NCBI GenBank assembly: GCA_023249375.1
Contig: JAHFCT010000021.1
Span: 1 to 61,042 of the forward strand
Direction of reading: 5' to 3'
DNA: 61,042 nt
Origin: Gemmatimonadota bacterium
GTDB taxonomy: Bacteria; Gemmatimonadota; Gemmatimonadetes; Gemmatimonadales; Gemmatimonadaceae
In this document: piece after piece, positions 1-61,042 of the stretch
Position numbering within the stretch: position 1 is the first letter of the stretch
Layout: each line of letters begins with the position of its first letter
Made by a program: the position numbers and the translations under genes
The notes under the pieces: model-generated
The model's database searches: none
Told to the model about the DNA's origin: nothing
What the model saw: the letters and a program-made list of their open reading frames with translations, nothing else

Positions 1-426
1 TTCGCCGTGTTCTGGGGCATTTTCATCATCGGGTCCACGGGGGCGATGCTCTGGTTCCCCGTCTTCTTCTCCCGGTTCTTCCCCGGTTGGTTCGTCAACG
101 TGGCAACGATCGTCCATAGCGACGAAGCGCTGCTGGCCACCGGCTTCATCTTCACGGTGCACTTCTTCAACACGCACCTGCGCCCGGAGAAGTTCCCGAT
201 GGACCTCGTGATCTTCACGGGGCGCATGACGGTCGACGAGCTGAAGCACGACAAGCCGGACGAGTACAAGGAGATGGTTGAGTCGGGCAAGCTCGACGAG
301 CATCTCGTGGTGCCGTACCAGCCGATCGTGATTCGTACCATCCGCATCTTTGCGTGGACGGTGCTGACGATGGGCACGTTGATCATCTTGGGGATCGTGT
401 ACGCGATGATCTTCGCGTACGCGTAA
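1..426 (+). CDS. Cytochrome b-type membrane subunit, C-terminal part (5' end outside window)
   Basis: The frame is open from the first base, so the gene begins upstream of the window. The visible 141 codons hold at least two hydrophobic segments: one at the start (GIFIIGSTGAMLWFPVFF) and one at the C-terminus (FAWTVLTMGTLIILGIVYAM). Between them lie the histidine-bearing phrases VHSDEALLATG and FTVHFFNTHLRPEKFP. The layout resembles the C-terminal half of di-haem cytochrome b subunits of the formate dehydrogenase gamma or thiosulfate reductase type, which pass electrons between quinones and a partner complex. The partner is not visible. Because the N-terminal haem ligands lie outside the window, the exact family is uncertain. 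A strong hairpin terminator follows directly. Confidence 0.55.
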   Translation, partial: FAVFWGIFIIGSTGAMLWFPVFFSRFFPGWFVNVATIVHSDEALLATGFIFTVHFFNTHLRPEKFPMDLVIFTGRMTVDELKHDKPDEYKEMVESGKLDEHLVVPYQPIVIRTIRIFAWTVLTMGTLIILGIVYAMIFAYA

Positions 427-437
427 GCGCACGCCAC

Positions 438-474
438 AAACGCCCGGCGACCCTCAGACGGTCGCCGGGCGTTT
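438..474. terminator. Bidirectional hairpin terminator between convergent genes
   Basis: A perfect 15-bp stem (AAACGCCCGGCGACC, 438-452, with its complement at 460-474) encloses a 7-nt loop. The A-rich start and T-rich end of the stem, plus CGCTTT after it, let it act for the cytochrome gene on the plus strand and the rhomboid gene on the minus strand, which converge here. Confidence 0.8.
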
Positions 475-478
475 CGCT

Positions 479-1249
479 TTACGACATCGGCTTCCGATCG
501 TCCGGCGGCACGAAATGCATCAGGAACGTCTGCTCTTGCGGCGTAATGCTGCCGATGCCTTGCGCGCTGATCTTGTCGAGGATGCGATTCACCTCGTCGC
601 GGTTCAGCTCGTTGACGGAGTTGGGATCGAGCTTCTGCCACGCCCCGATAGAGCCCACCACGCGCGCCGGCCCCGCCGACTTTCGTTTGAAGCGCGCGGC
701 GGCCGAGCCCCAGCCGATGAAGCGAAGATAGAGAAACGCGCCGGCGTAGCCACCCAAGTGCGCAAAGTCGGCGGTGCCGCCGCGCGAGCCGCCGGCTCCG
801 CTCCAGATGGCGAGCACGGTGGTGATCACGACAAGCCAGCGCGCCTCGATGGGGAGCACGCCCCAGATGAGGATCTGGTCGCGCGGCCAGAAGTGCGCGT
901 ACGCGAGCATGATGCCGAAGATGCCGGCCGACGCTCCGATCACGCCGGCGTACGGCGCGAAGATGAACGAGAACAGCGCGCCGCTGATCCCCGAGAGGAA
1001 ATACAGCGTGATGAAGCGGTTGGAGCCGAGCCGCGATTCCACGCGCGGGCCGAAGAAGTACAGCCCGATCATGTTGAAGAGCAGGTGCGTGAAGCCGCCG
1101 TGCAGGAACATGTACGTGATGATCGTCCACGGATGCGTGAGCACCAGCATGGGGACAAACACAAACGGCTCGGCGAGTCCCGGCGCCGTGAGCTGGACGA
1201 AGAAGACGAGGATGTTGGCGATCAGCAGCCGCTGCACCCACGGGGTCAT
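479..1249 (-). CDS. Rhomboid family intramembrane serine protease
   Basis: A 256-residue polytopic membrane protein. The rhomboid catalytic elements are all visible: the HLLFN motif (H55, N59), the nucleophile in GASAGIFG (S107), and the catalytic histidine in AHLGGYAG (H164). About six hydrophobic helices surround them. A short soluble C-terminal tail contains DEVNRILDKISAQGIGSITPQE, a motif common behind bacterial rhomboids. Rhomboids cleave transmembrane substrates inside the membrane; the substrate here is unknown. The start at MTPWVQRL was chosen because AGGAGT sits about 7 nt upstream; the frame extends 33 codons further without a ribosome site. It converges on the cytochrome gene and diverges from the GH16 gene. 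Confidence 0.9.
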   Translation of the reverse strand: MTPWVQRLLIANILVFFVQLTAPGLAEPFVFVPMLVLTHPWTIITYMFLHGGFTHLLFNMIGLYFFGPRVESRLGSNRFITLYFLSGISGALFSFIFAPYAGVIGASAGIFGIMLAYAHFWPRDQILIWGVLPIEARWLVVITTVLAIWSGAGGSRGGTADFAHLGGYAGAFLYLRFIGWGSAAARFKRKSAGPARVVGSIGAWQKLDPNSVNELNRDEVNRILDKISAQGIGSITPQEQTFLMHFVPPDDRKPMS

Positions 1250-1378
1250 GCGAGCACTCCTCTTGTCATCAAGCCGCCAGCGGCGCACGCCGTTCGCTGG
1301 CCGACGGCGCCGAAGATCATAGGTTAGGACACGTGGCCCGCCACGCACCCACGAACACTACTTGAACAGGACCGGGTT

Positions 1379-2266
1379 ATGAAGTTCCGTCCGACGCTCT
1401 CCATCGCCGCGATGCTCGCCGTTCCGGCCGCATTCCTCGTTGCGCAGTCCGCGAAATCTGCGCCGTCCGCGAAATCCGCGCCGTCCGCCGCGTCCGCGCC
1501 GTCCGCCGCGACGAACGGATGGAAACTCGTGTGGCAGGACGAGTTCAACGGCAAGGCGCTCGACACGACGAAATGGAATGTGCTGCTGCGCGAGCAGAGC
1601 AAGCACGATGAAATGCAGTTCTACCTGCCGGACGAAGTGTATCTGGAGCAGGGCCAGCTGCGCATCCGCAGCCGCGAACGCGCGTTCGGTTCAATGAAGT
1701 ACACCAGTGGACGCCTCGACACCCGGGGCAAGTTCGCGCCCATCTATGGCCGCTTCGAGATTCGCGCGAAGATGCCCGTGGGGAAGGGGCTGTGGCCCGC
1801 GCACTGGCTGTATCCGGCCAACCGCAACTGGCTGATGGAATACACAATGTCGCAAGCAGTGACCAACGGACTGGAACGGCTCATTCCGGAAGAGCGTCCG
1901 TGGTACAGCGAAATCGACATCATGGAATATCTAGGCCACGAGCCCAACATCCTCTACGGCACGCTGCACTACACCACGTTCAAGGGCGAAAAGAAATCAA
2001 CGTCGGGCAAGTGGACGGGCGACGTCGATTACTCCAAGGACTTCCACCTGTACGCCCTGGAGTGGGAGCCCGATTCGATCCGCTGGTACATTGACGGACA
2101 CTTGATTCATGCGACGACGACGGGCATTCCGCACGCGCCGCACTACCTGATTCTCAACACCGCCGTCGGCGGCAGCTGGCCCGGGAACCCCGATTCGACC
2201 ACGGTCTTCCCGCAGTATCACGACATCGACTACGTGCGGGTGTATCGGCGCGCCAAGTACTTCTAG
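1379..2266 (+). CDS. Secreted glycoside hydrolase family 16 (laminarinase-like endo-beta-1,3-glucanase)
   Basis: A 295-residue exported enzyme. Residues 1-22 are a signal peptide. Residues 24-43 are a low-complexity SAKSAPSAKSAP-type linker encoded by near-identical repeats. The GH16 domain follows, with the diagnostic catalytic motif EIDIME (nucleophile E178, acid/base E183) and the family phrases WQDEFNG and WPAHWLYP. An insertion rich in NWLMEYTMSQ lies just before the active site. The C-terminal strands (YLILNTAVGGSWPGNP, VDYVRVY type) are typical of bacterial beta-1,3-glucanases. Likely substrates are laminarin or other beta-1,3-glucans; specificity cannot be fixed from sequence. The last codons are duplicated just after the stop. 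Confidence 0.92.
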   Translation: MKFRPTLSIAAMLAVPAAFLVAQSAKSAPSAKSAPSAASAPSAATNGWKLVWQDEFNGKALDTTKWNVLLREQSKHDEMQFYLPDEVYLEQGQLRIRSRERAFGSMKYTSGRLDTRGKFAPIYGRFEIRAKMPVGKGLWPAHWLYPANRNWLMEYTMSQAVTNGLERLIPEERPWYSEIDIMEYLGHEPNILYGTLHYTTFKGEKKSTSGKWTGDVDYSKDFHLYALEWEPDSIRWYIDGHLIHATTTGIPHAPHYLILNTAVGGSWPGNPDSTTVFPQYHDIDYVRVYRRAKYF

Positions 2267-2332
2267 CGCACGGCCGGCGATCCGCACCGCGCCAGGTACT
2301 TCTAGCGCACTGTCGGCGATTTGCGATGCGCC
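2250..2332 (+). repeat. Imperfect tandem duplication of the GH16 gene 3' end
   Basis: The last codons and stop of the GH16 gene plus about 20 nt (2250-2288) are repeated at 2289-2332. Both copies read GCGCCA(A/G)GTACTTCTAGCGCAC and then diverge by a few substitutions (CGGCCGGCGATCCG versus TGTCGGCGATTTG). The second copy carries a stop codon but no gene of its own. Confidence 0.85.
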
Positions 2333-2339
2333 AATGGCC

Positions 2340-2921
2340 TCAGGGCACCGGCTGGGAGAGTGCGTCGGCGAACTGCTTGGCGCGCGCAATCGTCGGCCCC
2401 GGCGACTTGGGCCCCCGCGCGCCAGGCATCGGCTCCACGTCAAGTACGATGCACACCGGCCCGCGGGCGTTGAGCGCGTCGCGCCCCCCCGCGCGCCACG
2501 CCCCGATCTCGCTGAATCGATAGACCGCGCCGATGCCGCTCGCGCGCGCGAGCGCCGCAAAATCCGCCTGCCCCGGACTGGGCTGCGCGCCCGTGACCTC
2601 GTACACGCCGTTGTCGAAGATGACGAGCACGAGATTCTCCGGCGCCTCCGACGCGATGGTCACCAGCGTGCCCAGGCTCATGAGCGTTGAGCCGTCGCCG
2701 TTGCAGGCGATCACCCGCCGCGCCGGCTGCGCGAGCGCAACGCCAAGTCCGAACGGCGGCGCCGCGCCCATCGCGGACGGCACGAAGACCCAGTCGAGCG
2801 CCTCGAGCGGACCCATCGCCATCCACTCGCGCGCCGTGCCCATCGACGTCACCACCACGTCGGTCGCTGCCCGCGTCTCGCGGATCACCTGCAGCGCCTC
2901 GTGCATCGGCATCGCGGTCAT
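2340..2921 (-). CDS. TPP-dependent decarboxylase, beta (C-terminal TPP-binding) subunit, sulfopyruvate/phosphonopyruvate decarboxylase-like
   Basis: A 193-residue protein matching the pyrophosphate-binding domain of thiamine-diphosphate decarboxylases. It has the GDGS...N metal/TPP motif (CNGDGSTLMSLG followed by FDNGVYEVTG) and an N-terminal PSAMGAAPPFGLG stretch. It is the partner of the upstream gene, whose TGA overlaps this ATG (ATGA, 4 nt), so the two chains are probably made together. Split alpha/beta decarboxylases of this kind are known as ComD/ComE (sulfopyruvate to sulfoacetaldehyde) and as phosphonopyruvate decarboxylase relatives. No phosphonate or coenzyme M genes are nearby, so the substrate is open. 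The frame continues upstream, but MTAMPMHEAL is the sensible start. Confidence 0.75.
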   Translation of the reverse strand: MTAMPMHEALQVIRETRAATDVVVTSMGTAREWMAMGPLEALDWVFVPSAMGAAPPFGLGVALAQPARRVIACNGDGSTLMSLGTLVTIASEAPENLVLVIFDNGVYEVTGAQPSPGQADFAALARASGIGAVYRFSEIGAWRAGGRDALNARGPVCIVLDVEPMPGARGPKSPGPTIARAKQFADALSQPVP

Positions 2922-3406
2922 GCGCGTCCCTCCGCGATCACCAAGCCACCCGATGTGCGGGCGGCCGCGCAGTGCCGGTAGTGCACGCCCATCTCGTCGA
3001 ACTGATCGGGCGACTTGATCAGCCGCCAGTCGAAACGCCACGCGTCCATCAACGGCTCGGTGAACTCGAGGCAGGTGTCGCCGGGCAGCGTGTCCTGGTT
3101 CAGGTAGCTGCGGTAGCCGATCATGCAGAAGAGCGGAAGCTTCCAGTCGTGCACCATGTTGCGCAGCGCATCGCCGCTCTCAAATAAGCCGGTGCATTGG
3201 ATCAGCACGAGCGGCGTGGCGCCGCCGAGGTAGAGGCCGCCGGCCACGGCCCATGCCTCGCCCTCGCGGCAGACGCGCACGAGCCGCAGCTGCGGGTGCG
3301 CGGCGATCGCCGGATGCCACGGCCCAAGGGTGCTGTCCGCCACCGCCACCACGTGCGTGATGCCGACGTCGGCGAGAAAATCCGCAATCTGTGGCCCGCT
3401 GAACAT
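2918..3406 (-). CDS. TPP-dependent decarboxylase, alpha (N-terminal) subunit, sulfopyruvate/phosphonopyruvate decarboxylase-like
   Basis: A 162-residue protein corresponding to the N-terminal (PYR) domain of TPP enzymes. The glutamate in CREGEAWAVAGG is at the position that activates the thiazolium ring in this superfamily. LYLGGATPLVLIQCTGLFESGDALRN is strongly reminiscent of the ComD/phosphonopyruvate decarboxylase alpha side. MFSGPQIADFL was chosen as start: it begins the folded domain and has GGGGA about 8 nt upstream, although the frame reaches further. It is the first gene of a two-gene operon with the beta subunit and diverges from the gamma-glutamyltransferase gene. Confidence 0.75.
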   Translation of the reverse strand: MFSGPQIADFLADVGITHVVAVADSTLGPWHPAIAAHPQLRLVRVCREGEAWAVAGGLYLGGATPLVLIQCTGLFESGDALRNMVHDWKLPLFCMIGYRSYLNQDTLPGDTCLEFTEPLMDAWRFDWRLIKSPDQFDEMGVHYRHCAAARTSGGLVIAEGRA

Positions 3407-3585
3407 CTGGTGTCCCCGGAAACGAGTTCCTCGCAATTTGCATCGGGGGACAGGCCGCGGCATCGCCCGCGCGCACTGTCGTCACGTCGCACCGGCTAAC
3501 GGCGGCGCCGAGCACCGCCGCGCGGTTGACGCCGCGCGAGTTCGTCGCGACGTTCGTTCTCTCCTCACACCGCAGAGTCGTGCCG

Positions 3586-5304
3586 ATGTCCCGCCTTCGC
3601 GCCGCGCCGCACATAGCTGCCGCCTTGCTGACCCTCGCGCTGTGCACGATGCCAGCCCTCGCGCAGCCGCGCAGCGCTGTTTCGGCACCGCAGCCGTCCA
3701 TGGCGGGCCGCTCGCCCGTGTACGCGCCCAACGCCGTCGCCGCCACCAGCCAGCCGCTGGCCACGTCGGCCGCGATGCGCGTCCTCGACCGCGGCGGCAA
3801 CGCCATCGACGCCGCCGTCACCGCGGCCGCCGTGCTCTCGGTGGTCGAACCCATGATGACGGGCATCGGCGGCGACATGTTCGCCATCGTCTGGCTCGCC
3901 AAGGAACACCGCCTCGTCGCGCTCAATGCCAGCGGCCGCGCGGGATCCCTGATGACGCGCGAGGAGCTGCTCAAGCGCGGCCGCACCTCCACCATTCCGC
4001 GCGGCATCGAAGCGGTGACCGTGCCGGGCGCGCTCGCCGGATGGCAGGCGCTCCTCGCCACCTACGGCACGATGACGCTCGCGCAGGCCGTCGAGCCGGC
4101 CATCGGCTACGCCGAGAGAGGATTCGTGGTCACGCCGGTGATCGCCGAAGACTGGGCGGGGCAAGCCGCGCTCCTCCGGCGCGACGTCGGCGCGCGCGCG
4201 ACGTTTCTCCGCGACAGCCAGCCGCCGCGCGCCGGTGACTGGTTTGTCAACGCCGACTACGCGCGCACGCTGCGCCAAATCGCGGCCGAAGGTCCCGCCG
4301 CGCTCTACGGCGGTGCCCTCGGCCGGCGCATCGCCGACCGCGTGAAGGAACTCGGCGGGTTCATCACGCTCGAGGATCTCAAGCAGAACACGCCGACGTG
4401 GGTGACGCCCATCTCGGTGAACTTCAAGGGCTATCGTGTCTGGGAGATGCCGCCGAACAACCAGGGCATCGCGACGCTCGAGATGCTGCGCATCCTCGAG
4501 CCCTACGATTTGGTTGCCATGCGGCAGAACTCATCGGCCTATCTTCACCTGCTCATCGAGGCGAAGAAGCTCGCCTACGCGGATCTCGCGCGGTACGTGG
4601 GTGACGCCGAGCATCTCACGTTGACGCCGAAGCAGATGCTCTCAGATGCGTTCATCGACGAACGGCGCAGTCATATCGATCTGAAGCACGCGGCGTCGGT
4701 GGTGGAGCCCGGGCCCGAGCGCACCGGCGGCGAGACCATCTATCTCACCGTCGCCGACAAGGACGGGAACATGGTCTCGTTCATCAACTCCAACTTCGAC
4801 GAGTTTGGATCCGGCATCGTGGTGCCGGGCACGGGGTTCGTGCTGCACGATCGCGGCTCCGGATTCACGGTGACCGCCGGGTTGCCGAACACCGTCGCAC
4901 CCGGCAAGCGGCCGTTCCACACGCTGATCCCCGGATTCGTCACCAAACCGGGCGCTCGCGCGGCGGCCGATGGATCGGGCGACGAGCCGTACATGAGCTT
5001 CGGCTTGATGGGCGGTTCGATGCAGGCGCAGGGGCACGCGCAGTTTCTCATCAATCACCTCGTCTTCGGCATGAACGTGCAGCAGGCAATGGACGCCGGC
5101 CGCTTCCGGCACAACACCGGCACGCGCGTCATCGTCGAGCCGGTGATTGCCGACAGCGTGCAGGCGGCGCTGCGCGCGCTCGGACACGACGTCACCACGG
5201 CGCGCGCCACGCAATTCGGCGGAAGCCAGGCCATCATCAAGCTCGCGCGCGGCTACGTCGCGGGATCGGACCCGCGCAAGGATGGACACGCGGCGGGGAA
5301 CTGA
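3586..5304 (+). CDS. ggt: Gamma-glutamyltransferase, exported
   Basis: A 572-residue precursor. Residues 1-24 form a Sec signal peptide ending in ALAQP. The family signatures are present: GGNAIDAAVTAAAVLSVVEP, TGIGGDMFAIVW, and the self-processing threonine in GGETIYLTVADKDGN (T384). GGT autocleaves before this residue into large and small subunits, and the same threonine then attacks gamma-glutamyl bonds. Downstream, SFGLMGGSMQAQGHAQ is the usual small-subunit motif. It probably acts in the periplasm on glutathione or gamma-glutamyl peptides. The start was set at ATG 3586 because the signal peptide begins there; an in-frame TTG 60 nt upstream adds no recognisable sequence. It is monocistronic as far as can be seen. 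Confidence 0.92.
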   Translation: MSRLRAAPHIAAALLTLALCTMPALAQPRSAVSAPQPSMAGRSPVYAPNAVAATSQPLATSAAMRVLDRGGNAIDAAVTAAAVLSVVEPMMTGIGGDMFAIVWLAKEHRLVALNASGRAGSLMTREELLKRGRTSTIPRGIEAVTVPGALAGWQALLATYGTMTLAQAVEPAIGYAERGFVVTPVIAEDWAGQAALLRRDVGARATFLRDSQPPRAGDWFVNADYARTLRQIAAEGPAALYGGALGRRIADRVKELGGFITLEDLKQNTPTWVTPISVNFKGYRVWEMPPNNQGIATLEMLRILEPYDLVAMRQNSSAYLHLLIEAKKLAYADLARYVGDAEHLTLTPKQMLSDAFIDERRSHIDLKHAASVVEPGPERTGGETIYLTVADKDGNMVSFINSNFDEFGSGIVVPGTGFVLHDRGSGFTVTAGLPNTVAPGKRPFHTLIPGFVTKPGARAAADGSGDEPYMSFGLMGGSMQAQGHAQFLINHLVFGMNVQQAMDAGRFRHNTGTRVIVEPVIADSVQAALRALGHDVTTARATQFGGSQAIIKLARGYVAGSDPRKDGHAAGN

Positions 5305-5410
5305 CGCACAATCGGGCGCAGCGCGCGCGGAGCTTCGCGGGGCGCGGCGCGCCTTGCCCCCGCGCGTCGCGGCTGACTACGTTGCGATGTCAGTCGAACC
5401 GGTGAGAAGA

Positions 5411-7186
5411 ATGCCCCCTACGGATGTCGCCAATCCGCGTTACTACCATAAAGTCGTGGACTGCCAGTGGGCGTGTCCTGCCCACACGAACGTCCCGCAG
5501 TACTTGCGTCTTATCGGCCTCGGGCGATACGACGATTCGTACCTGCTGAACCGACAGTCCAACGTCTTTCCGGGCATCCTCGGGCGCACCTGCGACCGTC
5601 CGTGCGAGCCGGCCTGCCGACGCGGTCGCGTGGACGAAAAGCCGGTCGCCATCTGCCGGCTGAAGCGTGTCGCCGCCGACCTGCGCGGTGACATCACCGA
5701 CCGTCTGCCGAAGGCGCCCGCGCAGAAGAACGGCAAGCGCGTCGCACTCATCGGCGCGGGACCGTCGTCGTTGACCGTCGCCAACGACCTATTGCCGCTG
5801 GGCTACGACGTCACCATCTACGAGCGGCACACCAAGCCGGGCGGGTTGATGCGCTTCAACATTCCGGCGTTCCGCCTGCCCGAGCAGGTGCTCGATGAAG
5901 AATGCGGTTACATCGTGGACATGGGCGCCACGATGAAGTACGGCACGACCGTCGACAGCATGAAAGCGCTGATCGCCGAGGGCTACGACGCGGTCTACGT
6001 CGGCAGCGGCGCGCCGCGCGGCAAGGACCTGGAAATCCCCGGCCGCTGGGATGCCCCAGCCATTCTCACCGGCATGGAGTGGCTGTCGAGCGTGCACTTC
6101 GGGCACGTCCAGAAGATCGACAAGCGCGTCATCATCATCGGCGTCGGCAACACGGCCATGGACTGCTGCCGCACTTCGCTGCGGCTTGGCGCCACTGACG
6201 TGAAAGTGGTGGCGCGCCGCAGCCGCGAGTTCTTCAAGGCGTCGCCGTGGGAACTCGAGGATGCCGAGCATGAAGGCGTGCAGATCATCGAGAACCACGC
6301 CCCCAAGCAGTTTGTCATCGAGAACGGCCGGCTTGTCGGCATGGAGTTTGAGCGGCTGCAGTGGTCCACCGTCGACGGACGCCAGAAGAGCACGGTGCTC
6401 GACACGGTCGTGATCCCGTGTGACGCGGTGATCCTCGCCATCGGGCAGGACAACGCGTTCCCGTGGATCGAGCGCGACCTCGGCATCGAGTTCAGCGACA
6501 CGCAGATGCCGGTCGTCGATAAGGTGACGCACCAGAGTTCGCGCCCCGGCGTCTACTTTGGCGGCGACGCGGCGTGGGGGCCGCAGAACATCATCTGGGC
6601 CGTCGAGCACGGCCATCAGGCGGCCATCTCCATCCATCTGCACTGCTGGGGCCGCGACGTGACCGCGCGCCCCGCACCGGGCATGACGCTCGTCAGCGCC
6701 AAGCTGGGGCTGCATGCCTGGAGCTACAACAACGACTACAACCCGTCGCCGCGCGCCACCATGCAGCACGAGGCGCTCGTGCGCCGCTTCGAGAGCATGA
6801 ACGTCGAAGTCGAACTCGGCTTCACCCCCGAGCAGTCGGCGCGCGAAGTGGAGCGCTGCCTCAACTGCGATCTCGAGACGCACTTCGCGGCCGACCTGTG
6901 CATCGAGTGCGACGCGTGCGTCGACGTCTGCCCCACGAGCTGTTTGACGATCACGCAGAACCACTCGCCGGTGGACGAGCTGCGCCAGCGCTTGTCGGCG
7001 CCAGCGCTCAATGCCACGCAGGAGATCTACGTTTCCACCCTGCTGCCGCAGACCAAACGCGTGATGGTGAAGGACGAGGACGTCTGCCTGCACTGCGGGC
7101 TCTGTGCCGATCGCTGCCCCACTGCCGCATGGGACATGCGCCAGTTCGACTTGCTGAAGCCCTATGCGGGCGTGGAGCACCGGTGA
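5411..7186 (+). CDS. GltD-like FAD/NAD(P) oxidoreductase with N- and C-terminal iron-sulfur modules
   Basis: About 591 residues with three parts. First, a cysteine-rich N-terminus typical of glutamate-synthase small subunits (CQWACPAHTNVPQYL and GRTCDRPCEPACRRG). Second, a two-dinucleotide-binding-domain flavoprotein core with FAD motif ALIGAGPSS and NADPH motif IIIGVGNTAMDCC. Third, a C-terminal bicluster ferredoxin-like domain (CIECDACVDVCPTSC and CLHCGLCADRCPTA). The TGA overlaps the GTG of the next gene (GTGA). Coupled to the 2-oxoacid oxidoreductase subunits downstream, it most likely moves electrons between their Fe-S centres and NAD(P)H. An in-frame ATG at 5387 is an alternative start; 5411 is preferred because GGTGAG lies just upstream. 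Confidence 0.82.
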   Translation: MPPTDVANPRYYHKVVDCQWACPAHTNVPQYLRLIGLGRYDDSYLLNRQSNVFPGILGRTCDRPCEPACRRGRVDEKPVAICRLKRVAADLRGDITDRLPKAPAQKNGKRVALIGAGPSSLTVANDLLPLGYDVTIYERHTKPGGLMRFNIPAFRLPEQVLDEECGYIVDMGATMKYGTTVDSMKALIAEGYDAVYVGSGAPRGKDLEIPGRWDAPAILTGMEWLSSVHFGHVQKIDKRVIIIGVGNTAMDCCRTSLRLGATDVKVVARRSREFFKASPWELEDAEHEGVQIIENHAPKQFVIENGRLVGMEFERLQWSTVDGRQKSTVLDTVVIPCDAVILAIGQDNAFPWIERDLGIEFSDTQMPVVDKVTHQSSRPGVYFGGDAAWGPQNIIWAVEHGHQAAISIHLHCWGRDVTARPAPGMTLVSAKLGLHAWSYNNDYNPSPRATMQHEALVRRFESMNVEVELGFTPEQSAREVERCLNCDLETHFAADLCIECDACVDVCPTSCLTITQNHSPVDELRQRLSAPALNATQEIYVSTLLPQTKRVMVKDEDVCLHCGLCADRCPTAAWDMRQFDLLKPYAGVEHR

Positions 7187-8976
7187 GCGCCGTCAATGAT
7201 TTCGCCCTGAAGATCGCCACGGTCAACGGCACGGGATCGGCGAGCGCCAACGGCCTGCTGATGCAAGCCATCTTCCGCATGGGCATTCCCGTGACGGGCA
7301 AGAACATCTTCCCGTCGAACATCCAAGGCCTGCCCACGTGGTACGAGATCCGCGTGAGCAAGGACGGCTACACGGCGCGTCCGCCGCAGATCGACCTCGT
7401 CGTGGCGCTCAACCCCGAGACGTACGCCAAGGACGTCGCCACGGTTCGCGCCGGCGGCTACCTGCTCTACGATTCGTCGTGGCCGATGGACGACGAACTC
7501 GCGCGCGACGACATCACCATTCTCGGCGTGCCCTTCGGTCGTCTGTGCATCGAGACGTTTGAGCGCGACCGCACACTGCTGCGCAACATCGCGTACCTCG
7601 GCGCGCTCGCCGCGCTCCTTGAAGCGGACTTGCCGCTCGTCGAGAAGATGCTCAGCGAACGCTACGGCAAGAAGAAGGCGCTGCTCGCCGCCAATCAGAC
7701 GGCATTCCGGCTTGGCTACGACCACGCCAAGACGCAGCTGCCGTGTCCGCTGCCGTTTCATCTCGATCGCATGGACGCGACGGGCGGCTCGATCCTTATC
7801 GACGGCAACACCGCCTGCGCGCTGGGCGCCGTGTACGCCGGCGCGACGGTCGGCGCGTGGTATCCCATCACGCCATCCACGTCGTTGATGGAAGCGTTCA
7901 AGGCGTTCTGCCAGAAGTACCGCGTGGACGCCGAGTCCGGGCTCAACAAGTACTGCATCCTGCAGGCCGAAGATGAACTGGCGGCCGCTGGCATCGCCAT
8001 CGGCGCCGGATGGATGGGTGCGCGGGCGTTCACGAATACCTCGGGCCCCGGCATTTCGCTAATGCAGGAGTTCATCGGCCTCGCGTACTACACCGAGATT
8101 CCCGCCGTCTTCTTCGACGTGCAGCGCTGCGGGCCCGCCACCGGCATGCCGACGCGCACGCAGCAGGCCGATCTGATGTCGATGGCGTACGCGTCGCACG
8201 GCGACACCAAGCACATCGTGCTCTTCCCGGCGAATCCCAACGAGTGCTTTGAGATGTCCGTCACGGCGTTCGATCTTGCCGATCGCTTCCAGACGCCGGT
8301 GTTCGTGGCGTCGGACCTCGACATCGGCATGAACGACTGGATGGTGCCGCGCCTCGAGTGGGATGACGCCTACCGCCCGGACCGCGGCAAAGTGCTCGAC
8401 GCCGCGGCGCTGGAGAAGGTGAAGAAGTTCTCGCGTTATCTCGACGTCGATGGCGACGGCATCGCGGCGCGCACGCTGCCCGGTGTGGGCGGCAAGGGCG
8501 CGTACTTCGTACGCGGCTCGGGACACGACAAGCACGCCGCGTACACCGAGGATTCCGACGCGTATCAGGAAGTGGTCGATCGCCTCGCGCGGAAGTCGGC
8601 GACCGCGGCGCTCGCCGTTCCGTCGCCCGCGTTCGATCGGCAGGATGGCGCCGACATCGGCGTCGTGACGCTCGGCGGGTGCGACGGTGCCGTGCGCGAA
8701 GCGATCGACCGATTGCGCGAGCAGGGGCATCGTGTGGACCTCATGCGCATCAAGGCCTTCCCGTTTGCTCCCGCCGTGCGCGAGTTCCTCGATCAGCACG
8801 CCACGACGTTCGTCGTCGAGCAGAATCGCGACGCACAGCTGCGCGCCATGCTCGCCATCGAGACCGGCGCCCCGCGCGATTCGATGATGCCCATTCTCGA
8901 CTACTCCGGCCTGCCGTTGACGGCAACGCGCGTCGTTGCCGCCGTGGCCTCGCATCTGAGCGGAGCAACCGTATGA
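7183..8976 (+). CDS. korA: 2-oxoacid:acceptor oxidoreductase, fused gamma-alpha subunit
   Basis: A 597-residue fusion. Residues 1 to about 190 are the gamma domain (NGTGSASANGLLMQAIFRMGIPVTGKN, coenzyme A/TPP contacts). The rest is the alpha domain with the PYR signature YPITPSTSLMEAF, the conserved glutamate in LQAEDELAAAG, and GMPTRTQQADL. With the next gene it forms the heterodimer that oxidatively decarboxylates a 2-oxoacid to its acyl-CoA, passing electrons to ferredoxin. Whether the substrate is 2-oxoglutarate, pyruvate or branched-chain acids cannot be read from motifs; the fused gamma-alpha form is common in KorA. GTG start overlaps the upstream stop by 4 nt. Confidence 0.88.
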   Translation: MSAVNDFALKIATVNGTGSASANGLLMQAIFRMGIPVTGKNIFPSNIQGLPTWYEIRVSKDGYTARPPQIDLVVALNPETYAKDVATVRAGGYLLYDSSWPMDDELARDDITILGVPFGRLCIETFERDRTLLRNIAYLGALAALLEADLPLVEKMLSERYGKKKALLAANQTAFRLGYDHAKTQLPCPLPFHLDRMDATGGSILIDGNTACALGAVYAGATVGAWYPITPSTSLMEAFKAFCQKYRVDAESGLNKYCILQAEDELAAAGIAIGAGWMGARAFTNTSGPGISLMQEFIGLAYYTEIPAVFFDVQRCGPATGMPTRTQQADLMSMAYASHGDTKHIVLFPANPNECFEMSVTAFDLADRFQTPVFVASDLDIGMNDWMVPRLEWDDAYRPDRGKVLDAAALEKVKKFSRYLDVDGDGIAARTLPGVGGKGAYFVRGSGHDKHAAYTEDSDAYQEVVDRLARKSATAALAVPSPAFDRQDGADIGVVTLGGCDGAVREAIDRLREQGHRVDLMRIKAFPFAPAVREFLDQHATTFVVEQNRDAQLRAMLAIETGAPRDSMMPILDYSGLPLTATRVVAAVASHLSGATV

Positions 8977-10028
8977 GTTCCATCACCAAGCCGCCCATCC
9001 GGCACCCGAGCCTTCAGAAGAACGCGCTCGGCCTCAGCAAGCAGGACTATGAAGGCGGCATGTCCACCCTGTGCGCCGGCTGCGGGCACGACTCGGTGAC
9101 GGCCGCGCTCATTCAGGCGTTCTGGGAACTCGACCTGCCGCCGCATCGCGCCGCGAAGATGAGCGGCATCGGCTGCTCGTCCAAGACCACCGGTTACTTC
9201 ATGAAGCAGTCGCACGGGTTCAACTCCGTGCACGGCCGCATGCCGTCGGTGACGTCGGGCGCCAACGCCGCAAACCGCGACCTCACGTACATCGGCGTCT
9301 CGGGTGACGGCGACTCGCTCTCCATTGGCCTCGGCCAGATGGCGCACGCCATTCGCCGGAACGTGAACATGCTGTACGTGCTCGAGAACAACGGCGTCTA
9401 CGGACTCACCAAGGGGCAGTTCTCGGCGTCGGCGGATGTCGGGTCGAAGTCCAAGAAGGGAGAGGCCAACGAGCAGAATCCCATTGATCCCCTGCTGCTC
9501 GCGCTCACGCTCGGTGCCACGTTCGTCGCTCGCTCATTCTCCGGCGACAAGCAGCAGCTCATTCCGATCATCAAGGCGGGGCTGGCGCATCACGGCTTTG
9601 CGCTCATCGACATCATCTCGCCGTGCGTGTCGTTCAACGATCACGAAGGCTCCACCAAGAGCTACGCGCACACGCGGGCGCAGTCCGTCGAGCTGGTAGA
9701 AGCCGACTTCGTGCCGCTGCGCCGCGAGATCCGGCTGCCGGCGCAGCACCCGGCGGTATCGGTGGTGAAGCTCCACGACGGATCGTCGGTCTGCCTGCGC
9801 GCCACCGACGGGTCGTACGATCCGAACGACCGCGACACGGCGTACCAGCATGTGCGCGCCTGCCAGTCGCGCGGCGAAGTGGCCACTGGGCTGCTGTTCG
9901 TGGACGAAGCGGCGCGCGACCTGCACGATATGAATCGCACGGTCGCCACGCCGCTCGCCGAACTGCCGTTCGAAGTGCTTTGCCCAGGGAAGGGCGCGCT
10001 CGATACGCTGATGGCGCGCTATCGCTAG
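8973..10028 (+). CDS. korB: 2-oxoacid:acceptor oxidoreductase beta subunit (TPP-binding)
   Basis: A 351-residue beta subunit. The Fe-S/TPP entry motif CAGCGHDSV comes near the N-terminus, followed by GIGCSSKTTGYF. The TPP motif is GDGDSLSIG with the downstream ENNGVYGLTKGQ. The protein is longer than the usual beta subunit of about 280-300 residues because of a C-terminal extension containing ATDGSYDPNDRDTAYQHVR. ATG overlaps the alpha stop (ATGA), completing a three-gene operon with tight translational coupling. The oxidoreductase may serve a reductive or oxidative TCA step; direction depends on the partner flavoprotein and is not shown here. Confidence 0.9.
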   Translation: MSSITKPPIRHPSLQKNALGLSKQDYEGGMSTLCAGCGHDSVTAALIQAFWELDLPPHRAAKMSGIGCSSKTTGYFMKQSHGFNSVHGRMPSVTSGANAANRDLTYIGVSGDGDSLSIGLGQMAHAIRRNVNMLYVLENNGVYGLTKGQFSASADVGSKSKKGEANEQNPIDPLLLALTLGATFVARSFSGDKQQLIPIIKAGLAHHGFALIDIISPCVSFNDHEGSTKSYAHTRAQSVELVEADFVPLRREIRLPAQHPAVSVVKLHDGSSVCLRATDGSYDPNDRDTAYQHVRACQSRGEVATGLLFVDEAARDLHDMNRTVATPLAELPFEVLCPGKGALDTLMARYR

Positions 10029-10073
10029 CGCGCCATCAGGGGTTTAGCGATTTGGCAGCAACCGCGCGCTAGC
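10024..10073. terminator. Inverted repeat spanning two convergent stop codons
   Basis: GCTAGCGCG (10024-10032) and CGCGCTAGC (10065-10073) form a 9-bp stem around a 32-nt spacer. The TAG stop of korB sits in one arm and the TAG stop of the YIP1 gene in the other. There is no T-run and the loop is long, so termination is only a possibility. Confidence 0.35.
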
Positions 10074-10812
10074 CCTTCATCATCACCTTGACGCCCGCCC
10101 AGATGGCCGGAATGGCGCCGAGGACCCACATGATCGCGCCGGCCGGGATGAGCTTGTCCTTGGGCAGCTTGCCGACCACGACAATGCCGATGGCGAGCAG
10201 TACCGTCACCCAGAGCGTGAAGATATCCACGCGGCCGAGCACGCCAAGAATCCCGTGCGACTGGTCCGGCGACAGGAAGCGTCCGACCCCCAACGTGAGC
10301 TGAAAGCGGCCGGTGTAGCCGCTCGTATCGAGCAGCATGCCCTGCGCCATGACGGCGACCTGGTCGATGATGCGCGGCATGAACGCGTAGGCGGCAACCA
10401 TCGAGGCCTGCGCGTAACTCAACGTCGCGCCCAGCATCTTCCCGGTCAGCCAGGCGCCGAGCCCGATGATGAGAATGGCAATGGGCGTGCCAATGAAGGC
10501 GCCGACGGTCGTCATGAAGCCGGCCACCTTGTTGCCCATCGCGAGCTGGTCCTGCGTCATCGCGGGATTTGACTTCATGGCCTCGGCCATCGAGCGCGAA
10601 ATCTCGGCGTCCATGATGCCCGACATCGTGCCCTTGTTGACGAACCAGAGCAGGCCGACGACGACGGTCAGGAGGCAGAGGACGAGAAAGAACCCCGAGT
10701 TCGCGCGGCGGGTGAAGACGGCGCTCGGGTTGTAGAAGATGTCGATGAAATCCTCAAACAAGCCCGCCTTTTCGGGAGCGGGGGCCGGCGTTTCGGGCGC
10801 CTCATCGGTCAT
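10069..10812 (-). CDS. YIP1-family integral membrane protein
   Basis: A 247-residue protein with a short acidic, proline-rich cytoplasmic N-terminus and then about five hydrophobic segments (FFLVLCLLTVVVGLLWF; FMTTVGAFIGTPIAILIIGLGAWLTG; the pair near VDIFTLWVTVLLAIGIVVVG; IPAGAIMWVLGAIPAIWAG). The opening phrase FEDFIDIFYNPSAVFTRR is typical of bacterial YIP1-like proteins. Their function is unknown; they are often found as single membrane genes. ATG 10812 was chosen because the frame upstream is a shadow of the divergent regulator. It is divergent from the ArsR-methyltransferase gene, with a 132-nt shared regulatory gap. Confidence 0.75.
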   Translation of the reverse strand: MTDEAPETPAPAPEKAGLFEDFIDIFYNPSAVFTRRANSGFFLVLCLLTVVVGLLWFVNKGTMSGIMDAEISRSMAEAMKSNPAMTQDQLAMGNKVAGFMTTVGAFIGTPIAILIIGLGAWLTGKMLGATLSYAQASMVAAYAFMPRIIDQVAVMAQGMLLDTSGYTGRFQLTLGVGRFLSPDQSHGILGVLGRVDIFTLWVTVLLAIGIVVVGKLPKDKLIPAGAIMWVLGAIPAIWAGVKVMMKG

Positions 10813-10903
10813 GGCGATTTCCGGTGGAAGTTGGAGGGTCCTGACGCATCGAAGTTGCAGGCCGGCGCCACAGGGGGCAACACGCCGCCGGCGCCGGCCG
10901 GCC

Positions 10904-10932
10904 TTGACGGCGGCACGCTTATATTCTATTAT
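10904..10932 (+). promoter_or_regulatory. Strong sigma70-type promoter of the ArsR-methyltransferase gene
   Basis: TTGACG (-35, 10904-10909), an exactly 17-nt spacer, and TATTAT (-10, 10927-10932) stand out in an otherwise GC-rich gap. The predicted start near 10939 leaves only about 6 nt before the ATG at 10945, so the mRNA would be nearly leaderless. Confidence 0.65.
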
Positions 10933-10940
10933 CCGGATAA
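10929..10940. promoter_or_regulatory. 12-bp perfect palindrome, putative operator over the -10
   Basis: TTATCCGGATAA is self-complementary over 12 bp. It overlaps the -10 hexamer and ends 4 nt before the start codon of the ArsR-family gene. A further CCGGAT half-site follows at 10941-10946. Position and symmetry fit an autorepressor site for the encoded regulator. The same palindrome was not found in the gap before ahcY. Confidence 0.6.
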
Positions 10941-10944
10941 CCGG

Positions 10945-11922
10945 ATGATACGAACTGCCGACCCCGCGGTCTTCGACCGCCTCGCCGCCCTCGCCGACGC
11001 CACGCGCGCCCGCCTGCTTGCCTGCCTCGAACGGCACGAGCTGACGGTCGGCGAGCTGCAGGACATCGTGCAGCTCCCGCAGTCCACCGTGAGCCGCCAC
11101 CTCAAGGCGCTGGCCGGCGCCCAGTGGGTAACCTCGCGCGAGGAAGGCGCCGCCAACCGCTATCGCATGGCGACGCGCGAACTCGACGCCTCGGCGCGCA
11201 AGCTGTGGCACTCGGTGCGCGAAGAGATCGCCCTCCTCCCCGCCGCCCAGCGCGACGCCGAGCGGCTGCACGAAGTGCTCGCCGGCCGTCACTCGAAATC
11301 ACAGGAGTTCTTCGCCTCGGGGGCGGGGCAGTGGGACCGCCTGCGGACGGAGCTCTTCGGCGCGCGCCCCGAACTGTTTGCGCTGCTTGGTCTGCTCGAC
11401 CCCGCGTGCACCGTCGCCGACCTCGGCTGCGGCACGGGCCAGCTCGCCGAGGCGGTGGCGCCGTTCGTGAAGCGCGTCGTCGCCATCGACGAATCGCCGG
11501 CGATGCTGCGTGCGGCGCGAACGCGCCTTCAGAGCTTCGCGAATGCCGAACTGCGACAGGGGACATTGGAGTCGCTGCCGTTGAACGCGCACTCGGTTGA
11601 CGTCGCGGTGATGTCGCTGGTGCTGCCCTATGTGGCCGCTGTCGTCCCGGTGCTCGCCGAGGCGCGGCGCGTGCTGCGCGCCGGCGGCCGCCTGCTGCTC
11701 ATCGACATGCGGCCGCACGAGCACGAGGACTATCGCCAGACGATGGGCCATGTCTGGCTTGGAATCGACGCGACACAATTGGAGCAGTGGGCGCGGGAGG
11801 CTGGCTTCGCATCGGCTCGAGTGCATCCGTTGCCGGCTATGCCAGGGGCCAAGGGTCCGACCCTGTTTGCCGCGTCGTTGAGTGTGGCATCGCAGCGAAC
11901 GAAGAAGAAATTGAAGTCATAG
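10945..11922 (+). CDS. ArsR-family HTH regulator fused to a SAM-methyltransferase-like domain (SahR-like candidate)
   Basis: A 325-residue two-domain protein. Residues about 8-90 form a winged helix of ArsR type ([24 protein letters not shown], then [13 protein letters not shown]). Residues about 130-310 form a class I SAM-dependent methyltransferase fold with motif [11 protein letters not shown] (D159-G165), IDESPAMLR, and [13 protein letters not shown]. Established knowledge: in Proteobacteria SahR is an ArsR repressor whose methyltransferase-related domain senses S-adenosylhomocysteine and controls ahcY and other SAM-cycle genes. Here the architecture, the adjacent ahcY and the promoter palindrome match that role. 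A real methyltransferase activity cannot be excluded. No classical SD precedes the ATG. Confidence 0.8.
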
Positions 11923-11960
11923 CCGACGCCCTCGTCCTCCGTCTTCTGTCCACGCACTGC

Positions 11961-11980
11961 GTCGACCGTCTGCGGTCGAC
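11961..11980 (+). promoter_or_regulatory. Hairpin in the ahcY leader
   Basis: GTCGACCG (11961-11968) and CGGTCGAC (11973-11980) pair perfectly around a TCTG loop. It lies 57 nt before ahcY. It lacks a T-run, so it may be a leader structure or a weak terminator for the preceding gene. Confidence 0.45.
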
Positions 11981-12003
11981 CGCCTCATGTTTGTCGTCTT
12001 CTG

Positions 12004-12037
12004 TCTCCCATCTCCCATCTCCCGTCTCCCGTCTCCC

Positions 12038-12038
<1 letters not shown>
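12004..12038 (+). repeat. Five tandem heptamers running into the ahcY start codon
   Basis: The sequence is TCTCCC(A/G) repeated five times (A, A, G, G, A) with exact 7-nt period; the last A is the A of the ahcY ATG. The all-pyrimidine repeat occupies the place where a Shine-Dalgarno sequence would be. A related heptamer array precedes dnaX. Confidence 0.85.
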
Positions 12039-13546
<1,508 letters not shown>

Positions 13547-13547
13547 G

Positions 13548-13612
13548 ATTGAGGACAGGGATCACGGATTACGATTGGTGATCTTGATTTCGGAATTGGA
13601 TGGCGATGGATC
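13548..13612 (+). repeat. Dispersed intergenic repeat, copy 1
   Basis: It begins 2 nt after the ahcY stop. The core AGGACAGGGATCACGGAT (13552-13569) is identical in copies at 39639 and 56474; the preceding GATTG is shared with the latter. The following GATTTCG...ATTGGAT...GATCAAT also echoes the interior of the copy at 56.5 kb, so the homology is longer than the core. Confidence 0.8.
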
Positions 13613-13616
13613 AATG

Positions 13617-13640
13617 GGGGCGGCCAGGTGGCCGCCCCTT
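13617..13640 (+). terminator. Hairpin terminator after ahcY
   Basis: GGGGCGGCCA (13617-13626) and TGGCCGCCCC (13629-13638) make a 10-bp GC-rich stem. Only a short T pair follows. It lies between ahcY and the pentapeptide gene, so it probably separates their transcripts. Confidence 0.55.
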
Positions 13641-13751
13641 CGTCATTCATGCGGCTCGGCTGTCGCGCAGAACAATTGCGCGGCAAGTTCCGTAGGTAGC
13701 TCTGAACGCGGCCGCGAGCCCCTCCGCACCGCACGACTCTGGAGGAGTGCC

Positions 13752-14990
13752 ATGGCAAGCGTCGCCACCGTCACCTCGGCAGTGATTCGGTTTGTGCGCA
13801 AGTGGGCGCCGCGGCTGTTGCGCGTGCTGGTGATCGCGTCCGTGCTGCTGCTTGGCGCGGTCGCCCTGATCGTGATCACGGTGCTGCGCCGGCAAGGCGA
13901 CGTGCCACCGATGGGTCCCGCAGTGGGGCGCCTGTTCGGACTGGCGCTCATCGCGCTGCTGGGTTTCGCGCTCTGGTGGATTCCAAAGCGTCAGCGCCGG
14001 GGGGCAGGCGCGGAGATGACCGCGCACGACGGCGCCGAGCTTGAGGATCGCTTCCGCCGCACGCTGCTTGGCGTGATGTGCGTCGCGCTTGTCGCGATGG
14101 GGCTTGGCACACTGGGGAAGGCGGTCAGCGAGTATCAGGTGCGCGAGACGGCGGACCGGCTGATACGCGCCACCGACCAACTGTCGAGTGATCGGATGGT
14201 GTCACGCGTTGCCGGCGTGCATGCGCTTGCCGCGCTCGCATCGCAATCCGAGTCGATGCGCGCGCCGGCGTACGAGACGATGCAGGTCTTCCTGCGGCAG
14301 CGTGTTGCCGAGGAGGCGGGGCGCGACTCGTTGCCGCCGGCGGCGGATGTCCTTGCGGCGGCCTCGGCGATTGCCAGGCGTCCGTTCGATCCTGGCGTCG
14401 GTGCGATGCTGCGTCCGAACTTCAGCCGAGCGAACCTGCGCGGCGTGAGGCTTACGGATGCGCAGCTTGATTTCGCGAACCTGAGCGGTGCACATCTCGA
14501 AGGCGCCGATTTGAGCGGCGCGCATATCACCGGCAAGGGCGGGGGAGACCTGCGCGGCATTCACCTCGACAGTGCACGGCTGGTGGCTGCGCATCTCGAC
14601 GGCGCGCGGATCACGGATGGCGCGGTGCTGGCGCACGCAAATCTCAAGAAGGCCGATCTCGACGGCGCGCTGCTGAACGGCGCCGACCTTCGCGGCGCGC
14701 GGTTTGACAGTGCCGGGCTCGCCGGTGCCGTGCTCAAGGGAGCGATGCTTGAGAAGGCATCGCTCAAAGGCGCTGATCTCGCGGGGGCCGTGTTCACCGG
14801 CGCGATGCTGACGGGCACCGATTTTGAGGGCGCCCTGATGCAGCACGCGCGCCTCATGGGGACGGATCTGAGTGCCGCGTTGCATCTGACGTCGCAGCAG
14901 ATCGCGAGCGCGATCATGGACGAGACGACCGTTCTTCCTCCGGGGGTATCGCGGCCGCCTGCCCTAGCGCCGAAGGGAACTCCGCGCTGA
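13752..14990 (+). CDS. Membrane-anchored pentapeptide-repeat protein
   Basis: A 412-residue protein. The N-terminal third has three hydrophobic segments (LLRVLVIASVLLLGAVALIVI; GRLFGLALIALLGFALWWI; LLGVMCVALVAMGLGTL) and a short linker. The C-terminal half is a run of A(D/N)LXX pentapeptides (ANLRG, ADLSG, ADLDG, ADLRG, ADLAG), predicted to fold as a right-handed quadrilateral beta-helix. Such proteins resemble Drosophila- and cyanobacteria-type pentapeptide proteins of unknown role; no DNA-mimic (Qnr-like) signature is evident. The start ATG 13752 has a perfect GGAGGAG site at 13741-13747. It converges on the SRPBCC gene with only 2 nt between stops. Confidence 0.85.
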   Translation: MASVATVTSAVIRFVRKWAPRLLRVLVIASVLLLGAVALIVITVLRRQGDVPPMGPAVGRLFGLALIALLGFALWWIPKRQRRGAGAEMTAHDGAELEDRFRRTLLGVMCVALVAMGLGTLGKAVSEYQVRETADRLIRATDQLSSDRMVSRVAGVHALAALASQSESMRAPAYETMQVFLRQRVAEEAGRDSLPPAADVLAAASAIARRPFDPGVGAMLRPNFSRANLRGVRLTDAQLDFANLSGAHLEGADLSGAHITGKGGGDLRGIHLDSARLVAAHLDGARITDGAVLAHANLKKADLDGALLNGADLRGARFDSAGLAGAVLKGAMLEKASLKGADLAGAVFTGAMLTGTDFEGALMQHARLMGTDLSAALHLTSQQIASAIMDETTVLPPGVSRPPALAPKGTPR

Positions 14991-14992
14991 CA

Positions 14993-15457
14993 TCAACCCG
15001 GCACCGCTTCGACCAGCGCCTTGAGCTTGCCGAGCGCGATGCGCCAATCGCGCTCGTTCGCTACCCGATCGATGCCGGGGGGCAGGTTGTCGTGGCGCGC
15101 GTCGATCGTCGTACCTCCCGCGTCGTCCGTGAGCACAACGGTAGCGGTCATCACGCCTTGTTGGCGCGGATCGGCCGACTCGAACGCCAGCTTGAGCACG
15201 ACCAACTCGTCGGGCACGAGCCGCGCGAATCGTCCGTAACAGGTGTTCGGGTGTGCGTCCGGCTGTCCGTCGGCAGCCGGCGCTGCGTGTGTCAGCGATA
15301 CACGAAATTGCCCGCCCTCGCGTGCGTCGAACTCGTGCACGATGCCCGTCACACCGTCGGGCACCATCCAGAGCGCCACCGCACCAGCTTCAGTCAGGGC
15401 GGCGTATACGCGTGCACGAGGTGCGCGCACAAACTGACGTGACTGGGTCGAAGTCAT
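14993..15457 (-). CDS. SRPBCC (AHSA1-type) domain protein
   Basis: A 154-residue single-domain protein with the AHSA1/START-like layout: RVYAALTEAGAVALWMVPDG at the first helix, FDAREGGQFRVSL in the sheet, a long central strand region (VMTATVVLTDDAGGTT), and a terminal helix (RDWRIALGKLKALVEA). The family binds hydrophobic ligands in a helix-grip cavity or modulates Hsp90-type partners; the ligand is unknown. MTSTQSRQF is preferred as start because GGGAGGAG lies 3-4 nt upstream. It sits at the downstream end of a minus-strand block of envelope genes but is separated from the next one by 123 nt. Confidence 0.85.
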   Translation of the reverse strand: MTSTQSRQFVRAPRARVYAALTEAGAVALWMVPDGVTGIVHEFDAREGGQFRVSLTHAAPAADGQPDAHPNTCYGRFARLVPDELVVLKLAFESADPRQQGVMTATVVLTDDAGGTTIDARHDNLPPGIDRVANERDWRIALGKLKALVEAVPG

Positions 15458-15580
15458 ACGCTCCTCCCGCGAAGCCACAGGGTGCGCACGAACACCCCGC
15501 CGCCAAAGCGCGCGCGCGGGGTGCCGTGCGGAAATGCTGCGTCCCTCTGCGTCGCGCAGCCGACGCCGCAGCACTTCACA

Positions 15581-16480
15581 TCATTGCTGCACAAGAATCA
15601 GGAACTTCGAACCCGCCCAGAAGCGCTGCGGATCCTTGATGCGCAAGGTCCCGGTCAAGCGGCCGCGATCGTCTGGCGGCGACTCGAGCGCGGCGAGATC
15701 CTGCCGCGTGATCACCCGATACGCCGCGCCGGCTTTCGGCAACTCGATGGAGGTCGCCTGCCGGAGATCGACCGGCGTGAACTGCGTCGCATCGAGCATG
15801 CGGGCCGGGACCTGCGTCACGCCGATGCCGAGAAACCCGCCGGTCCGCTCGATGATGTGCTGTTTGCGGAGATCGGCGCTGGTGCCAACGATGTAGTAGA
15901 CCGTGTTTTCCTGGGCGATCACCGAATCGCGCTCGGACGTCACCTGCGCCGTGGTGCTCACGAGACGGGTGTTCTCGCCCCGAAGGCTGGTGTTCTCCGC
16001 GGTCGCGGCGTCCAGCTGCGACGACAGGTCGGCCATCTGCGCCTTCTGTGTCTCGATGATGCTCCGGAAGGACGTGATCACGCTATCGAAAGCGGCGAGG
16101 CGCCGAGACTTGCTCGCATCATTGCCGGTCAACTCGGCCACGCGGCGACGCGTCGTCTCGAGCCGCGATTCGCTCTCGTTGAGCCGCGTCGTGATTTCCT
16201 TGACCTGCGCCAGAATCCGCATGCGCCGTTCCTGAGGAGTCGAACTCTCCTCGAGGTCACCCGCTGACCTTACCTCGCGCCCTGCCTTCAGGTCGCGTAC
16301 CGTGCCGATCTGTCGCGTCAAGTCGGCGATGAAACTCGACGTCTGGGCGACGTCCTGCAACAGCGAGTCTTTCTGCGCGGACACGGCGTGTTCTTCCGCC
16401 AGGGTCCGCATGGTGTCGGTGCGCGAGCGCCCGCAGGCCACGATGGCCAGCGACGCCGCGACGAGCATGAGACGTCTCAC
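15581..16480 (-). CDS. Coiled-coil lipoprotein (paralogue of the one at 52.4 kb)
   Basis: A 299-residue exported protein. A short signal peptide ends in the lipobox LAIVAC (C16), so it is probably lipid-anchored. Residues about 25-205 are heptad-rich coiled coil. The C-terminal about 90 residues form a small globular domain starting at NTVYYIVGTSADLRKQHII and ending FWAGSKFLILVQQ. The whole architecture is duplicated in the protein at 52380-53282 (NTVYYVIGTKDELRKKGII ... FWAASKFLIIVQN). No known function. It may tether the outer membrane or act as a periplasmic scaffold. It follows the DUF4382 lipoprotein gene by 10 nt, so the two are probably co-transcribed. Confidence 0.8.
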   Translation of the reverse strand: MRRLMLVAASLAIVACGRSRTDTMRTLAEEHAVSAQKDSLLQDVAQTSSFIADLTRQIGTVRDLKAGREVRSAGDLEESSTPQERRMRILAQVKEITTRLNESESRLETTRRRVAELTGNDASKSRRLAAFDSVITSFRSIIETQKAQMADLSSQLDAATAENTSLRGENTRLVSTTAQVTSERDSVIAQENTVYYIVGTSADLRKQHIIERTGGFLGIGVTQVPARMLDATQFTPVDLRQATSIELPKAGAAYRVITRQDLAALESPPDDRGRLTGTLRIKDPQRFWAGSKFLILVQQ

Positions 16481-16490
16481 GATGCCTCCG

Positions 16491-17159
16491 TCAGTTGTGG
16501 TGGTGCTCGCAGTGGCCGGCCACGACAGGACGGAAGAGGAACCCGTCGTGGATCGTGCGCCCGCGCAGCGAGAGGCTCCGGTTCAACTTCAGGTCGAGCG
16601 TGAGGGTGGTGGTTTCGCCCTCGGTGACTTCGCCGGAATCCGCGAGTTCCACGAACAACCCGTGGCGGCCCTTCTTCTCGAACTCGATGGGCGGCTGCGA
16701 CGAGTCGGACAGCACCGTGCCGTCCTTCAGCACGATGCTCGACTTCGACGGGTCTATGACCAGCCGCACCGCGCGGAAGTGTCCGGTGTCGACGGCGGAC
16801 GCGCCGAGCAGCGCGCTGAGGCCATCGCGGAGGTTCAGGAGGTTGAACGCGGAGTCGGGCGTGGCAATCGTGACCCAGCGCAGCGAGTCCTTGGGCGAGT
16901 GCCATCCCTCATCGAAGTGCACATCGTCCAAATCATCGTCGACGTGACCGCTGTCGACTTTGGCGCGGCGCGCGTCAACGCGCACGACGAATACATTCAC
17001 CGCCGCGATCGAGTCGAAGGCGAGCGGTGCATCGGTCAGGCGCACCGCGAGCAGCCCGCGGCCCGGGCCGAGCTTCGGCCCCGTGGTGCGGTCGCCCGCG
17101 CACGCGGCCGCCAGCACGAGCCCCGTGATCGCCAGCGGTATCAGATGCTTGCTTCGCAT
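16491..17159 (-). CDS. DUF4382-type lipoprotein
   Basis: A 222-residue lipoprotein with signal peptide and lipobox LAAAC (C20). The domain opens with GLLAVRLTDAPLAFDSIAAVNVFVVRVDAR, the hallmark of DUF4382 proteins, which are surface or periplasmic beta-sandwich proteins of unknown role. The C-terminus ends HCEHHHN, a small histidine/cysteine cluster that could bind a metal; whether this is functional is a guess. Start at MRSKHLIPL, preceded by GGAGG; the frame extends upstream without signal character. It is 84 nt downstream of the signal-peptide protein at 17244. Confidence 0.75.
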   Translation of the reverse strand: MRSKHLIPLAITGLVLAAACAGDRTTGPKLGPGRGLLAVRLTDAPLAFDSIAAVNVFVVRVDARRAKVDSGHVDDDLDDVHFDEGWHSPKDSLRWVTIATPDSAFNLLNLRDGLSALLGASAVDTGHFRAVRLVIDPSKSSIVLKDGTVLSDSSQPPIEFEKKGRHGLFVELADSGEVTEGETTTLTLDLKLNRSLSLRGRTIHDGFLFRPVVAGHCEHHHN

Positions 17160-17243
17160 TGCGAGCCTCCGTGAGAATGGGACGTGATCAACCTCGCGAC
17201 ACTCCGTCGGCGCGCCCCTCACGGACGCGCCGACGGCGCGTGG

Positions 17244-17933
17244 TTACGGCTTCTTCACCACGCCGCCAACCGTGGCGCCAACGGTCGCACCAATCGTTGC
17301 GGCGGTGCCCTTGGTGGCCGCTCCCGTCGAGCCAGCGGCGGCCGCATTCGTTCCGGCCACGCCGGCCGCGCGACCCGCCGCGCTCGCGTCAGCGCCCGCG
17401 GGCGCGTTGCCCATCGCCGTGAGCCGAAGCAGCACGTCGTCCGACGCGCGCGCGTCCAGCTTGGCCTGCACGCGCGCCAGCGCCTGCGTTACGGGCGTGC
17501 CATCCGCCGCCAGCTTGGCGAGCACGTCGAAGGCCACGACCAACGATCGGTTCGACGGCGCATGCCGTGCCATCGTCTCGATCTGCACGGACGTGACGCC
17601 ACGCGCCATCGCCATCGCACCGCGTTCACATTCGTCCGACGTCGGGTGCGGACGTCCCGCCGCCAGCATCGCCTCCTCGGCGGTCTCCATGTCTGCCTGC
17701 ACCTTGACGGCAGCGGCGACAATCTGCGCCGAGGACGCGCCCTTGGCCTCCCCTTCGGCCACGCGCGCGTCGATCGCGGCAGTCGTATAGCCGCGTGCCC
17801 GCGCTGCTGCGTAAATCGGAGTGAGCTTGGCACTCGCATCGGCGTCAGCCTGCATGCGGGCGCTGGTGCTCGCGCGCACCTGCGCGGAGAGCATCGTGGG
17901 AGCGAGCATCAGGGACCACAGCATCGTCTTCAT
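17244..17933 (-). CDS. Exported alanine-rich protein of unknown function
   Basis: A 229-residue protein with a short signal peptide (MKTMLWSLMLAPTMLSAQ). The mature part is Ala-rich and helical, with two-residue charged repeats (YAAARARGYTTAAIDARVAEGEAKGASSAQIVAAAVKV). A C-terminal glycine/alanine/threonine tail (GTAATIGATVGATVGGVVKKP) could be a glycine-zipper membrane-interacting segment. I do not recognise a family. Its ATG overlaps the stop of the glycogen-binding-domain gene upstream (ATGA), so the two are translated together and probably act at the same site in the envelope. Confidence 0.7.
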   Translation of the reverse strand: MKTMLWSLMLAPTMLSAQVRASTSARMQADADASAKLTPIYAAARARGYTTAAIDARVAEGEAKGASSAQIVAAAVKVQADMETAEEAMLAAGRPHPTSDECERGAMAMARGVTSVQIETMARHAPSNRSLVVAFDVLAKLAADGTPVTQALARVQAKLDARASDDVLLRLTAMGNAPAGADASAAGRAAGVAGTNAAAAGSTGAATKGTAATIGATVGATVGGVVKKP

Positions 17934-19108
17934 CGTTCCTCCTGTTGGTGGACCACACGCGTTGAACCCGACACGACGGTGACGTAGGCGGACTGGCCGC
18001 CAAATCCGTCACTCGAAACCACGGCATCGTCAGGCACGCGCCACGCGCCATCATCCACGCGGAACGCGTACCGGTACTCTCCGGGCGCCAACGACAGGTC
18101 GATGTACCACACGCCGTTGGCGGTCCGCAGGGTTGGCACCCTGCGCCACCCATTCCAGTCACCCGCGATCTCCACGCGTCGCGCATCCGGCGCGAGCAAC
18201 GACAGCCGCGTCATGCCGCTCGGCGGAGCTCCGACGCCGGCTGGACGAGGCAGGGTGCGCTTCGATGGCGCTCCCGACGCCAGGACCAGACCCAGCGTTG
18301 CGTATCGGCCACCGGACGCGCCCGTCAGTCGCATCGACGGATATCGCCCGGCACCGGCTTGCACGTACACGCTCCCCGCGAGTCGAACGGAGGCGCTGCT
18401 GCTCCACGCCGATGCGTTTTCCGAGAGCGAGAGTCGCCGGCTCGCGCTGACGCCAAGCGCGACGCGACCCCACGCGGTGTTCGCCGCGACGGTGCGATCG
18501 TGCACCCACTCTCCATCGATGCGCACGCGTTCATCGCGATACGAAGACAGCAGCGGCAGCGCCCCGGAGGACACCGCCCACTCCGCACCCCACACGGGGC
18601 CACGTGCGGACCGCGTGACCGACGTCAGCACCACGGGTGTTGAGGGCGTGGGCACGGCGGCCGGGCCGCTGACGCGGGTATTGCCGCTGGCGAATTGCGC
18701 TCCGCCGAAGAGCGTGAGCGACGCAAGGCGCCATTCCACCGCCGGCGTGGCCTGGCTTTGCGCCAGCGTCACGTCGTACGACGTGCGCGCCAAGCTCGTC
18801 ATCGCGTTGAGCGTGACGCGTACGCCACCGACCGCCGGCGACCGCACCGACGCCGCGGCGTCCCCGCCCGCCTGCCACGCGTCGCCGCCAAAGCGGGTGC
18901 CCTGAGCAGCGAGCGACACCGTCATCGGTGACTGTGGAAAGAAGACCACCCGCGGTGCGGCCGTGAGCGTCGAGCCGCGGGTGCCGCGCGCATCCGTGGA
19001 ATTGCCGGCAAAGAACGCCATTTGCGAGACGACGGACTGCGCCGGCAGCGCTTGCGACACGGACGTCGCCAGCGCGCCAACAACAGACAGCAGAAAGCGT
19101 CGCGACAT
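17930..19108 (-). CDS. Exported protein with C-terminal glycogen-binding (CBM48/AMPK-beta-like) domain
   Basis: A 392-residue protein. Residues 1-24 are a signal peptide (FLLSVVGALATSVSQALPAQS). The middle about 270 residues alternate polar and hydrophobic strands, like an outer-membrane barrel or a beta-rich surface domain. The last about 85 residues are a clear glycogen-binding fold (SLLAPDARRVEIAGDWNGW, then APGEYRYAFRVDDGAWRVPDD). Such domains bind alpha-glucans in AMPK-beta and branching enzymes; in secreted bacterial proteins the ligand is uncertain. GAGGAG precedes the ATG. It overlaps the downstream gene by 4 nt. Confidence 0.75.
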   Translation of the reverse strand: MSRRFLLSVVGALATSVSQALPAQSVVSQMAFFAGNSTDARGTRGSTLTAAPRVVFFPQSPMTVSLAAQGTRFGGDAWQAGGDAAASVRSPAVGGVRVTLNAMTSLARTSYDVTLAQSQATPAVEWRLASLTLFGGAQFASGNTRVSGPAAVPTPSTPVVLTSVTRSARGPVWGAEWAVSSGALPLLSSYRDERVRIDGEWVHDRTVAANTAWGRVALGVSASRRLSLSENASAWSSSASVRLAGSVYVQAGAGRYPSMRLTGASGGRYATLGLVLASGAPSKRTLPRPAGVGAPPSGMTRLSLLAPDARRVEIAGDWNGWRRVPTLRTANGVWYIDLSLAPGEYRYAFRVDDGAWRVPDDAVVSSDGFGGQSAYVTVVSGSTRVVHQQEER

Positions 19109-19142
19109 GATCGGCTCCTCGTTGCGGTGGAGAGGGCGCTGC

Positions 19143-19757
19143 TCAGAACCGAAGCCCAACGCGCAGCGGGAACCAGAGGCTGCTGCGTCCCGACGTGAAC
19201 GCACTGGTGAAGCCAAACTCGGTGAACCAGCGCGGCGGACGGTCGCTCAACTGCAGGCCAATGCCTGCCTGCGTGCCGAGATTGGTATCACCGGCACTCG
19301 ACTCGTCGACGAACGCGACGCGCGAGTGATAGATGCCGAATCCGCCGAACTCGTAGAGTCGACCGCCACGCTCGTGATGGACGAGGTTGGCGGCGAGCGC
19401 GAGGTACTGGTACGACGTCACGACGCCCTGGCCATCGTAGCGATCCCACGACACATCGCCGCGCATGCCCCAGCGGGCGTCGGCGAGACGCGTCTCACCG
19501 CGCAGGCCGAGCGCCAGGCCGACGTTCGCTTGCTGCCCGAGATCGCCCGCCGGCAACCCGAGACCACCCGTCAGGGTGAAGGAGACGGGTGACGCGGGCG
19601 CCGGCGGCACCGCGGCGCGGCGTTGCGCCGGCTGTGCGCCGGCATGTGTCGTCGCGAGGGCGACCAGAATACACGCCATCGAAAGAGGCGCGATCTTCCG
19701 CGGCGCCAGGAAAAGCGACGGATGGTGCATGAGCCAACCGGGGAGACTCTGCGTCAT
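19143..19757 (-). CDS. Outer-membrane beta-barrel protein
   Basis: About 204 residues. A longish N-terminal region carries the hydrophobic signal LSMACILVALATTHAGAQ. Alternating strands follow (VSFTLTGGLGLPAGDL, NVGLALGLRGETRL, RYDGQGVVTSYQYLALAANLVHHE), and the chain ends in an aromatic residue (FPLRVGLRF), the usual BamA recognition signal of outer-membrane barrels. Probably an eight-stranded barrel of unknown function. The start is uncertain: ATG 19757 has GAGG upstream; ATG 19730 is an alternative that shortens the pre-signal tail. It lies 34 nt upstream of the glycogen-binding-domain gene. Confidence 0.7.
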   Translation of the reverse strand: MTQSLPGWLMHHPSLFLAPRKIAPLSMACILVALATTHAGAQPAQRRAAVPPAPASPVSFTLTGGLGLPAGDLGQQANVGLALGLRGETRLADARWGMRGDVSWDRYDGQGVVTSYQYLALAANLVHHERGGRLYEFGGFGIYHSRVAFVDESSAGDTNLGTQAGIGLQLSDRPPRWFTEFGFTSAFTSGRSSLWFPLRVGLRF

Positions 19758-19894
19758 CGTGACCTCGGAGACAGGAGTGATCCAGCGATGTCCGGGCCGA
19801 GGACTGGCCCTCACTGGCGTCTGCGAGATCAACTTCGCGCTGCGTCCGGCGCACTCCTATCAGCGGCTGTCCGAACCGAATGTCGGTGCGCGTC

Positions 19895-20539
19895 CTACAT
19901 CGATTCGGGCTTCAGCAAGTGGTGGCGCATGACGTACTGCACGATGTCGGCGTTGTTGCTGAACCCCATCTTGTGCAGCAAGCGGCCTCGAAATGTGCTG
20001 ACCGTCTTCACGCTGCGGCGGAGCACCTTCGCGGCCTCCGTCACGGTATTGCCCGCGCCGAGCAGGAGCAGCACCTCCATCTCACGGTTGGACAAATGCT
20101 CGTGCATGAGAGTGCCGACGTCGCCGCTCAACGCGTCGGCCAGGCGTTCGGCGATGGCCCGCGGAATGTAGCGGCCGCCCCGCGCCACTCGGGTTACCGC
20201 CTCCAGCAACTCCTCCGGTGTGCGCGACTTCGTGAGGTAGCCGGCCGCGCCCGACTTCAGCGCCCGCACCGCGAACTGATCCTCCGGGTGCATCGTCAGC
20301 ACCAGGACCTTGAGCTGCGGCACCGTCGCGCGGACATGACGCAGGACGTCGAGAAACGGCGGCCCCGGCATGGACACATCGAGCAACAGCACCTCGGCCG
20401 GTGTCGTCGCCACGAGCGCAAGCGCGTCGTCGCCCGTTTCCGCCTCTCCCACGACCTGCAGGCCGGCGCGCTGGCCGAGCAACTCGCGAAAGCCCGCGCG
20501 AACCACGGCGTGGTCGTCGGCGATGAGAATACGAATCAT
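19895..20539 (-). CDS. NarL/LuxR-type response regulator
   Basis: A 214-residue two-domain regulator. The receiver domain has the acidic pair D8/D9, the phospho-acceptor D54 in LLLDVSMPG, and the conserved lysine in GYLTKSRTPEE. The C-terminal LuxR-type HTH includes LSNREMEVLLLLGAGNTVTEAAKVLRRSVKTVSTFRGRLL. Its ATG overlaps the stop of the MASE1 histidine kinase (ATGA), so the pair is a standard two-component system. Targets are unknown; the minus-strand envelope genes directly downstream are the obvious candidates. Confidence 0.93.
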   Translation of the reverse strand: MIRILIADDHAVVRAGFRELLGQRAGLQVVGEAETGDDALALVATTPAEVLLLDVSMPGPPFLDVLRHVRATVPQLKVLVLTMHPEDQFAVRALKSGAAGYLTKSRTPEELLEAVTRVARGGRYIPRAIAERLADALSGDVGTLMHEHLSNREMEVLLLLGAGNTVTEAAKVLRRSVKTVSTFRGRLLHKMGFSNNADIVQYVMRHHLLKPESM

Positions 20540-22497
20540 GCGATCCCCCGGATGCGGTCGCTCGCGCGAAGCGGCATCGTGAGCGATACCACCGTGCCCC
20601 CCGTGTCCGCGCGTTTGAGGGTCAGCCAGCCGCCGCACGCCGCGGCTCGCTCGCGCATGCCGAGCACGCCCATCGAGCGTGGGTTGCGCATTTGCTCGTC
20701 GTCGATCCCTCGGCCGTCGTCGGCCACTTGCAGCATGAGTCGATCACTCTGCATCACCAGCGAGACAGCGACGGAGCGGGCATGCGCGTGGCGCGCCACG
20801 TTCGTCAGCGCCTCCTGCACCGTGCGATACAGGGCGGTCGCCCGCTCCGCGTCGATCGGCAGTGATTCCGGCGGCAGCGTCAACTCGACGGGCAAGTGCG
20901 CCTGGGCACGAAATTGCTGCACGGCATACTCAATGGCGGCCACCGGCCCGAGCGAGTCGAGCACGCCGGGCCGCAGCTTGAGGACAATGCGCTGCACCGC
21001 CGCGATGGCCTGGTCGAGCGTCGCGGCTGCCGTGCGCATATGGCGCTCCGAGTCCAGTGACCCGCGCGTCTGCGCCGATCGCAGCGATGTGGCAAGACCG
21101 ATCTTCACGGCGGTGAGCGCTTGCCCCAACTCGTCGTGCACCTCGCGGGCCACGCGGCGTCGCTCATCCTCTTGCGCCGTGAGCAGCAGCCGCGACAGCA
21201 GTTCCAACTGTGATCGGCTTTCGGCAACTTCACGCTGCGCCGCCTCACGCGTCGTCACGTCGAGCGCGAGCGCCATCGCCATTGGACCGCGACCCGGCAA
21301 TTGCGGGATGTCGAGGGGGAGCGCGCGCACCAGATATTGGCGGCCGGCGAGGCCGAATTCGAACTCGACCTCACTTCCGGCAAGCGCGGCGCGGAGCGGC
21401 GCGATCGCCGACGCCGCCTTCTCGGCGCCGAGCACCTCGGGGAGTGTTCGGCCGACGAGGTTCGCTTTGATGAAGCCGGCGCTCTCCAGCGCGGGCCCTT
21501 CGGCGAGCATTACGCGGATGTCATCATCGACCAGCACGACACATCCGTCCGGGAGATGTTGCGCGAGCATCCGATAGCGCGCTTCGCTCGCGCGCAGCTG
21601 CTCGAGCGCGGTGCGCGAATCCTCACCGAGTGCAATGAAGAGCAGGCATTTCACGCCGAGGAGTGCGAGGAAGGCCTGCAGGGCAAAGAGATCGGTCGTT
21701 GGCGACGCCGACGTGAAGGGGCCGTCGCCAGCGAGCGTACAGGCGGCGCTCACGATGGTGACAATCGCGAGCCCGCTGGTGGCGCCGCGCAGCCCCATTC
21801 GGAGAGCAATCCACGCGGTTAGCGGGAAGACGGCAAAACACAACATCGGCAGCGCGGTGAACACCACGTACGTGACGACGGCGAGCATGGTCATCACGAT
21901 CACTACCTCAAGCCGCGGCCAGGACCTGTGCAGCGGACGCTGCGGATACGACCACGCGAAGAGCGCGGGCGCCGTGACGAGAATGCCGACCGCGTCGCCA
22001 CTCCAGCGCACCAGCCACAGCGACGGGATCGCCGAGAGGTGAGTGGCGCCACTCAGCGCCAACGTGCCAATGCTGATGGTCGCCGCGATCGCCGTGCTCG
22101 CGAGCACCGCCAGCAGGCTGAAGCCGAGCCCGTTGCGCATCTGGTTGGGCCCCGCGCGCGACTGCCACACCCGCGTGACGAGCGCAGCGCCGACCACGGC
22201 CTCTAGCGTGTCGCCCGCCGCGATCACCAGGGCCGCGACCGTCGGGATGCCATTGGACGCATTCAGGACATATGCGGCAAGCGCGATGCCCGGGCACAGG
22301 CGCGGGCCAAACCGCATCAGCGCAAAGAACGCGATGCCAGCCGGCGGCCAGAGCGACGAGACCGCCCGGTGCTCGGTGGCCGCCGAGAGCGCCAGGCTCC
22401 CTGCAACCGCGTAGCTCGCAGCAACGACGAGATTCGGCGCGACGTCGCGGCGAATGCGCGCTAGCAAGCGACGTGCTCGGGGGGGCGAATCGGGCAC
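20536..22497 (-). CDS. MASE1 membrane-sensor histidine kinase (UhpB/NarX class) with PAS domain
   Basis: A 653-residue kinase. Residues about 20-290 contain about eight transmembrane helices of the MASE1 sensor type (SSLWPPAGIAFFALMRFGPRLCPGIALAAYV). A PAS domain (about 309-420) follows. The HisKA_3 dimerisation domain reads DERRRVAREVHDELGQ, with the phospho-histidine at about H454. The C-terminal HATPase domain has LYRTVQEALTNVARHA and VADDGRGID. It pairs with the response regulator gene, which overlaps its stop. The frame opens with TTG at 22530, but GTG at 22497 has GAGG 6 nt upstream and is preferred. The signal sensed by MASE1 is not known. Confidence 0.92.
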   Translation of the reverse strand: MPDSPPRARRLLARIRRDVAPNLVVAASYAVAGSLALSAATEHRAVSSLWPPAGIAFFALMRFGPRLCPGIALAAYVLNASNGIPTVAALVIAAGDTLEAVVGAALVTRVWQSRAGPNQMRNGLGFSLLAVLASTAIAATISIGTLALSGATHLSAIPSLWLVRWSGDAVGILVTAPALFAWSYPQRPLHRSWPRLEVVIVMTMLAVVTYVVFTALPMLCFAVFPLTAWIALRMGLRGATSGLAIVTIVSAACTLAGDGPFTSASPTTDLFALQAFLALLGVKCLLFIALGEDSRTALEQLRASEARYRMLAQHLPDGCVVLVDDDIRVMLAEGPALESAGFIKANLVGRTLPEVLGAEKAASAIAPLRAALAGSEVEFEFGLAGRQYLVRALPLDIPQLPGRGPMAMALALDVTTREAAQREVAESRSQLELLSRLLLTAQEDERRRVAREVHDELGQALTAVKIGLATSLRSAQTRGSLDSERHMRTAAATLDQAIAAVQRIVLKLRPGVLDSLGPVAAIEYAVQQFRAQAHLPVELTLPPESLPIDAERATALYRTVQEALTNVARHAHARSVAVSLVMQSDRLMLQVADDGRGIDDEQMRNPRSMGVLGMRERAAACGGWLTLKRADTGGTVVSLTMPLRASDRIRGIA

Positions 22498-22530
22498 GGG
22501 CAACCTCGTGACGGGAAGGCCAACGTCCAA

Positions 22531-22964
22531 TGTCGGCGCTCTTACCGGATCAGTCTGTAGGACCCGCTCCTACGAATCGCACATTGCTCTGTCGGCGGCC
22601 GTCGGACTGTGATGTGGCGCACACCGGGAACCCGCAGCGCGATACGCCACTATGCACCGCGTCGATCGACGCGGTCTCTCTCTCGCGCGTGGGCGACGGC
22701 GCCCGGGCATGCCTTCAAGTTGAACTCCACGTTCGTCGCGCGACGGGCGCGACGTACGCCGCGGAAACGAGGCCGTCGCCCGTGACGGTCGTCGACGCCC
22801 CGAGCGTGCTCAAGATTGCATCCTTCTAGGGGGCGCTCACCCGCCGCCGTCACGACCAGTCTCCCATCACCATCATCACTCGATACCGAAGCGGTCGCGC
22901 GCATCAGGGCGAAGCGCGTCGCGCCGTCCACAGGGCGCGTTGGATATATCTCGCAGCGCTCGTA
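22531..22964. other. Gene-free gap between the DUF4175 gene and the histidine kinase
   Basis: This 434-nt stretch lies downstream of the MoxR operon and upstream of the two-component operon. Short open frames exist on both strands, but none has family character, a ribosome site and a plausible start together. It should hold the promoter of the histidine kinase. One minus-strand frame near 22690-22805 reads like a decayed exported-protein fragment (ILSTLGASTTVTGDGLVSAA), but nothing can be assigned. Confidence 0.5.
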
Positions 22965-25900
22965 CTAGGGCTTGGGGGCAGCGAGGGATCGATAGTACTG
23001 CTCGACGTATGACCGGAAGCGCGCCGGCACCTCGCCGGCGCGTCCCTGCAGGATTTGCGGGTCGTGGTCACCAAGCGTGCGTTGCAGCGAAAACTCGAAC
23101 GCCTTGAGTTGGTCGACCACTTGCTGCTGCAGCGCGGCCGCGGCGGCGGCATCGCCGGCCCCGCCACCAATCGCGCGCATCTGGTCGATGGCGCGATCAA
23201 GCGGCGCGACGTCGACGCCCTGACGCTGCAGATTCTGGCGCAGGGACTGCGCCTCACCGAGCCGCTCTCGCAGTTCGCGCGCGCCTTGCCGCGAATCGCC
23301 GGCGCTCCCGCCGAACGCGCCTTGCGGCTGCTGACCACCACCCGTGCGCCCACCGCTGCCACCACCTTGGGGCCGCGCGCCCTGTTGACTCGGTGCGCCT
23401 TGCTGGCCTTGCTGGCCTTGCTGGCCTTGCTGGCCTTGCTGGCCTTGTTGGCCTTGTTGGCCTTGTTGGCCTTGTTGGCCTTGTTGGCCTTGTTGGCCTT
23501 GTTGGCCTTGTTGGCCTTGTTGGCCTTGTTGGCCTTGTTGGCCTTGTTGGCCTTGTTGCGCTTGCCCGCGCTGCGGCTGGCCCTGTGACCGTTGTGCCTG
23601 CTGTTGTTGCGATGCCGCCGTGCGCGCCTGATCACTGAGCCGCTCGACACCGCGCACCAGCTGCCGCATCCGATCGAGCGCCTGCCTGGACTCGGCGGGC
23701 TGCTCGCCGCGTGAGGCCGCGTCGACGGCGTCACGCATCTGGTTCTGCAGCCGCGCCAGATCTTCGCCGATGGCGCGTTCGAACTGGTCGAGGTACTCGG
23801 GTGCCGCGGTGCGCACGAACTGCTGCGACGCGCGCACGCGATCGAGCGTGCGGCGGTTGCGCAGTGAATCGGCGGCGCCGCGCAGTGCGCTCGCCGCCTG
23901 CGGCCGCTGCCGCGCGTTCTCGAGCGCAAGGCGATCGAGCTGGCTCGTGAGTTCACGCAACTGGCCCGCCATCCGGTCCTTCTCTTCGCTGACGCCTTGC
24001 TGCAACCGCGCGCGATCGGCGCCAGGCTGCGTCATCTGCTGCACATCGCTGGCGACGTGCTTCTCCTGGTCGGCCAACTCGGCGGCCTTTCGTTGTGCAT
24101 CACTGATGTCGCGGCCGGCGCTCGCCTGGCGCTCTTCGTCGAGCAAGCGGCGCGCATCCTGCAGCTGTTCGTCGGCGCGGCGCGACGCCGAGGCGCTGGA
24201 CTGTCCGCCCGCCGCGGCACGCCGCATCTGGTCCGCGGCATCTTGCAGACGCCGCGACGCATCGGCGAGCTGCGGCGACTTGCGCTCACGCGAGAGTCGC
24301 TCAAGCTGACGCGCCGTCTCCTCGGTTTCGCGCGCCATTTGCCGCTGGGCGTCGCCGCCGCTCGCGCCGGGCTGGCCACGCCCTGCCGTGAGCGAATCGT
24401 ATTTGCGCTGGGCGCGCGCGTCCTGCTGCTGCAGCCGCGCGGCGAGCTGCTTCAACCGCTCCGCGGCTTCATCGACGGGAGCGTTGGCACTCTGTGGTGC
24501 ACCGTTCTCACCGCCGCGCTGCACGGACTCGTACTGATTGCGCATCTTCTCGCGCTGCAGCTCAAAGATGTCCGCCAGGTCCTGCGCGTCGCGACCGCCG
24601 CCGCCACCGCCACCGCCGCCGCCCGCCCCGCTCTGCGACACCTGAATCTCGCGGAACACCGCCTCGGCGTGCTGCAGCTCGGCCAGTGCGCGCTGTTCGT
24701 GCGAGAGCGCACGGCTGGGCGACGTCGCGCCGAGTTGCTGTTCGGCGCTGTCCATCTGCGCGGAGGCGACGGGGAGCATGCTCGCGATCTTGGCGAAGCC
24801 GCTGTCGGAGCCGGCGATGCCACGACCGACGATTCGCGCGGCGAGTTCACCCACCTGCCCGCGCAGTTTCTGCTGCGAGACGCGGATGGTTGCGAGGTTC
24901 TCGCGAAGGTCCTTGGCATCGAGCGTGGCGCTGTCGCGCAGCACGTTGAAAGTGGCCGCGGCAATCTCGCGCTGCTGCTGCGAGAGTTGTCCGGGCTTGT
25001 CCTGCTGCTGAGTGCCGCCGCCGCCCTCGCCGCCCGCACCGCCCTGCTGCTGGCGGTAGTCGCGCGCGTAGGGCCGCACCTGCAGGAAGTACATGTCGCT
25101 GGAGGCGAGCTTGCTGCCGCTCACGGCGTCGTTGTCGTGGGCGCGCGCGTAGTAGCTGACCACGTCTCCCGGCGTCAGGTGTGCGTCCTCGAGCATGAAC
25201 GTGTAGCCAGCCGACACGGCACGCATAGCTCGTGTGCTGTGCTGCAGCGGCACTGCCTGCTCCTTGGCGCCATTGATGGAGTAGACAATCTCGAGCGCGC
25301 TGACGCCGTAGTCGTCTTCGGCGCGCGCTTCGACATAGACCTCGTCGACGGCGAGCACCTGCAGGTCGCGGCCGGGCTTGTCGAATCGCACCGCGGGCGG
25401 GCGGTCCGGAATCGCGTCGATCGCGTAGTCGAGCGAGGCCGCCACCGGTGCGCCGTCGGGTCCGTTGAGCTGCACGCGATAGAAGCCGTTGCGTGAGACG
25501 CGCACGGCGGCCACGAGCGTACCATCGGCAAGGCGTGCGAGGCGCAGCGTGTCGCCGCCATCGACGATCACTCGTCCGCCGGTCGTGCTGATGGTCGGCG
25601 TCACGTGCAGCATCACCAAGGTGCCCCTGAGCGCCGCGATGTCGCCGGCGCTGTCGACATGCTCAGCGGCAAGCTCCGTGTATGATGGATAGCGGTACTC
25701 AAGATCGATGCGCTGGACGAACGGCAGGTTCGCGACGTCGAGGTGATAGACACCGGAGCGCACGCCGGCCGCTTCCACCGCGTATTCGGTGCGGGCGCGC
25801 ACGTCCATCATGCGGAACGCGTAGCGGCCGCTGGTATCGGCGAGCATCGCGGTGCGCGTCCACGCCGGCCGCGCGTCGTCGCGCACGAGCACTTCCACCG

Positions 25901-26585
25901 TCGCCGCGTCGAAGTTCTCGAGGACGGCGGTGATGAGCTGGTCGCCGCCGCGGGCGATGGTCGCGTTGCCCGGAGCGACGGCAATCCGGAACGCGGCGGC
26001 CGCGCTGGTGCCCTGCCATGGCGTGAGCAACAGCCGGGCGCCCGTGCGCAGCGTCGCTGGACCGACGAGCACCAGCGTTGCGGCCGTGGCGAGCACCAGC
26101 GCCACCGCGCCCATGCCGTAGAGAATGCCGCTTGCGTCGACGGACGACGCGTCGTCCACGCGGCGCAGGCGCTCACGGGCGAGGGCAACGAGCCGCTGGA
26201 CGAGCGCGGGCGACCACCGCGAAGCTCGCTCGGCGCTCGTGGCATCGAGTGCCGTCATGAGCACACCGCCGAGCGAGTGCTCGTGCTCTTCGACATACAG
26301 CGCGATCGACGCAGTGGCAGGCGTGCGGCGCCAGACGCGCGCCACGAGGCGCCACACGGCCACGCCCAGTGTCGAGACAACGACGAGACGCGCGGCGAGG
26401 AGTGCCAAGCCAGCGTAGTGCGCGAGTTTAAGGAGCCACGCAACCAGCGCGAACGCTGCGAAGGCCGCCGCAAATGCCAACGCCAGCCCGAGCAGCGCGT
26501 GCTTCGTGCGCCAACGGCGCGACACTCGCCCGAGAACGGAGGCAAGTGCTGCGCGATCGGCGTTGAGTCCGGCGGCGTGAGTCAT
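22965..26585 (-). CDS. DUF4175-family large membrane/coiled-coil protein with (GQQ)n tract
   Basis: A 1206-residue protein, last gene of the MoxR/VWA operon. The N-terminus has two hydrophobic helices ([41 protein letters not shown]) and another near residue 160-180. A beta-rich region of about 350 residues ([29 protein letters not shown]) comes next, with the DUF4175 look. The remaining about 650 residues are Gln/Arg/Ala-rich coiled coil with glycine runs and a 17-fold GQQ tract (about residues 1012-1062). It ends [15 protein letters not shown]. Such proteins accompany MoxR-VWA clusters and may be the envelope scaffold or substrate. MTHAAGLNA is the start, with a GGGAGCC site upstream. Confidence 0.8.
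23400..23561 (-). repeat. 9-bp minisatellite encoding (Gly-Gln-Gln)17
   Basis: On the plus strand TTG(C/T)TGGCC repeats 17 times without interruption, plus one decayed unit. The first five units have C and the next twelve have T at the fourth base, so expansion happened in at least two homogeneous blocks. Unit length is a multiple of three, so copy-number change keeps the DUF4175 reading frame. Confidence 0.95.
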
Positions 26586-26610
26586 TGGGGGGCTCCCTCC
26601 GAAAACTGCG

Positions 26611-28656
26611 TCACGAGGTGGCTCCTGACAAACGGGTGGCCCAGACCGACTCGACGACCAGCAAGGCAAGCGCAGCCACCACGAGATACCACCAGAGCGA
26701 CTGATCGCGTTCCGCGTCCGGCGGTGAGGCCTGTCCGGAGGCGCTCATCGGCTCGGTGCCGCGGCTCGTCACCGCCGCAACCAGTTCGTCGGGCGGCATC
26801 GGTGTCAGGTCCGCTTCGGCGGCCTCGACATTCACCGCGATGGGCTGTCCGGTGCCGGGGGCGTCGCCGGTCGCGCGCAACTCATAGAAGCCCGCTTCGG
26901 TGAGTTCGGCGACGCTCGTGCTTCCGGCGCCAAGGAGTTTCTTCACGCCCGACGGTGCCTGCAGCACGACGCCACCATCCGCGGCGGTGCGTGCGGCGAG
27001 ACGCGAAACATCGAGCGCGTCGCCCACGGTGTACGAGCTCCTCGGCTGCTGGTGGCGTGCGGCGTACGCGCTGAGTTCATGCACGAACGGCACGAAGACG
27101 GGCTGCATCGGAAGGTCGGTCCAGTAGTCATCAATGGACGTGGTCCACAGCAGCACGCGCCCATTGCCGACGACGCGTTCGACGAGCGCCGGCGCACCAT
27201 CGCCGAAGCGCGCGATGACGGTGCTGCCCGGCACGGGCGCAGCTGCGCGATAGCGAAAGACGTGCGCAGCGGCAAAGTCACCGCTGTGCGGTGCCGAGAA
27301 TAGTTCGAAGACCGAGTGCGCGTACGCGATCTCGGCCACACGTGTGCCGCCCGACGCGCTGAGGTCAGTGACCGCCGAGAGCCGCGCCGGCATCAGTGCG
27401 GAGGCGAGCGCCGGCGCGCGGGCAAGATCCTCCGTGCCGGGCACGATCAGCAGCCCGCCACCGTGCACGACGAACTGCACCAGCCGATCCGCGATCGGGC
27501 CGCGCGTGACCGCTGTCTCATTGAGGAGCACGACGGCCTGTCCGTCGAAGTCGCTCGCGCGCAGCGCCGTCGCGCTTCGCCGCGTGAGATGGAACGAGGG
27601 CCGGTCGCCGATTGCGAGCACCCGCTCCACATACAGGCTCTGCCGGGCACGCGCGCGGTCGGGCTCGACCACGAGCACCGGCACGGCCGCATCGGACGTG
27701 AGCACGAGGTGAAACGCGTCGTCCGCTGGCAGCGCGTCGGGTGCGATCCGCACGGTGGCGCGCGATGCGCCCGCTGGCACCGGCGATGGCGCAAAGCGAA
27801 CCTGCGCCAGTCCGCGCGCGGGGATGTTCACGGTCCTCGTCTCAAGCGCGCGGCCGCCGAGCGACAGCGTGGCAGCGACCGCGCGCGCGGCGCTGCTCGC
27901 ATTGCGCACCTGCGCGGCGACGACGGCCGTGGCGCGGTCGGCTGCGTCATCGCGTGTGGCGGTCACACGCATCACGGCGACGTCGGCCACGGTGTCGCCG
28001 CCGACATCGACCGTGCGCACCACCGTGCCGGCTGGGAGCCGCACCTCATCGCCCGCCGACCAGCCGTGGCGCTGGAAGTCGCTGATGAGCGTCACCTCGC
28101 GGTGCGGCAGGTTCGTGCGCGACAGCACGTCGCCCGCCAGCTTGATGGCGCGCGCGTAGCGCGTCCCCTGATCGCTGACGCGCAGCGAGTCGATGGCGCG
28201 GTCGAGGAGGGCGCGGTTGTTGGTCGGCTCCGTCAGTGCGTCGGCGCTGCCGGCGAAGACGACGAGCACCGCGCGATCGGCCGACCCAAGGCCGCGCACC
28301 GCCGCATGCGCCGCAGCCTTGGCGCGCGCCCACCGTGCGCCCGCGCCCATCGACCACGAGCGATCGAGCAGCACGACGCGGACGGTGGCGCCGGGCGCGC
28401 CCGCCAGCGCGGCGCGCCGGGCGATGAATGGCCGCGCAAACGCGAGCGCGAGCAGCGCCAGGGCGAGGCAGCGCAGCGCGAGGAGCAGCAAATGGCGAAG
28501 CCGCTGCTGCCGCATCGTCCGCACGGGGATGCGCTGGAGGAACATCAGCGACGGAAAATCCGTCACGCGGCGCGTCTCGCGCCGGATGAGGTGAATGAGT
28601 ACCGGCACGGCGAGCGCCGCGAGACCGGCGAGGAAGGCGGGAGCGAGAAACGACAT
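26611..28656 (-). CDS. BatA-like membrane protein with VWA domain and N-/C-terminal helices
   Basis: A 681-residue protein. The N-terminal BatA-type membrane region contains SFLAPAFLAGLAALAVPVLIHLIRR, then a second helix (LLLLALRCLALALLALAFARPFI). The VWA domain has the MIDAS motif DRSWSMG. Two beta-rich regions follow, and then a segment (VVLLNETAV...GGGLLIVPG) with a class I glutamine-amidotransferase-like strand pattern. The C-terminus ends in another transmembrane helix (LWWYLVVAALALLVVESVW). It works in the inner membrane, probably with MoxR and DUF58. The start ATG shares one base with the DUF58 stop (TGATG). Confidence 0.85.
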   Translation of the reverse strand: MSFLAPAFLAGLAALAVPVLIHLIRRETRRVTDFPSLMFLQRIPVRTMRQQRLRHLLLLALRCLALALLALAFARPFIARRAALAGAPGATVRVVLLDRSWSMGAGARWARAKAAAHAAVRGLGSADRAVLVVFAGSADALTEPTNNRALLDRAIDSLRVSDQGTRYARAIKLAGDVLSRTNLPHREVTLISDFQRHGWSAGDEVRLPAGTVVRTVDVGGDTVADVAVMRVTATRDDAADRATAVVAAQVRNASSAARAVAATLSLGGRALETRTVNIPARGLAQVRFAPSPVPAGASRATVRIAPDALPADDAFHLVLTSDAAVPVLVVEPDRARARQSLYVERVLAIGDRPSFHLTRRSATALRASDFDGQAVVLLNETAVTRGPIADRLVQFVVHGGGLLIVPGTEDLARAPALASALMPARLSAVTDLSASGGTRVAEIAYAHSVFELFSAPHSGDFAAAHVFRYRAAAPVPGSTVIARFGDGAPALVERVVGNGRVLLWTTSIDDYWTDLPMQPVFVPFVHELSAYAARHQQPRSSYTVGDALDVSRLAARTAADGGVVLQAPSGVKKLLGAGSTSVAELTEAGFYELRATGDAPGTGQPIAVNVEAAEADLTPMPPDELVAAVTSRGTEPMSASGQASPPDAERDQSLWWYLVVAALALLVVESVWATRLSGATS

Positions 28657-29672
28657 CACCGCACCCGGCTGTATCGCTGGCGCGCCGCGAGGTAGGCAAA
28701 GAGTGCCTGGTCGAGCGGCATGGCTGTGTCGTAGAGTGCGTAGTCCATCCGCTGCTCACCGACGCGCCGCGCGAGCGCGGCGGAGTGCGCGCGGATGAGC
28801 TGGCGGTACTGCGTGCGCACGTAGTCGGGGATGACGGGCAGCGCCGAGCCCGACTCAAGATCGAGGAAGCTCCCCGCGTCGGCGAACGGGAACTCGAGTT
28901 CGTCGCGGTCGAGCACGTGGGCCACGATGACGTCGTTGCCGCGTCCGCGCAGGAACGTCAGCGCGTCAATGACGTCGTCGGGCTCTTCATATAGGTCGCT
29001 GATGAGGAGCACGATGCTGCGGCGGCGCAGCGACTCGGAGAGCGTGCGCATGACGGGCACGAGAGAGCCGGGCGCGTCGGTTCCCGTCCGCGGTTTGGCG
29101 TCCGACGCTCGCGACATCGCCGGCGAACGACGGGATCCACGCGCGTCCGCGGGCTCTTCGCCGCCGGCGGACGCGGCGGCCGCCCGCTGCAGTCCATGCA
29201 GCACGAGCTGCAAATGCTTGGCCGAGGGAGGCACGTATTCGACGATGTCCCGGTCAAAGGTCACAAGTCCCACGCGATCACGCTGCAGCGACGAGAAGTA
29301 CGCGAGCGCGGCGGCGAGATACGCACCGTACGTGAGCTTGGTGACAGCGCCGGCGCGCTCCGCCGCGCGATACCGCATCGACGGCGAGACATCGAGCACC
29401 ACGAGGAAGTTGGTGTTGGTGTCGGCCTCGAATTCCTTGACGTAATGACGGTCCGTGCGGCCAAAGAGCCGCCAGTCGATGCGACGGATGTCGTCCCCCG
29501 GCATGTACGGCCGGTGCTCCGCGAAGTCCGTGCTCGCTCCGAGGTGCGGCGAGCGGTGGAGTCCGTTGATGAACCCCTCGACCACCACCTTCGCGAGCAG
29601 CTCGAGATTCCCGATCCGCGCGAGGACGCTGGGATCGAGAAACGACACGGGCACGGGCGCTGCCGCCGTCAT
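28656..29672 (-). CDS. DUF58 domain protein (VWA-related)
   Basis: A 338-residue soluble protein. The DUF58 signature (EHRPYMPGDDIRRIDWRLFGRTDRHYVKEFEAD) is followed by a VWA-like fold with a MIDAS-type VLDVSPSM. A flexible insert lies at about residues 165-205. DUF58 proteins typically sit next to MoxR ATPases and are thought to act with them in maturation or metal loading of envelope proteins. ATG 29672 lies 2 nt after the MoxR stop (TAGGCATG), and its stop overlaps the BatA-like start. Confidence 0.92.
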   Translation of the reverse strand: MTAAAPVPVSFLDPSVLARIGNLELLAKVVVEGFINGLHRSPHLGASTDFAEHRPYMPGDDIRRIDWRLFGRTDRHYVKEFEADTNTNFLVVLDVSPSMRYRAAERAGAVTKLTYGAYLAAALAYFSSLQRDRVGLVTFDRDIVEYVPPSAKHLQLVLHGLQRAAAASAGGEEPADARGSRRSPAMSRASDAKPRTGTDAPGSLVPVMRTLSESLRRRSIVLLISDLYEEPDDVIDALTFLRGRGNDVIVAHVLDRDELEFPFADAGSFLDLESGSALPVIPDYVRTQYRQLIRAHSAALARRVGEQRMDYALYDTAMPLDQALFAYLAARQRYSRVR

Positions 29673-29674
29673 GC

Positions 29675-30709
29675 CTATCGCAGTCCTGAACGTGGCACGG
29701 GGACGGCGTCGAGCAGCTGATCGACAATGTGGTCGGTCTTGATCCGTTCTGATTCGGCGTGGAAGTTCAGCAGCACCCGGTGCCGAAAGACGGGCTTGGC
29801 AATCGCGCGGATGTCATCAAACGTCACGTACGGGCGCCCCTGCATGAGCGCGCGCGCCTTGCCGCCGAGGATCAGGTGCTGCGGTGCGCGGGTGGAAGCG
29901 CCGTACTGCACCCACTCCTTGATGAATGACGGCGCGTTGGGCCCCGGCCGGCTCGCGCGCGCCAGCGCCACCGCGTAACGCGCCACTGCGTCGGCCACTG
30001 GCACGCGGCGAACGAGCGCCTGAAACGCGCTGATGTCGGCGCCAGTGACGGCGTGGCGGAACTCGGACCGCTGGTCGCTCGTCGTCTGCAGCACGACGGC
30101 CACCTCGTCATCCTCGCCGAGGTAGTCGATGTGGATCTGGAACATGAAGCGGTCGAGCTGCGCTTCGGGGAGCGGATACGTCCCTTCGAGCTCGATGGGA
30201 TTCTGCGTGGCGAAGACGAAGAACGGCTCATCGAGCGTGTACGTCTTGCCTTGCACCGTCACACGATGTTCCTGCATGGCCTCCAGCAGCGCGGCCTGCG
30301 TCTTGGGCGGCGTGCGGTTGATTTCGTCGGCGAGAATGATGTTGGCAAAGACCGGCCCGGGCATGAACACCAGGCGGCGCCGACCCGACTCGGCATCCTC
30401 CTGAATGATCTCGGTGCCCGTGATGTCGCTCGGCATGAGGTCAGGCGTGAACTGAATGCGCGCGAACTTGAGGTCGAGCACCCGCGCGATGGTGTTGATG
30501 AGCAGCGTCTTGGCGAGGCCGGGGACGCCGACGATCAGCGAGTTGCCGCCGGTCAGGATCGACAGCAGCACGAGGTCGATGACCTCTTCCTGGCCGACAA
30601 TGAGCTTGTGGAGTTCACTCGTGATCTGGTCGCAGCCCGCCTTCATGCGATCGGCGAGCGCCAGGTCGTCGGTATGTTCGAGGCTGGGATTCTGATTCGG
30701 CACGGCCAC
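29675..30709 (-). CDS. MoxR-family AAA+ ATPase
   Basis: A 344-residue AAA+ chaperone. Walker A is GVPGLAKT, Walker B is IILADEINR, sensor 1 lies in FVFATQNPIELEGTYPLPEAQLDRF, and the C-terminal lid contains GGKARALMQGRPYVTFDDI. MoxR ATPases assemble or activate partner VWA proteins; two VWA proteins and a DUF58 protein are in the same operon. No ATG is available near the N-terminus; GTG 30709 gives a normal-length protein. Confidence 0.95.
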   Translation of the reverse strand: MAVPNQNPSLEHTDDLALADRMKAGCDQITSELHKLIVGQEEVIDLVLLSILTGGNSLIVGVPGLAKTLLINTIARVLDLKFARIQFTPDLMPSDITGTEIIQEDAESGRRRLVFMPGPVFANIILADEINRTPPKTQAALLEAMQEHRVTVQGKTYTLDEPFFVFATQNPIELEGTYPLPEAQLDRFMFQIHIDYLGEDDEVAVVLQTTSDQRSEFRHAVTGADISAFQALVRRVPVADAVARYAVALARASRPGPNAPSFIKEWVQYGASTRAPQHLILGGKARALMQGRPYVTFDDIRAIAKPVFRHRVLLNFHAESERIKTDHIVDQLLDAVPVPRSGLR

Positions 30710-30735
30710 GGCGGTCTCGGGGTGTGGAGGGTGGG

Positions 30736-31551
30736 TCAGTGCGTGAGCGCGTAGACGAGGTAGTTCACCCCGATCTTGTACGCTTCGTTCGACAGCGGCA
30801 CGGGGGCGAAGCCCTGGTCGGAGAACTCCCAGTACTCGCCGATATCGTTGTTGTAGTTGGCGACGAGGATGAGCCGCTTGCGCGGATCGTTATCCTCGTA
30901 GACGCCGAAGTAGACGGGTGAGCCGCGATAGGTGCGCTGGATGATGTTGAGGTCGATCTTGAAGAAGGCGTCGAAGATCGGCTCCTTGCCGGTGAGCTGC
31001 ACCAGCTGCGCCTTGGGCAGCGCGCGCTGCAGCTGCGCCGTGAAGTTGGCCCAGTCAGACATGCCGCCGAAATCATCGACGATGATGAAGCCGCCCTTCA
31101 GCAGGTAGTCGCGGAAGCCGGCGATTTCCTTCTCGTTCGGGAACCAGCCTCCGGGTTCGCTGAGGTACGAGACCGGATACTTGAACAGTTCCGGCGAGTC
31201 GAGCGCGACGATCACGCCGCCCATGCGCGGACCGTCCTCGATGAACGGGCGGATGCTCGTGACATCGCGCATGATGCGCATGAGGTGCGATTCGGAGCGC
31301 GGGTAGTCGTGTGACCAGCCTGGGCCCTCGCGGGAGAAGTGCGCGAATCCGCGGTACTTGATGCGCGCGAAGGTGAAACGCCCATCATACGGCTCGTTGC
31401 CGCGAAAGTCCGGCGGCGTGTAGTAGCTGTTCGGATCGCCCAACATCTGGCTGAAGTCGGGCCGGCCGCGGCCCCGCTGCGCCTGCGCGCCGGCGGCCAC
31501 GAGGCACAGGCCGAGCGCGATGCGAACACCCGTGCCGACGCCGTGCCTCAT
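30736..31551 (-). CDS. DUF4159 exported protein
   Basis: A 271-residue secreted protein. Signal peptide VRIALGLCLVAAGAQAQ is followed by the DUF4159 domain with FTFARIKYRGF, SHDYPRSESHLMRIM, a ThuA/amidotransferase-like core (GGFIIVDDFGGMSDW), and NLPxx-type strands. The family is widespread in MoxR clusters; function unknown. The ATG overlaps the stop of the TPR/peptidase-MA gene (ATGA), so this protein is part of the same translated unit. A gap of 26 nt separates it from MoxR. Confidence 0.88.
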   Translation of the reverse strand: MRHGVGTGVRIALGLCLVAAGAQAQRGRGRPDFSQMLGDPNSYYTPPDFRGNEPYDGRFTFARIKYRGFAHFSREGPGWSHDYPRSESHLMRIMRDVTSIRPFIEDGPRMGGVIVALDSPELFKYPVSYLSEPGGWFPNEKEIAGFRDYLLKGGFIIVDDFGGMSDWANFTAQLQRALPKAQLVQLTGKEPIFDAFFKIDLNIIQRTYRGSPVYFGVYEDNDPRKRLILVANYNNDIGEYWEFSDQGFAPVPLSNEAYKIGVNYLVYALTH

Positions 31552-34232
31552 GGAGCGGCCTCCACCAGAGTGAGCAGGAGTTCCTGCGCCGAACGGAAAT
31601 TGGGAGCTTCCTCGAGCGCACGCAGCACCGAGCGCTTGGCCGAGGCCCGTGCTCCACTCTTGTACTCCGCCCACGCGAGGTCGTACCACGCGCCGGCAAG
31701 GTCCACCGGCGTCATCGCGACGAGGGCGCGCCGTTCGCGGACGGCAATCGCCCAGTCGCCGCGCGCGGCGGCGAAGGCCGCGAGCATCTGATGACGGTCG
31801 AGCGCCATCGGATTCACGTACATGGTCCGGTCGAGCGTCTCGATCACCGTCGCCGTGTCGTGGGCGAGGAGCGCGAGTCGCACGAGCTGGAGCTGCCCGT
31901 CCAAGTCGGCTTCGCCGCCGAGCACCTGAGCGCGGCGCACGGCAATCGCATCGGGTATGCGCCCCATCGACTCATAGAGCTGCGCCAGCAGAGGCAGCGG
32001 GCCGTCCGCGTCGCTGAACTCGGGAAAGAGCGCGCGCGCGCGCTCGAGTGCACTCACGGCATCGCCGGTGCGTCCGGCGCGCGCAAGGAGCACGCCTGCC
32101 GCCAGTTGAACTCGCAGATTTCCTGGCTTGGATCGACTGAGCGCCACGAGCGCATCGGGCGAGAGTCGCTGGACATCGGCCGGCAGCGAGTCGGCGAGCG
32201 CCGCCAGCGCGACGCCAAAGTGCTGCCGCACGTGCGCGTCAAAGCGCTGGTCAAATTGCCTGAGGCTGCTCTTCAGCACGCTGGCGAACACCTGTTCGGT
32301 GTTCTTGCCGTCCGCGTACTCGCGCAGCATCTGCACCAGCGCGGGCTCTCCCCACTCCGCGGCGATCAGTTCGCACACCATCGCCGCCTGCAGGTACGAG
32401 TATGGCACCTGTTGTGGATATGCCGGGCGCATAAAGCCGTCATTCAGACGGCTGGCCGGCACGAGCTTGCCGAGGCGAAACGCGTCGAGCCAGCCGAACG
32501 ATGGGCTCGCGCCCCAGCCGGCGCGCGCCTTGTGCTCCTCGTAGACCGACAGTCCCTCGGAGAACCAGCGCGGCACGCGGTTGCCCGTGAGCCCGAGCGT
32601 GAAGGTGTGCGCCACCTCGTGCCAGACCGTGGAACCCCAATTGAACGCGCCGATGTCGGCCGCCGCCGGCGAGTCAAACGCCAGCGTCGTGCCGAAGCTC
32701 ACGCCCGACGCGGCGAGGCCCACCACGCCGACTGTACGCACCGAGAAGTCCGCGTGGCTGCGATAGACCTCAATGCGCAGCCGCTCGGGCGGCACGTACG
32801 CGTAGCGCTTCGCGAACGTCGCGAAGGCGCTGTCCACCAGCGTCCCCACGTACACCGACAGCAGCGCGGACTCGTCCTTTTCGATCATCACCGTGGCGTG
32901 CGCCGTCGCCGTCGTGTCGTAGTTCGCGAACGTATCGAGCAGGTCGAGCGTGTTCTTGACGCGCGCGTCGAACGGATCGCCGGCAAACGCACTATCGAGC
33001 ATTCGTTTGCCCGCGGCGATGTCGCCCCGCCGCAGCAGGTTCATCCCGAGCCGCGAGTACGCGAGCCAGTACTTGGGATCGGCGGTGATGGCCTGCCGCG
33101 CGAGCTCGGCCGCTTCCGCGTAGCGGCGCACACGCGACACCGCCTCGCTCACCTCGGCCAAGAACGCGCCGTCGCGCGGATTCAGCGCGGCGTTGCGTGC
33201 ACGCAGTGTCGCATATTCCGGCGTGTCACCGCGCACGAACGCGATGGAGGCCAGCACCGCCAGCGCTTTCCGCGACGCGGGATCGGTGCGCAGTGCACGA
33301 TCGGCCTCGCGCTGCGCGTCGTCAAAACGCTCGAGATCGAGCAGTTGCCGGGCGAGCGCCAGCCGCGCCGGCAGGTACTCGGGGTTTACCGCGAGAGCGT
33401 GCGCCACGAGCGAGTCCGTGCCGCCCGCGTTGTCGGCATCGGCGCGCGCGGCGGCGGCAACAAGCGCCCGTGGATGGCTGGGGTTGATCTCGAGCACGGC
33501 CTCCAGCGTGGTCTGCGCGTCCGGCCCGTTGTACTTTTCGGTGAACAGTTCGCCCAGCGCGATGCGCGCGTCGAGGTTGTCTTCGTCCTTCGCGATCGCC
33601 TCGTCGTACGCTTTCAGCGCGTCCTTGAACAGCTGCGGATTGTCGCGGCCCAGGTAGTGGCACGCCACCGCGACGGCGGCGAGTTCCTCCGACGTCAGTG
33701 CGTCGTGCCGCGTGTTGTACACGTCGATGAAGTGGTCAAAGATCCGGCGCGCCCCGTCCTGATCGCCGCGGCCGGCGTACAGCTCGCCGATGTGCGTCAA
33801 AGCCACCAGGCTGTCGGGCGCCTCGCGCGAGGCGCGCACCCACGCACTCTCCGCCTCGGCGAGCCGGCCGCGGTCGCGCAGGACCTCTCCGAGCGTCGTC
33901 AGCACACCCGCGCCGCCGGGCTGCGCCGTGGCGGCGCGAGCAACACGCTCGGCGTCGTCGTACTTGCCGGTCAGCAGCAGCGTGCGCGCCATCAATCGCT
34001 GCGCCGCGTACCACGCGGAGTCGCCGCGGGGCACGGCGCGCAGCGCGCCGAGCGCGACGGAGTACTCGCCTGATCGAACGGCGCTGCGCGCCGAGTCGAG
34101 AAGAGTCGCTTGCGCGAACGCCGCGGGCGCGGCGCACGCGAGAAGGAGCGCCAGCGCGACGGCGCGCAGAGAGAAGCGCCCCGAGGATCCCGCGCTCGCC
34201 CGCGATCCTCCGCTCCCTCGACGCGCTTTCAC
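31548..34232 (-). CDS. TPR-repeat protein with peptidase-MA-like (gluzincin) domain
   Basis: An 894-residue exported protein. After a signal region (LRAVALALLLACAAPAAFAQ) come about ten tetratricopeptide repeats (residues 50-420). A metallopeptidase domain of the MA clan follows, with HEVAH (H538, E539, H542) and the third ligand in WFSEGLSVYEE (E559). Further TPRs occupy residues 680-890. The combination suggests a periplasmic protease held in a protein scaffold. GTG start overlaps the stop of the caspase-like gene (GTGA). Substrate unknown; all zinc-site residues are intact, so activity is likely. Confidence 0.85.
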   Translation of the reverse strand: MKARRGSGGSRASAGSSGRFSLRAVALALLLACAAPAAFAQATLLDSARSAVRSGEYSVALGALRAVPRGDSAWYAAQRLMARTLLLTGKYDDAERVARAATAQPGGAGVLTTLGEVLRDRGRLAEAESAWVRASREAPDSLVALTHIGELYAGRGDQDGARRIFDHFIDVYNTRHDALTSEELAAVAVACHYLGRDNPQLFKDALKAYDEAIAKDEDNLDARIALGELFTEKYNGPDAQTTLEAVLEINPSHPRALVAAAARADADNAGGTDSLVAHALAVNPEYLPARLALARQLLDLERFDDAQREADRALRTDPASRKALAVLASIAFVRGDTPEYATLRARNAALNPRDGAFLAEVSEAVSRVRRYAEAAELARQAITADPKYWLAYSRLGMNLLRRGDIAAGKRMLDSAFAGDPFDARVKNTLDLLDTFANYDTTATAHATVMIEKDESALLSVYVGTLVDSAFATFAKRYAYVPPERLRIEVYRSHADFSVRTVGVVGLAASGVSFGTTLAFDSPAAADIGAFNWGSTVWHEVAHTFTLGLTGNRVPRWFSEGLSVYEEHKARAGWGASPSFGWLDAFRLGKLVPASRLNDGFMRPAYPQQVPYSYLQAAMVCELIAAEWGEPALVQMLREYADGKNTEQVFASVLKSSLRQFDQRFDAHVRQHFGVALAALADSLPADVQRLSPDALVALSRSKPGNLRVQLAAGVLLARAGRTGDAVSALERARALFPEFSDADGPLPLLAQLYESMGRIPDAIAVRRAQVLGGEADLDGQLQLVRLALLAHDTATVIETLDRTMYVNPMALDRHQMLAAFAAARGDWAIAVRERRALVAMTPVDLAGAWYDLAWAEYKSGARASAKRSVLRALEEAPNFRSAQELLLTLVEAAP

Positions 34233-35218
34233 TTGATCCCCTCGCGCTGTCGGATCTCGCGGGACGTTCGCGCCAGCGCCACGAGCACACGCTCCAACTC
34301 CGCGTAGTACTGCGCGTCGGACACCGTCGCCTTGCTCAGCCGGAGCGCTTCGACTTGATCCTCCAGCGACCGCTGTTCGTCGTACAGTTTCGCCAGCGTC
34401 GCATCGCCGGTGGTCTGGGCCGCGCGGCCGGCGCCGTCGAGATAGAATCGCCGCGCCAGTGCGCCCTCGTCGCGTCCGGTGGGAGTTTCACTCGCACGGC
34501 CATCGCCATTGTCGTCGAGCTGCGCATGTTCCGTCTGAAGCCGCTGCGTGTCGTCGTAGCTTCGCTTGGTTTCGCGCGCCGCGTAGCGGTACGCTTCGAG
34601 CAACGACACGCGGCCGTCCTTGTCGATGTCGGCGCCGTCTTCAGCCAGCGCCTTCACAAAGAGCGAGGGGAAGCGCACTTCATTCCGTTCGTACGACGTT
34701 CGCGTGGCCGTGATGACCACGCGATTCGGGGCCGACAGCGTCGCCACGGCATCGCCACTCGCGCTCATCAGCGCCAGCACCGCAACGGGGCGTGTGCCAA
34801 AGGGCTCGAGCAGGCGCCGAAAATCCGCAACCGTGAGGTCTGGGCCTGGGATCGAGAGCCGCGTGTCGCTGTCACTGCCGGCGCCGTGTCCGATGAGCAC
34901 AAGGACCATGCGATCGCCGGGAAGCGCGCGGGACGCCATCTGCGCGAGCGCGGCTTCGACATTCACGCGCGTCGATTGCCCGCGGTAGTGCGCATCCGAA
35001 CGCGTGGCATCTTCGCCGAACCACTGAATCAACGAGTCAGGCACGCCGAATCGATCGTGCGCGGCGCCGGCCAGGCGCCCGGCAAGCTCGGCGAACTGGC
35101 GCGAGTAGGCCGCATCTCCGCCAAGCCCGGAGACGACCAGCACGCGCGTCTGCGCGCCGGTCGCCGCCGGCGCCGTGCCACACGCCGCGATGATCGCGAG
35201 GACGCGCACGAATCTCAT
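34229..35218 (-). CDS. Exported caspase-fold (C13/C14-like) protein with Ser in place of the catalytic Cys
   Basis: A 329-residue exported protein. Signal peptide VRVLAIIAACGTAPAATGAQ; then a caspase-hemoglobinase-type domain with the catalytic-histidine motif VLIGHGAGSD (H111). At the position of the usual DACxSG, it reads LALMSASGD, so Cys is replaced by Ser (S152). After VVITATRTSYERNEVRF comes an EF-hand-like loop DIDKDGRVSLLE (residues 197-208) and another Asp-rich patch DDNGDGR. The C-terminal 70 residues are a coiled coil. It may be an inactive adaptor, a serine variant, or a calcium-controlled sensor. ATG overlaps the stop of the upstream VWA gene. Confidence 0.75.
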   Translation of the reverse strand: MRFVRVLAIIAACGTAPAATGAQTRVLVVSGLGGDAAYSRQFAELAGRLAGAAHDRFGVPDSLIQWFGEDATRSDAHYRGQSTRVNVEAALAQMASRALPGDRMVLVLIGHGAGSDSDTRLSIPGPDLTVADFRRLLEPFGTRPVAVLALMSASGDAVATLSAPNRVVITATRTSYERNEVRFPSLFVKALAEDGADIDKDGRVSLLEAYRYAARETKRSYDDTQRLQTEHAQLDDNGDGRASETPTGRDEGALARRFYLDGAGRAAQTTGDATLAKLYDEQRSLEDQVEALRLSKATVSDAQYYAELERVLVALARTSREIRQREGIK

Positions 35219-37545
35219 GCGAGACGCCTCGCCTTCCGATAGGTCCACTCCGCGCCGAGGAGTCCGATCAACAGCAGGAACACGGCCGGCATATCCCAGA
35301 GGTCGAGCCGGTTCACCACCGTCACGCCGCGTTTGGTCAGCGCGATGTCATCCGCGAGACGACCAACCGTCGCCGGTGTGTAGAAGCGGCCGCCCGTTTC
35401 GTCGGCGATGCGGCGCAGCAGGTCGCCGCGCATTTCGGCACCCACGAACTCATCATCGAGATCAGCCACGCGCACCACCACGGTGTCGGCGGCACGCAGG
35501 GCGGTCCCGGCATGGGCCTCCACGCGCACGGTGTGCGCACCCAGTTCGTCGGGAGTAAACGCGCCGCGATACTCGCCGTCGCGATCGACCACCCATTCCA
35601 TCGGCACATCGCGCACCGCGCCGGACGGCGCTTCGACATGCGCCACCACCGGCGCGTCGTTGAGTCGCTGGTAGTTGCTGTCGGTGACGACGGCATGCAC
35701 TTCAACCGCGCGCCCCTTGTTCACCTGGTCCGGCGCCAGCTCAGCCTGCACGCGCCCGGGCGATTCACTGGAAATCCAACGCAGCAGCTGCCGCCAGAAG
35801 GTCTCGAACATCCGGTCATCGACGGCGATGCTCGCGTCCATCTTCCACGTCCACGAATCCTGAATGGGCAGCGCCGCCGTGAATCCGCGGCCGTAACGCT
35901 GATACGCGAGGATCGGCTGCACATAGCCACGCACCGTTTCGCCCGGCGCCCCCGCGCGTCCATCGGGCGGCGTGGCGCCGGAGACGAGCGTGACCGCGCC
36001 CGGCTTCAGCCGCCGAATCCGATTGACCGTCGTCACTGCCGGCAGCGCACGCCAGCGTTCGGCAGGTGCGGCGGCGTCGCCGAGCTGCGTGGCCGAGTGA
36101 CTGAGTCCGGCGGGGGTCAGTGTGGCGCGCAAGTCGGCGAGAAACGTGAGCGAGTCGGGCAGGGCGGTGCCCTCGATCACCACCGGCATCGCGTCGGCGA
36201 GGGGCGTGCCGGCGTAGCCGCCTTCGCCGAATGCGCGCCGCCCGCCGAGAAAAAGCACGCCGCCGCCGCGCACCGCCGCAAAGTCGGCCAGCATCTGCAG
36301 CTGGTCGCGCGTGAAGAACGACGCTTCCACGCTCCCCAGCACCACGGCGCGGTACTTGAACAGCTCGGCGCGCGACACGGGAAACCCGGCCGCCAGTTCG
36401 TTGCCGTCGTCGACGCTGAGCCTCAGGAACTTCTGGTCGGCCGTGCGCAGCAGGGTCACCAATTGCACGTTGCTGTCGGCGTCCACCGCCGCGCGCACGA
36501 AGCGCAGCTCGTAGCGCGGTTCGCCTTCGACGTAGAGGATCTTCTCGCGGCCGCCGCGTACGCGGACCAGCAGCGGCTGCGCGTTGTTCTCGGCCACCTG
36601 CTCGTGGGGCTGCGGTGCGACGCGCACGGTGAGCACGTGCAACCCCGGCTGCGTGAGCGGCACCCCCACACGCACCTGCTGTGCGTCGCCGTCGCGGGTG
36701 AACGAGACTTCGCCGTGCGCAATCACGCGTCGCTCGTCCTCCACCAGCAGCGGGAGCGTGGCCCCGCGAAAGCCGGTCTGGCGGACGCTGATATCCACGG
36801 CGAGCGCGCTGCCGGCGAGCACCTCGCGCGCGGCGTCGACGCGGCTGATCTCGACGTCGCGGCCGAAGCGTTCGGCGCCGACCCCGACGGTGAAGACCGG
36901 AATCTCCTTGCCACGGAGCGCCACCAGCTCGTCGGCGAGCGGGGCGCGCGTGTTGTCGGCGCCATCGCTCACCACCACCAACGCCGACAGCGGCACGGCG
37001 TCGAGCGACTGCCGCGCCTGCTCCATCGCGTCGGTGAGCCGCGACTCGCGCTGCGCGAACGCCAGCGTGTCGGACGACTCGAGCACGTGCGTCTCGCCGC
37101 CAAACGCAAACGTGCGCACCTGAAAGCGGCGGCGGAGCGACGCGATCACGCTGCCCCGGTCGCCCAGCATCGAGTCGCGCACAAAATCGGCCCGGCGCCG
37201 ATCGCCGCGGTCACCAATGCGCATCGAACGCGAGTCATCGAGCAGCAGCCCCACGTAATTGCGCCGCGGCACCGCTTCGCTCAGCAGGAGTATCGGGCGC
37301 GCGAGGCACAGCACCAGCACCGCGAGCGCCGCCACGCGCAGTGCGCGCAGCACCATTCGGTCGCGCGGCGTCGTCTTGCCCTGGCTGCGCCGGTAGCTGA
37401 GCACGGCAGGCGCGATGGCGGCAGCGCCGAGGACGACGATGGCGAGCACGGGCCACGGTGCACCGAGGGCAAGCTCACCCTTGGCGAATACCAGCGGACG
37501 GTACTTGAACAGGAATTCGAAGAGCGCGCGAAGCGCGTTGGACAT
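35215..37545 (-). CDS. Membrane VWA/glutamine-amidotransferase-like protein
   Basis: A 776-residue inner-membrane protein, first gene of the eight-gene operon. It has two N-terminal helices (LAIVVLGAAAIAPAVL; LRVAALAVLVLCLARPILLL), a VWA domain with MIDAS DDSRSM, and Ig-like beta regions. A central module (YRAVVLGSVEASFFTRDQ, GGGVLFLGGRRAFGEGGY) resembles class I glutamine-amidotransferase folds without an evident Cys-His-Glu triad. A C-terminal helix anchors it (LDLWDMPAVFLLLIGLLGAEWTYRKA). Its architecture parallels the BatA-like gene at 26.6 kb. The ribosome site is weak. A divergent 162-nt gap to the D-aminoacylase gene holds the operon promoter. Confidence 0.82.
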   Translation of the reverse strand: MSNALRALFEFLFKYRPLVFAKGELALGAPWPVLAIVVLGAAAIAPAVLSYRRSQGKTTPRDRMVLRALRVAALAVLVLCLARPILLLSEAVPRRNYVGLLLDDSRSMRIGDRGDRRRADFVRDSMLGDRGSVIASLRRRFQVRTFAFGGETHVLESSDTLAFAQRESRLTDAMEQARQSLDAVPLSALVVVSDGADNTRAPLADELVALRGKEIPVFTVGVGAERFGRDVEISRVDAAREVLAGSALAVDISVRQTGFRGATLPLLVEDERRVIAHGEVSFTRDGDAQQVRVGVPLTQPGLHVLTVRVAPQPHEQVAENNAQPLLVRVRGGREKILYVEGEPRYELRFVRAAVDADSNVQLVTLLRTADQKFLRLSVDDGNELAAGFPVSRAELFKYRAVVLGSVEASFFTRDQLQMLADFAAVRGGGVLFLGGRRAFGEGGYAGTPLADAMPVVIEGTALPDSLTFLADLRATLTPAGLSHSATQLGDAAAPAERWRALPAVTTVNRIRRLKPGAVTLVSGATPPDGRAGAPGETVRGYVQPILAYQRYGRGFTAALPIQDSWTWKMDASIAVDDRMFETFWRQLLRWISSESPGRVQAELAPDQVNKGRAVEVHAVVTDSNYQRLNDAPVVAHVEAPSGAVRDVPMEWVVDRDGEYRGAFTPDELGAHTVRVEAHAGTALRAADTVVVRVADLDDEFVGAEMRGDLLRRIADETGGRFYTPATVGRLADDIALTKRGVTVVNRLDLWDMPAVFLLLIGLLGAEWTYRKARRLA

Positions 37546-37707
37546 CAGCGAGACGGGGGGCGATAAGACGGGGGACGGCCTGGCCGAAGAGCGTACACCT
37601 ACTAATAGATACCACCAGCGGGAGCGCTTTGTTGGCCCGCGCGTCCGAGGTCGCACACCGGGCCGTTCTGTCGTACTCTAAGAGATCACCCTTTCTGAGC
37701 CCGCGTC

Positions 37708-39342
37708 ATGCCGTCCTCACGCCGCGATTTCCTGCTGTCTGCTTCCGCCGCTACTCTCGCCGCCTGCGCACCGGCGCTCCGCCGGACGAGCGACAAGGTT
37801 GATGTGGTCATTCGGGGCGGCACGGTCTTCGACGGATCGCTCACCGCCACCGGCATCGAGGCCGACGTCGCACTCAATGGCGGCCGCGTGGTGGCGATCG
37901 GACGGCGGCTCTCGGAATCGGGACGGCTCGAAGTCGACGCCAAGGGGCAGGCCGTGTCGCCGGGCTTCATCGACGTGCATTCGCACGGTGACGGCACGCT
38001 CTTCGCCGATCCCAACGCCGAGTCGATGATCCGGCAGGGCGTCACGACGGTGGTCGTGGGCCAGGATGGCTCATCGCGCGGGCCGCGCGCGGCGGGCGAC
38101 GACGAGAGCGACCGCGACTCGCTCAAGGCGTTCTTCGATTCCATCGACAAGATGCCGGCGGCCATCAACGTGGCGTCGATGGTCGGACTCGGCACCGTGC
38201 GCGGCGCCGTGATCGGCAACGAGAATCGCCCGGCGACGGACATTGAGCTGCAGAAAATGGTCGCCCTCGTCGAGCGCGCGCTGGCTGACGGCGCGTGCGG
38301 CGTGTCGAGTGGGCTGGAATACACGCCCGGCGCGTTCGCGCCACTGAGCGAGTTGATTGAACTGAGCAAGCCCGCGGCGAAGCGACGTCTGCCGTACAGC
38401 ACGCACATGCGCAACGAAGACGACCAGGTGGTCGAGGCGGTGGAGGAGGCGATTGCCGTGGCGCGCGGCGCGCGGTGCCCGCTGCAGATCGCGCATCTCA
38501 AGACGCAGGGACCGCGCAATTGGGGCAAGCTCGACACGATCTTCGCGAAGATCGCCGAGACGCGCGCGACGGGCATCGATGCGGCGTTCGATCGGTATCC
38601 ATACCTCGCGTACCAGACCGGGCTCTCCAACCTCTTCCCCGTCTGGGCGCGCGACGGCAAGCCCGAGGACTTCCTGCGCCGCATCGACGAACCGGCGACG
38701 GCCACGCGCATTCACGAGTACGCGGAAGAGAAGGCCGCGCTCATTGGCGGCTGGCACAACGTGCAGATCTCCGGCGTGGGCAACGCCGCGGACAAGCCGA
38801 CGGAGGGGATGCGGCTGGACGACGTGGCCAAGGCGCGCAGTCTCGCGCCGTATGACACGGCGGTGGCGCTGCTGAAGGCCAACCGCGGAAGCGTCGGGAT
38901 GGTGGGCTTCGCGATGAGCGAGGACAATCTCGAGCGCATCCTCGCGCATCCGCAGGCCATGGTCTGCTCCGACGGCGGCTCGCTGGCGGTCAGCGGACCG
39001 GCGCGGCAAGGGCATCCGCATCCGCGCGGCGCCGGCTCGTTTGCGCGCGTCCTCGGCCGCTATGTGCGCGAGCGCAAGGTGCTCACGCTCGGCGCGGCCA
39101 TTCACAAGATGAGCGCGTTGGCGGCCGAGCGGCTGCACTTTTCCGGACGCGGGCTGCTGCGTGTGGGGGCAATGGGGGACGTGGTCGTGTTCGATCCGTC
39201 GACCGTCGCGGACACGGCGTCGTTCGAGAATCCGTTCCAGTATGCGGTGGGCGTGACGGCGACGTTCGTGAACGGCTCGATGGCATTCCTGCACGGCGAA
39301 CGCGGGGCGCGGACGGGCCGCGCGGTGCGGGTGACGGCATAG
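37708..39342 (+). CDS. D-aminoacylase/N-acyl-D-amino-acid deacylase-family amidohydrolase, Tat-type export signal
   Basis: A 544-residue amidohydrolase. The N-terminus SRRDFLLSASAATLAAC is a Tat signal with possible lipobox. The metal-binding start is PGFIDVHSHGD; other family motifs are GVTTVVVGQDG, YSTHMRNED, LQIAHLKTQG, and the C-terminal MSALAAERLHFSGRGLLRVGAMGDVVVFDP. Family members hydrolyse N-acyl-D-amino acids or related cyclic amides in the periplasm. It is monocistronic and divergent from the MoxR/VWA operon. Exact substrate uncertain. Confidence 0.88.
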   Translation: MPSSRRDFLLSASAATLAACAPALRRTSDKVDVVIRGGTVFDGSLTATGIEADVALNGGRVVAIGRRLSESGRLEVDAKGQAVSPGFIDVHSHGDGTLFADPNAESMIRQGVTTVVVGQDGSSRGPRAAGDDESDRDSLKAFFDSIDKMPAAINVASMVGLGTVRGAVIGNENRPATDIELQKMVALVERALADGACGVSSGLEYTPGAFAPLSELIELSKPAAKRRLPYSTHMRNEDDQVVEAVEEAIAVARGARCPLQIAHLKTQGPRNWGKLDTIFAKIAETRATGIDAAFDRYPYLAYQTGLSNLFPVWARDGKPEDFLRRIDEPATATRIHEYAEEKAALIGGWHNVQISGVGNAADKPTEGMRLDDVAKARSLAPYDTAVALLKANRGSVGMVGFAMSEDNLERILAHPQAMVCSDGGSLAVSGPARQGHPHPRGAGSFARVLGRYVRERKVLTLGAAIHKMSALAAERLHFSGRGLLRVGAMGDVVVFDPSTVADTASFENPFQYAVGVTATFVNGSMAFLHGERGARTGRAVRVTA

Positions 39343-39389
39343 GGCGGGCACCGCGGTCGCGCCCGCGGCCGACATCTGGCGGGTTCGTA

Positions 39390-39421
39390 CAGAATGCTAT
39401 ATGCTAATACAGTGATATATC
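39390..39421 (+). promoter_or_regulatory. AT-rich promoter/operator island before the DUF2892 gene
   Basis: An AT-rich stretch in a GC-rich genome includes GCTATATGCTAATAC and the 8-bp palindrome GATATATC (39414-39421). It lies 28-60 nt before the ATG. It may combine a -10 region with an operator; the bound regulator is unknown. Confidence 0.4.
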
Positions 39422-39448
39422 GACCATCTCCCCCCTCACGAGGTACTC

Positions 39449-39640
39449 ATGTTCAAGGTCAATGAAGGAACCGTGGATCGCACCGTGCGCGTGCTGCTCG
39501 GCATTGCGCTGGTCGCCCTCGCGCTGACGAAGGGCTTCGTGTGGGGCTGGATTGGCGTGCTGCCGATTATCACCGGCTCGATCGGCTGGTGCCCGGCGTA
39601 TGTGCCATTCGGCATCAGCACGTGCAAGAAAGCGAGTTAG
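39449..39640 (+). CDS. DUF2892 (YgaP-like) small membrane protein
   Basis: A 63-residue protein with the family's opening FKVNEGTVDRTVRVLLGI, two hydrophobic segments (ALVALALTKGFVWGW; IGVLPIITGSIGWCPAY) and the terminal FGISTCKK. DUF2892 forms the membrane part of the YgaP rhodanese and occurs alone in many bacteria, where it is linked to sulfur or persulfide handling. Both cysteines of the family are present. GAGG lies upstream of the ATG. The stop codon overlaps copy 2 of the dispersed repeat. Confidence 0.9.
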   Translation: MFKVNEGTVDRTVRVLLGIALVALALTKGFVWGWIGVLPIITGSIGWCPAYVPFGISTCKKAS

Positions 39641-39700
39641 GACAGGGATCACGGATCTCGAGTTAGGATTACGACTTCGGATTGCGAATCACGATGCCCT
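39639..39700 (+). repeat. Dispersed intergenic repeat, copy 2
   Basis: The core AGGACAGGGATCACGGAT (39639-39656) begins inside the TAG stop of the DUF2892 gene. The following GGATTACGACTTCGGATTGCGAATCACGA is made of further GATTNCGA-type words, like the other two copies. Confidence 0.75.
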
Positions 39701-39750
39701 CGGCGGTTGGTGTCTCAACCGCCGGGGGCATACATTCATCCCCGCCCATT

Positions 39751-39806
39751 GTACCCCACGGTGCCTCTGCCCTTGCACCCCACCGTGTCCCTTCCCCTGC
39801 ACCCGG
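39751..39806 (+). repeat. 24-bp pyrimidine-rich tandem repeat before the dipeptidase gene
   Basis: Two imperfect 24-nt units, each of form G(T/C)ACCCCAC(G/C)GTG followed by a CT-rich part (39751-39774, 39775-39798), and a partial third unit (GCACCCGG). It ends 8 nt before the start codon, which has only a weak GGAAG site. Confidence 0.75.
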
Positions 39807-39814
39807 AAGTTCGC

Positions 39815-41080
39815 ATGCGCCGCCTTGCCGCGTTCGTCCTCGTTCTGGCTGCCGTTCCCGCCGTCGCCCAGACGCCCGATCCGTACATGGCGCGGGTCCG
39901 AAAGATCCTCGCCGTCACGCCGGTCATCGACGGGCACAATGACGTGCCATGGGAGATTCGCGAGGCCAAGGACCTGCCGCGCGATGTCGAGCACTACGAC
40001 TTGCGCACCGACCTGAAGACGCAGGACACCGACTTCGCGCGCATGAAGAAGGGCGGGCTCGGCGGACAGTTCTGGTCGATCTACATTCCCGGCGATGTGA
40101 AGGACTCGGGATACGCGCGCATCCAGCTCGAGCAGTTCGACATCGCGCGCCGCATGATCGCCAAGTACCCGGACAAGATGGTCTTCGCCAAGACCTCGGC
40201 CGATGCGCGGCGCGCCATTGCCACCGGGAAGTTTCCGTCGTTCCTTGGCCTCGAAGGCGGGCACGCCATCGAGAACTCGCTGGGCGCGCTGCGCATCTAC
40301 TACGAGCTGGGCGCGCGCTACATGACGCTCACCCACAATGTCACGCTCGACTGGGCCGACGCCGCGCTCGACAAGGCGAAGCACGGCGGGCTGACGCCGT
40401 TCGGGCGTGAAGTGGTGCACGAGATGAACCGGATGGGGATGATCGTGGACCTGTCGCACGTCTCGCCCGGCGTGATGAGCAACGTCCTCGATATTTCCGA
40501 GTCGCCCGTGATGTTCTCGCACTCGTCGTCGCGCGCGCTCGCCGACCATCCGCGCGACGTCCCCGACTCGATCCTGCTGCGCCTGAAGAAGAACAACGGC
40601 GTCGTCATGATCACGTTTGTCCGCGAGTTCGTGTCGCAGAAGTACCATGACTGGCGGGGCGCGCGCAGTGCGCGGCGGAGCGAACTCGCGATGAGCTTCG
40701 GCGGCGACACGACCCGCGTGCGCACCGCGATGGACGAGTGGCTCCGCGCTAATCCGGAACCGGTCGTCACGCTCAGCGACGCGGCGGATCACTTCGATCA
40801 CATCAAGAAACTGATTGGCGCCGATCACATTGGCGTCGGCGGCGACTTTGACGGCATGGGCAGCGAAAAGATTCAGGGGCTTGAAGACGTCTCGAAGTAC
40901 CCCGATCTGCTCGCCGAGCTGGCACGGCGCGGCTGGACCGACGACGAACTGCGCAAAGTCGCGAGCGGCAACATCCTGCGCGTGCTCGCCGATAACGAAA
41001 AGGTCGCGGCGCGCCTGCAGAAGACCCGCAAGCCGAGCACCAAGACGATTGACGAACTCGACCGCGGGCCCAAGATGTAG
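39815..41080 (+). CDS. Membrane dipeptidase (peptidase M19), exported
   Basis: A 421-residue precursor with signal peptide RRLAAFVLVLAAVPAVAQ. M19 signatures: VIDGHNDVPW (first zinc His-x-Asp), FLGLEGGHAIEN (bridging Glu), TLTHNVTLDWADA, IVDLSHVSPGVM and MFSHSSSRAL (second-site His residues), and VGGDFDGMG near the C-terminus. The family hydrolyses dipeptides with a binuclear zinc site, probably periplasmic here. The start at 39815 begins the signal peptide; the frame extends 36 codons upstream through the tandem repeat. Confidence 0.93.
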   Translation: MRRLAAFVLVLAAVPAVAQTPDPYMARVRKILAVTPVIDGHNDVPWEIREAKDLPRDVEHYDLRTDLKTQDTDFARMKKGGLGGQFWSIYIPGDVKDSGYARIQLEQFDIARRMIAKYPDKMVFAKTSADARRAIATGKFPSFLGLEGGHAIENSLGALRIYYELGARYMTLTHNVTLDWADAALDKAKHGGLTPFGREVVHEMNRMGMIVDLSHVSPGVMSNVLDISESPVMFSHSSSRALADHPRDVPDSILLRLKKNNGVVMITFVREFVSQKYHDWRGARSARRSELAMSFGGDTTRVRTAMDEWLRANPEPVVTLSDAADHFDHIKKLIGADHIGVGGDFDGMGSEKIQGLEDVSKYPDLLAELARRGWTDDELRKVASGNILRVLADNEKVAARLQKTRKPSTKTIDELDRGPKM

Positions 41081-41096
41081 CGCGGTGGCGCGCGAT

Positions 41097-41149
41097 CCGG
41101 CGCGCGAAGACCATGGTTGCTTGCGATGGCGCGCGATGGCGCGCGCCGG
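41097..41149. terminator. GC-rich inverted repeat between convergent genes
   Basis: CCGGCGCGCG (41097-41106) and CGCGCGCCGG (41140-41149) are perfectly complementary with a 33-nt loop that itself holds repeated GATGGCGCGC words. No T-run. It separates the dipeptidase gene from the convergent aminotransferase gene. Confidence 0.35.
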
Positions 41150-42244
41150 CTAACGCCCGGCGAGCACCTCGCCGACGACATCGAGCACGCGTGTGACCGT
41201 CTCGACGGTGTGATCGCCCATGTGCCCCACGCGGAACGTCGTCGCCCCAAGCTTGCCATAGCCCGACCCGACCGTGTATCCGCGCGTCTGCACCTCGGCG
41301 AGCAGGGCGCGCGTGTCGACTCCCGCCCCCACTTTTACCACGGTGACGGTCGCGCTGCGCGCGCCGGCCGGCGCCAGAATGCCGTCAACGCGGCCGCCGG
41401 CGCGCTGATGCTCCACCCACGCGTGCGTGGCCGATGCCATGGCCGCGTGGCGCGCCCAGCGACACTCGATGCCCGTGGGCCCGATGGCGGCCATCTGCGC
41501 CTCGAGCGCGTAGAAGAGCGACACGGCCGGCGTGTTCGGCGTCTGATGTTTGGCGGCGTACTCCGCGAACTCGGCGATGTCGAAGTACCGACCGCGCGCC
41601 GGCGCGTCAGTGGCCGACGCAAGATACCGGTCGCTCGCACAGCACATCGCGAGCCCCGGCGGCAGCGCGAGCGCCTTCTGCGATCCGGTGAGCACGAAAT
41701 CGAGCGCCCACGCGTCGGTCTCCACCGGTATGCCGCCCATTCCCGACACGGAGTCGATCATCGAGAACGCGCCGTTGGCATGCGCCAGCTCGGCGATTGC
41801 CTGAATGTCCTGCGAGGCGCCCGTCGACGTTTCGGAGTGCGCGGCGGTGACGGCGGCGAATCGCTTCGCGCGCAGCGCGTGCTCCACCGTCTCGAGCGGG
41901 ACGATTTCGCCGTAGGGCACTTCGAGCGACGTCACCGTGCGGCCGCAGGCGCGCGCGATGTCGGCGAAGCGCTCGGAGAACGCGCCGTTGACCAGCGAGA
42001 GGATGGGCCCCGCCGGTGCGTTGCGCACGGCGGCTTCCATGAGGCCGGTGGCCGACGAGCTGCTGATGAATACGGGGCGCGCGGTGCGGAAGACGCGGCG
42101 GAGTCCGGTGTCGCAGTTCGCGTAGACCGACTCGAACTCGGCGCTGCGATGCGACATCATCGGCCGCGTCATCGCGGCGAGGATTTCGGGCCGCACCTCC
42201 GTGGGACCCGGAAGGAAGAACGTGCCGAAGCTGGGCGTAGTCAT
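41150..42244 (-). CDS. Class V aminotransferase, probable phosphoserine aminotransferase of the serine operon
   Basis: A 364-residue PLP enzyme. The N-terminal FFLPGPTEVRPEILAAM and PMMSHRSAEF are typical of the alanine-glyoxylate/phosphoserine aminotransferase branch. The PLP lysine lies in LTGSQKALALPPG, and FRVGHMGD is near the C-terminus. It resembles the AGT-like branch more than classical SerC. The operon with serA and serB argues for 3-phosphohydroxypyruvate to phosphoserine. Serine- or alanine-glyoxylate transamination is the alternative. Last gene of the operon; its ATG overlaps the serB stop (ATGA). Confidence 0.85.
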   Translation of the reverse strand: MTTPSFGTFFLPGPTEVRPEILAAMTRPMMSHRSAEFESVYANCDTGLRRVFRTARPVFISSSSATGLMEAAVRNAPAGPILSLVNGAFSERFADIARACGRTVTSLEVPYGEIVPLETVEHALRAKRFAAVTAAHSETSTGASQDIQAIAELAHANGAFSMIDSVSGMGGIPVETDAWALDFVLTGSQKALALPPGLAMCCASDRYLASATDAPARGRYFDIAEFAEYAAKHQTPNTPAVSLFYALEAQMAAIGPTGIECRWARHAAMASATHAWVEHQRAGGRVDGILAPAGARSATVTVVKVGAGVDTRALLAEVQTRGYTVGSGYGKLGATTFRVGHMGDHTVETVTRVLDVVGEVLAGR

Positions 42245-42885
42245 GCGGAGAGCGCGTGGGAGACGAGGGCGGCGAACGAATCCAGCACGAGGGTGGCGCC
42301 GGCGACGACCGCGTCGCGGCGCACAAATCCAATGTAAGCGGCAAACGCGTCGACGGCGGGGGCCATGGCGAGATCCGTGGCCCCGTCGCCGACGGCCAGC
42401 ACGGGGCGCGGCAGCGCGAGCGCGCTCAGCAACTCGAGCTTACCCGTCTGCGTGGTGAGCGGCGACGGTGCCGCCGCGGTGAATCGGCCCTCGGCGTCGG
42501 CGAGCGGTTCGACGGCGTGCACGTGAGCGTCATCAAGGCCGAGTGCGCGCGTCATCGGAAGCAGGGCGGGGCGCAGGCCGCCGCTGATCACATGTACCGT
42601 GACGCCCGCCGCGTGCAGCGCAGCGATAGCATCTGCCGCGCCTGGAGCCACGGCCGCATCGTACGCCGCCGCGAGCGCCTCGATGTCGCCGCCCGTCGCG
42701 CCGATGACGCGCAGCCGTTCGGCGTACACCGCTTCGAGCGCGAGGTCGCCGTTCATCGCGCGGGCGGTCAGTGATTCGACGGCGCGCTGCACCGCGGCCC
42801 CGCGCCGCGCGGCGAGCCAATCGATTCCCTCGATGCCCGCAATCGTCGAGTCGGCGTCGAGCACCACGGAGGCGTAGCGCCTCAC
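42241..42885 (-). CDS. serB: Phosphoserine phosphatase (HAD family)
   Basis: A 214-residue HAD phosphatase. Motif I is LDADSTIAGIEG (DxDST, the SerB form), motif II lies in VHVISGGLRPALLP, and motif III/IV is VLAVGDGATDLAMA. The cap region starts at EGIDWLAARRG. It removes phosphate from L-phosphoserine, the last step of serine synthesis. GTG start overlaps the stop of the FAD dehydrogenase gene (GTGA), and its stop overlaps the aminotransferase start. The long frame upstream is a shadow. Confidence 0.9.
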   Translation of the reverse strand: MRRYASVVLDADSTIAGIEGIDWLAARRGAAVQRAVESLTARAMNGDLALEAVYAERLRVIGATGGDIEALAAAYDAAVAPGAADAIAALHAAGVTVHVISGGLRPALLPMTRALGLDDAHVHAVEPLADAEGRFTAAAPSPLTTQTGKLELLSALALPRPVLAVGDGATDLAMAPAVDAFAAYIGFVRRDAVVAGATLVLDSFAALVSHALSA

Positions 42886-44246
42886 AGGATGTTCCCTGGC
42901 GCCAGCCGGCCCTCGGGATCGAACTCGTGCTTGAGCGCGCGCATCAGGGCGAGCTGCCGGCCGTTGGCCTGCAACGAAAGCCACTTGGCCTTGATCTTCC
43001 CGATGCCATGCTCGGCCGCCACCGTGCCGCCCATCGCGATGATCATCCGCAGCACCTCGGCGAGTGCGCGCTCGATGGTGCGCACCTCGTCGGCGTTGCG
43101 CGCCACGAAGTTCATGTGCGGATGGCCATTGCCGAGGTGCCCGTACACCACCGGCGCCGGCACGCCGTGCGCCGCGCAGATCGTGCGCGCCTCGATGAGG
43201 GCGTGCGCCGCCAGCCTGGGCGGCACGGCCCAGTCGGTGCTCATGCGGCGTCCGCCCTGCGCCAGGTACGGCGCGGTGCGTTCGTGCATCGCGGCCGGGC
43301 AGGCGTGGCGCAGGCGGCGCGCCTCGCGCAGCGCCTGTTCGCCGTCGAAGACCCGCACGTCGCCCGCGTTGGCGCCAAACGACTCCGCGAGTGCGAGCCA
43401 CGCGTCGAGCGGCGGCTCGCCGTCGCCCGCTTCCTCGAGATACACCATCGCGCCCGCGGTTGGCGCCCACGAGGCGTCGCCCATCTCGGCGCGCACGATG
43501 CCAAACGATTCGACGTCGAAGTATTCGAGACAACGCGGCGCTACGGCCGGCGTCTCGCGGGCGGCGACGATGAACGCGAGGGCGCGGGCCTCGTCTGCGA
43601 ACGGCACGCCGAGGCCGAGCACCTGCGCCGGCACGGGGAGCAGGGCGAGCTCCGCCTCGGCGACAATGCCGATGGTCCCTTCGCTGCCGACGAACCAGTC
43701 GACGGGATCGTGGGCGAGCTGGTAGCCCACGGTGTTCTTCTCGACCAGCGGACGGCGCGCGTCATAGCGCGACCCATCAGCGAGCACCGCCGTGAGCGCG
43801 CGCACGTGGGAGCGCGTGGCGCCGTAGCGCAGGGTGCGCGGCCCCGACGCGTTGCAGGCAATCGCGCCGCCCACCGAGCTCTCCTCTTCACTGGTCGGGT
43901 CGGGGGCGAAGAACAGTCCAAACGGCGCGCAGGCGCGCTGCAGGTCGCCAATGAGCACGCCGGGCTCGACGCGCGCGGTGCGCGTGGCGGCGTCGATGTC
44001 GATGATGCGCGCCATCGCTCGCGTCGAGAGCAGCCATCCCTGCATCGCTACCGACGCGCCGGTGGTGCTCGTCTGGGCGCCGGCCGCGGTGACGCACGCG
44101 TGGTCACTCGCCGCGTGCCGCATGATCTCGACCACTTCGTCAAGCGACTCGGGGCGCGCGACGGCCTCGGGCACGCCGCGCAGGCCGGAGACGTCGCGGG
44201 CGTACGCCTCGAGCGCCGACGGGTCGCGCAGCAGGGTGGTGCTCAC
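42882..44246 (-). CDS. FAD-linked oxidase (GlcD/D-2-hydroxyacid dehydrogenase type), candidate D-2-hydroxyglutarate dehydrogenase
   Basis: A 454-residue flavoprotein. PCMH-type FAD-binding domain: VTAAGAQTSTTGASV, VEPGVLIGDLQ, and SSVGGAIACNASG. Oxidase C-terminal domain: VVYGHLGNGHPHMNF and the terminal AAEHGIGKIKAKWL...GRLAPGNIL. This class oxidises D-lactate, glycolate or D-2-hydroxyglutarate. In the middle of a serine operon the last is attractive: SerA reduces 2-oxoglutarate to D-2-hydroxyglutarate in Pseudomonas, and a matching dehydrogenase recycles it. GTG start overlaps the serA stop (GTGA). Glycolate oxidation is the alternative. Confidence 0.8.
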   Translation of the reverse strand: MSTTLLRDPSALEAYARDVSGLRGVPEAVARPESLDEVVEIMRHAASDHACVTAAGAQTSTTGASVAMQGWLLSTRAMARIIDIDAATRTARVEPGVLIGDLQRACAPFGLFFAPDPTSEEESSVGGAIACNASGPRTLRYGATRSHVRALTAVLADGSRYDARRPLVEKNTVGYQLAHDPVDWFVGSEGTIGIVAEAELALLPVPAQVLGLGVPFADEARALAFIVAARETPAVAPRCLEYFDVESFGIVRAEMGDASWAPTAGAMVYLEEAGDGEPPLDAWLALAESFGANAGDVRVFDGEQALREARRLRHACPAAMHERTAPYLAQGGRRMSTDWAVPPRLAAHALIEARTICAAHGVPAPVVYGHLGNGHPHMNFVARNADEVRTIERALAEVLRMIIAMGGTVAAEHGIGKIKAKWLSLQANGRQLALMRALKHEFDPEGRLAPGNIL

Positions 44247-45853
44247 GCGTCGCCGCCGAACTTCACCACCGTGGCACTGCGCACATCGCGCAGCGCCGTG
44301 AGCGTTTCGCACACATGCGCCGGCGGCGCGCCGTCGATGGTGACTACGGCCAGCGCCTCGCCGCCCGCAGCCAGCCGCGCCTGATGGTACTCGGCGATGT
44401 TCACGCCGGCGTCGGCGAGCGCCGTGCCGACGCGCCCGATGACACCGGGGACGTCGTGGTTGGTGAGCACCAGCAGCGAGCCGCGCGGCGCCACATCCAC
44501 GTGGAAGTCGCCGATGCGGGTGAGCCGCGGCGGCATGTCGAGCGCGGCCACGCCGCCCACGCGCATGCTGTGCGCGCCGGCCACGAGGCGCACTTCGATG
44601 GCCCGCGAGTGCGGAGCGAATCCGCCTTCGCCGTGCGCGAGCACGAGGCCGCGCGCGGTCGCCAGCGAGCGCGCATTGATGAGATTCAGCCGTTCCGCTT
44701 CCACGACGCCCTCAAGCGTGCCCGCCGCCGCGGCGGCAAGCAGTGCCCCCGCACTTGACGTGAGATCTTCGCCAGTCTTGATCGTGACGGAGTCGATGGC
44801 GGTGGCCCCGCGCCCCGCAAGCAGCGCGCGGGCCACGGCGGCCGCGCGGCGCGCGAGCAGCAGCGCCGGCGCCAGCGTCGCGGAATCTTCGCCCGCGAGC
44901 GCGCCATTCAGCGAGCGCGACAGGTCGCCGTTGAGGAGTGCATCGCGGACGGCTTCGCAGGCGTCGAGCGCGACGTTGCGCTGCGCTTCGGCCGAGGAGG
45001 CGCCGATATGCGGCAGCAGCACGACATTCGAATAACTGCGGAACGGATGCTCACCCGTGAGCGGCTCCTTCAGGTACACGTCGAGCACGGCGCCGCCGAT
45101 ATGGCCGCGGTCGAGGGCGGCGCGCAGTGCGTCGTCGTCGACGATGCCGCCACGCGCCATGTTCACGACCACGGCCCCCGCGCGGAGGCGCCGCAGCGCA
45201 TCGGCGCCGATCATCCCGGTGGTCTCGTCGGTCAGCGGCACGTGCACCGTGAGGAACTGCGCCGCATCGAGCAGCGCGTCGAGCGTCGGGGCGCGTTTCA
45301 CGCGCAGCGCGGCAAAGCGCTCCTCGCTCACGTACGGGTCGTAGGCGTGCACGTCCATGCCAAACGCAAGCGCGCGGTGCGACACTTCGCCGCCGATGCG
45401 CCCGAGGCCGACAATGCCCAGCGACTTGCCGCGCAGCTCCGTGCCGAGGAGATCGGCACGCTCCCACCGGCCATCGTGCATGGAGACGTCGGCGCGCGTC
45501 AGGTGACGCAGCAGCGAGAGGACACTGCCAAAGAAGAGTTCGGCCACCGCCACCGTGTTGCCGGCCGGAGCATTGATGACGGCAATGCCAAGTTCCGTCG
45601 CCACCTCCATTGCCACGTTGTCCACGCCCACGCCAGCGCGGCCCACCACCTTCAGCCGGCGCGCGCGGCGCAGCAGCGCTTCGGTGACTTTGGTGGCGCT
45701 GCGCCCGACGATGGCGTCGTACTGGTCAATGCGCTCCAGCAACTCGGCCGCCGGCAGCGTGGGGACTTCGTCCACCGCAAACTCGGGGACGGCGCGCAGC
45801 AACTCCACGCCGTCGCGGTCGACTTCATCGGTTACCAGAATGCGCAGGGCCAT
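44243..45853 (-). CDS. serA: D-3-phosphoglycerate dehydrogenase
   Basis: A 536-residue enzyme of the long (type I) form. It has a substrate domain, a NAD domain with GIVGLGRIGGEV and VNMARGGIVDD, the catalytic histidine in LLPHIGASSAEAQ, an intervening ASB domain (about residues 320-450), and a C-terminal ACT domain (VLTNHDVPGVIGRVGTALADAGVNIAEYHQAR) for likely serine feedback. It starts the serine operon: serA, FAD dehydrogenase, serB, aminotransferase, all coupled by 4-nt overlaps. Upstream of the ATG the minus strand is C-rich (CCTCCCTCCCC) with no Shine-Dalgarno. Confidence 0.95.
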   Translation of the reverse strand: MALRILVTDEVDRDGVELLRAVPEFAVDEVPTLPAAELLERIDQYDAIVGRSATKVTEALLRRARRLKVVGRAGVGVDNVAMEVATELGIAVINAPAGNTVAVAELFFGSVLSLLRHLTRADVSMHDGRWERADLLGTELRGKSLGIVGLGRIGGEVSHRALAFGMDVHAYDPYVSEERFAALRVKRAPTLDALLDAAQFLTVHVPLTDETTGMIGADALRRLRAGAVVVNMARGGIVDDDALRAALDRGHIGGAVLDVYLKEPLTGEHPFRSYSNVVLLPHIGASSAEAQRNVALDACEAVRDALLNGDLSRSLNGALAGEDSATLAPALLLARRAAAVARALLAGRGATAIDSVTIKTGEDLTSSAGALLAAAAAGTLEGVVEAERLNLINARSLATARGLVLAHGEGGFAPHSRAIEVRLVAGAHSMRVGGVAALDMPPRLTRIGDFHVDVAPRGSLLVLTNHDVPGVIGRVGTALADAGVNIAEYHQARLAAGGEALAVVTIDGAPPAHVCETLTALRDVRSATVVKFGGDA

Positions 45854-45908
45854 GGGTTCGGTGGGGAGGGAGGCGCTGGTGTGATGCGCGCTCCGTAATT
45901 TGCGTGCT

Positions 45909-46030
45909 GGGTGTCGTCACCGCGACTGCAGAGGACACCCTGGCGAAGGCGTCAGCCAGGGCCCAAAAGCCTCTCCCGCAGGTGGTCGGTGAAGTAGATT
46001 TCCCGAGGGCGGCATGGGCCGCCCTCTTTT
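45909..46030 (+). promoter_or_regulatory. Structured leader with alternative hairpins and a terminator, upstream of tal
   Basis: GGGTGTC (45909-45915) can pair with GACACCC (45934-45940). A competing hairpin CCCTGGC (45938-45944) with GCCAGGG (45955-45961) uses the same CCC. An outer AGAGG (45930-45934) can pair with CCTCT (45970-45974). Then comes an intrinsic terminator: GAGGGCGGC (46005-46013), loop ATGG, GCCGCCCTC (46018-46026), TTTT. It is 28 nt before tal. The layout suggests attenuation or a riboswitch controlling the glycolytic cluster. I do not recognise a known aptamer. Confidence 0.5.
46005..46030 (+). terminator. Intrinsic terminator in the tal leader
   Basis: A perfect 9-bp GC stem with a 4-nt ATGG loop and TTTT tail. 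It faces the plus strand and lies between the divergent serA start and tal. It either ends a short upstream RNA or acts as the off-switch of the leader. Confidence 0.75.
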
Positions 46031-46057
46031 CGCGTGCCATCCCCCAGCCAAGCCGCC

Positions 46058-47200
46058 ATGCCCGCTCCACGTCTCCAGACACTGCACGACGCCGGACAGT
46101 CCCTCTGGCTGGACTATATCGACCGCCCCATGCTGCACAACGGCGAGCTCGCGCGGCGCATTCGCGACGATGTGCTCACCGGCATGACGTCCAATCCCGC
46201 GATCTTCGAGAAGGCGCTGGCGCAGGGCACGGCGTATGACGCGCAGGTCGCGGCGCTCACGGGCGAACGCACGGCGTGGCAGCTGTTTGAGGAGCTGGCC
46301 TCCACCGACGTGCGCGCCGCCTGCGATCTCTTTCGCGACGTGTACGACCGCACCGATGGCGTCGACGGCTACGTCTCGCTGGAAGTCTCGCCGAACGTCG
46401 CCAACGACGCCGACGGAACCATTCGCGAGGCGCGGCATCTGTGGAGGCTGGTGGACCGTCCCAACGTGATGATCAAGGTGCCGGGCACCGACGCCGGCTG
46501 CGCCGCCCTGCGACAGCTCATTGCCGACGGCATCAATGTGAACGTCACGCTGCTCTTCGCCGTCGAAGCGCATGGCCGCGTGATCGAAGGGTACGTGTCG
46601 GGTCTCGAAGCGCGCGCCGCCTCCGGCGCGCCGCTCGCGCGCGTGGCGAGCGTGGCATCGTTCTTCGTGAGCCGCGTCGACACCGAGATCGACAAACGGC
46701 TCGATGCGCAGGTCGCCGCCGGCACGCTCTCCGTCGCGGCCGCCGCGTCGCTCAAGGGCAAGGCCGCCGTGGCCAACGCCAAGCTGGCCTATCGCCTCTT
46801 CTCCGAACGCTTCAGCGGCTCGCGCTGGAACGCGCTGGCCGCGCGCGGCGCCCGCGTGCAGCGTCCGCTCTGGGCGAGCACGTCCACCAAGAACCCGACG
46901 TACCGCGATGTCATCTACGTCGAAGAACTCGTCGGGCCGCAGACGGTGAACACGCTGCCGCCGGCCACGCTCGAGGCGTTCCGAGACCACGGTGAGGTGC
47001 GGCGCTCCATCGACGCCGATCTCGCCGCCGCCAGGCAGGCGCTCGACGCCGTGGAATCGGCCGGGATCTCCATGCGGCACGTCACCGACCAGCTGCTCAA
47101 CGAAGGGCTGTCGTCGTTCCAGAAGGCGTTCGACACGCTGCTGGCCGGCCTCGAAGCGAAGGCGAACGCACTGGGGCACCCCGTCTCAGTCGGCCGATAG
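46058..47200 (+). CDS. tal: Transaldolase
   Basis: A 380-residue transaldolase of the long bacterial form. Conserved: SLWLDYIDRPML, TGMTSNPAIFEKAL, VSLEVSPNVANDADGTIREA, the Schiff-base lysine in NVMIKVPGTDAG, NVNVTLLFAVEAH, and RPLWASTSTKNPTYRDVIYVEELVG. It exchanges C3 units between sugar phosphates in the non-oxidative pentose phosphate pathway. GTG 46034 is an alternative start; ATG 46058 fits the family. It is the first gene of the tal-pyk-MBL-pgi cluster; pyk begins 12 nt after its stop. Confidence 0.95.
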   Translation: MPAPRLQTLHDAGQSLWLDYIDRPMLHNGELARRIRDDVLTGMTSNPAIFEKALAQGTAYDAQVAALTGERTAWQLFEELASTDVRAACDLFRDVYDRTDGVDGYVSLEVSPNVANDADGTIREARHLWRLVDRPNVMIKVPGTDAGCAALRQLIADGINVNVTLLFAVEAHGRVIEGYVSGLEARAASGAPLARVASVASFFVSRVDTEIDKRLDAQVAAGTLSVAAAASLKGKAAVANAKLAYRLFSERFSGSRWNALAARGARVQRPLWASTSTKNPTYRDVIYVEELVGPQTVNTLPPATLEAFRDHGEVRRSIDADLAAARQALDAVESAGISMRHVTDQLLNEGLSSFQKAFDTLLAGLEAKANALGHPVSVGR

Positions 47201-47212
47201 GGGAGACGCGAC

Positions 47213-48618
<1,406 letters not shown>

Positions 48619-48622
<4 letters not shown>

Positions 48623-49392
48623 AGCTCACGTTCCTCGGTACCGGCACGAGCTTTGGCGTTCCGGTGATCGGCTGCGCCTGTGCGGTGTGCCGCTCCGGGG
48701 ACCCGCGCGACAAGCGCACGCGTGTCGGCGCGGTGGTCGAGGTGGGCAACACACGGCTTCTCCTCGACACACCGCCCGAACTGCGGCTGCAGCTCATCGC
48801 CACCGGCATCGGCGACGTTGACGCCGTGCTGTTTACGCACGACCACGCCGATCACACCAACGGGCTCGACGACATCCGCGCCATCTCGGTGCGTCGCAAA
48901 GGTGCGCTCCCGATCTACGGTCCCGCCGAGACGCTCGACGGCCTGCGCACGCGCTTTCCGTACATCTTCGACGAAGCGGCGCGCGCGCTGCCGGGGACGC
49001 ACAAACCAGAGGGAACGCTCTTCGCACTCGAGCCGGGCGTGCCGACGGTCATCGGCGATGCCACGGTGATTCCCATCGAAGTGCCGCACGGCCGATGGCG
49101 CGTCTTCGGATACCGCGTTGGCGCGCTGGCGTATGTCACCGACGCCAAGACCATTCCCGACGCCGCCTTCGCGCTGATGCAGGGCGCCGATGTGCTGGTG
49201 ATCAACGCGCTCTTCCGTGCACCGCATCCCACGCACCTGAGCCTCGGCGAAGCGGTGGAGGTTTCGCGCCGTGTGGGCGCGCGACAGACCTGGCTCACGC
49301 ATCTCACGCACGACAATCTGCATGCCGCGCTCGCCGCGGAGCTTCCCAACGACATCCAACCGGCCTTCGACGGCCTTGTGGTGGAGTGCTGA
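48619..49392 (+). CDS. PhnP-like metallo-beta-lactamase-fold phosphodiesterase/hydrolase
   Basis: A 257-residue MBL-fold protein with the PhnP-branch signs: an N-terminal GTGTSFGVPVIGC followed by a zinc-type cysteine cluster (CACAVCRSGDPRD), then the metal motif THDHADH, and VTDAKTIP and WLTHLTHDN near the C-terminus. PhnP hydrolyses cyclic phosphodiesters of ribose. Its role between pyk and pgi is unclear; repair of a side-product of sugar phosphate metabolism is a reasonable guess. GTG overlaps the pyk stop and its TGA shares a base with the pgi ATG (TGATG). Confidence 0.8.
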
Positions 49393-50783
49393 TGGCGTTC
49401 ACGCTCGATGTCACCTCGATGACGGAGCCGGCGGTCCCCGCCGGCGTGCGCGACGACGACTGGCCCTCGCTGGCCGAACGCTTCCGCGCCGCGCACGCCG
49501 CGGTGACGGCCGTCGCCGCCACCGGCGTGTACGGCTACCGCGAACTCGAGGCGCAGGCCGCCGAGCGAGCGAAGATCGCCGCCTTCGTTGCGGAAACAGA
49601 CGGACAGTACGACGACGTCGTGGTGCTCGGCATCGGCGGTTCATCGCTCGGCGCCATCGCGCTGCGCTCGGCGCTGCTGCCTACCGCGTGGAATGCGCGC
49701 ACCGCCGCCGAGCGCGACGGCCGGCCGCGGCTGCACGTGCTCGATAACGTGGACCCGCGCACCATCACCGGCGTGCTCTCCATCGTCGCGCTGCCGCGCA
49801 CGATCTTCGTGGTGATTTCCAAGTCTGGTGGCACGATCGAGACGCTGGCGCAGTATCTCGTGGTGCGCGACCGGTTGTCACGCGAGGGGCTGGATGCGGC
49901 GCAGCACCTGGCTTTCGTCACTGATCCAGTGAAGGGAGCACTGCGCGCCATCGCCGCGCGCGACGGCATTCCGGTCTTCGACGTCCCGCCGAACGTCGGC
50001 GGGCGATTCAGCGTGCTGTCTCCGGTGGGCACGCTGCCCGCCGCGCTCTGCGGCATCGACATCGACGCGTTGTGCACGGGCGCCGCCGTGATGCGCGATG
50101 CAACCATGGGCAGTGACCTCGCGCACAATGCGGCGGGTCTTTTTGCCACGCTGCAGTGGCGCGCGCATGAGCAGGCCGGCCAGGGCCAGCACGTGATGAT
50201 GCCGTACAGCGACGCGCTGCGCGACATCGCGCCATGGTTTGTGCAGCTCTGGGCCGAATCGCTCGGCAAGGTGGACGCCGATGGGCTGCACGTCGGACCG
50301 ACGCCGATTGCCAGCGTCGGCGCCACCGATCAGCACAGCCAGGTGCAGCTCTTCATGGAAGGGCCCGCGGACAAGACGGTCACCTTCCTGCGCGTGGACG
50401 CCTCAGCGGACGACGTGGAGATTCCGCGGCTCGAAGCGGGCGAAAAGGCACTCGCATTTCTCGGCGGGCACACGCTGGGCGAACTGCTCGACATCGAATG
50501 CCGGGCGACGGCGAGCGCCTTGGCGCGCGCCGGACGGCCGTCGATGATGATGACGGTGGGCGCGTCGGATGCGTGGCATCTTGGCGGCCTCATGATGTGG
50601 CTGATGCAAGCTACGACGCTGGCCGGTGCGCTGTATCGAGTCAATCCGCTCGATCAACCGGGCGTGGAGCTCGGCAAGCGGTTGGCCAACAAGGAGTTGG
50701 GACATCCCGACTATGCTGGAGAAGCAGAGGCACCGAGAGCGGGTCAGGTGCCTCCGACGCCGCGAAGATTACGCGTCGGTTAG
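49392..50783 (+). CDS. pgi: Glucose-6-phosphate isomerase
   Basis: A 463-residue enzyme. Conserved phrases: VVLGIGGSSLGAIAL, the sugar-phosphate-binding FVVISKSGGTIETLAQY, NVGGRFSVLSPVG, and the C-terminal GALYRVNPLDQPGVELGK. It is of the shorter, bacterial GPI type (Bacillus- and Thermus-like rather than the about 550-residue E. coli form). It interconverts glucose-6-phosphate and fructose-6-phosphate. ATG 49392 shares one base with the stop of the MBL gene; the longer frame upstream is a shadow. The C-terminus reads LRRG-type and is probably disordered. Confidence 0.95.
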   Translation: MAFTLDVTSMTEPAVPAGVRDDDWPSLAERFRAAHAAVTAVAATGVYGYRELEAQAAERAKIAAFVAETDGQYDDVVVLGIGGSSLGAIALRSALLPTAWNARTAAERDGRPRLHVLDNVDPRTITGVLSIVALPRTIFVVISKSGGTIETLAQYLVVRDRLSREGLDAAQHLAFVTDPVKGALRAIAARDGIPVFDVPPNVGGRFSVLSPVGTLPAALCGIDIDALCTGAAVMRDATMGSDLAHNAAGLFATLQWRAHEQAGQGQHVMMPYSDALRDIAPWFVQLWAESLGKVDADGLHVGPTPIASVGATDQHSQVQLFMEGPADKTVTFLRVDASADDVEIPRLEAGEKALAFLGGHTLGELLDIECRATASALARAGRPSMMMTVGASDAWHLGGLMMWLMQATTLAGALYRVNPLDQPGVELGKRLANKELGHPDYAGEAEAPRAGQVPPTPRRLRVG

Positions 50784-50899
50784 GCCGCGAAAATTCGGTT
50801 GCCCCGTGCTCCAAAAGGGGCCAAATTCCACTGGCTGTTTACTACGGTCCCCGCACTGACTGGCGCGGTGCTCGCGCCTACCTCTATTGAGTGCCCGAC

Positions 50900-52321
50900 A
50901 TGTCGAATCCGTTAGACTCGCTGCATCGCGTTCTCGGCCCCGTAGCGGCCGTCGAGAACCATCGCATGATATTGAAGGAGCCCGCGTCGCTCGCGTCGAC
51001 GCGTATGGATGAGCTGGCCCGCCTCGCCGTCTTCGGCGACGCCGACGAGAAGGAATGGGCGCGCTGGGCGATTCACGAGCTCGGCCAGATGGTGGGCGTG
51101 CGTCCCGCGTCGATCCACGAGCTGTACATGGCGCGCGGCCGCGGCGAGATCGCCGGCTTCACCGTGCCCGCCATGAACATCCGCGGCATGACGTACGACA
51201 CGGCGCGCGCGATCTTCCGCGCCGCCATCAAGCTCAACGCCGGTGCGTTCCTGCTGGAGATTGCCCGCAGCGAGATCGCGTACACCGATCAGCGCCCGTC
51301 GGAGTACGTGGCGGTGATGACGGCCGCCGCGCTGCGCGAAGGGTATCGCCACCCGATCTTCATTCAGGGCGACCACTTCCAGGTGAACGCCAAGAAGTAC
51401 GCGGCGGACCCAGCCGCCGAAGTCGCCGCGGTGAAGGCGCTGGCCACGGAAGCGATCGCCGCCGGCTTCTACAACATCGACCTCGATACGTCCACGTTGG
51501 TGGACCTCTCCAAGCCGAACCTCGAAGAGCAGCAGCGCCTCAACTACGAGATTGGCGTGGAACTCACGCGCCACGTGCGCGGCCTCGAGCCGATGGGTGT
51601 CACGATTTCGCTGGGCGCCGAGATTGGCGAAGTGGGAACGGAGAACTCCACCGTGCCCGAGCTGCGCGCCTTCATGAACGGCTACAGCTCGACACTGCTG
51701 AAGCAGGCGCCGGGCATGGTCGGCATCAGCAAGATCTCCGTGCAGTCGGGCACGTCGCACGGCGGCGTCGTGCTGGCCGACGGCTCGATCAAGGACGTCA
51801 AGCTCGATTTCCAGACGCTCGAAGACCTCGGCCGCGTGGCGCGCACCGAGTACGGCATCTCCGGCGCGGTGCAGCATGGCGCGTCGACGCTGCCCGACAA
51901 GATGTTCAACAACTTCCCGCGCACCGAGACGTCGGAGATTCACCTCGCCACCGGCTTCCAGACGATGCTGTACGACATGATCCCCGACGCGCTGCGCCTG
52001 GAGATCTACGAATGGCTGCGCGTGAACGCGAAGGACGAGCGCAAGGCAGGCGATACGGACGAGCAGTTCTTCTACAAGTCGCGCAAGAAGGCGCTGGGAC
52101 CGTTCAAGAAGGCGCTCTGGTCGCTGCCCTCGAGCACGCAGGCCGAACTGGCCCGCGCCTACGATGCCAAGTTCGAGTTCCTGTTCTCCCAGCTCGGCGT
52201 CAGCGGCACTTTGCCGTACGTCGAGCGGTATATCGATGCACCCGATCAGCGCCGGCTGGCACCGCACCTGAGCGGACCGGCCGTGGAAGCGGCACCGGAT
52301 GACGCCGACGCCGGCGAGTAG
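50900..52321 (+). CDS. fba: Class II fructose-bisphosphate aldolase
   Basis: A 473-residue zinc aldolase of the long bacterial form. The zinc ligands are visible in FIQGDHFQVN, QSGTSHGGVVL, and AVQHGASTLP. The N-terminal region IHELYMARGRGEIAGFTVPAMNIRG and DTSTLVDLSKPNLEEQ fit the family. It splits fructose-1,6-bisphosphate into triose phosphates. The 116-nt gap to pgi contains a CCCC...GGGG mini-hairpin and no gene, so fba may have its own promoter. Start at ATG 50900; GTG 50891 is an alternative. Confidence 0.93.
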   Translation: MSNPLDSLHRVLGPVAAVENHRMILKEPASLASTRMDELARLAVFGDADEKEWARWAIHELGQMVGVRPASIHELYMARGRGEIAGFTVPAMNIRGMTYDTARAIFRAAIKLNAGAFLLEIARSEIAYTDQRPSEYVAVMTAAALREGYRHPIFIQGDHFQVNAKKYAADPAAEVAAVKALATEAIAAGFYNIDLDTSTLVDLSKPNLEEQQRLNYEIGVELTRHVRGLEPMGVTISLGAEIGEVGTENSTVPELRAFMNGYSSTLLKQAPGMVGISKISVQSGTSHGGVVLADGSIKDVKLDFQTLEDLGRVARTEYGISGAVQHGASTLPDKMFNNFPRTETSEIHLATGFQTMLYDMIPDALRLEIYEWLRVNAKDERKAGDTDEQFFYKSRKKALGPFKKALWSLPSSTQAELARAYDAKFEFLFSQLGVSGTLPYVERYIDAPDQRRLAPHLSGPAVEAAPDDADAGE

Positions 52322-52379
52322 CAGCAGTCGTACGGCGGGACCCGCCGGCCGGGTTTCGCATCAACCTTTCGGAGATTAC

Positions 52380-53282
52380 ATGCGCAAGACTTTCCTGATG
52401 TTTGCCGTCGCGGCACTGGGCCTCACCGCCTGCGACAACTCGAAGGCCGAGCTGCAGAAGCAGCTCGAGCAGGTGAAGCTCATTTCGGCGGAGAAGGACT
52501 CGCTGCTTAAGGACGTGATGGCGACCTCGCAGTTCATCGCCGACGTCAACACCGAGCTGGGCAAGGTGCGTGACGCCAAGGCCGGCAAGCCCACCAAGGG
52601 CGGCGCGGGCGAGCTGCCCAACCCGTCGCCCGCCGACCAGCGCGCGCAGATGCTGCAGCGCATCAAGGTCCTGACCGACCGCGTCAACGAGGCCGAGTCG
52701 CGTCTCGCCGCCAGCCGTCAGCGCGTGGCCACGATGACCGGCGACAACGCGTCGCTCACCAAGCAGCTGGCCCAGTACGATTCGACGATCACGGCGTTCA
52801 AGTCGATCATCGAGAACCAGAAGGCCGAGATCGCGTCGCTCAACGCGCAGGTTGGCGCACTGCAGGGCGAGAACACCGTGCTCAAGGCCGACAAGGCGCA
52901 GCTGACCAGCGAGAAGGAGACGCTGACGAGCGAGAAGTCGGCGCTGACGGTGGAGCGCAACACGGTCTACTACGTGATCGGCACCAAGGACGAGCTGCGC
53001 AAGAAGGGAATTATCGTGAAGAAGGGCGGCATCCTCGGCATCGCGGCGACGGACATTCCGGCGACGACGCTGAACCCGTCGGACTTCACGTCGATCGACA
53101 AGACGAAGGTGGCTTCGATTCCGCTGCCGAACCCCGCCAAGGGCTACCGCGTGCTGTCGCGGCAGGACATGACCGCGGCCGAAGCGGCGCCGCCGAAGGG
53201 CGGCTACAAGGGCGCCATCAAGATCACCAACGCCGAGCAGTTCTGGGCGGCGTCGAAGTTCCTCATCATCGTCCAGAACTGA
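52380..53282 (+). CDS. Coiled-coil lipoprotein (paralogue of the one at 15.6 kb)
   Basis: A 300-residue exported protein with signal peptide and lipobox LGLTAC (C18). Residues 20-210 are a nearly continuous coiled coil (QKQLEQVKLISAEKDSLL; LTSEKETLTSEKSALTVE). The C-terminal globular domain starts NTVYYVIGTKDELRKKGII and ends FWAASKFLIIVQN. It shares the full plan, length and C-terminal domain with the gene at 15581-16480. Function unknown; an envelope tether or spacer is plausible. GGAG lies 6 nt before ATG. It is followed by the YihY gene after 19 nt. Confidence 0.85.
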   Translation: MRKTFLMFAVAALGLTACDNSKAELQKQLEQVKLISAEKDSLLKDVMATSQFIADVNTELGKVRDAKAGKPTKGGAGELPNPSPADQRAQMLQRIKVLTDRVNEAESRLAASRQRVATMTGDNASLTKQLAQYDSTITAFKSIIENQKAEIASLNAQVGALQGENTVLKADKAQLTSEKETLTSEKSALTVERNTVYYVIGTKDELRKKGIIVKKGGILGIAATDIPATTLNPSDFTSIDKTKVASIPLPNPAKGYRVLSRQDMTAAEAAPPKGGYKGAIKITNAEQFWAASKFLIIVQN

Positions 53283-53301
53283 TGCAGGGAGTGCTCCGCG
53301 G

Positions 53302-54216
53302 ATGAGCGCGCCGCCGCCATGGGGGGCGGCGCGCCTCCGTGACAGCTTCGTCGACTACGCCCGTCGCATTTGGGTGAAGGGCGCCGAAGACGATTTGTTC
53401 TTTCTCGCCGGCGGGGTGGCCTACAACATCCTCCTCGCCGGCGTGCCGTTTTTCCTGCTGCTGATTGCGGGCATCGGGTACGCGCTGCACAAGCCCGAAG
53501 CTGATTCCACGAGCGACGTGGTCGGGTTTCTCGGGCGCCTGCTTCCCGTGGGCGTCGACAACGGCCGGAGCTTTCTCGATCCCATTCTGCGCGACGTTGT
53601 GCGCACGCGCGGGCGCGTCGGCCTGTTCTCGGCTGCGGCCTTCGTCTGGTTCTCGACGCGGCTGTTTGGCACCCTGCGGAGCGTGCTGCAGCGGGTGTTC
53701 GCGCTGGGGCAGGGGCGCGGCATCGTCGTGGGCAAGCTCTACGATGTGGGCTACACGCTGGTCTCGTCGGGACTCGTCGTCGGCTACCTCACGCTCTCGG
53801 CGTACCTGGCGATCATGGGCGAGCGCGGCACCGCCATCATGCATGACATGGGCGTGGATGCGACGACGATGGGGAATCTCGAGTACTTCCTCGGTCGTTT
53901 GCTCGCCTTCAGCGTCGTCGTCGCCATCTTCTACAGCATCTACAAGTTCATCCCGTCGGGGCGCGTGCCGTGGCGGCAGGCGTTCGTGGCGTCGATGACC
54001 ACCGGCGTCCTGTTTGAGATTGCGCGCAACCTGTTTGTGCTCATCGTGCGCCGCTTCAACCCGGCGTCGCTCTACACCGGCACGCTGGGCGCGCTGGTGA
54101 TCGTCGTGTTCTGGGCCTACTACGCGGCTTTGCTGTTTGTCATCGGCGGGGAAGTGGCGCACGTCTATGCGGAGCGCCGACGGCTGATGAACCGCCACGA
54201 AGCCATGGAGGGATAG
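53302..54216 (+). CDS. YihY/BrkB-family inner-membrane protein
   Basis: A 304-residue protein with about six transmembrane segments ([119 protein letters not shown]). The phrases [13 protein letters not shown] and [17 protein letters not shown] are family hallmarks. Formerly called ribonuclease BN; the true function is unknown and may be lipid-related. Its TAG overlaps the GTG of ltaE by one base, so the two are translated together although no functional link is obvious. Confidence 0.9.
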
Positions 54217-55235
54217 TGATCGACCTGCGCAGCGATACCGTCACCAAGCCCACGAAGGACATGCGTCGCGCGATGGCCGACGCCGAGGTGGGCGATGATG
54301 TGCTTGACGGCGATCCGACCGTCATCAAACTGCAAGAGCGCGTGGCGACGCTGCTCGGCAAGGAGCGGGCCCTGTTCGTTCCCACCGGGACGATGGGCAA
54401 TGCGTGCGGACTGTGGGTGCACGGCCGCCACGGCACCGAGGCCTACGCGCACGACGACTCGCATATCGTGAACTGGGAGATCGCCGGCGTGGCCGGGCTG
54501 CGCGGCATGCAGCCGCGCATGGTGCGTGGCGCGCCCGTGATGACGCTCGACACCCTGAAGGCGGCGGTGCGGCCGGCGAGCAAACACGCGCCGCAAGCCA
54601 GCCTCGTCTGTTTTGAGAACACGCACAATGGCGCCGGCGGCATGGTGACGCCCATCGGCGAGCTGCGCGCCATGGCCGAGTTCGCTCGCGGCACGCTGAA
54701 GCTGCCGATTCACATGGACGGCGCGCGGCTGTGGAACGCGCACATCGCCACGGGCACGCCGCTGGCCGACTTCGCCGCCTGCGCCGACACCGTGATGGTG
54801 TCGTTCTCCAAGGGACTCGGCGCGCCGCTCGGCGCGGCGATCGCGGGGAGCACGACGCACATCGACGAAGCATTCGTGGCGCGCAAGCGCTTTGGCGGCG
54901 GCATGCGGCAGAGCGGGATTGTGGCGGCGGCGGCACTGCATGGGCTTGAGCATCATCTGGGACGCCTCGCGGAGGATCACGCCAATGCCAAGCGGCTCGC
55001 GGCGATTGTCGCCGACGGCGTGGCCGACGTGCAGGTGGTGCCGCCGGACACGAACATCGTGATGATTGATCTGCCCGCGCGCATCAACGCGTCCACGGTG
55101 ACGGCACGCGCCAAGGAACTTGGTGTACTGATTTCTGCCTGGCACGACCAGCGCGTGCGAGTGGTGTGCCATCTCGACGCGTCGGCAGCGCAGGTGGAGG
55201 AGGCGGGCCGCGCCATTGTGAACGCACTCGGGTAG
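54216..55235 (+). CDS. ltaE: Low-specificity L-threonine aldolase
   Basis: A 339-residue PLP enzyme of fold type I. N-terminal [37 protein letters not shown], and the PLP-lysine motif [12 protein letters not shown] (K199). It cleaves L-threonine or allo-threonine to glycine and acetaldehyde. GTG start overlaps the stop of the YihY gene by one base. It adds to the serine/glycine theme of the window (serine operon at 41-46 kb) but is 8 kb away and on the other strand. Confidence 0.93.
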
Positions 55236-55323
55236 TAGGGAACTGCGGGGCACGCGGTCACGTAGGTGCTCGCCCATTGGTATTCCGCGCCTTAGGTTGA
55301 GATCACTCACTCGGGAGGCCCCC

Positions 55324-56460
55324 ATGTCCGTCTCGCGCCGCCACTTCGTTTCCGCTCTCGGCCTCGGAGGTGCCGGCCTCGTGTCGCCGCCGTTGTTTGG
55401 CCACCGCGGCCACGAAGCCCGACTCGTCGAGTGGCTGAACGCGCCGCCAGCGCCATCCGCGCTGATTCGCCTCGACAGCAACGAGAATCCGAATGGCCCG
55501 GGCGCCAAGGCGTTCGAGGCCATCCGCGCGATGTTCGGCGAGGCGAACCGGTATCCGGATGATCCCGAACGCGCGCTTGTCGCGGCGATTGCACGCGAGC
55601 ACGGGGTCTCCGAAGACAACGTCATCCTCGGCTGCGGCTCGAGCGAAATCTTGCGCATGTGCGTCGAGCGCTTCGTGAACACGGCGCAGCATCTCGTGAC
55701 GGCGGGGCCGACGTTTGAGCTGCCGGCCAACTTTGCGCAGACGATGGGGCGTCCCGTGGTCACAGTGCCGGTGGACGCCAAGCTGCGGCTCGACCTCGCG
55801 GTGATGGGCGACAAGGCCGGCGGCGCCGGGTTGATCTTCTTCTGCCATCCCAAGAATCCGACGGCGACGGTGCACGGCGACGCCGCGGTGCGTGAGTTCG
55901 TCGCCCGTGTGCGCCGCGACTCGCCGGCCACGTACATCCTCATCGACGAGGCGTACCACGAGTACGTCGACGAGCCGTCGTACAAGACGGCGATCCCGAT
56001 GGCGCTGGCCGATCCCAACGTGATCGTGTCGCGCACCTTCTCCAAGGTGTTCGGCATGGCCGGGCTGCGCGCCGGGTATGCGATCGTGCACCGTGAGACG
56101 GCGCGCAAGCTGCAGGGCTGGCGGTTGGGTTCGGGCATCAACGTGCTCGCCGCGGCCGCGGCCATCGCGTCGATTGGCGATCACGAACACATCGCGCTCG
56201 AGCAGAAGCGCAACCGCGACGCCAAGGCGTTCACGCGCGCGTTTTTCGAGAAGGCTGGGTACGAAGTGGGTGCGAGCGACACGAACTTCCTGATGATCGA
56301 TCTCAAGAAGGACATGCGTCCGGTGCGCGACGCCTGCCGCAAGGAAGGCATCGCCGTCGGCCGGCCGTTCCCGCCGCTGCTGACGCAGCTGCGCATCTCC
56401 ATCGGGACGATGGAGGAGATGGTGAAGGCGACCGACGTGCTCAAGCGAGTGCTCGCGTAA
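55324..56460 (+). CDS. HisC-like class I/II aminotransferase with N-terminal Tat signal
   Basis: A 378-residue PLP aminotransferase. The first 35 residues look like a Tat signal (SRRHFVSALGLGGAGLVSPP). Then comes the HisC-like domain: LDSNENPNGPG, NRYPDDPERALVAAIA, NVILGCGSSEILRM, PKNPTA, LIDEAYHEYV, and the PLP lysine in SRTFSKVFGMAGLRAGY (K241). Cytosolic HisC has no export signal, so this is probably a periplasmic aminotransferase of unknown substrate. GGGAGG precedes the ATG; an upstream in-frame start would precede the Tat motif by nine codons. A TAGGTT promoter-like word lies 26 nt upstream. Confidence 0.82.
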   Translation: MSVSRRHFVSALGLGGAGLVSPPLFGHRGHEARLVEWLNAPPAPSALIRLDSNENPNGPGAKAFEAIRAMFGEANRYPDDPERALVAAIAREHGVSEDNVILGCGSSEILRMCVERFVNTAQHLVTAGPTFELPANFAQTMGRPVVTVPVDAKLRLDLAVMGDKAGGAGLIFFCHPKNPTATVHGDAAVREFVARVRRDSPATYILIDEAYHEYVDEPSYKTAIPMALADPNVIVSRTFSKVFGMAGLRAGYAIVHRETARKLQGWRLGSGINVLAAAAAIASIGDHEHIALEQKRNRDAKAFTRAFFEKAGYEVGASDTNFLMIDLKKDMRPVRDACRKEGIAVGRPFPPLLTQLRISIGTMEEMVKATDVLKRVLA

Positions 56461-56473
56461 ACGCGCGCGATTG

Positions 56474-56593
56474 AGGACAGGGATCACGGATCACGAATCA
56501 GGATTGCGACCACGGATTCCGATTTCGATTGGATCAATCGCCCATCGTGGTCCTGAATCAAAATCCTGATTCGTGATCCGTGATCCCTGTCCT
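56474..56593. repeat. 120-bp fold-back element (dispersed repeat, copy 3)
   Basis: Two perfect 32-bp inverted arms (56474-56505 and 56562-56593) flank a 56-nt loop that holds an inner GACCACG/CGTGGTC pair. Each arm starts with the core AGGACAGGGATCACGGAT. It begins 13 nt after the aminotransferase stop. Copies 1 and 2 have only one arm. No coding potential. It resembles a MITE or REP-type palindrome. Confidence 0.9.
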
Positions 56594-56608
56594 AAATCGC
56601 ATCCCCAA

Positions 56609-56637
56609 TTGATCGCCGCCCAGCACCAGACTATCAT
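56609..56637 (+). promoter_or_regulatory. Promoter of ffs
   Basis: TTGATC (-35, 56609-56614), a 17-nt spacer and TATCAT (-10, 56632-56637) predict a start near 56643, at the 5' end of the SRP RNA. Confidence 0.7.
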
Positions 56638-56641
56638 TAGG

Positions 56642-56744
56642 ATGCTCCAGGCCCCGGTGGGCGCGGGCCCGCCAACTCCGCCAGGGTCGAAAGGCAGCAA
56701 CGGTACGTGGTGTCTCACGTCGCATCGTCAGGCCTGGAGCACTT
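56642..56744 (+). ncRNA. ffs: Signal recognition particle RNA (4.5S type)
   Basis: About 100 nt. The 5' TGCTCCAGGCC and 3' GGCCTGGAGCA close the molecule with an 11-bp perfect stem. The apical SRP core CCAGGGTCGAAAGGCAGCA has a GNRA tetraloop (GAAA) and the conserved AGCA that binds Ffh. Promoter elements lie directly upstream and an 18-bp terminator hairpin directly downstream. It is the scaffold of the SRP that targets nascent membrane proteins. Confidence 0.92.
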
Positions 56745-56785
56745 TCGCGGGGGGTATTCGCCAACGTGGCGGATGCCCCCCGCGA
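56745..56785 (+). terminator. Terminator of ffs
   Basis: An 18-bp stem (56745-56762 with 56768-56785, two G-U pairs) with a 5-nt AACGT loop and a TTCATTTCC tail. It sits directly after the SRP RNA and before the convergent tyrA. Confidence 0.85.
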
Positions 56786-56829
56786 TTCATTTCCATGCGT
56801 TGGCCCGACGGCAGCGGTGCAAGCGAGGG

Positions 56830-57666
56830 TCAGTCCGCGTCCGTCCACGCATGCGCCGCCGCAAAGGCCTCGCACAGCGCCCGCCGATCGCGCCGCTCCA
56901 CTGCGCCGCGCAGCGCACCGAGCTGCGCGAGACACGTGTCGAGCGCGTCGAGCACCGGCACCGCGTTGTCCTCGAAGATCGCGGCCCACATCTCGGGCGA
57001 TGACGCGGCCATCCGCGTCATATCGCGTCCGCCCGCTCCAAGGCGACTCCGCGCCACCGCACGGGATGACAGCGTGCCCGCCAGCGCGAGTGACAGCAGC
57101 TCCGGCAGATGACTGCTGAACGCCATCTCGGCGTCGTGCATCGTCGCGTCGCGCTCAAGGGGCTTCGCCCCAACTGATCGCCACAGCGCCCGCGCGGCCT
57201 TCCACGTGGCGACGCGAGTGTCAGTCGTGCGGCACAGATCTACGCGTGCCCCCGCGAAAAGTCCCCTCCGCGAGGCCAGCCAGCCGGCGCGGTGATCGCC
57301 GGCCATCGGATGGCTCCCCACGAACCTGCTCGACAAGCCAAGTGCGCTGGCGCGCTGCACGATGCGGCGCTTGGTGCTGCCCACATCCGTGATCAATGCC
57401 GCCTGCGCGATGTGCGGGCGCGCTTGCTCCAGCAACTCCGGCGCGGCGTCCACTGGCACCGCCAGCACCACCGTGTGCGCCTCGCTGAGCGCGCGCAAGC
57501 TGCCGTCGATGACGCGCGCAATCACCCCCGACCGAAACGCATGCCGCGTCGAGGACGTGTCGGCGTCAAAGCCCCACACGGTGGCGCCGCGCGCCGACAG
57601 ATCGCGGGCCAGCGACCCCCCAATCAGGCCAAGGCCGAGGATGGCAAACGGTCCCTCCGAGGTCAC
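56830..57666 (-). CDS. tyrA: Prephenate dehydrogenase
   Basis: A 278-residue enzyme. NAD-binding [15 protein letters not shown], then [14 protein letters not shown], and the catalytic-site phrase [14 protein letters not shown]. The helical dimerisation domain follows ([23 protein letters not shown]). It oxidises prephenate to 4-hydroxyphenylpyruvate, committing to tyrosine. GTG start overlaps the chorismate mutase stop (GTGA). Last gene of the DAHP synthase-chorismate mutase-tyrA operon, facing ffs. Confidence 0.92.
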
Positions 57667-57986
57667 GGCGTGTCGTCCTGCTGCACGCGGCGGCACATCG
57701 CCACTACGGGCCAGAAGATGTCGCGCACGGCCTCCTCGGGCAGTCCGACCCGGCGCGCATGCTTCGCCACCGAGGCGACGACCTGCGCTTCGCGTCGCGG
57801 GTCGAGTGTCGCAAGTCCGGCCTTTCTCTTTTCAGCGCCGATCCTGCGTGCGAGCTCGAGCCGGCGCGCGAGGAGATCCACGAGTTCACCGTCGAGCGCG
57901 CCGAGTTGCTCGCGCAACGCGGCAAGGGCAGCCGACGTCGCGGTCTTCGAGGCAGGCGACGGCGTCGATTTCGAGGCGGGCGTCAT
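57663..57986 (-). CDS. Chorismate mutase (AroQ class)
   Basis: A 107-residue helical protein. After a disordered Ser/Thr/Lys N-terminus (about 18 residues) comes [35 protein letters not shown], then [21 protein letters not shown], the AroQ pattern with the catalytic Arg and Lys positions present. It converts chorismate to prephenate. The ATG shares one base with the DAHP synthase stop (TGATG); a GTG one codon upstream is also possible. Its own stop overlaps tyrA. Confidence 0.9.
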
Positions 57987-59038
57987 CACGCCACCTTCGA
58001 CTTGCGCGTGCTCGCGCTGAGCGTACGTCCCGCCGCTTCGGCGAACGGAGCGAGCGCGCGCATCATCGCGCCGAATGCGTCGAGCGTCAGCGACTGGTCG
58101 CCGTCTGACATCGCCTCGCCCGGGCGCGGATGCACCTCGACAATCAGACCGTCCGCACCCGCGGCGATGGCGGCGAACGCCAGCGCCGGCACGAGGTCGG
58201 CGCGTCCCGCGGCATGGCTGGGATCCACGATGACCGGCAGATGCGTCTCGCGCTTGAGCACGGGAATGGCGGCGACATCGAGCGTGTTGCGCGTGGCGGT
58301 CTCATACGTGCGGATGCCGCGCTCGCACAGCACCACCAGCTCATTGCCGCGCGCCATGATGTGTTCGGCGGCGAGGATGAGCTCGGTGATGGTGGCGGAG
58401 AGCCCACGCTTGAGAAGCACCGGCCGGCGCACGCGTCCCACCTCAGCGAGCAATGCGTAGTTCTGCATGTTGCGCGCGCCGATCTGCAGCATGTCGGCGT
58501 GCTCGGCCACGAGTTCGACGTGGCGCGGGTCCATCACCTCAGTGACCACCGGAAGTCCCGTGGCCGCCCGCGCATCGGCGAGCAGCGCGAGCCCCTGCGC
58601 GCCTAGCCCCTGGAAGGCCCACGGCGAGGTGCGGGGCTTGAACGCGCCGCCGCGGAGCATCGACGCGCCGTGCTCGCGCACGCCGCGCGCGGTCTCGAGC
58701 AGCATTTCGGCGTTCTCCACGGAACACGGTCCTGCCGCCACGATTACGCGGTCTCCACCGAGCGTCGTGCCAGCCGCATCGCCGAGCGGCACAAGCGTGG
58801 GAGTCGCGCGGAACTCCCGCGATGCCAAACGGTACGGCGTGCGCACGGGAACGACCGACGCCACGCCCGGCCATCGGCGGACGGCGCCCGCATCGAGTTG
58901 TGAGGTGTCGCCAATGCACCCCACCACCACTCGGTCAGTGCCGTGCGATACGTGCGTGCGCACCCCGTGCTCCTCGAGGTGCTCGCGCAGGGCGTCGAGC
59001 ACCGGCTGGGGAATGCCTGCTTCGGTAATGATGATCAC
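57986..59038 (-). CDS. aroF: 3-deoxy-7-phosphoheptulonate synthase (DAHP synthase), type I-beta with N-terminal regulatory domain
   Basis: A 350-residue enzyme. Residues 1 to about 75 form a ferredoxin-like (ACT-like) regulatory domain of the Thermotoga type ([21 protein letters not shown]). The barrel follows: [44 protein letters not shown], and [12 protein letters not shown]. It condenses PEP and erythrose-4-phosphate, the first step of aromatic synthesis. GTG start with GGAG 6 nt upstream. A leader peptide/terminator attenuator lies between it and its promoter. Confidence 0.95.
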
Positions 59039-59053
59039 GGCTGCTCCGTTGGG

Positions 59054-59090
59054 GCAAAAGAAAAAGGCCCGCGGACGTGTCCACGGGCCT
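59054..59090 (-). terminator. Attenuator terminator of the aromatic operon
   Basis: On the minus strand, AGGCCCGTGGAC (59090-59079) and GTCCGCGGGCCT (59076-59065) form a 12-bp stem (one G-U) with a 2-nt loop. TTTTTCTTTT follows (59065-59056). It ends about 18 nt before the DAHP synthase start. Confidence 0.9.
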
Positions 59091-59113
59091 GCGGTGCGAA
59101 GGGTTGGTGTCAG

Positions 59114-59194
59114 CTATGCGCGACTACCTGCCCCCGCGGCCCGTGTGAGGACGCGAAAGTAGGAATAAAAGTAGGCGCGGCGGCTGAGCATCAT
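59114..59194 (-). CDS. Aromatic leader peptide (attenuator)
   Basis: A 26-residue frame, MMLSRRA-YFYSYF-RVLTRAAGAGSRA, stop TAG. Five of six residues 8-13 are Tyr or Phe, using the codons TAC TTT TAT TCC TAC TTT. TTT and TAT are uncommon in this GC-rich sequence. The frame ends 24 nt before the terminator stem. Stalling at these codons in low charged Tyr/Phe tRNA would be the sensor of an attenuator. No strong ribosome site is visible; the predicted start of transcription is close to the ATG, so it may be nearly leaderless. Confidence 0.8.
   Translation of the reverse strand: MMLSRRAYFYSYFRVLTRAAGAGSRA
59138..59145 (-). promoter_or_regulatory. Antiterminator arm
   Basis: On the minus strand CACGGGCC (59145-59138), inside codons 17-19 of the leader peptide, is perfectly complementary to GGCCCGTG (59089-59082) in the left arm of the terminator. 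Pairing would prevent terminator formation. It lies directly after the Tyr/Phe codons. Confidence 0.75.
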
Positions 59195-59202
59195 ATGCGG
59201 AC

Positions 59203-59230
59203 TCTAAACGAGGCCGCTGCCGCGCGTCAA
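59203..59230 (-). promoter_or_regulatory. Promoter of the aromatic operon
   Basis: On the minus strand TTGACG (59230-59225), a 16-nt spacer and TTTAGA (59208-59203). The -35 is near consensus, the -10 weaker. The expected start near 59196 is next to the leader-peptide ATG at 59194. Confidence 0.5.
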
Positions 59231-59267
59231 GTGGGGACGCGCCGGATGCGGCAGGCGCGCCGTGTCA

Positions 59268-59295
59268 ACCGTCTACCGTCCACCGTCGACCCTCT
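59268..59295 (+). repeat. Four tandem heptamers before dnaX
   Basis: ACCGTCT, ACCGTCC, ACCGTCG, ACCCTCT follow each other with exact 7-nt period and end 13 nt before the dnaX ATG. They share the pattern [AC]CC[AG]TCT with the heptamers before ahcY. Confidence 0.8.
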
Positions 59296-59308
59296 GCAGT
59301 ATTATCCC

Positions 59309-61042
59309 ATGTCCCTCGCCCTCGCCCGCAAATACCGTCCGAAGAACTTCGCGTCGGTCGCCGTGCAGTCGCACGTGGCCGGGACGCTCAAGGGGGCGAT
59401 TGCGCGCGGCCGGGTCGCGCACGGCTACCTGCTGTGCGGCCCGCGTGGCACAGGCAAGACCACGCTCGCGCGCGTGCTCGCCATGGCGCTCAACTGCGAA
59501 AAGAAGCGCGACGACGGCGAGCCCTGCGGCGAGTGCTCGAGCTGCACGCGCATCTGGAGCGGCAGCGCGTCGTTGGACGTGGTCGAAATCGATGCCGCGT
59601 CGAATCGCGGCGTTGACGATGCGCGCGACCTGCGGGAACGCGCCCAGTATGCCCCGTCCGGCGAAGACCGCTACAAGGTGTACATCGTCGACGAAGCGCA
59701 CATGCTCACGCGCGAGGCGTGGAACGCGCTGCTGAAGGTGCTCGAAGAACCGCCGCCGCGGGTCGTCTTCGTCTTTGCCACCACCGAGCCGCAGAAGATC
59801 GCGCAGGCGGCCGCGCCGGTGCTCAGCCGTCTGCAGCGCTTCGACCTCAAGCGCATCGGCCCCGCGGACGTGCGCGAACGCCTGGCCGCGGTGCTCGCGG
59901 AAGAACAGGTGGCGGCCGAGCCGGACGCGCTGGCCATGCTTGCCCGCGCCGCCGATGGCTCGATGCGCGACGCGCTCTCACTCACCGACCAGGTGCTTGC
60001 CTGGGGCGATGGCACGGTGACGGCGCAGCGCGTGCGCGACGCGCTCGGCCTTGTCCCTGAGGATGAAACGCTGGCGCTGTTCGATCTCGTGCTCGACCGC
60101 CGCGCCGGTGACGTTTTTGGCGCGGTCGGCCGTCTGGCCGATCACGGCATCGACTTCAACGTGCTGCTCGCCGACTTCAGCGACGTGCTGCGCGCCCATC
60201 TCGCGCTGACCCTTGGCGGTACGCCGCCCGAGATCAGCGACCGGATGCGCAGCGAACTCGAGGTGCGCAAGGGACGCGCCACGTCGGCCGATCTCGTTCG
60301 CATGCTCGTGATGCTCGTGGAACTCGAGGCCGATTTCCGCCGCTCGGCGCAGCAGCAACTGCTGCTCGAATCGCTGCTCGTGCGCTTCGCGCTGCTCGAT
60401 CGCACGCTCGATCTCGAGACGGTGCTCAAGGGCATCACCGGCGCCACGCAGGGACCGCCGGCCTTTGGTGCGTCGTCATCGCGCACCGAACCGTCTCGCA
60501 CCGAACCGTCGCGCGCCGAACCGGCACGCAGCGCACCGCCGCGCGACGCCGACTCGACGCGTGCAGCGGCGCCCGCGGTGCGCGAAGGCGACGCTCCGCG
60601 CGCCGCGGCGCCGGCCGTGCGCGAAGGCGACGTGCGTGCGGCCGCCCCGCGTCTGCGCGACAGTGGGGAGGTCCGCCCGGCAATGGTGGCCGAAGCGCCG
60701 CCGCCTCGTCAGGCGCCCCGCGTTACGCCGCCCGCGAGCGCCGCACCGGCCGCCGCCGATGTCGCGGCGCCCACCGCCACGATGCCTGCCGAAATCAACC
60801 GGCTCGCCGAGTATTGGGACGAGATCGTGGACGTCATTCGCCGCGGCGGGCGCGGCACGCTCGCTGGCATGCTCGACCACGCCACCCCGCATGCGGTGTC
60901 GGGCAACGGTACCGTCACGCTCGCGGTGGACACCGACGCGCACGGCGACGCCATCACGCAGTCGGCCGAGCAGGTAATGGCCGCGCTGCGTACGCGCTTT
61001 AGCGGCATCACCCGCCTTGCCGTCAAGGCGCAGCAGTCTGCA
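59309..61042 (+). CDS. dnaX: DNA polymerase III subunit gamma/tau (3' end outside window)
   Basis: 578 codons are visible and the frame runs off the window. Clamp-loader AAA+ domain: Walker A GPRGTGKTT (44-52), a zinc module with C63, C73, C76 and C79, Walker B VYIVDEAHML, sensor 1 FATTEPQKI. Domain III follows (about residues 230-365), then an Ala/Pro/Arg-rich linker with repeated EPSRTEP and AAPAVREGD motifs, and the start of the tau-specific part (AEYWDEIVDVIRRGG). In PVLSRLQRFD the family's usual SRCQ is SRLQ. No A-rich frameshift site was seen in the visible part. No Shine-Dalgarno; the leader holds tandem heptamers. It is divergent from the aromatic operon. Confidence 0.95.
   Translation, partial: MSLALARKYRPKNFASVAVQSHVAGTLKGAIARGRVAHGYLLCGPRGTGKTTLARVLAMALNCEKKRDDGEPCGECSSCTRIWSGSASLDVVEIDAASNRGVDDARDLRERAQYAPSGEDRYKVYIVDEAHMLTREAWNALLKVLEEPPPRVVFVFATTEPQKIAQAAAPVLSRLQRFDLKRIGPADVRERLAAVLAEEQVAAEPDALAMLARAADGSMRDALSLTDQVLAWGDGTVTAQRVRDALGLVPEDETLALFDLVLDRRAGDVFGAVGRLADHGIDFNVLLADFSDVLRAHLALTLGGTPPEISDRMRSELEVRKGRATSADLVRMLVMLVELEADFRRSAQQQLLLESLLVRFALLDRTLDLETVLKGITGATQGPPAFGASSSRTEPSRTEPSRAEPARSAPPRDADSTRAAAPAVREGDAPRAAAPAVREGDVRAAAPRLRDSGEVRPAMVAEAPPPRQAPRVTPPASAAPAAADVAAPTATMPAEINRLAEYWDEIVDVIRRGGRGTLAGMLDHATPHAVSGNGTVTLAVDTDAHGDAITQSAEQVMAALRTRFSGITRLAVKAQQSA

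Follow-up and report, generated by a model that had tools for sequence, protein, structure and literature searches.

A candidate Tyr/Phe-sensing transcription attenuator before the DAHP synthase-chorismate mutase-tyrA operon of a Gemmatimonadota bacterium

Described attenuators and the Gemmatimonadota leader

Enterobacterial trp and pheA attenuators are built from control codons, a 1:2 hairpin, a 2:3 antiterminator and a 3:4 terminator with its T-run. The nearest precedent for the locus described here is aroR of C. glutamicum, where aroF is preceded by the AroR leader with its Phe-Tyr-Phe codons (Neshat et al. 2014, as summarized in PMC11802643; also PMC4046766 and PMC3890552) and where, according to the summary in PMC11802643, the reported response is to limitation for Phe and not for Tyr. 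An attenuation hypothesis for E. coli aroF-tyrA dates from 1980, as cited in PMC8632094, and a uORF in the Acholeplasma uORFC-13-1 motif before aroF has been proposed as a Phe attenuator (PMC8632094). A 2005 survey of Actinobacteria reported no attenuators for Phe or Tyr and mentions tyrosine T-boxes (PMC1262725). Leaderless leader peptides are known from Actinobacteria, at ilvBNC, trpL and leuL (PMC8079986; Morbach et al. 2000, as cited in PMC4046766).

Here we analyze a minus-strand leader in a 61,042-nucleotide stretch of Gemmatimonadota DNA, referred to as the window. We propose that it is a ribosome-mediated (trp-type) transcription attenuator that would sense charged Tyr-tRNA first and Phe-tRNA second, which is much the best explanation of the comparative evidence and one in which we have high confidence. 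The device appears to be of a known attenuation kind, new for Gemmatimonadota as far as we searched, and unusually broad. The first-pass annotation of this DNA knew of no description of such a leader in this kind of organism; our search, with most subscription literature outside it, likewise found no paper on Gemmatimonadetes or Gemmatimonadota that treats leader-peptide or transcriptional attenuation, although the idea itself has its precedent in the Phe-Tyr-Phe leader of C. glutamicum aroF. Little is known about regulation in Gemmatimonadota, and the locus offers a point of control over aromatic amino-acid synthesis that can be put to the test.

Like aroR as summarized in those accounts, the leader is a short aromatic frame before a DAHP synthase gene, and the ribosome stalling reported there would be the means of attenuation here. 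The likeness is one of description, across phyla, with three aromatic codons there and five here; aroR is moreover said in the same summary to answer Phe, whereas here Tyr codons outnumber Phe codons and tyrA lies in the operon. The order of parts is that of the enterobacterial trp and pheA attenuators (Rfam RF00513), but the window leader is without a Shine-Dalgarno sequence, has its stop ~20 nt past region 2 and scores below the Rfam threshold. Acholeplasma uORFC-13-1 also combines a uORF with Phe codon(s) and a terminator before aroF, with attenuation proposed; it differs in having a ribosome-binding site, in carrying at least one Phe codon in place of a Tyr/Phe cluster, and in phylum. The actinobacterial leaderless leaders resemble the window leader, as predicted, in that their peptide begins with the first nucleotide of the transcript or has no ribosome-binding site ahead of it, but serve other operons and other amino acids.

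Leader frame, promoter and competing hairpins

The DAHP synthase, chorismate mutase and TyrA reading frames overlap and match the corresponding profiles (Table 1), which bears out the operon named in the first-pass annotation, and the GGAG and GTG placed before its first gene were read directly. Among named genomes, the closest relatives of the DAHP synthase come from Gemmatimonadota (63-67% identity), and on this one protein we place the organism in that phylum. The genome encodes two DAHP synthases that are 49% identical (57986-59038 and L002), and only the copy in the tyrA operon has the leader, as is also the case in related genomes. Downstream, a small bacterial SRP RNA on the plus strand (56646-56741, 48.4 bits) converges on the end of tyrA. 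At 55297-56460 lies a gene for a HisC-like aminotransferase (best model PRK09105) with a twin-arginine-like N-terminus (SRRHFVSALGLGG), which is unexpected in a biosynthetic aminotransferase.

Table 1. Features of the predicted attenuator and its operon, in window coordinates
Feature	Coordinates	Strand	Remarks
Promoter	59201..59230	-	-35 TTGACG 59230-59225, 18-bp spacer, -10 TAGAGT 59206-59201; predicted start is the leader ATG
Leader frame MMLSRRAYFYSYFRVLTRAAGAGSRA	59114..59194	-	26 codons; ATG 59194-59192, second ATG at 59191, stop TAG 59116-59114; probably leaderless, without Shine-Dalgarno; homologous leaders in relatives
Control codons TAC TTT TAT TCC TAC TTT (Tyr-Phe-Tyr-Ser-Tyr-Phe)	59156..59173	-	Last ones within the 5' arm of the 1:2 (protector) hairpin
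Region 2 CACGGGCCGCGG	59134..59145	-	5' arm of the antiterminator
Region 3, CCGC + one or two unpaired bases + GGCCCGTG	59082..59095	-	3' arm of the antiterminator; overlaps the terminator 5' arm
Intrinsic terminator	59056..59090	-	11-bp stem 59090-59080 / 59075-59065, 4-nt loop, then TTTTTCTTTT (T-run, 59065-59056)
GGAG ribosome-binding site of the DAHP synthase gene	59044..59047	-	Read directly
DAHP synthase (type I-beta, 3-deoxy-7-phosphoheptulonate synthase)	57986..59038	-	GTG start 59038; NF006421 462 bits, TIGR01361 378 bits
Chorismate mutase (AroQ)	57663..57989	-	Several chorismate mutase models, E to 4.5e-14, below curated cut-offs
Prephenate dehydrogenase (TyrA)	56830..57696	-	Prephenate dehydrogenase models to E 2.9e-58, below subgroup cut-offs

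Direct reading confirmed the annotated 26-codon frame with YFYSYF at residues 8-13. Among all 10-60-codon ATG frames on both strands of the window it is the only one with at least four Tyr/Phe in six residues, and 20 Markov-shuffled windows held no frame as Tyr/Phe-rich. A chance origin of the aromatic leader was rejected on these counts and on the comparison of other phyla with Markov expectation given below.

One sigma-70-like promoter lies exactly one start distance 5' of the leader (shuffled sequences average 0.1), its -35 element at -36 and its -10 element at -12 counted from the first ATG. The arrangement recurs in the 38 loci examined: a -35-like element stands 35-40 nt 5' of the leader ATG in 37, a TAnnnT -10 element usually lies 12-17 nt 5' of it, and a Shine-Dalgarno-like word precedes the ATG in only one. 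Since promoter spacing is fixed relative to the leader ATG, the transcript is expected to begin at the ATG, and translation of the leader frame is very probably leaderless, its ATG coinciding with the predicted start of transcription. The leader implies that transcription and translation are coupled in Gemmatimonadota, probably with leaderless initiation. What the sequences show directly is the set of parts together with its conservation and co-variation, and from these we infer leaderless translation, stalling, termination and a response to amino acids.

The perfect antiterminator candidate annotated after the aromatic codons, CACGGGCC at 59145-59138, has its exact complement, GGCCCGTG, at 59089-59082 inside the terminator 5' arm, and the pairing is longer than was claimed: CACGGGCCGCGG and CCGC-A-GGCCCGTG form 12 bp around a single bulged A (one or two bases unpaired). 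The annotated terminator stem, followed by TTTTTCTTTT, is present, though by scan it has 11 bp and not 12. Several features of a trp-type attenuator are found at this locus: product codons clustered in a short frame between promoter and first gene, an intrinsic terminator between that frame and the first gene, and a competing antiterminator right after the control codons, kept by co-variation. A 1:2 hairpin, which pairs the last Tyr/Phe codons, was found in the window fold and the genus consensus only. Within the genus, alignment columns 113-140 (window ~59123-59095; TTCGCGCATAGCTGACACCAACCC.TCGCA), which run from the leader end past its stop, are almost invariant, a constancy that seems beyond what the predicted pairing alone needs.

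Riboswitches, T-boxes and protein-bound leaders control aromatic genes in other phyla, and one of these could be imagined in this position. No Rfam family exceeds its threshold here, however, and a known RNA leader family was rejected, the best leader match being Trp_leader (RF00513) at 16.2 bits against a gathering threshold of 41. Any such device would also leave the Tyr/Phe frames unexplained, and we consider it the least probable of the alternatives, and extremely so.

Conservation, co-variation and codon content in relatives

DAHP synthase orthologues were drawn from 99 related genomes. Conservation in relatives, which the first-pass annotation had named as its own test, is extensive: of the ~46 aroF-type loci whose upstream DNA could be read, 41 have a short frame with an aromatic cluster, and a terminator accompanies nearly all of these (leaders include MSRTIAYAYYYYFATPTPGRSWRRTR, MTRAQSYAYYYYYTTHTTGRSWRTR, MSLRAATYFYYYFTPSRMGSGVR and MRFTERFGFFFSFTTPGGASSSGAGKP). 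Small frame, promoter position and terminator all recur in these ~41 aroF orthologues, and the leader is kept in dozens of related genera. Five aroF orthologues are without it (L015, L026, L029/L172, L032 and L043), and the upstream DNA of L022 is too short to judge. The terminator is kept in 8/8 genus members and in nearly every locus lies 3' of the leader stop, mostly by 21-36 nt; in L016, L021 and L031 the automatic search missed it or did poorly, but inspection by eye shows a sequence resembling a terminator.

Elsewhere in these genomes the leader is absent, both before the second DAHP synthase (~50% identical; 0/20 loci) and in trpE upstream regions (0/15). A simple scan of the same genomes also found no Trp leader at trpE and no branched-chain leader at ilvB-like genes, so such attenuation is not apparently a general habit in them. 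The predicted attenuator is a feature of the aroF operon and not of the aromatic pathway at large.

Across loci, region 2, which directly follows the final aromatic codon, pairs with the terminator 5' arm, and the arm pairs differ wholly in sequence (CACGGGCC/GGCCCGTG, GCATGGG/CCCGTGC, CGGGAGCT/AGCTCCCG, CCCCAGGG/CCCTGGGG and CGGGGAG/CTCCCCG). Because the genus alignment is too conserved to inform on compensatory changes, with no double compensatory change in any of its pairs, we used a cross-genus permutation. In 22 representatives the duplex energy averaged -24.3 kcal/mol for a locus's own arms versus -19.1 (sd 0.65) kcal/mol for permuted partners, and none of 10000 permutations was as low. 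Between genera, the antiterminator and terminator arms co-vary. Compared with synonymous-codon shuffles, region 2 pairing has a mean z of -1.26 over 36 loci, 11 of them individually <0.05. Arm fit is weak in L011, L020, L035, L040 and L049.

These results bear on whether the leader is simply a conserved micro-protein, uncoupled from a constitutive terminator. Its second half (RAAGAGVRA) is well conserved in the genus, as that explanation would have it, but the same half differs in other genera, contains region 2 and co-varies with the terminator arm. With paralogous DAHP synthase and trpE genes also lacking such a leader, we hold a free-standing micro-protein to be highly improbable.

Codon content supports the claimed Tyr/Phe sensing, since the leader codons appear to follow the content of the operon. 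In tyrA operons (n = 13) they number Tyr 49:Phe 18 and in prephenate dehydratase operons (n = 13) Tyr 23:Phe 42, L155, which has both genes, being counted in the latter set; the ratio tracks operon content with p = 2.7e-4, relatedness not corrected. This change of leader codons with the branch enzyme amounts to a natural experiment. With three Tyr and two Phe codons ahead of tyrA, the window leader should answer Tyr first. In another family of the order (L042, L044-L049; L162, L164-L169) the leader has mostly Phe codons and is followed by a prephenate dehydratase gene and then a DAHP synthase gene.

An aromatic-rich leader ahead of a terminator would also fit an arrest peptide of the TnaC kind, in which the nascent leader peptide, with free Tyr/Phe in the ribosome, and not tRNA shortage, causes the stall. 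Outside the genus, however, the order and distance of the residues vary (YFYSYF, YAYYYY, YGFRYWF, FGFFFSF, YWYWY), while codon type follows the operon product, and, with the hairpins in this order, sensing of free amino acid would regulate a biosynthetic operon in the wrong direction. We regard an arrest peptide as very unlikely, even as the strongest of the alternatives to tRNA sensing.

The use of TTT and TAT, which had been remarked on for a GC-rich genome, extends to the leaders as a set. TTT is strongly enriched, with TTT:TTC at 48:41 in leaders (48/89) and 18:140 in genes (18/158); TAT is enriched more mildly (32/106 Tyr codons in leaders vs 13/85 in genes). The TTT preference may slow the ribosome or weaken the RNA. 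TTT is also the last aromatic codon in 19/38 leaders of these GC-rich genomes.

Ribosome position and wider distribution

In the model that we propose, RNA polymerase begins at the leader ATG or beside it, and the exposed 5' end of the transcript takes up a ribosome. When Tyr-tRNA or Phe-tRNA is scarce, the ribosome would halt at codons 8-13 and open the 1:2 hairpin formed partly by the control codons, leaving region 2 free. Region 2 would then pair with region 3 as it emerges, no terminator would form and aroF-aroQ-tyrA would be transcribed. When both tRNAs are ample, the ribosome would proceed over region 2 while region 3 emerges, region 3 would pair with region 4, and transcription would end in the T-run after ~139 nt.

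Folds computed for nascent RNA that extends to the terminator loop, with 30 nt masked for the ribosome, are consistent with this model. In the window the antiterminator probability is 0.91-1.00 with the ribosome on a Tyr/Phe codon and zero to 0.21 with it from codon 15 to ~25. The antiterminator score exceeds 0.4 in 31/35 loci with the ribosome on the last aromatic codon versus 2/35 four codons later, a contrast that is partly automatic from the mask, although the placing of the codons relative to region 2 is not.

Once complete, the terminator is favored over the antiterminator at equilibrium, even where a ribosome is stalled. The decision must therefore be a kinetic one, as it is in trp; in the model, the outcome would be set by where the ribosome stands when region 3 emerges. 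Ribosome-free RNA favors the antiterminator at decision length (0.95) and the terminator once that is complete. Region 2 is covered only during reading of ~codons 15-25, and as the stop lies ~20 nt beyond it, a ribosome parked there leaves region 2 uncovered; the fold then again permits the antiterminator (0.95 at decision length). The model as folded here needs termination to be decided with the ribosome on ~codons 15-25, or the 1:2 hairpin to re-form after release.

In other phyla, an ATG frame with at least five aromatic residues in eight lies <=400 nt upstream at 17/74 DAHP synthase loci; the reverse strand gives 0, and Markov sequence would be expected to give 1.85. Most of those inspected are then followed by a terminator; some have a Shine-Dalgarno sequence and some look leaderless, and Geomonas, Bryobacter, a Planctomycetaceae and a Lachnospiraceae are among the examples. 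Given this frequency and the empty reverse strand, the first step of the pathway may be subject to aromatic attenuation far more often than the few described cases indicate. On balance we lean slightly toward a phylum-crossing and mostly undescribed class of Tyr/Phe attenuators governing type I-beta DAHP synthase genes in Gemmatimonadota, Acidobacteriota, Planctomycetota, Desulfuromonadia, Bacillota and others, on leaderless RNA in some phyla and with control codons re-tuned from Tyr to Phe where a prephenate dehydratase gene replaces tyrA.

Aromatic short frames before DAHP synthase genes were seen in Desulfuromonadia, Acidobacteriota, Planctomycetota, Bacillota and others (L077, L084, L087, L109, L115, L116, L118, L131, L140, L152 and further loci), most of them with terminators.
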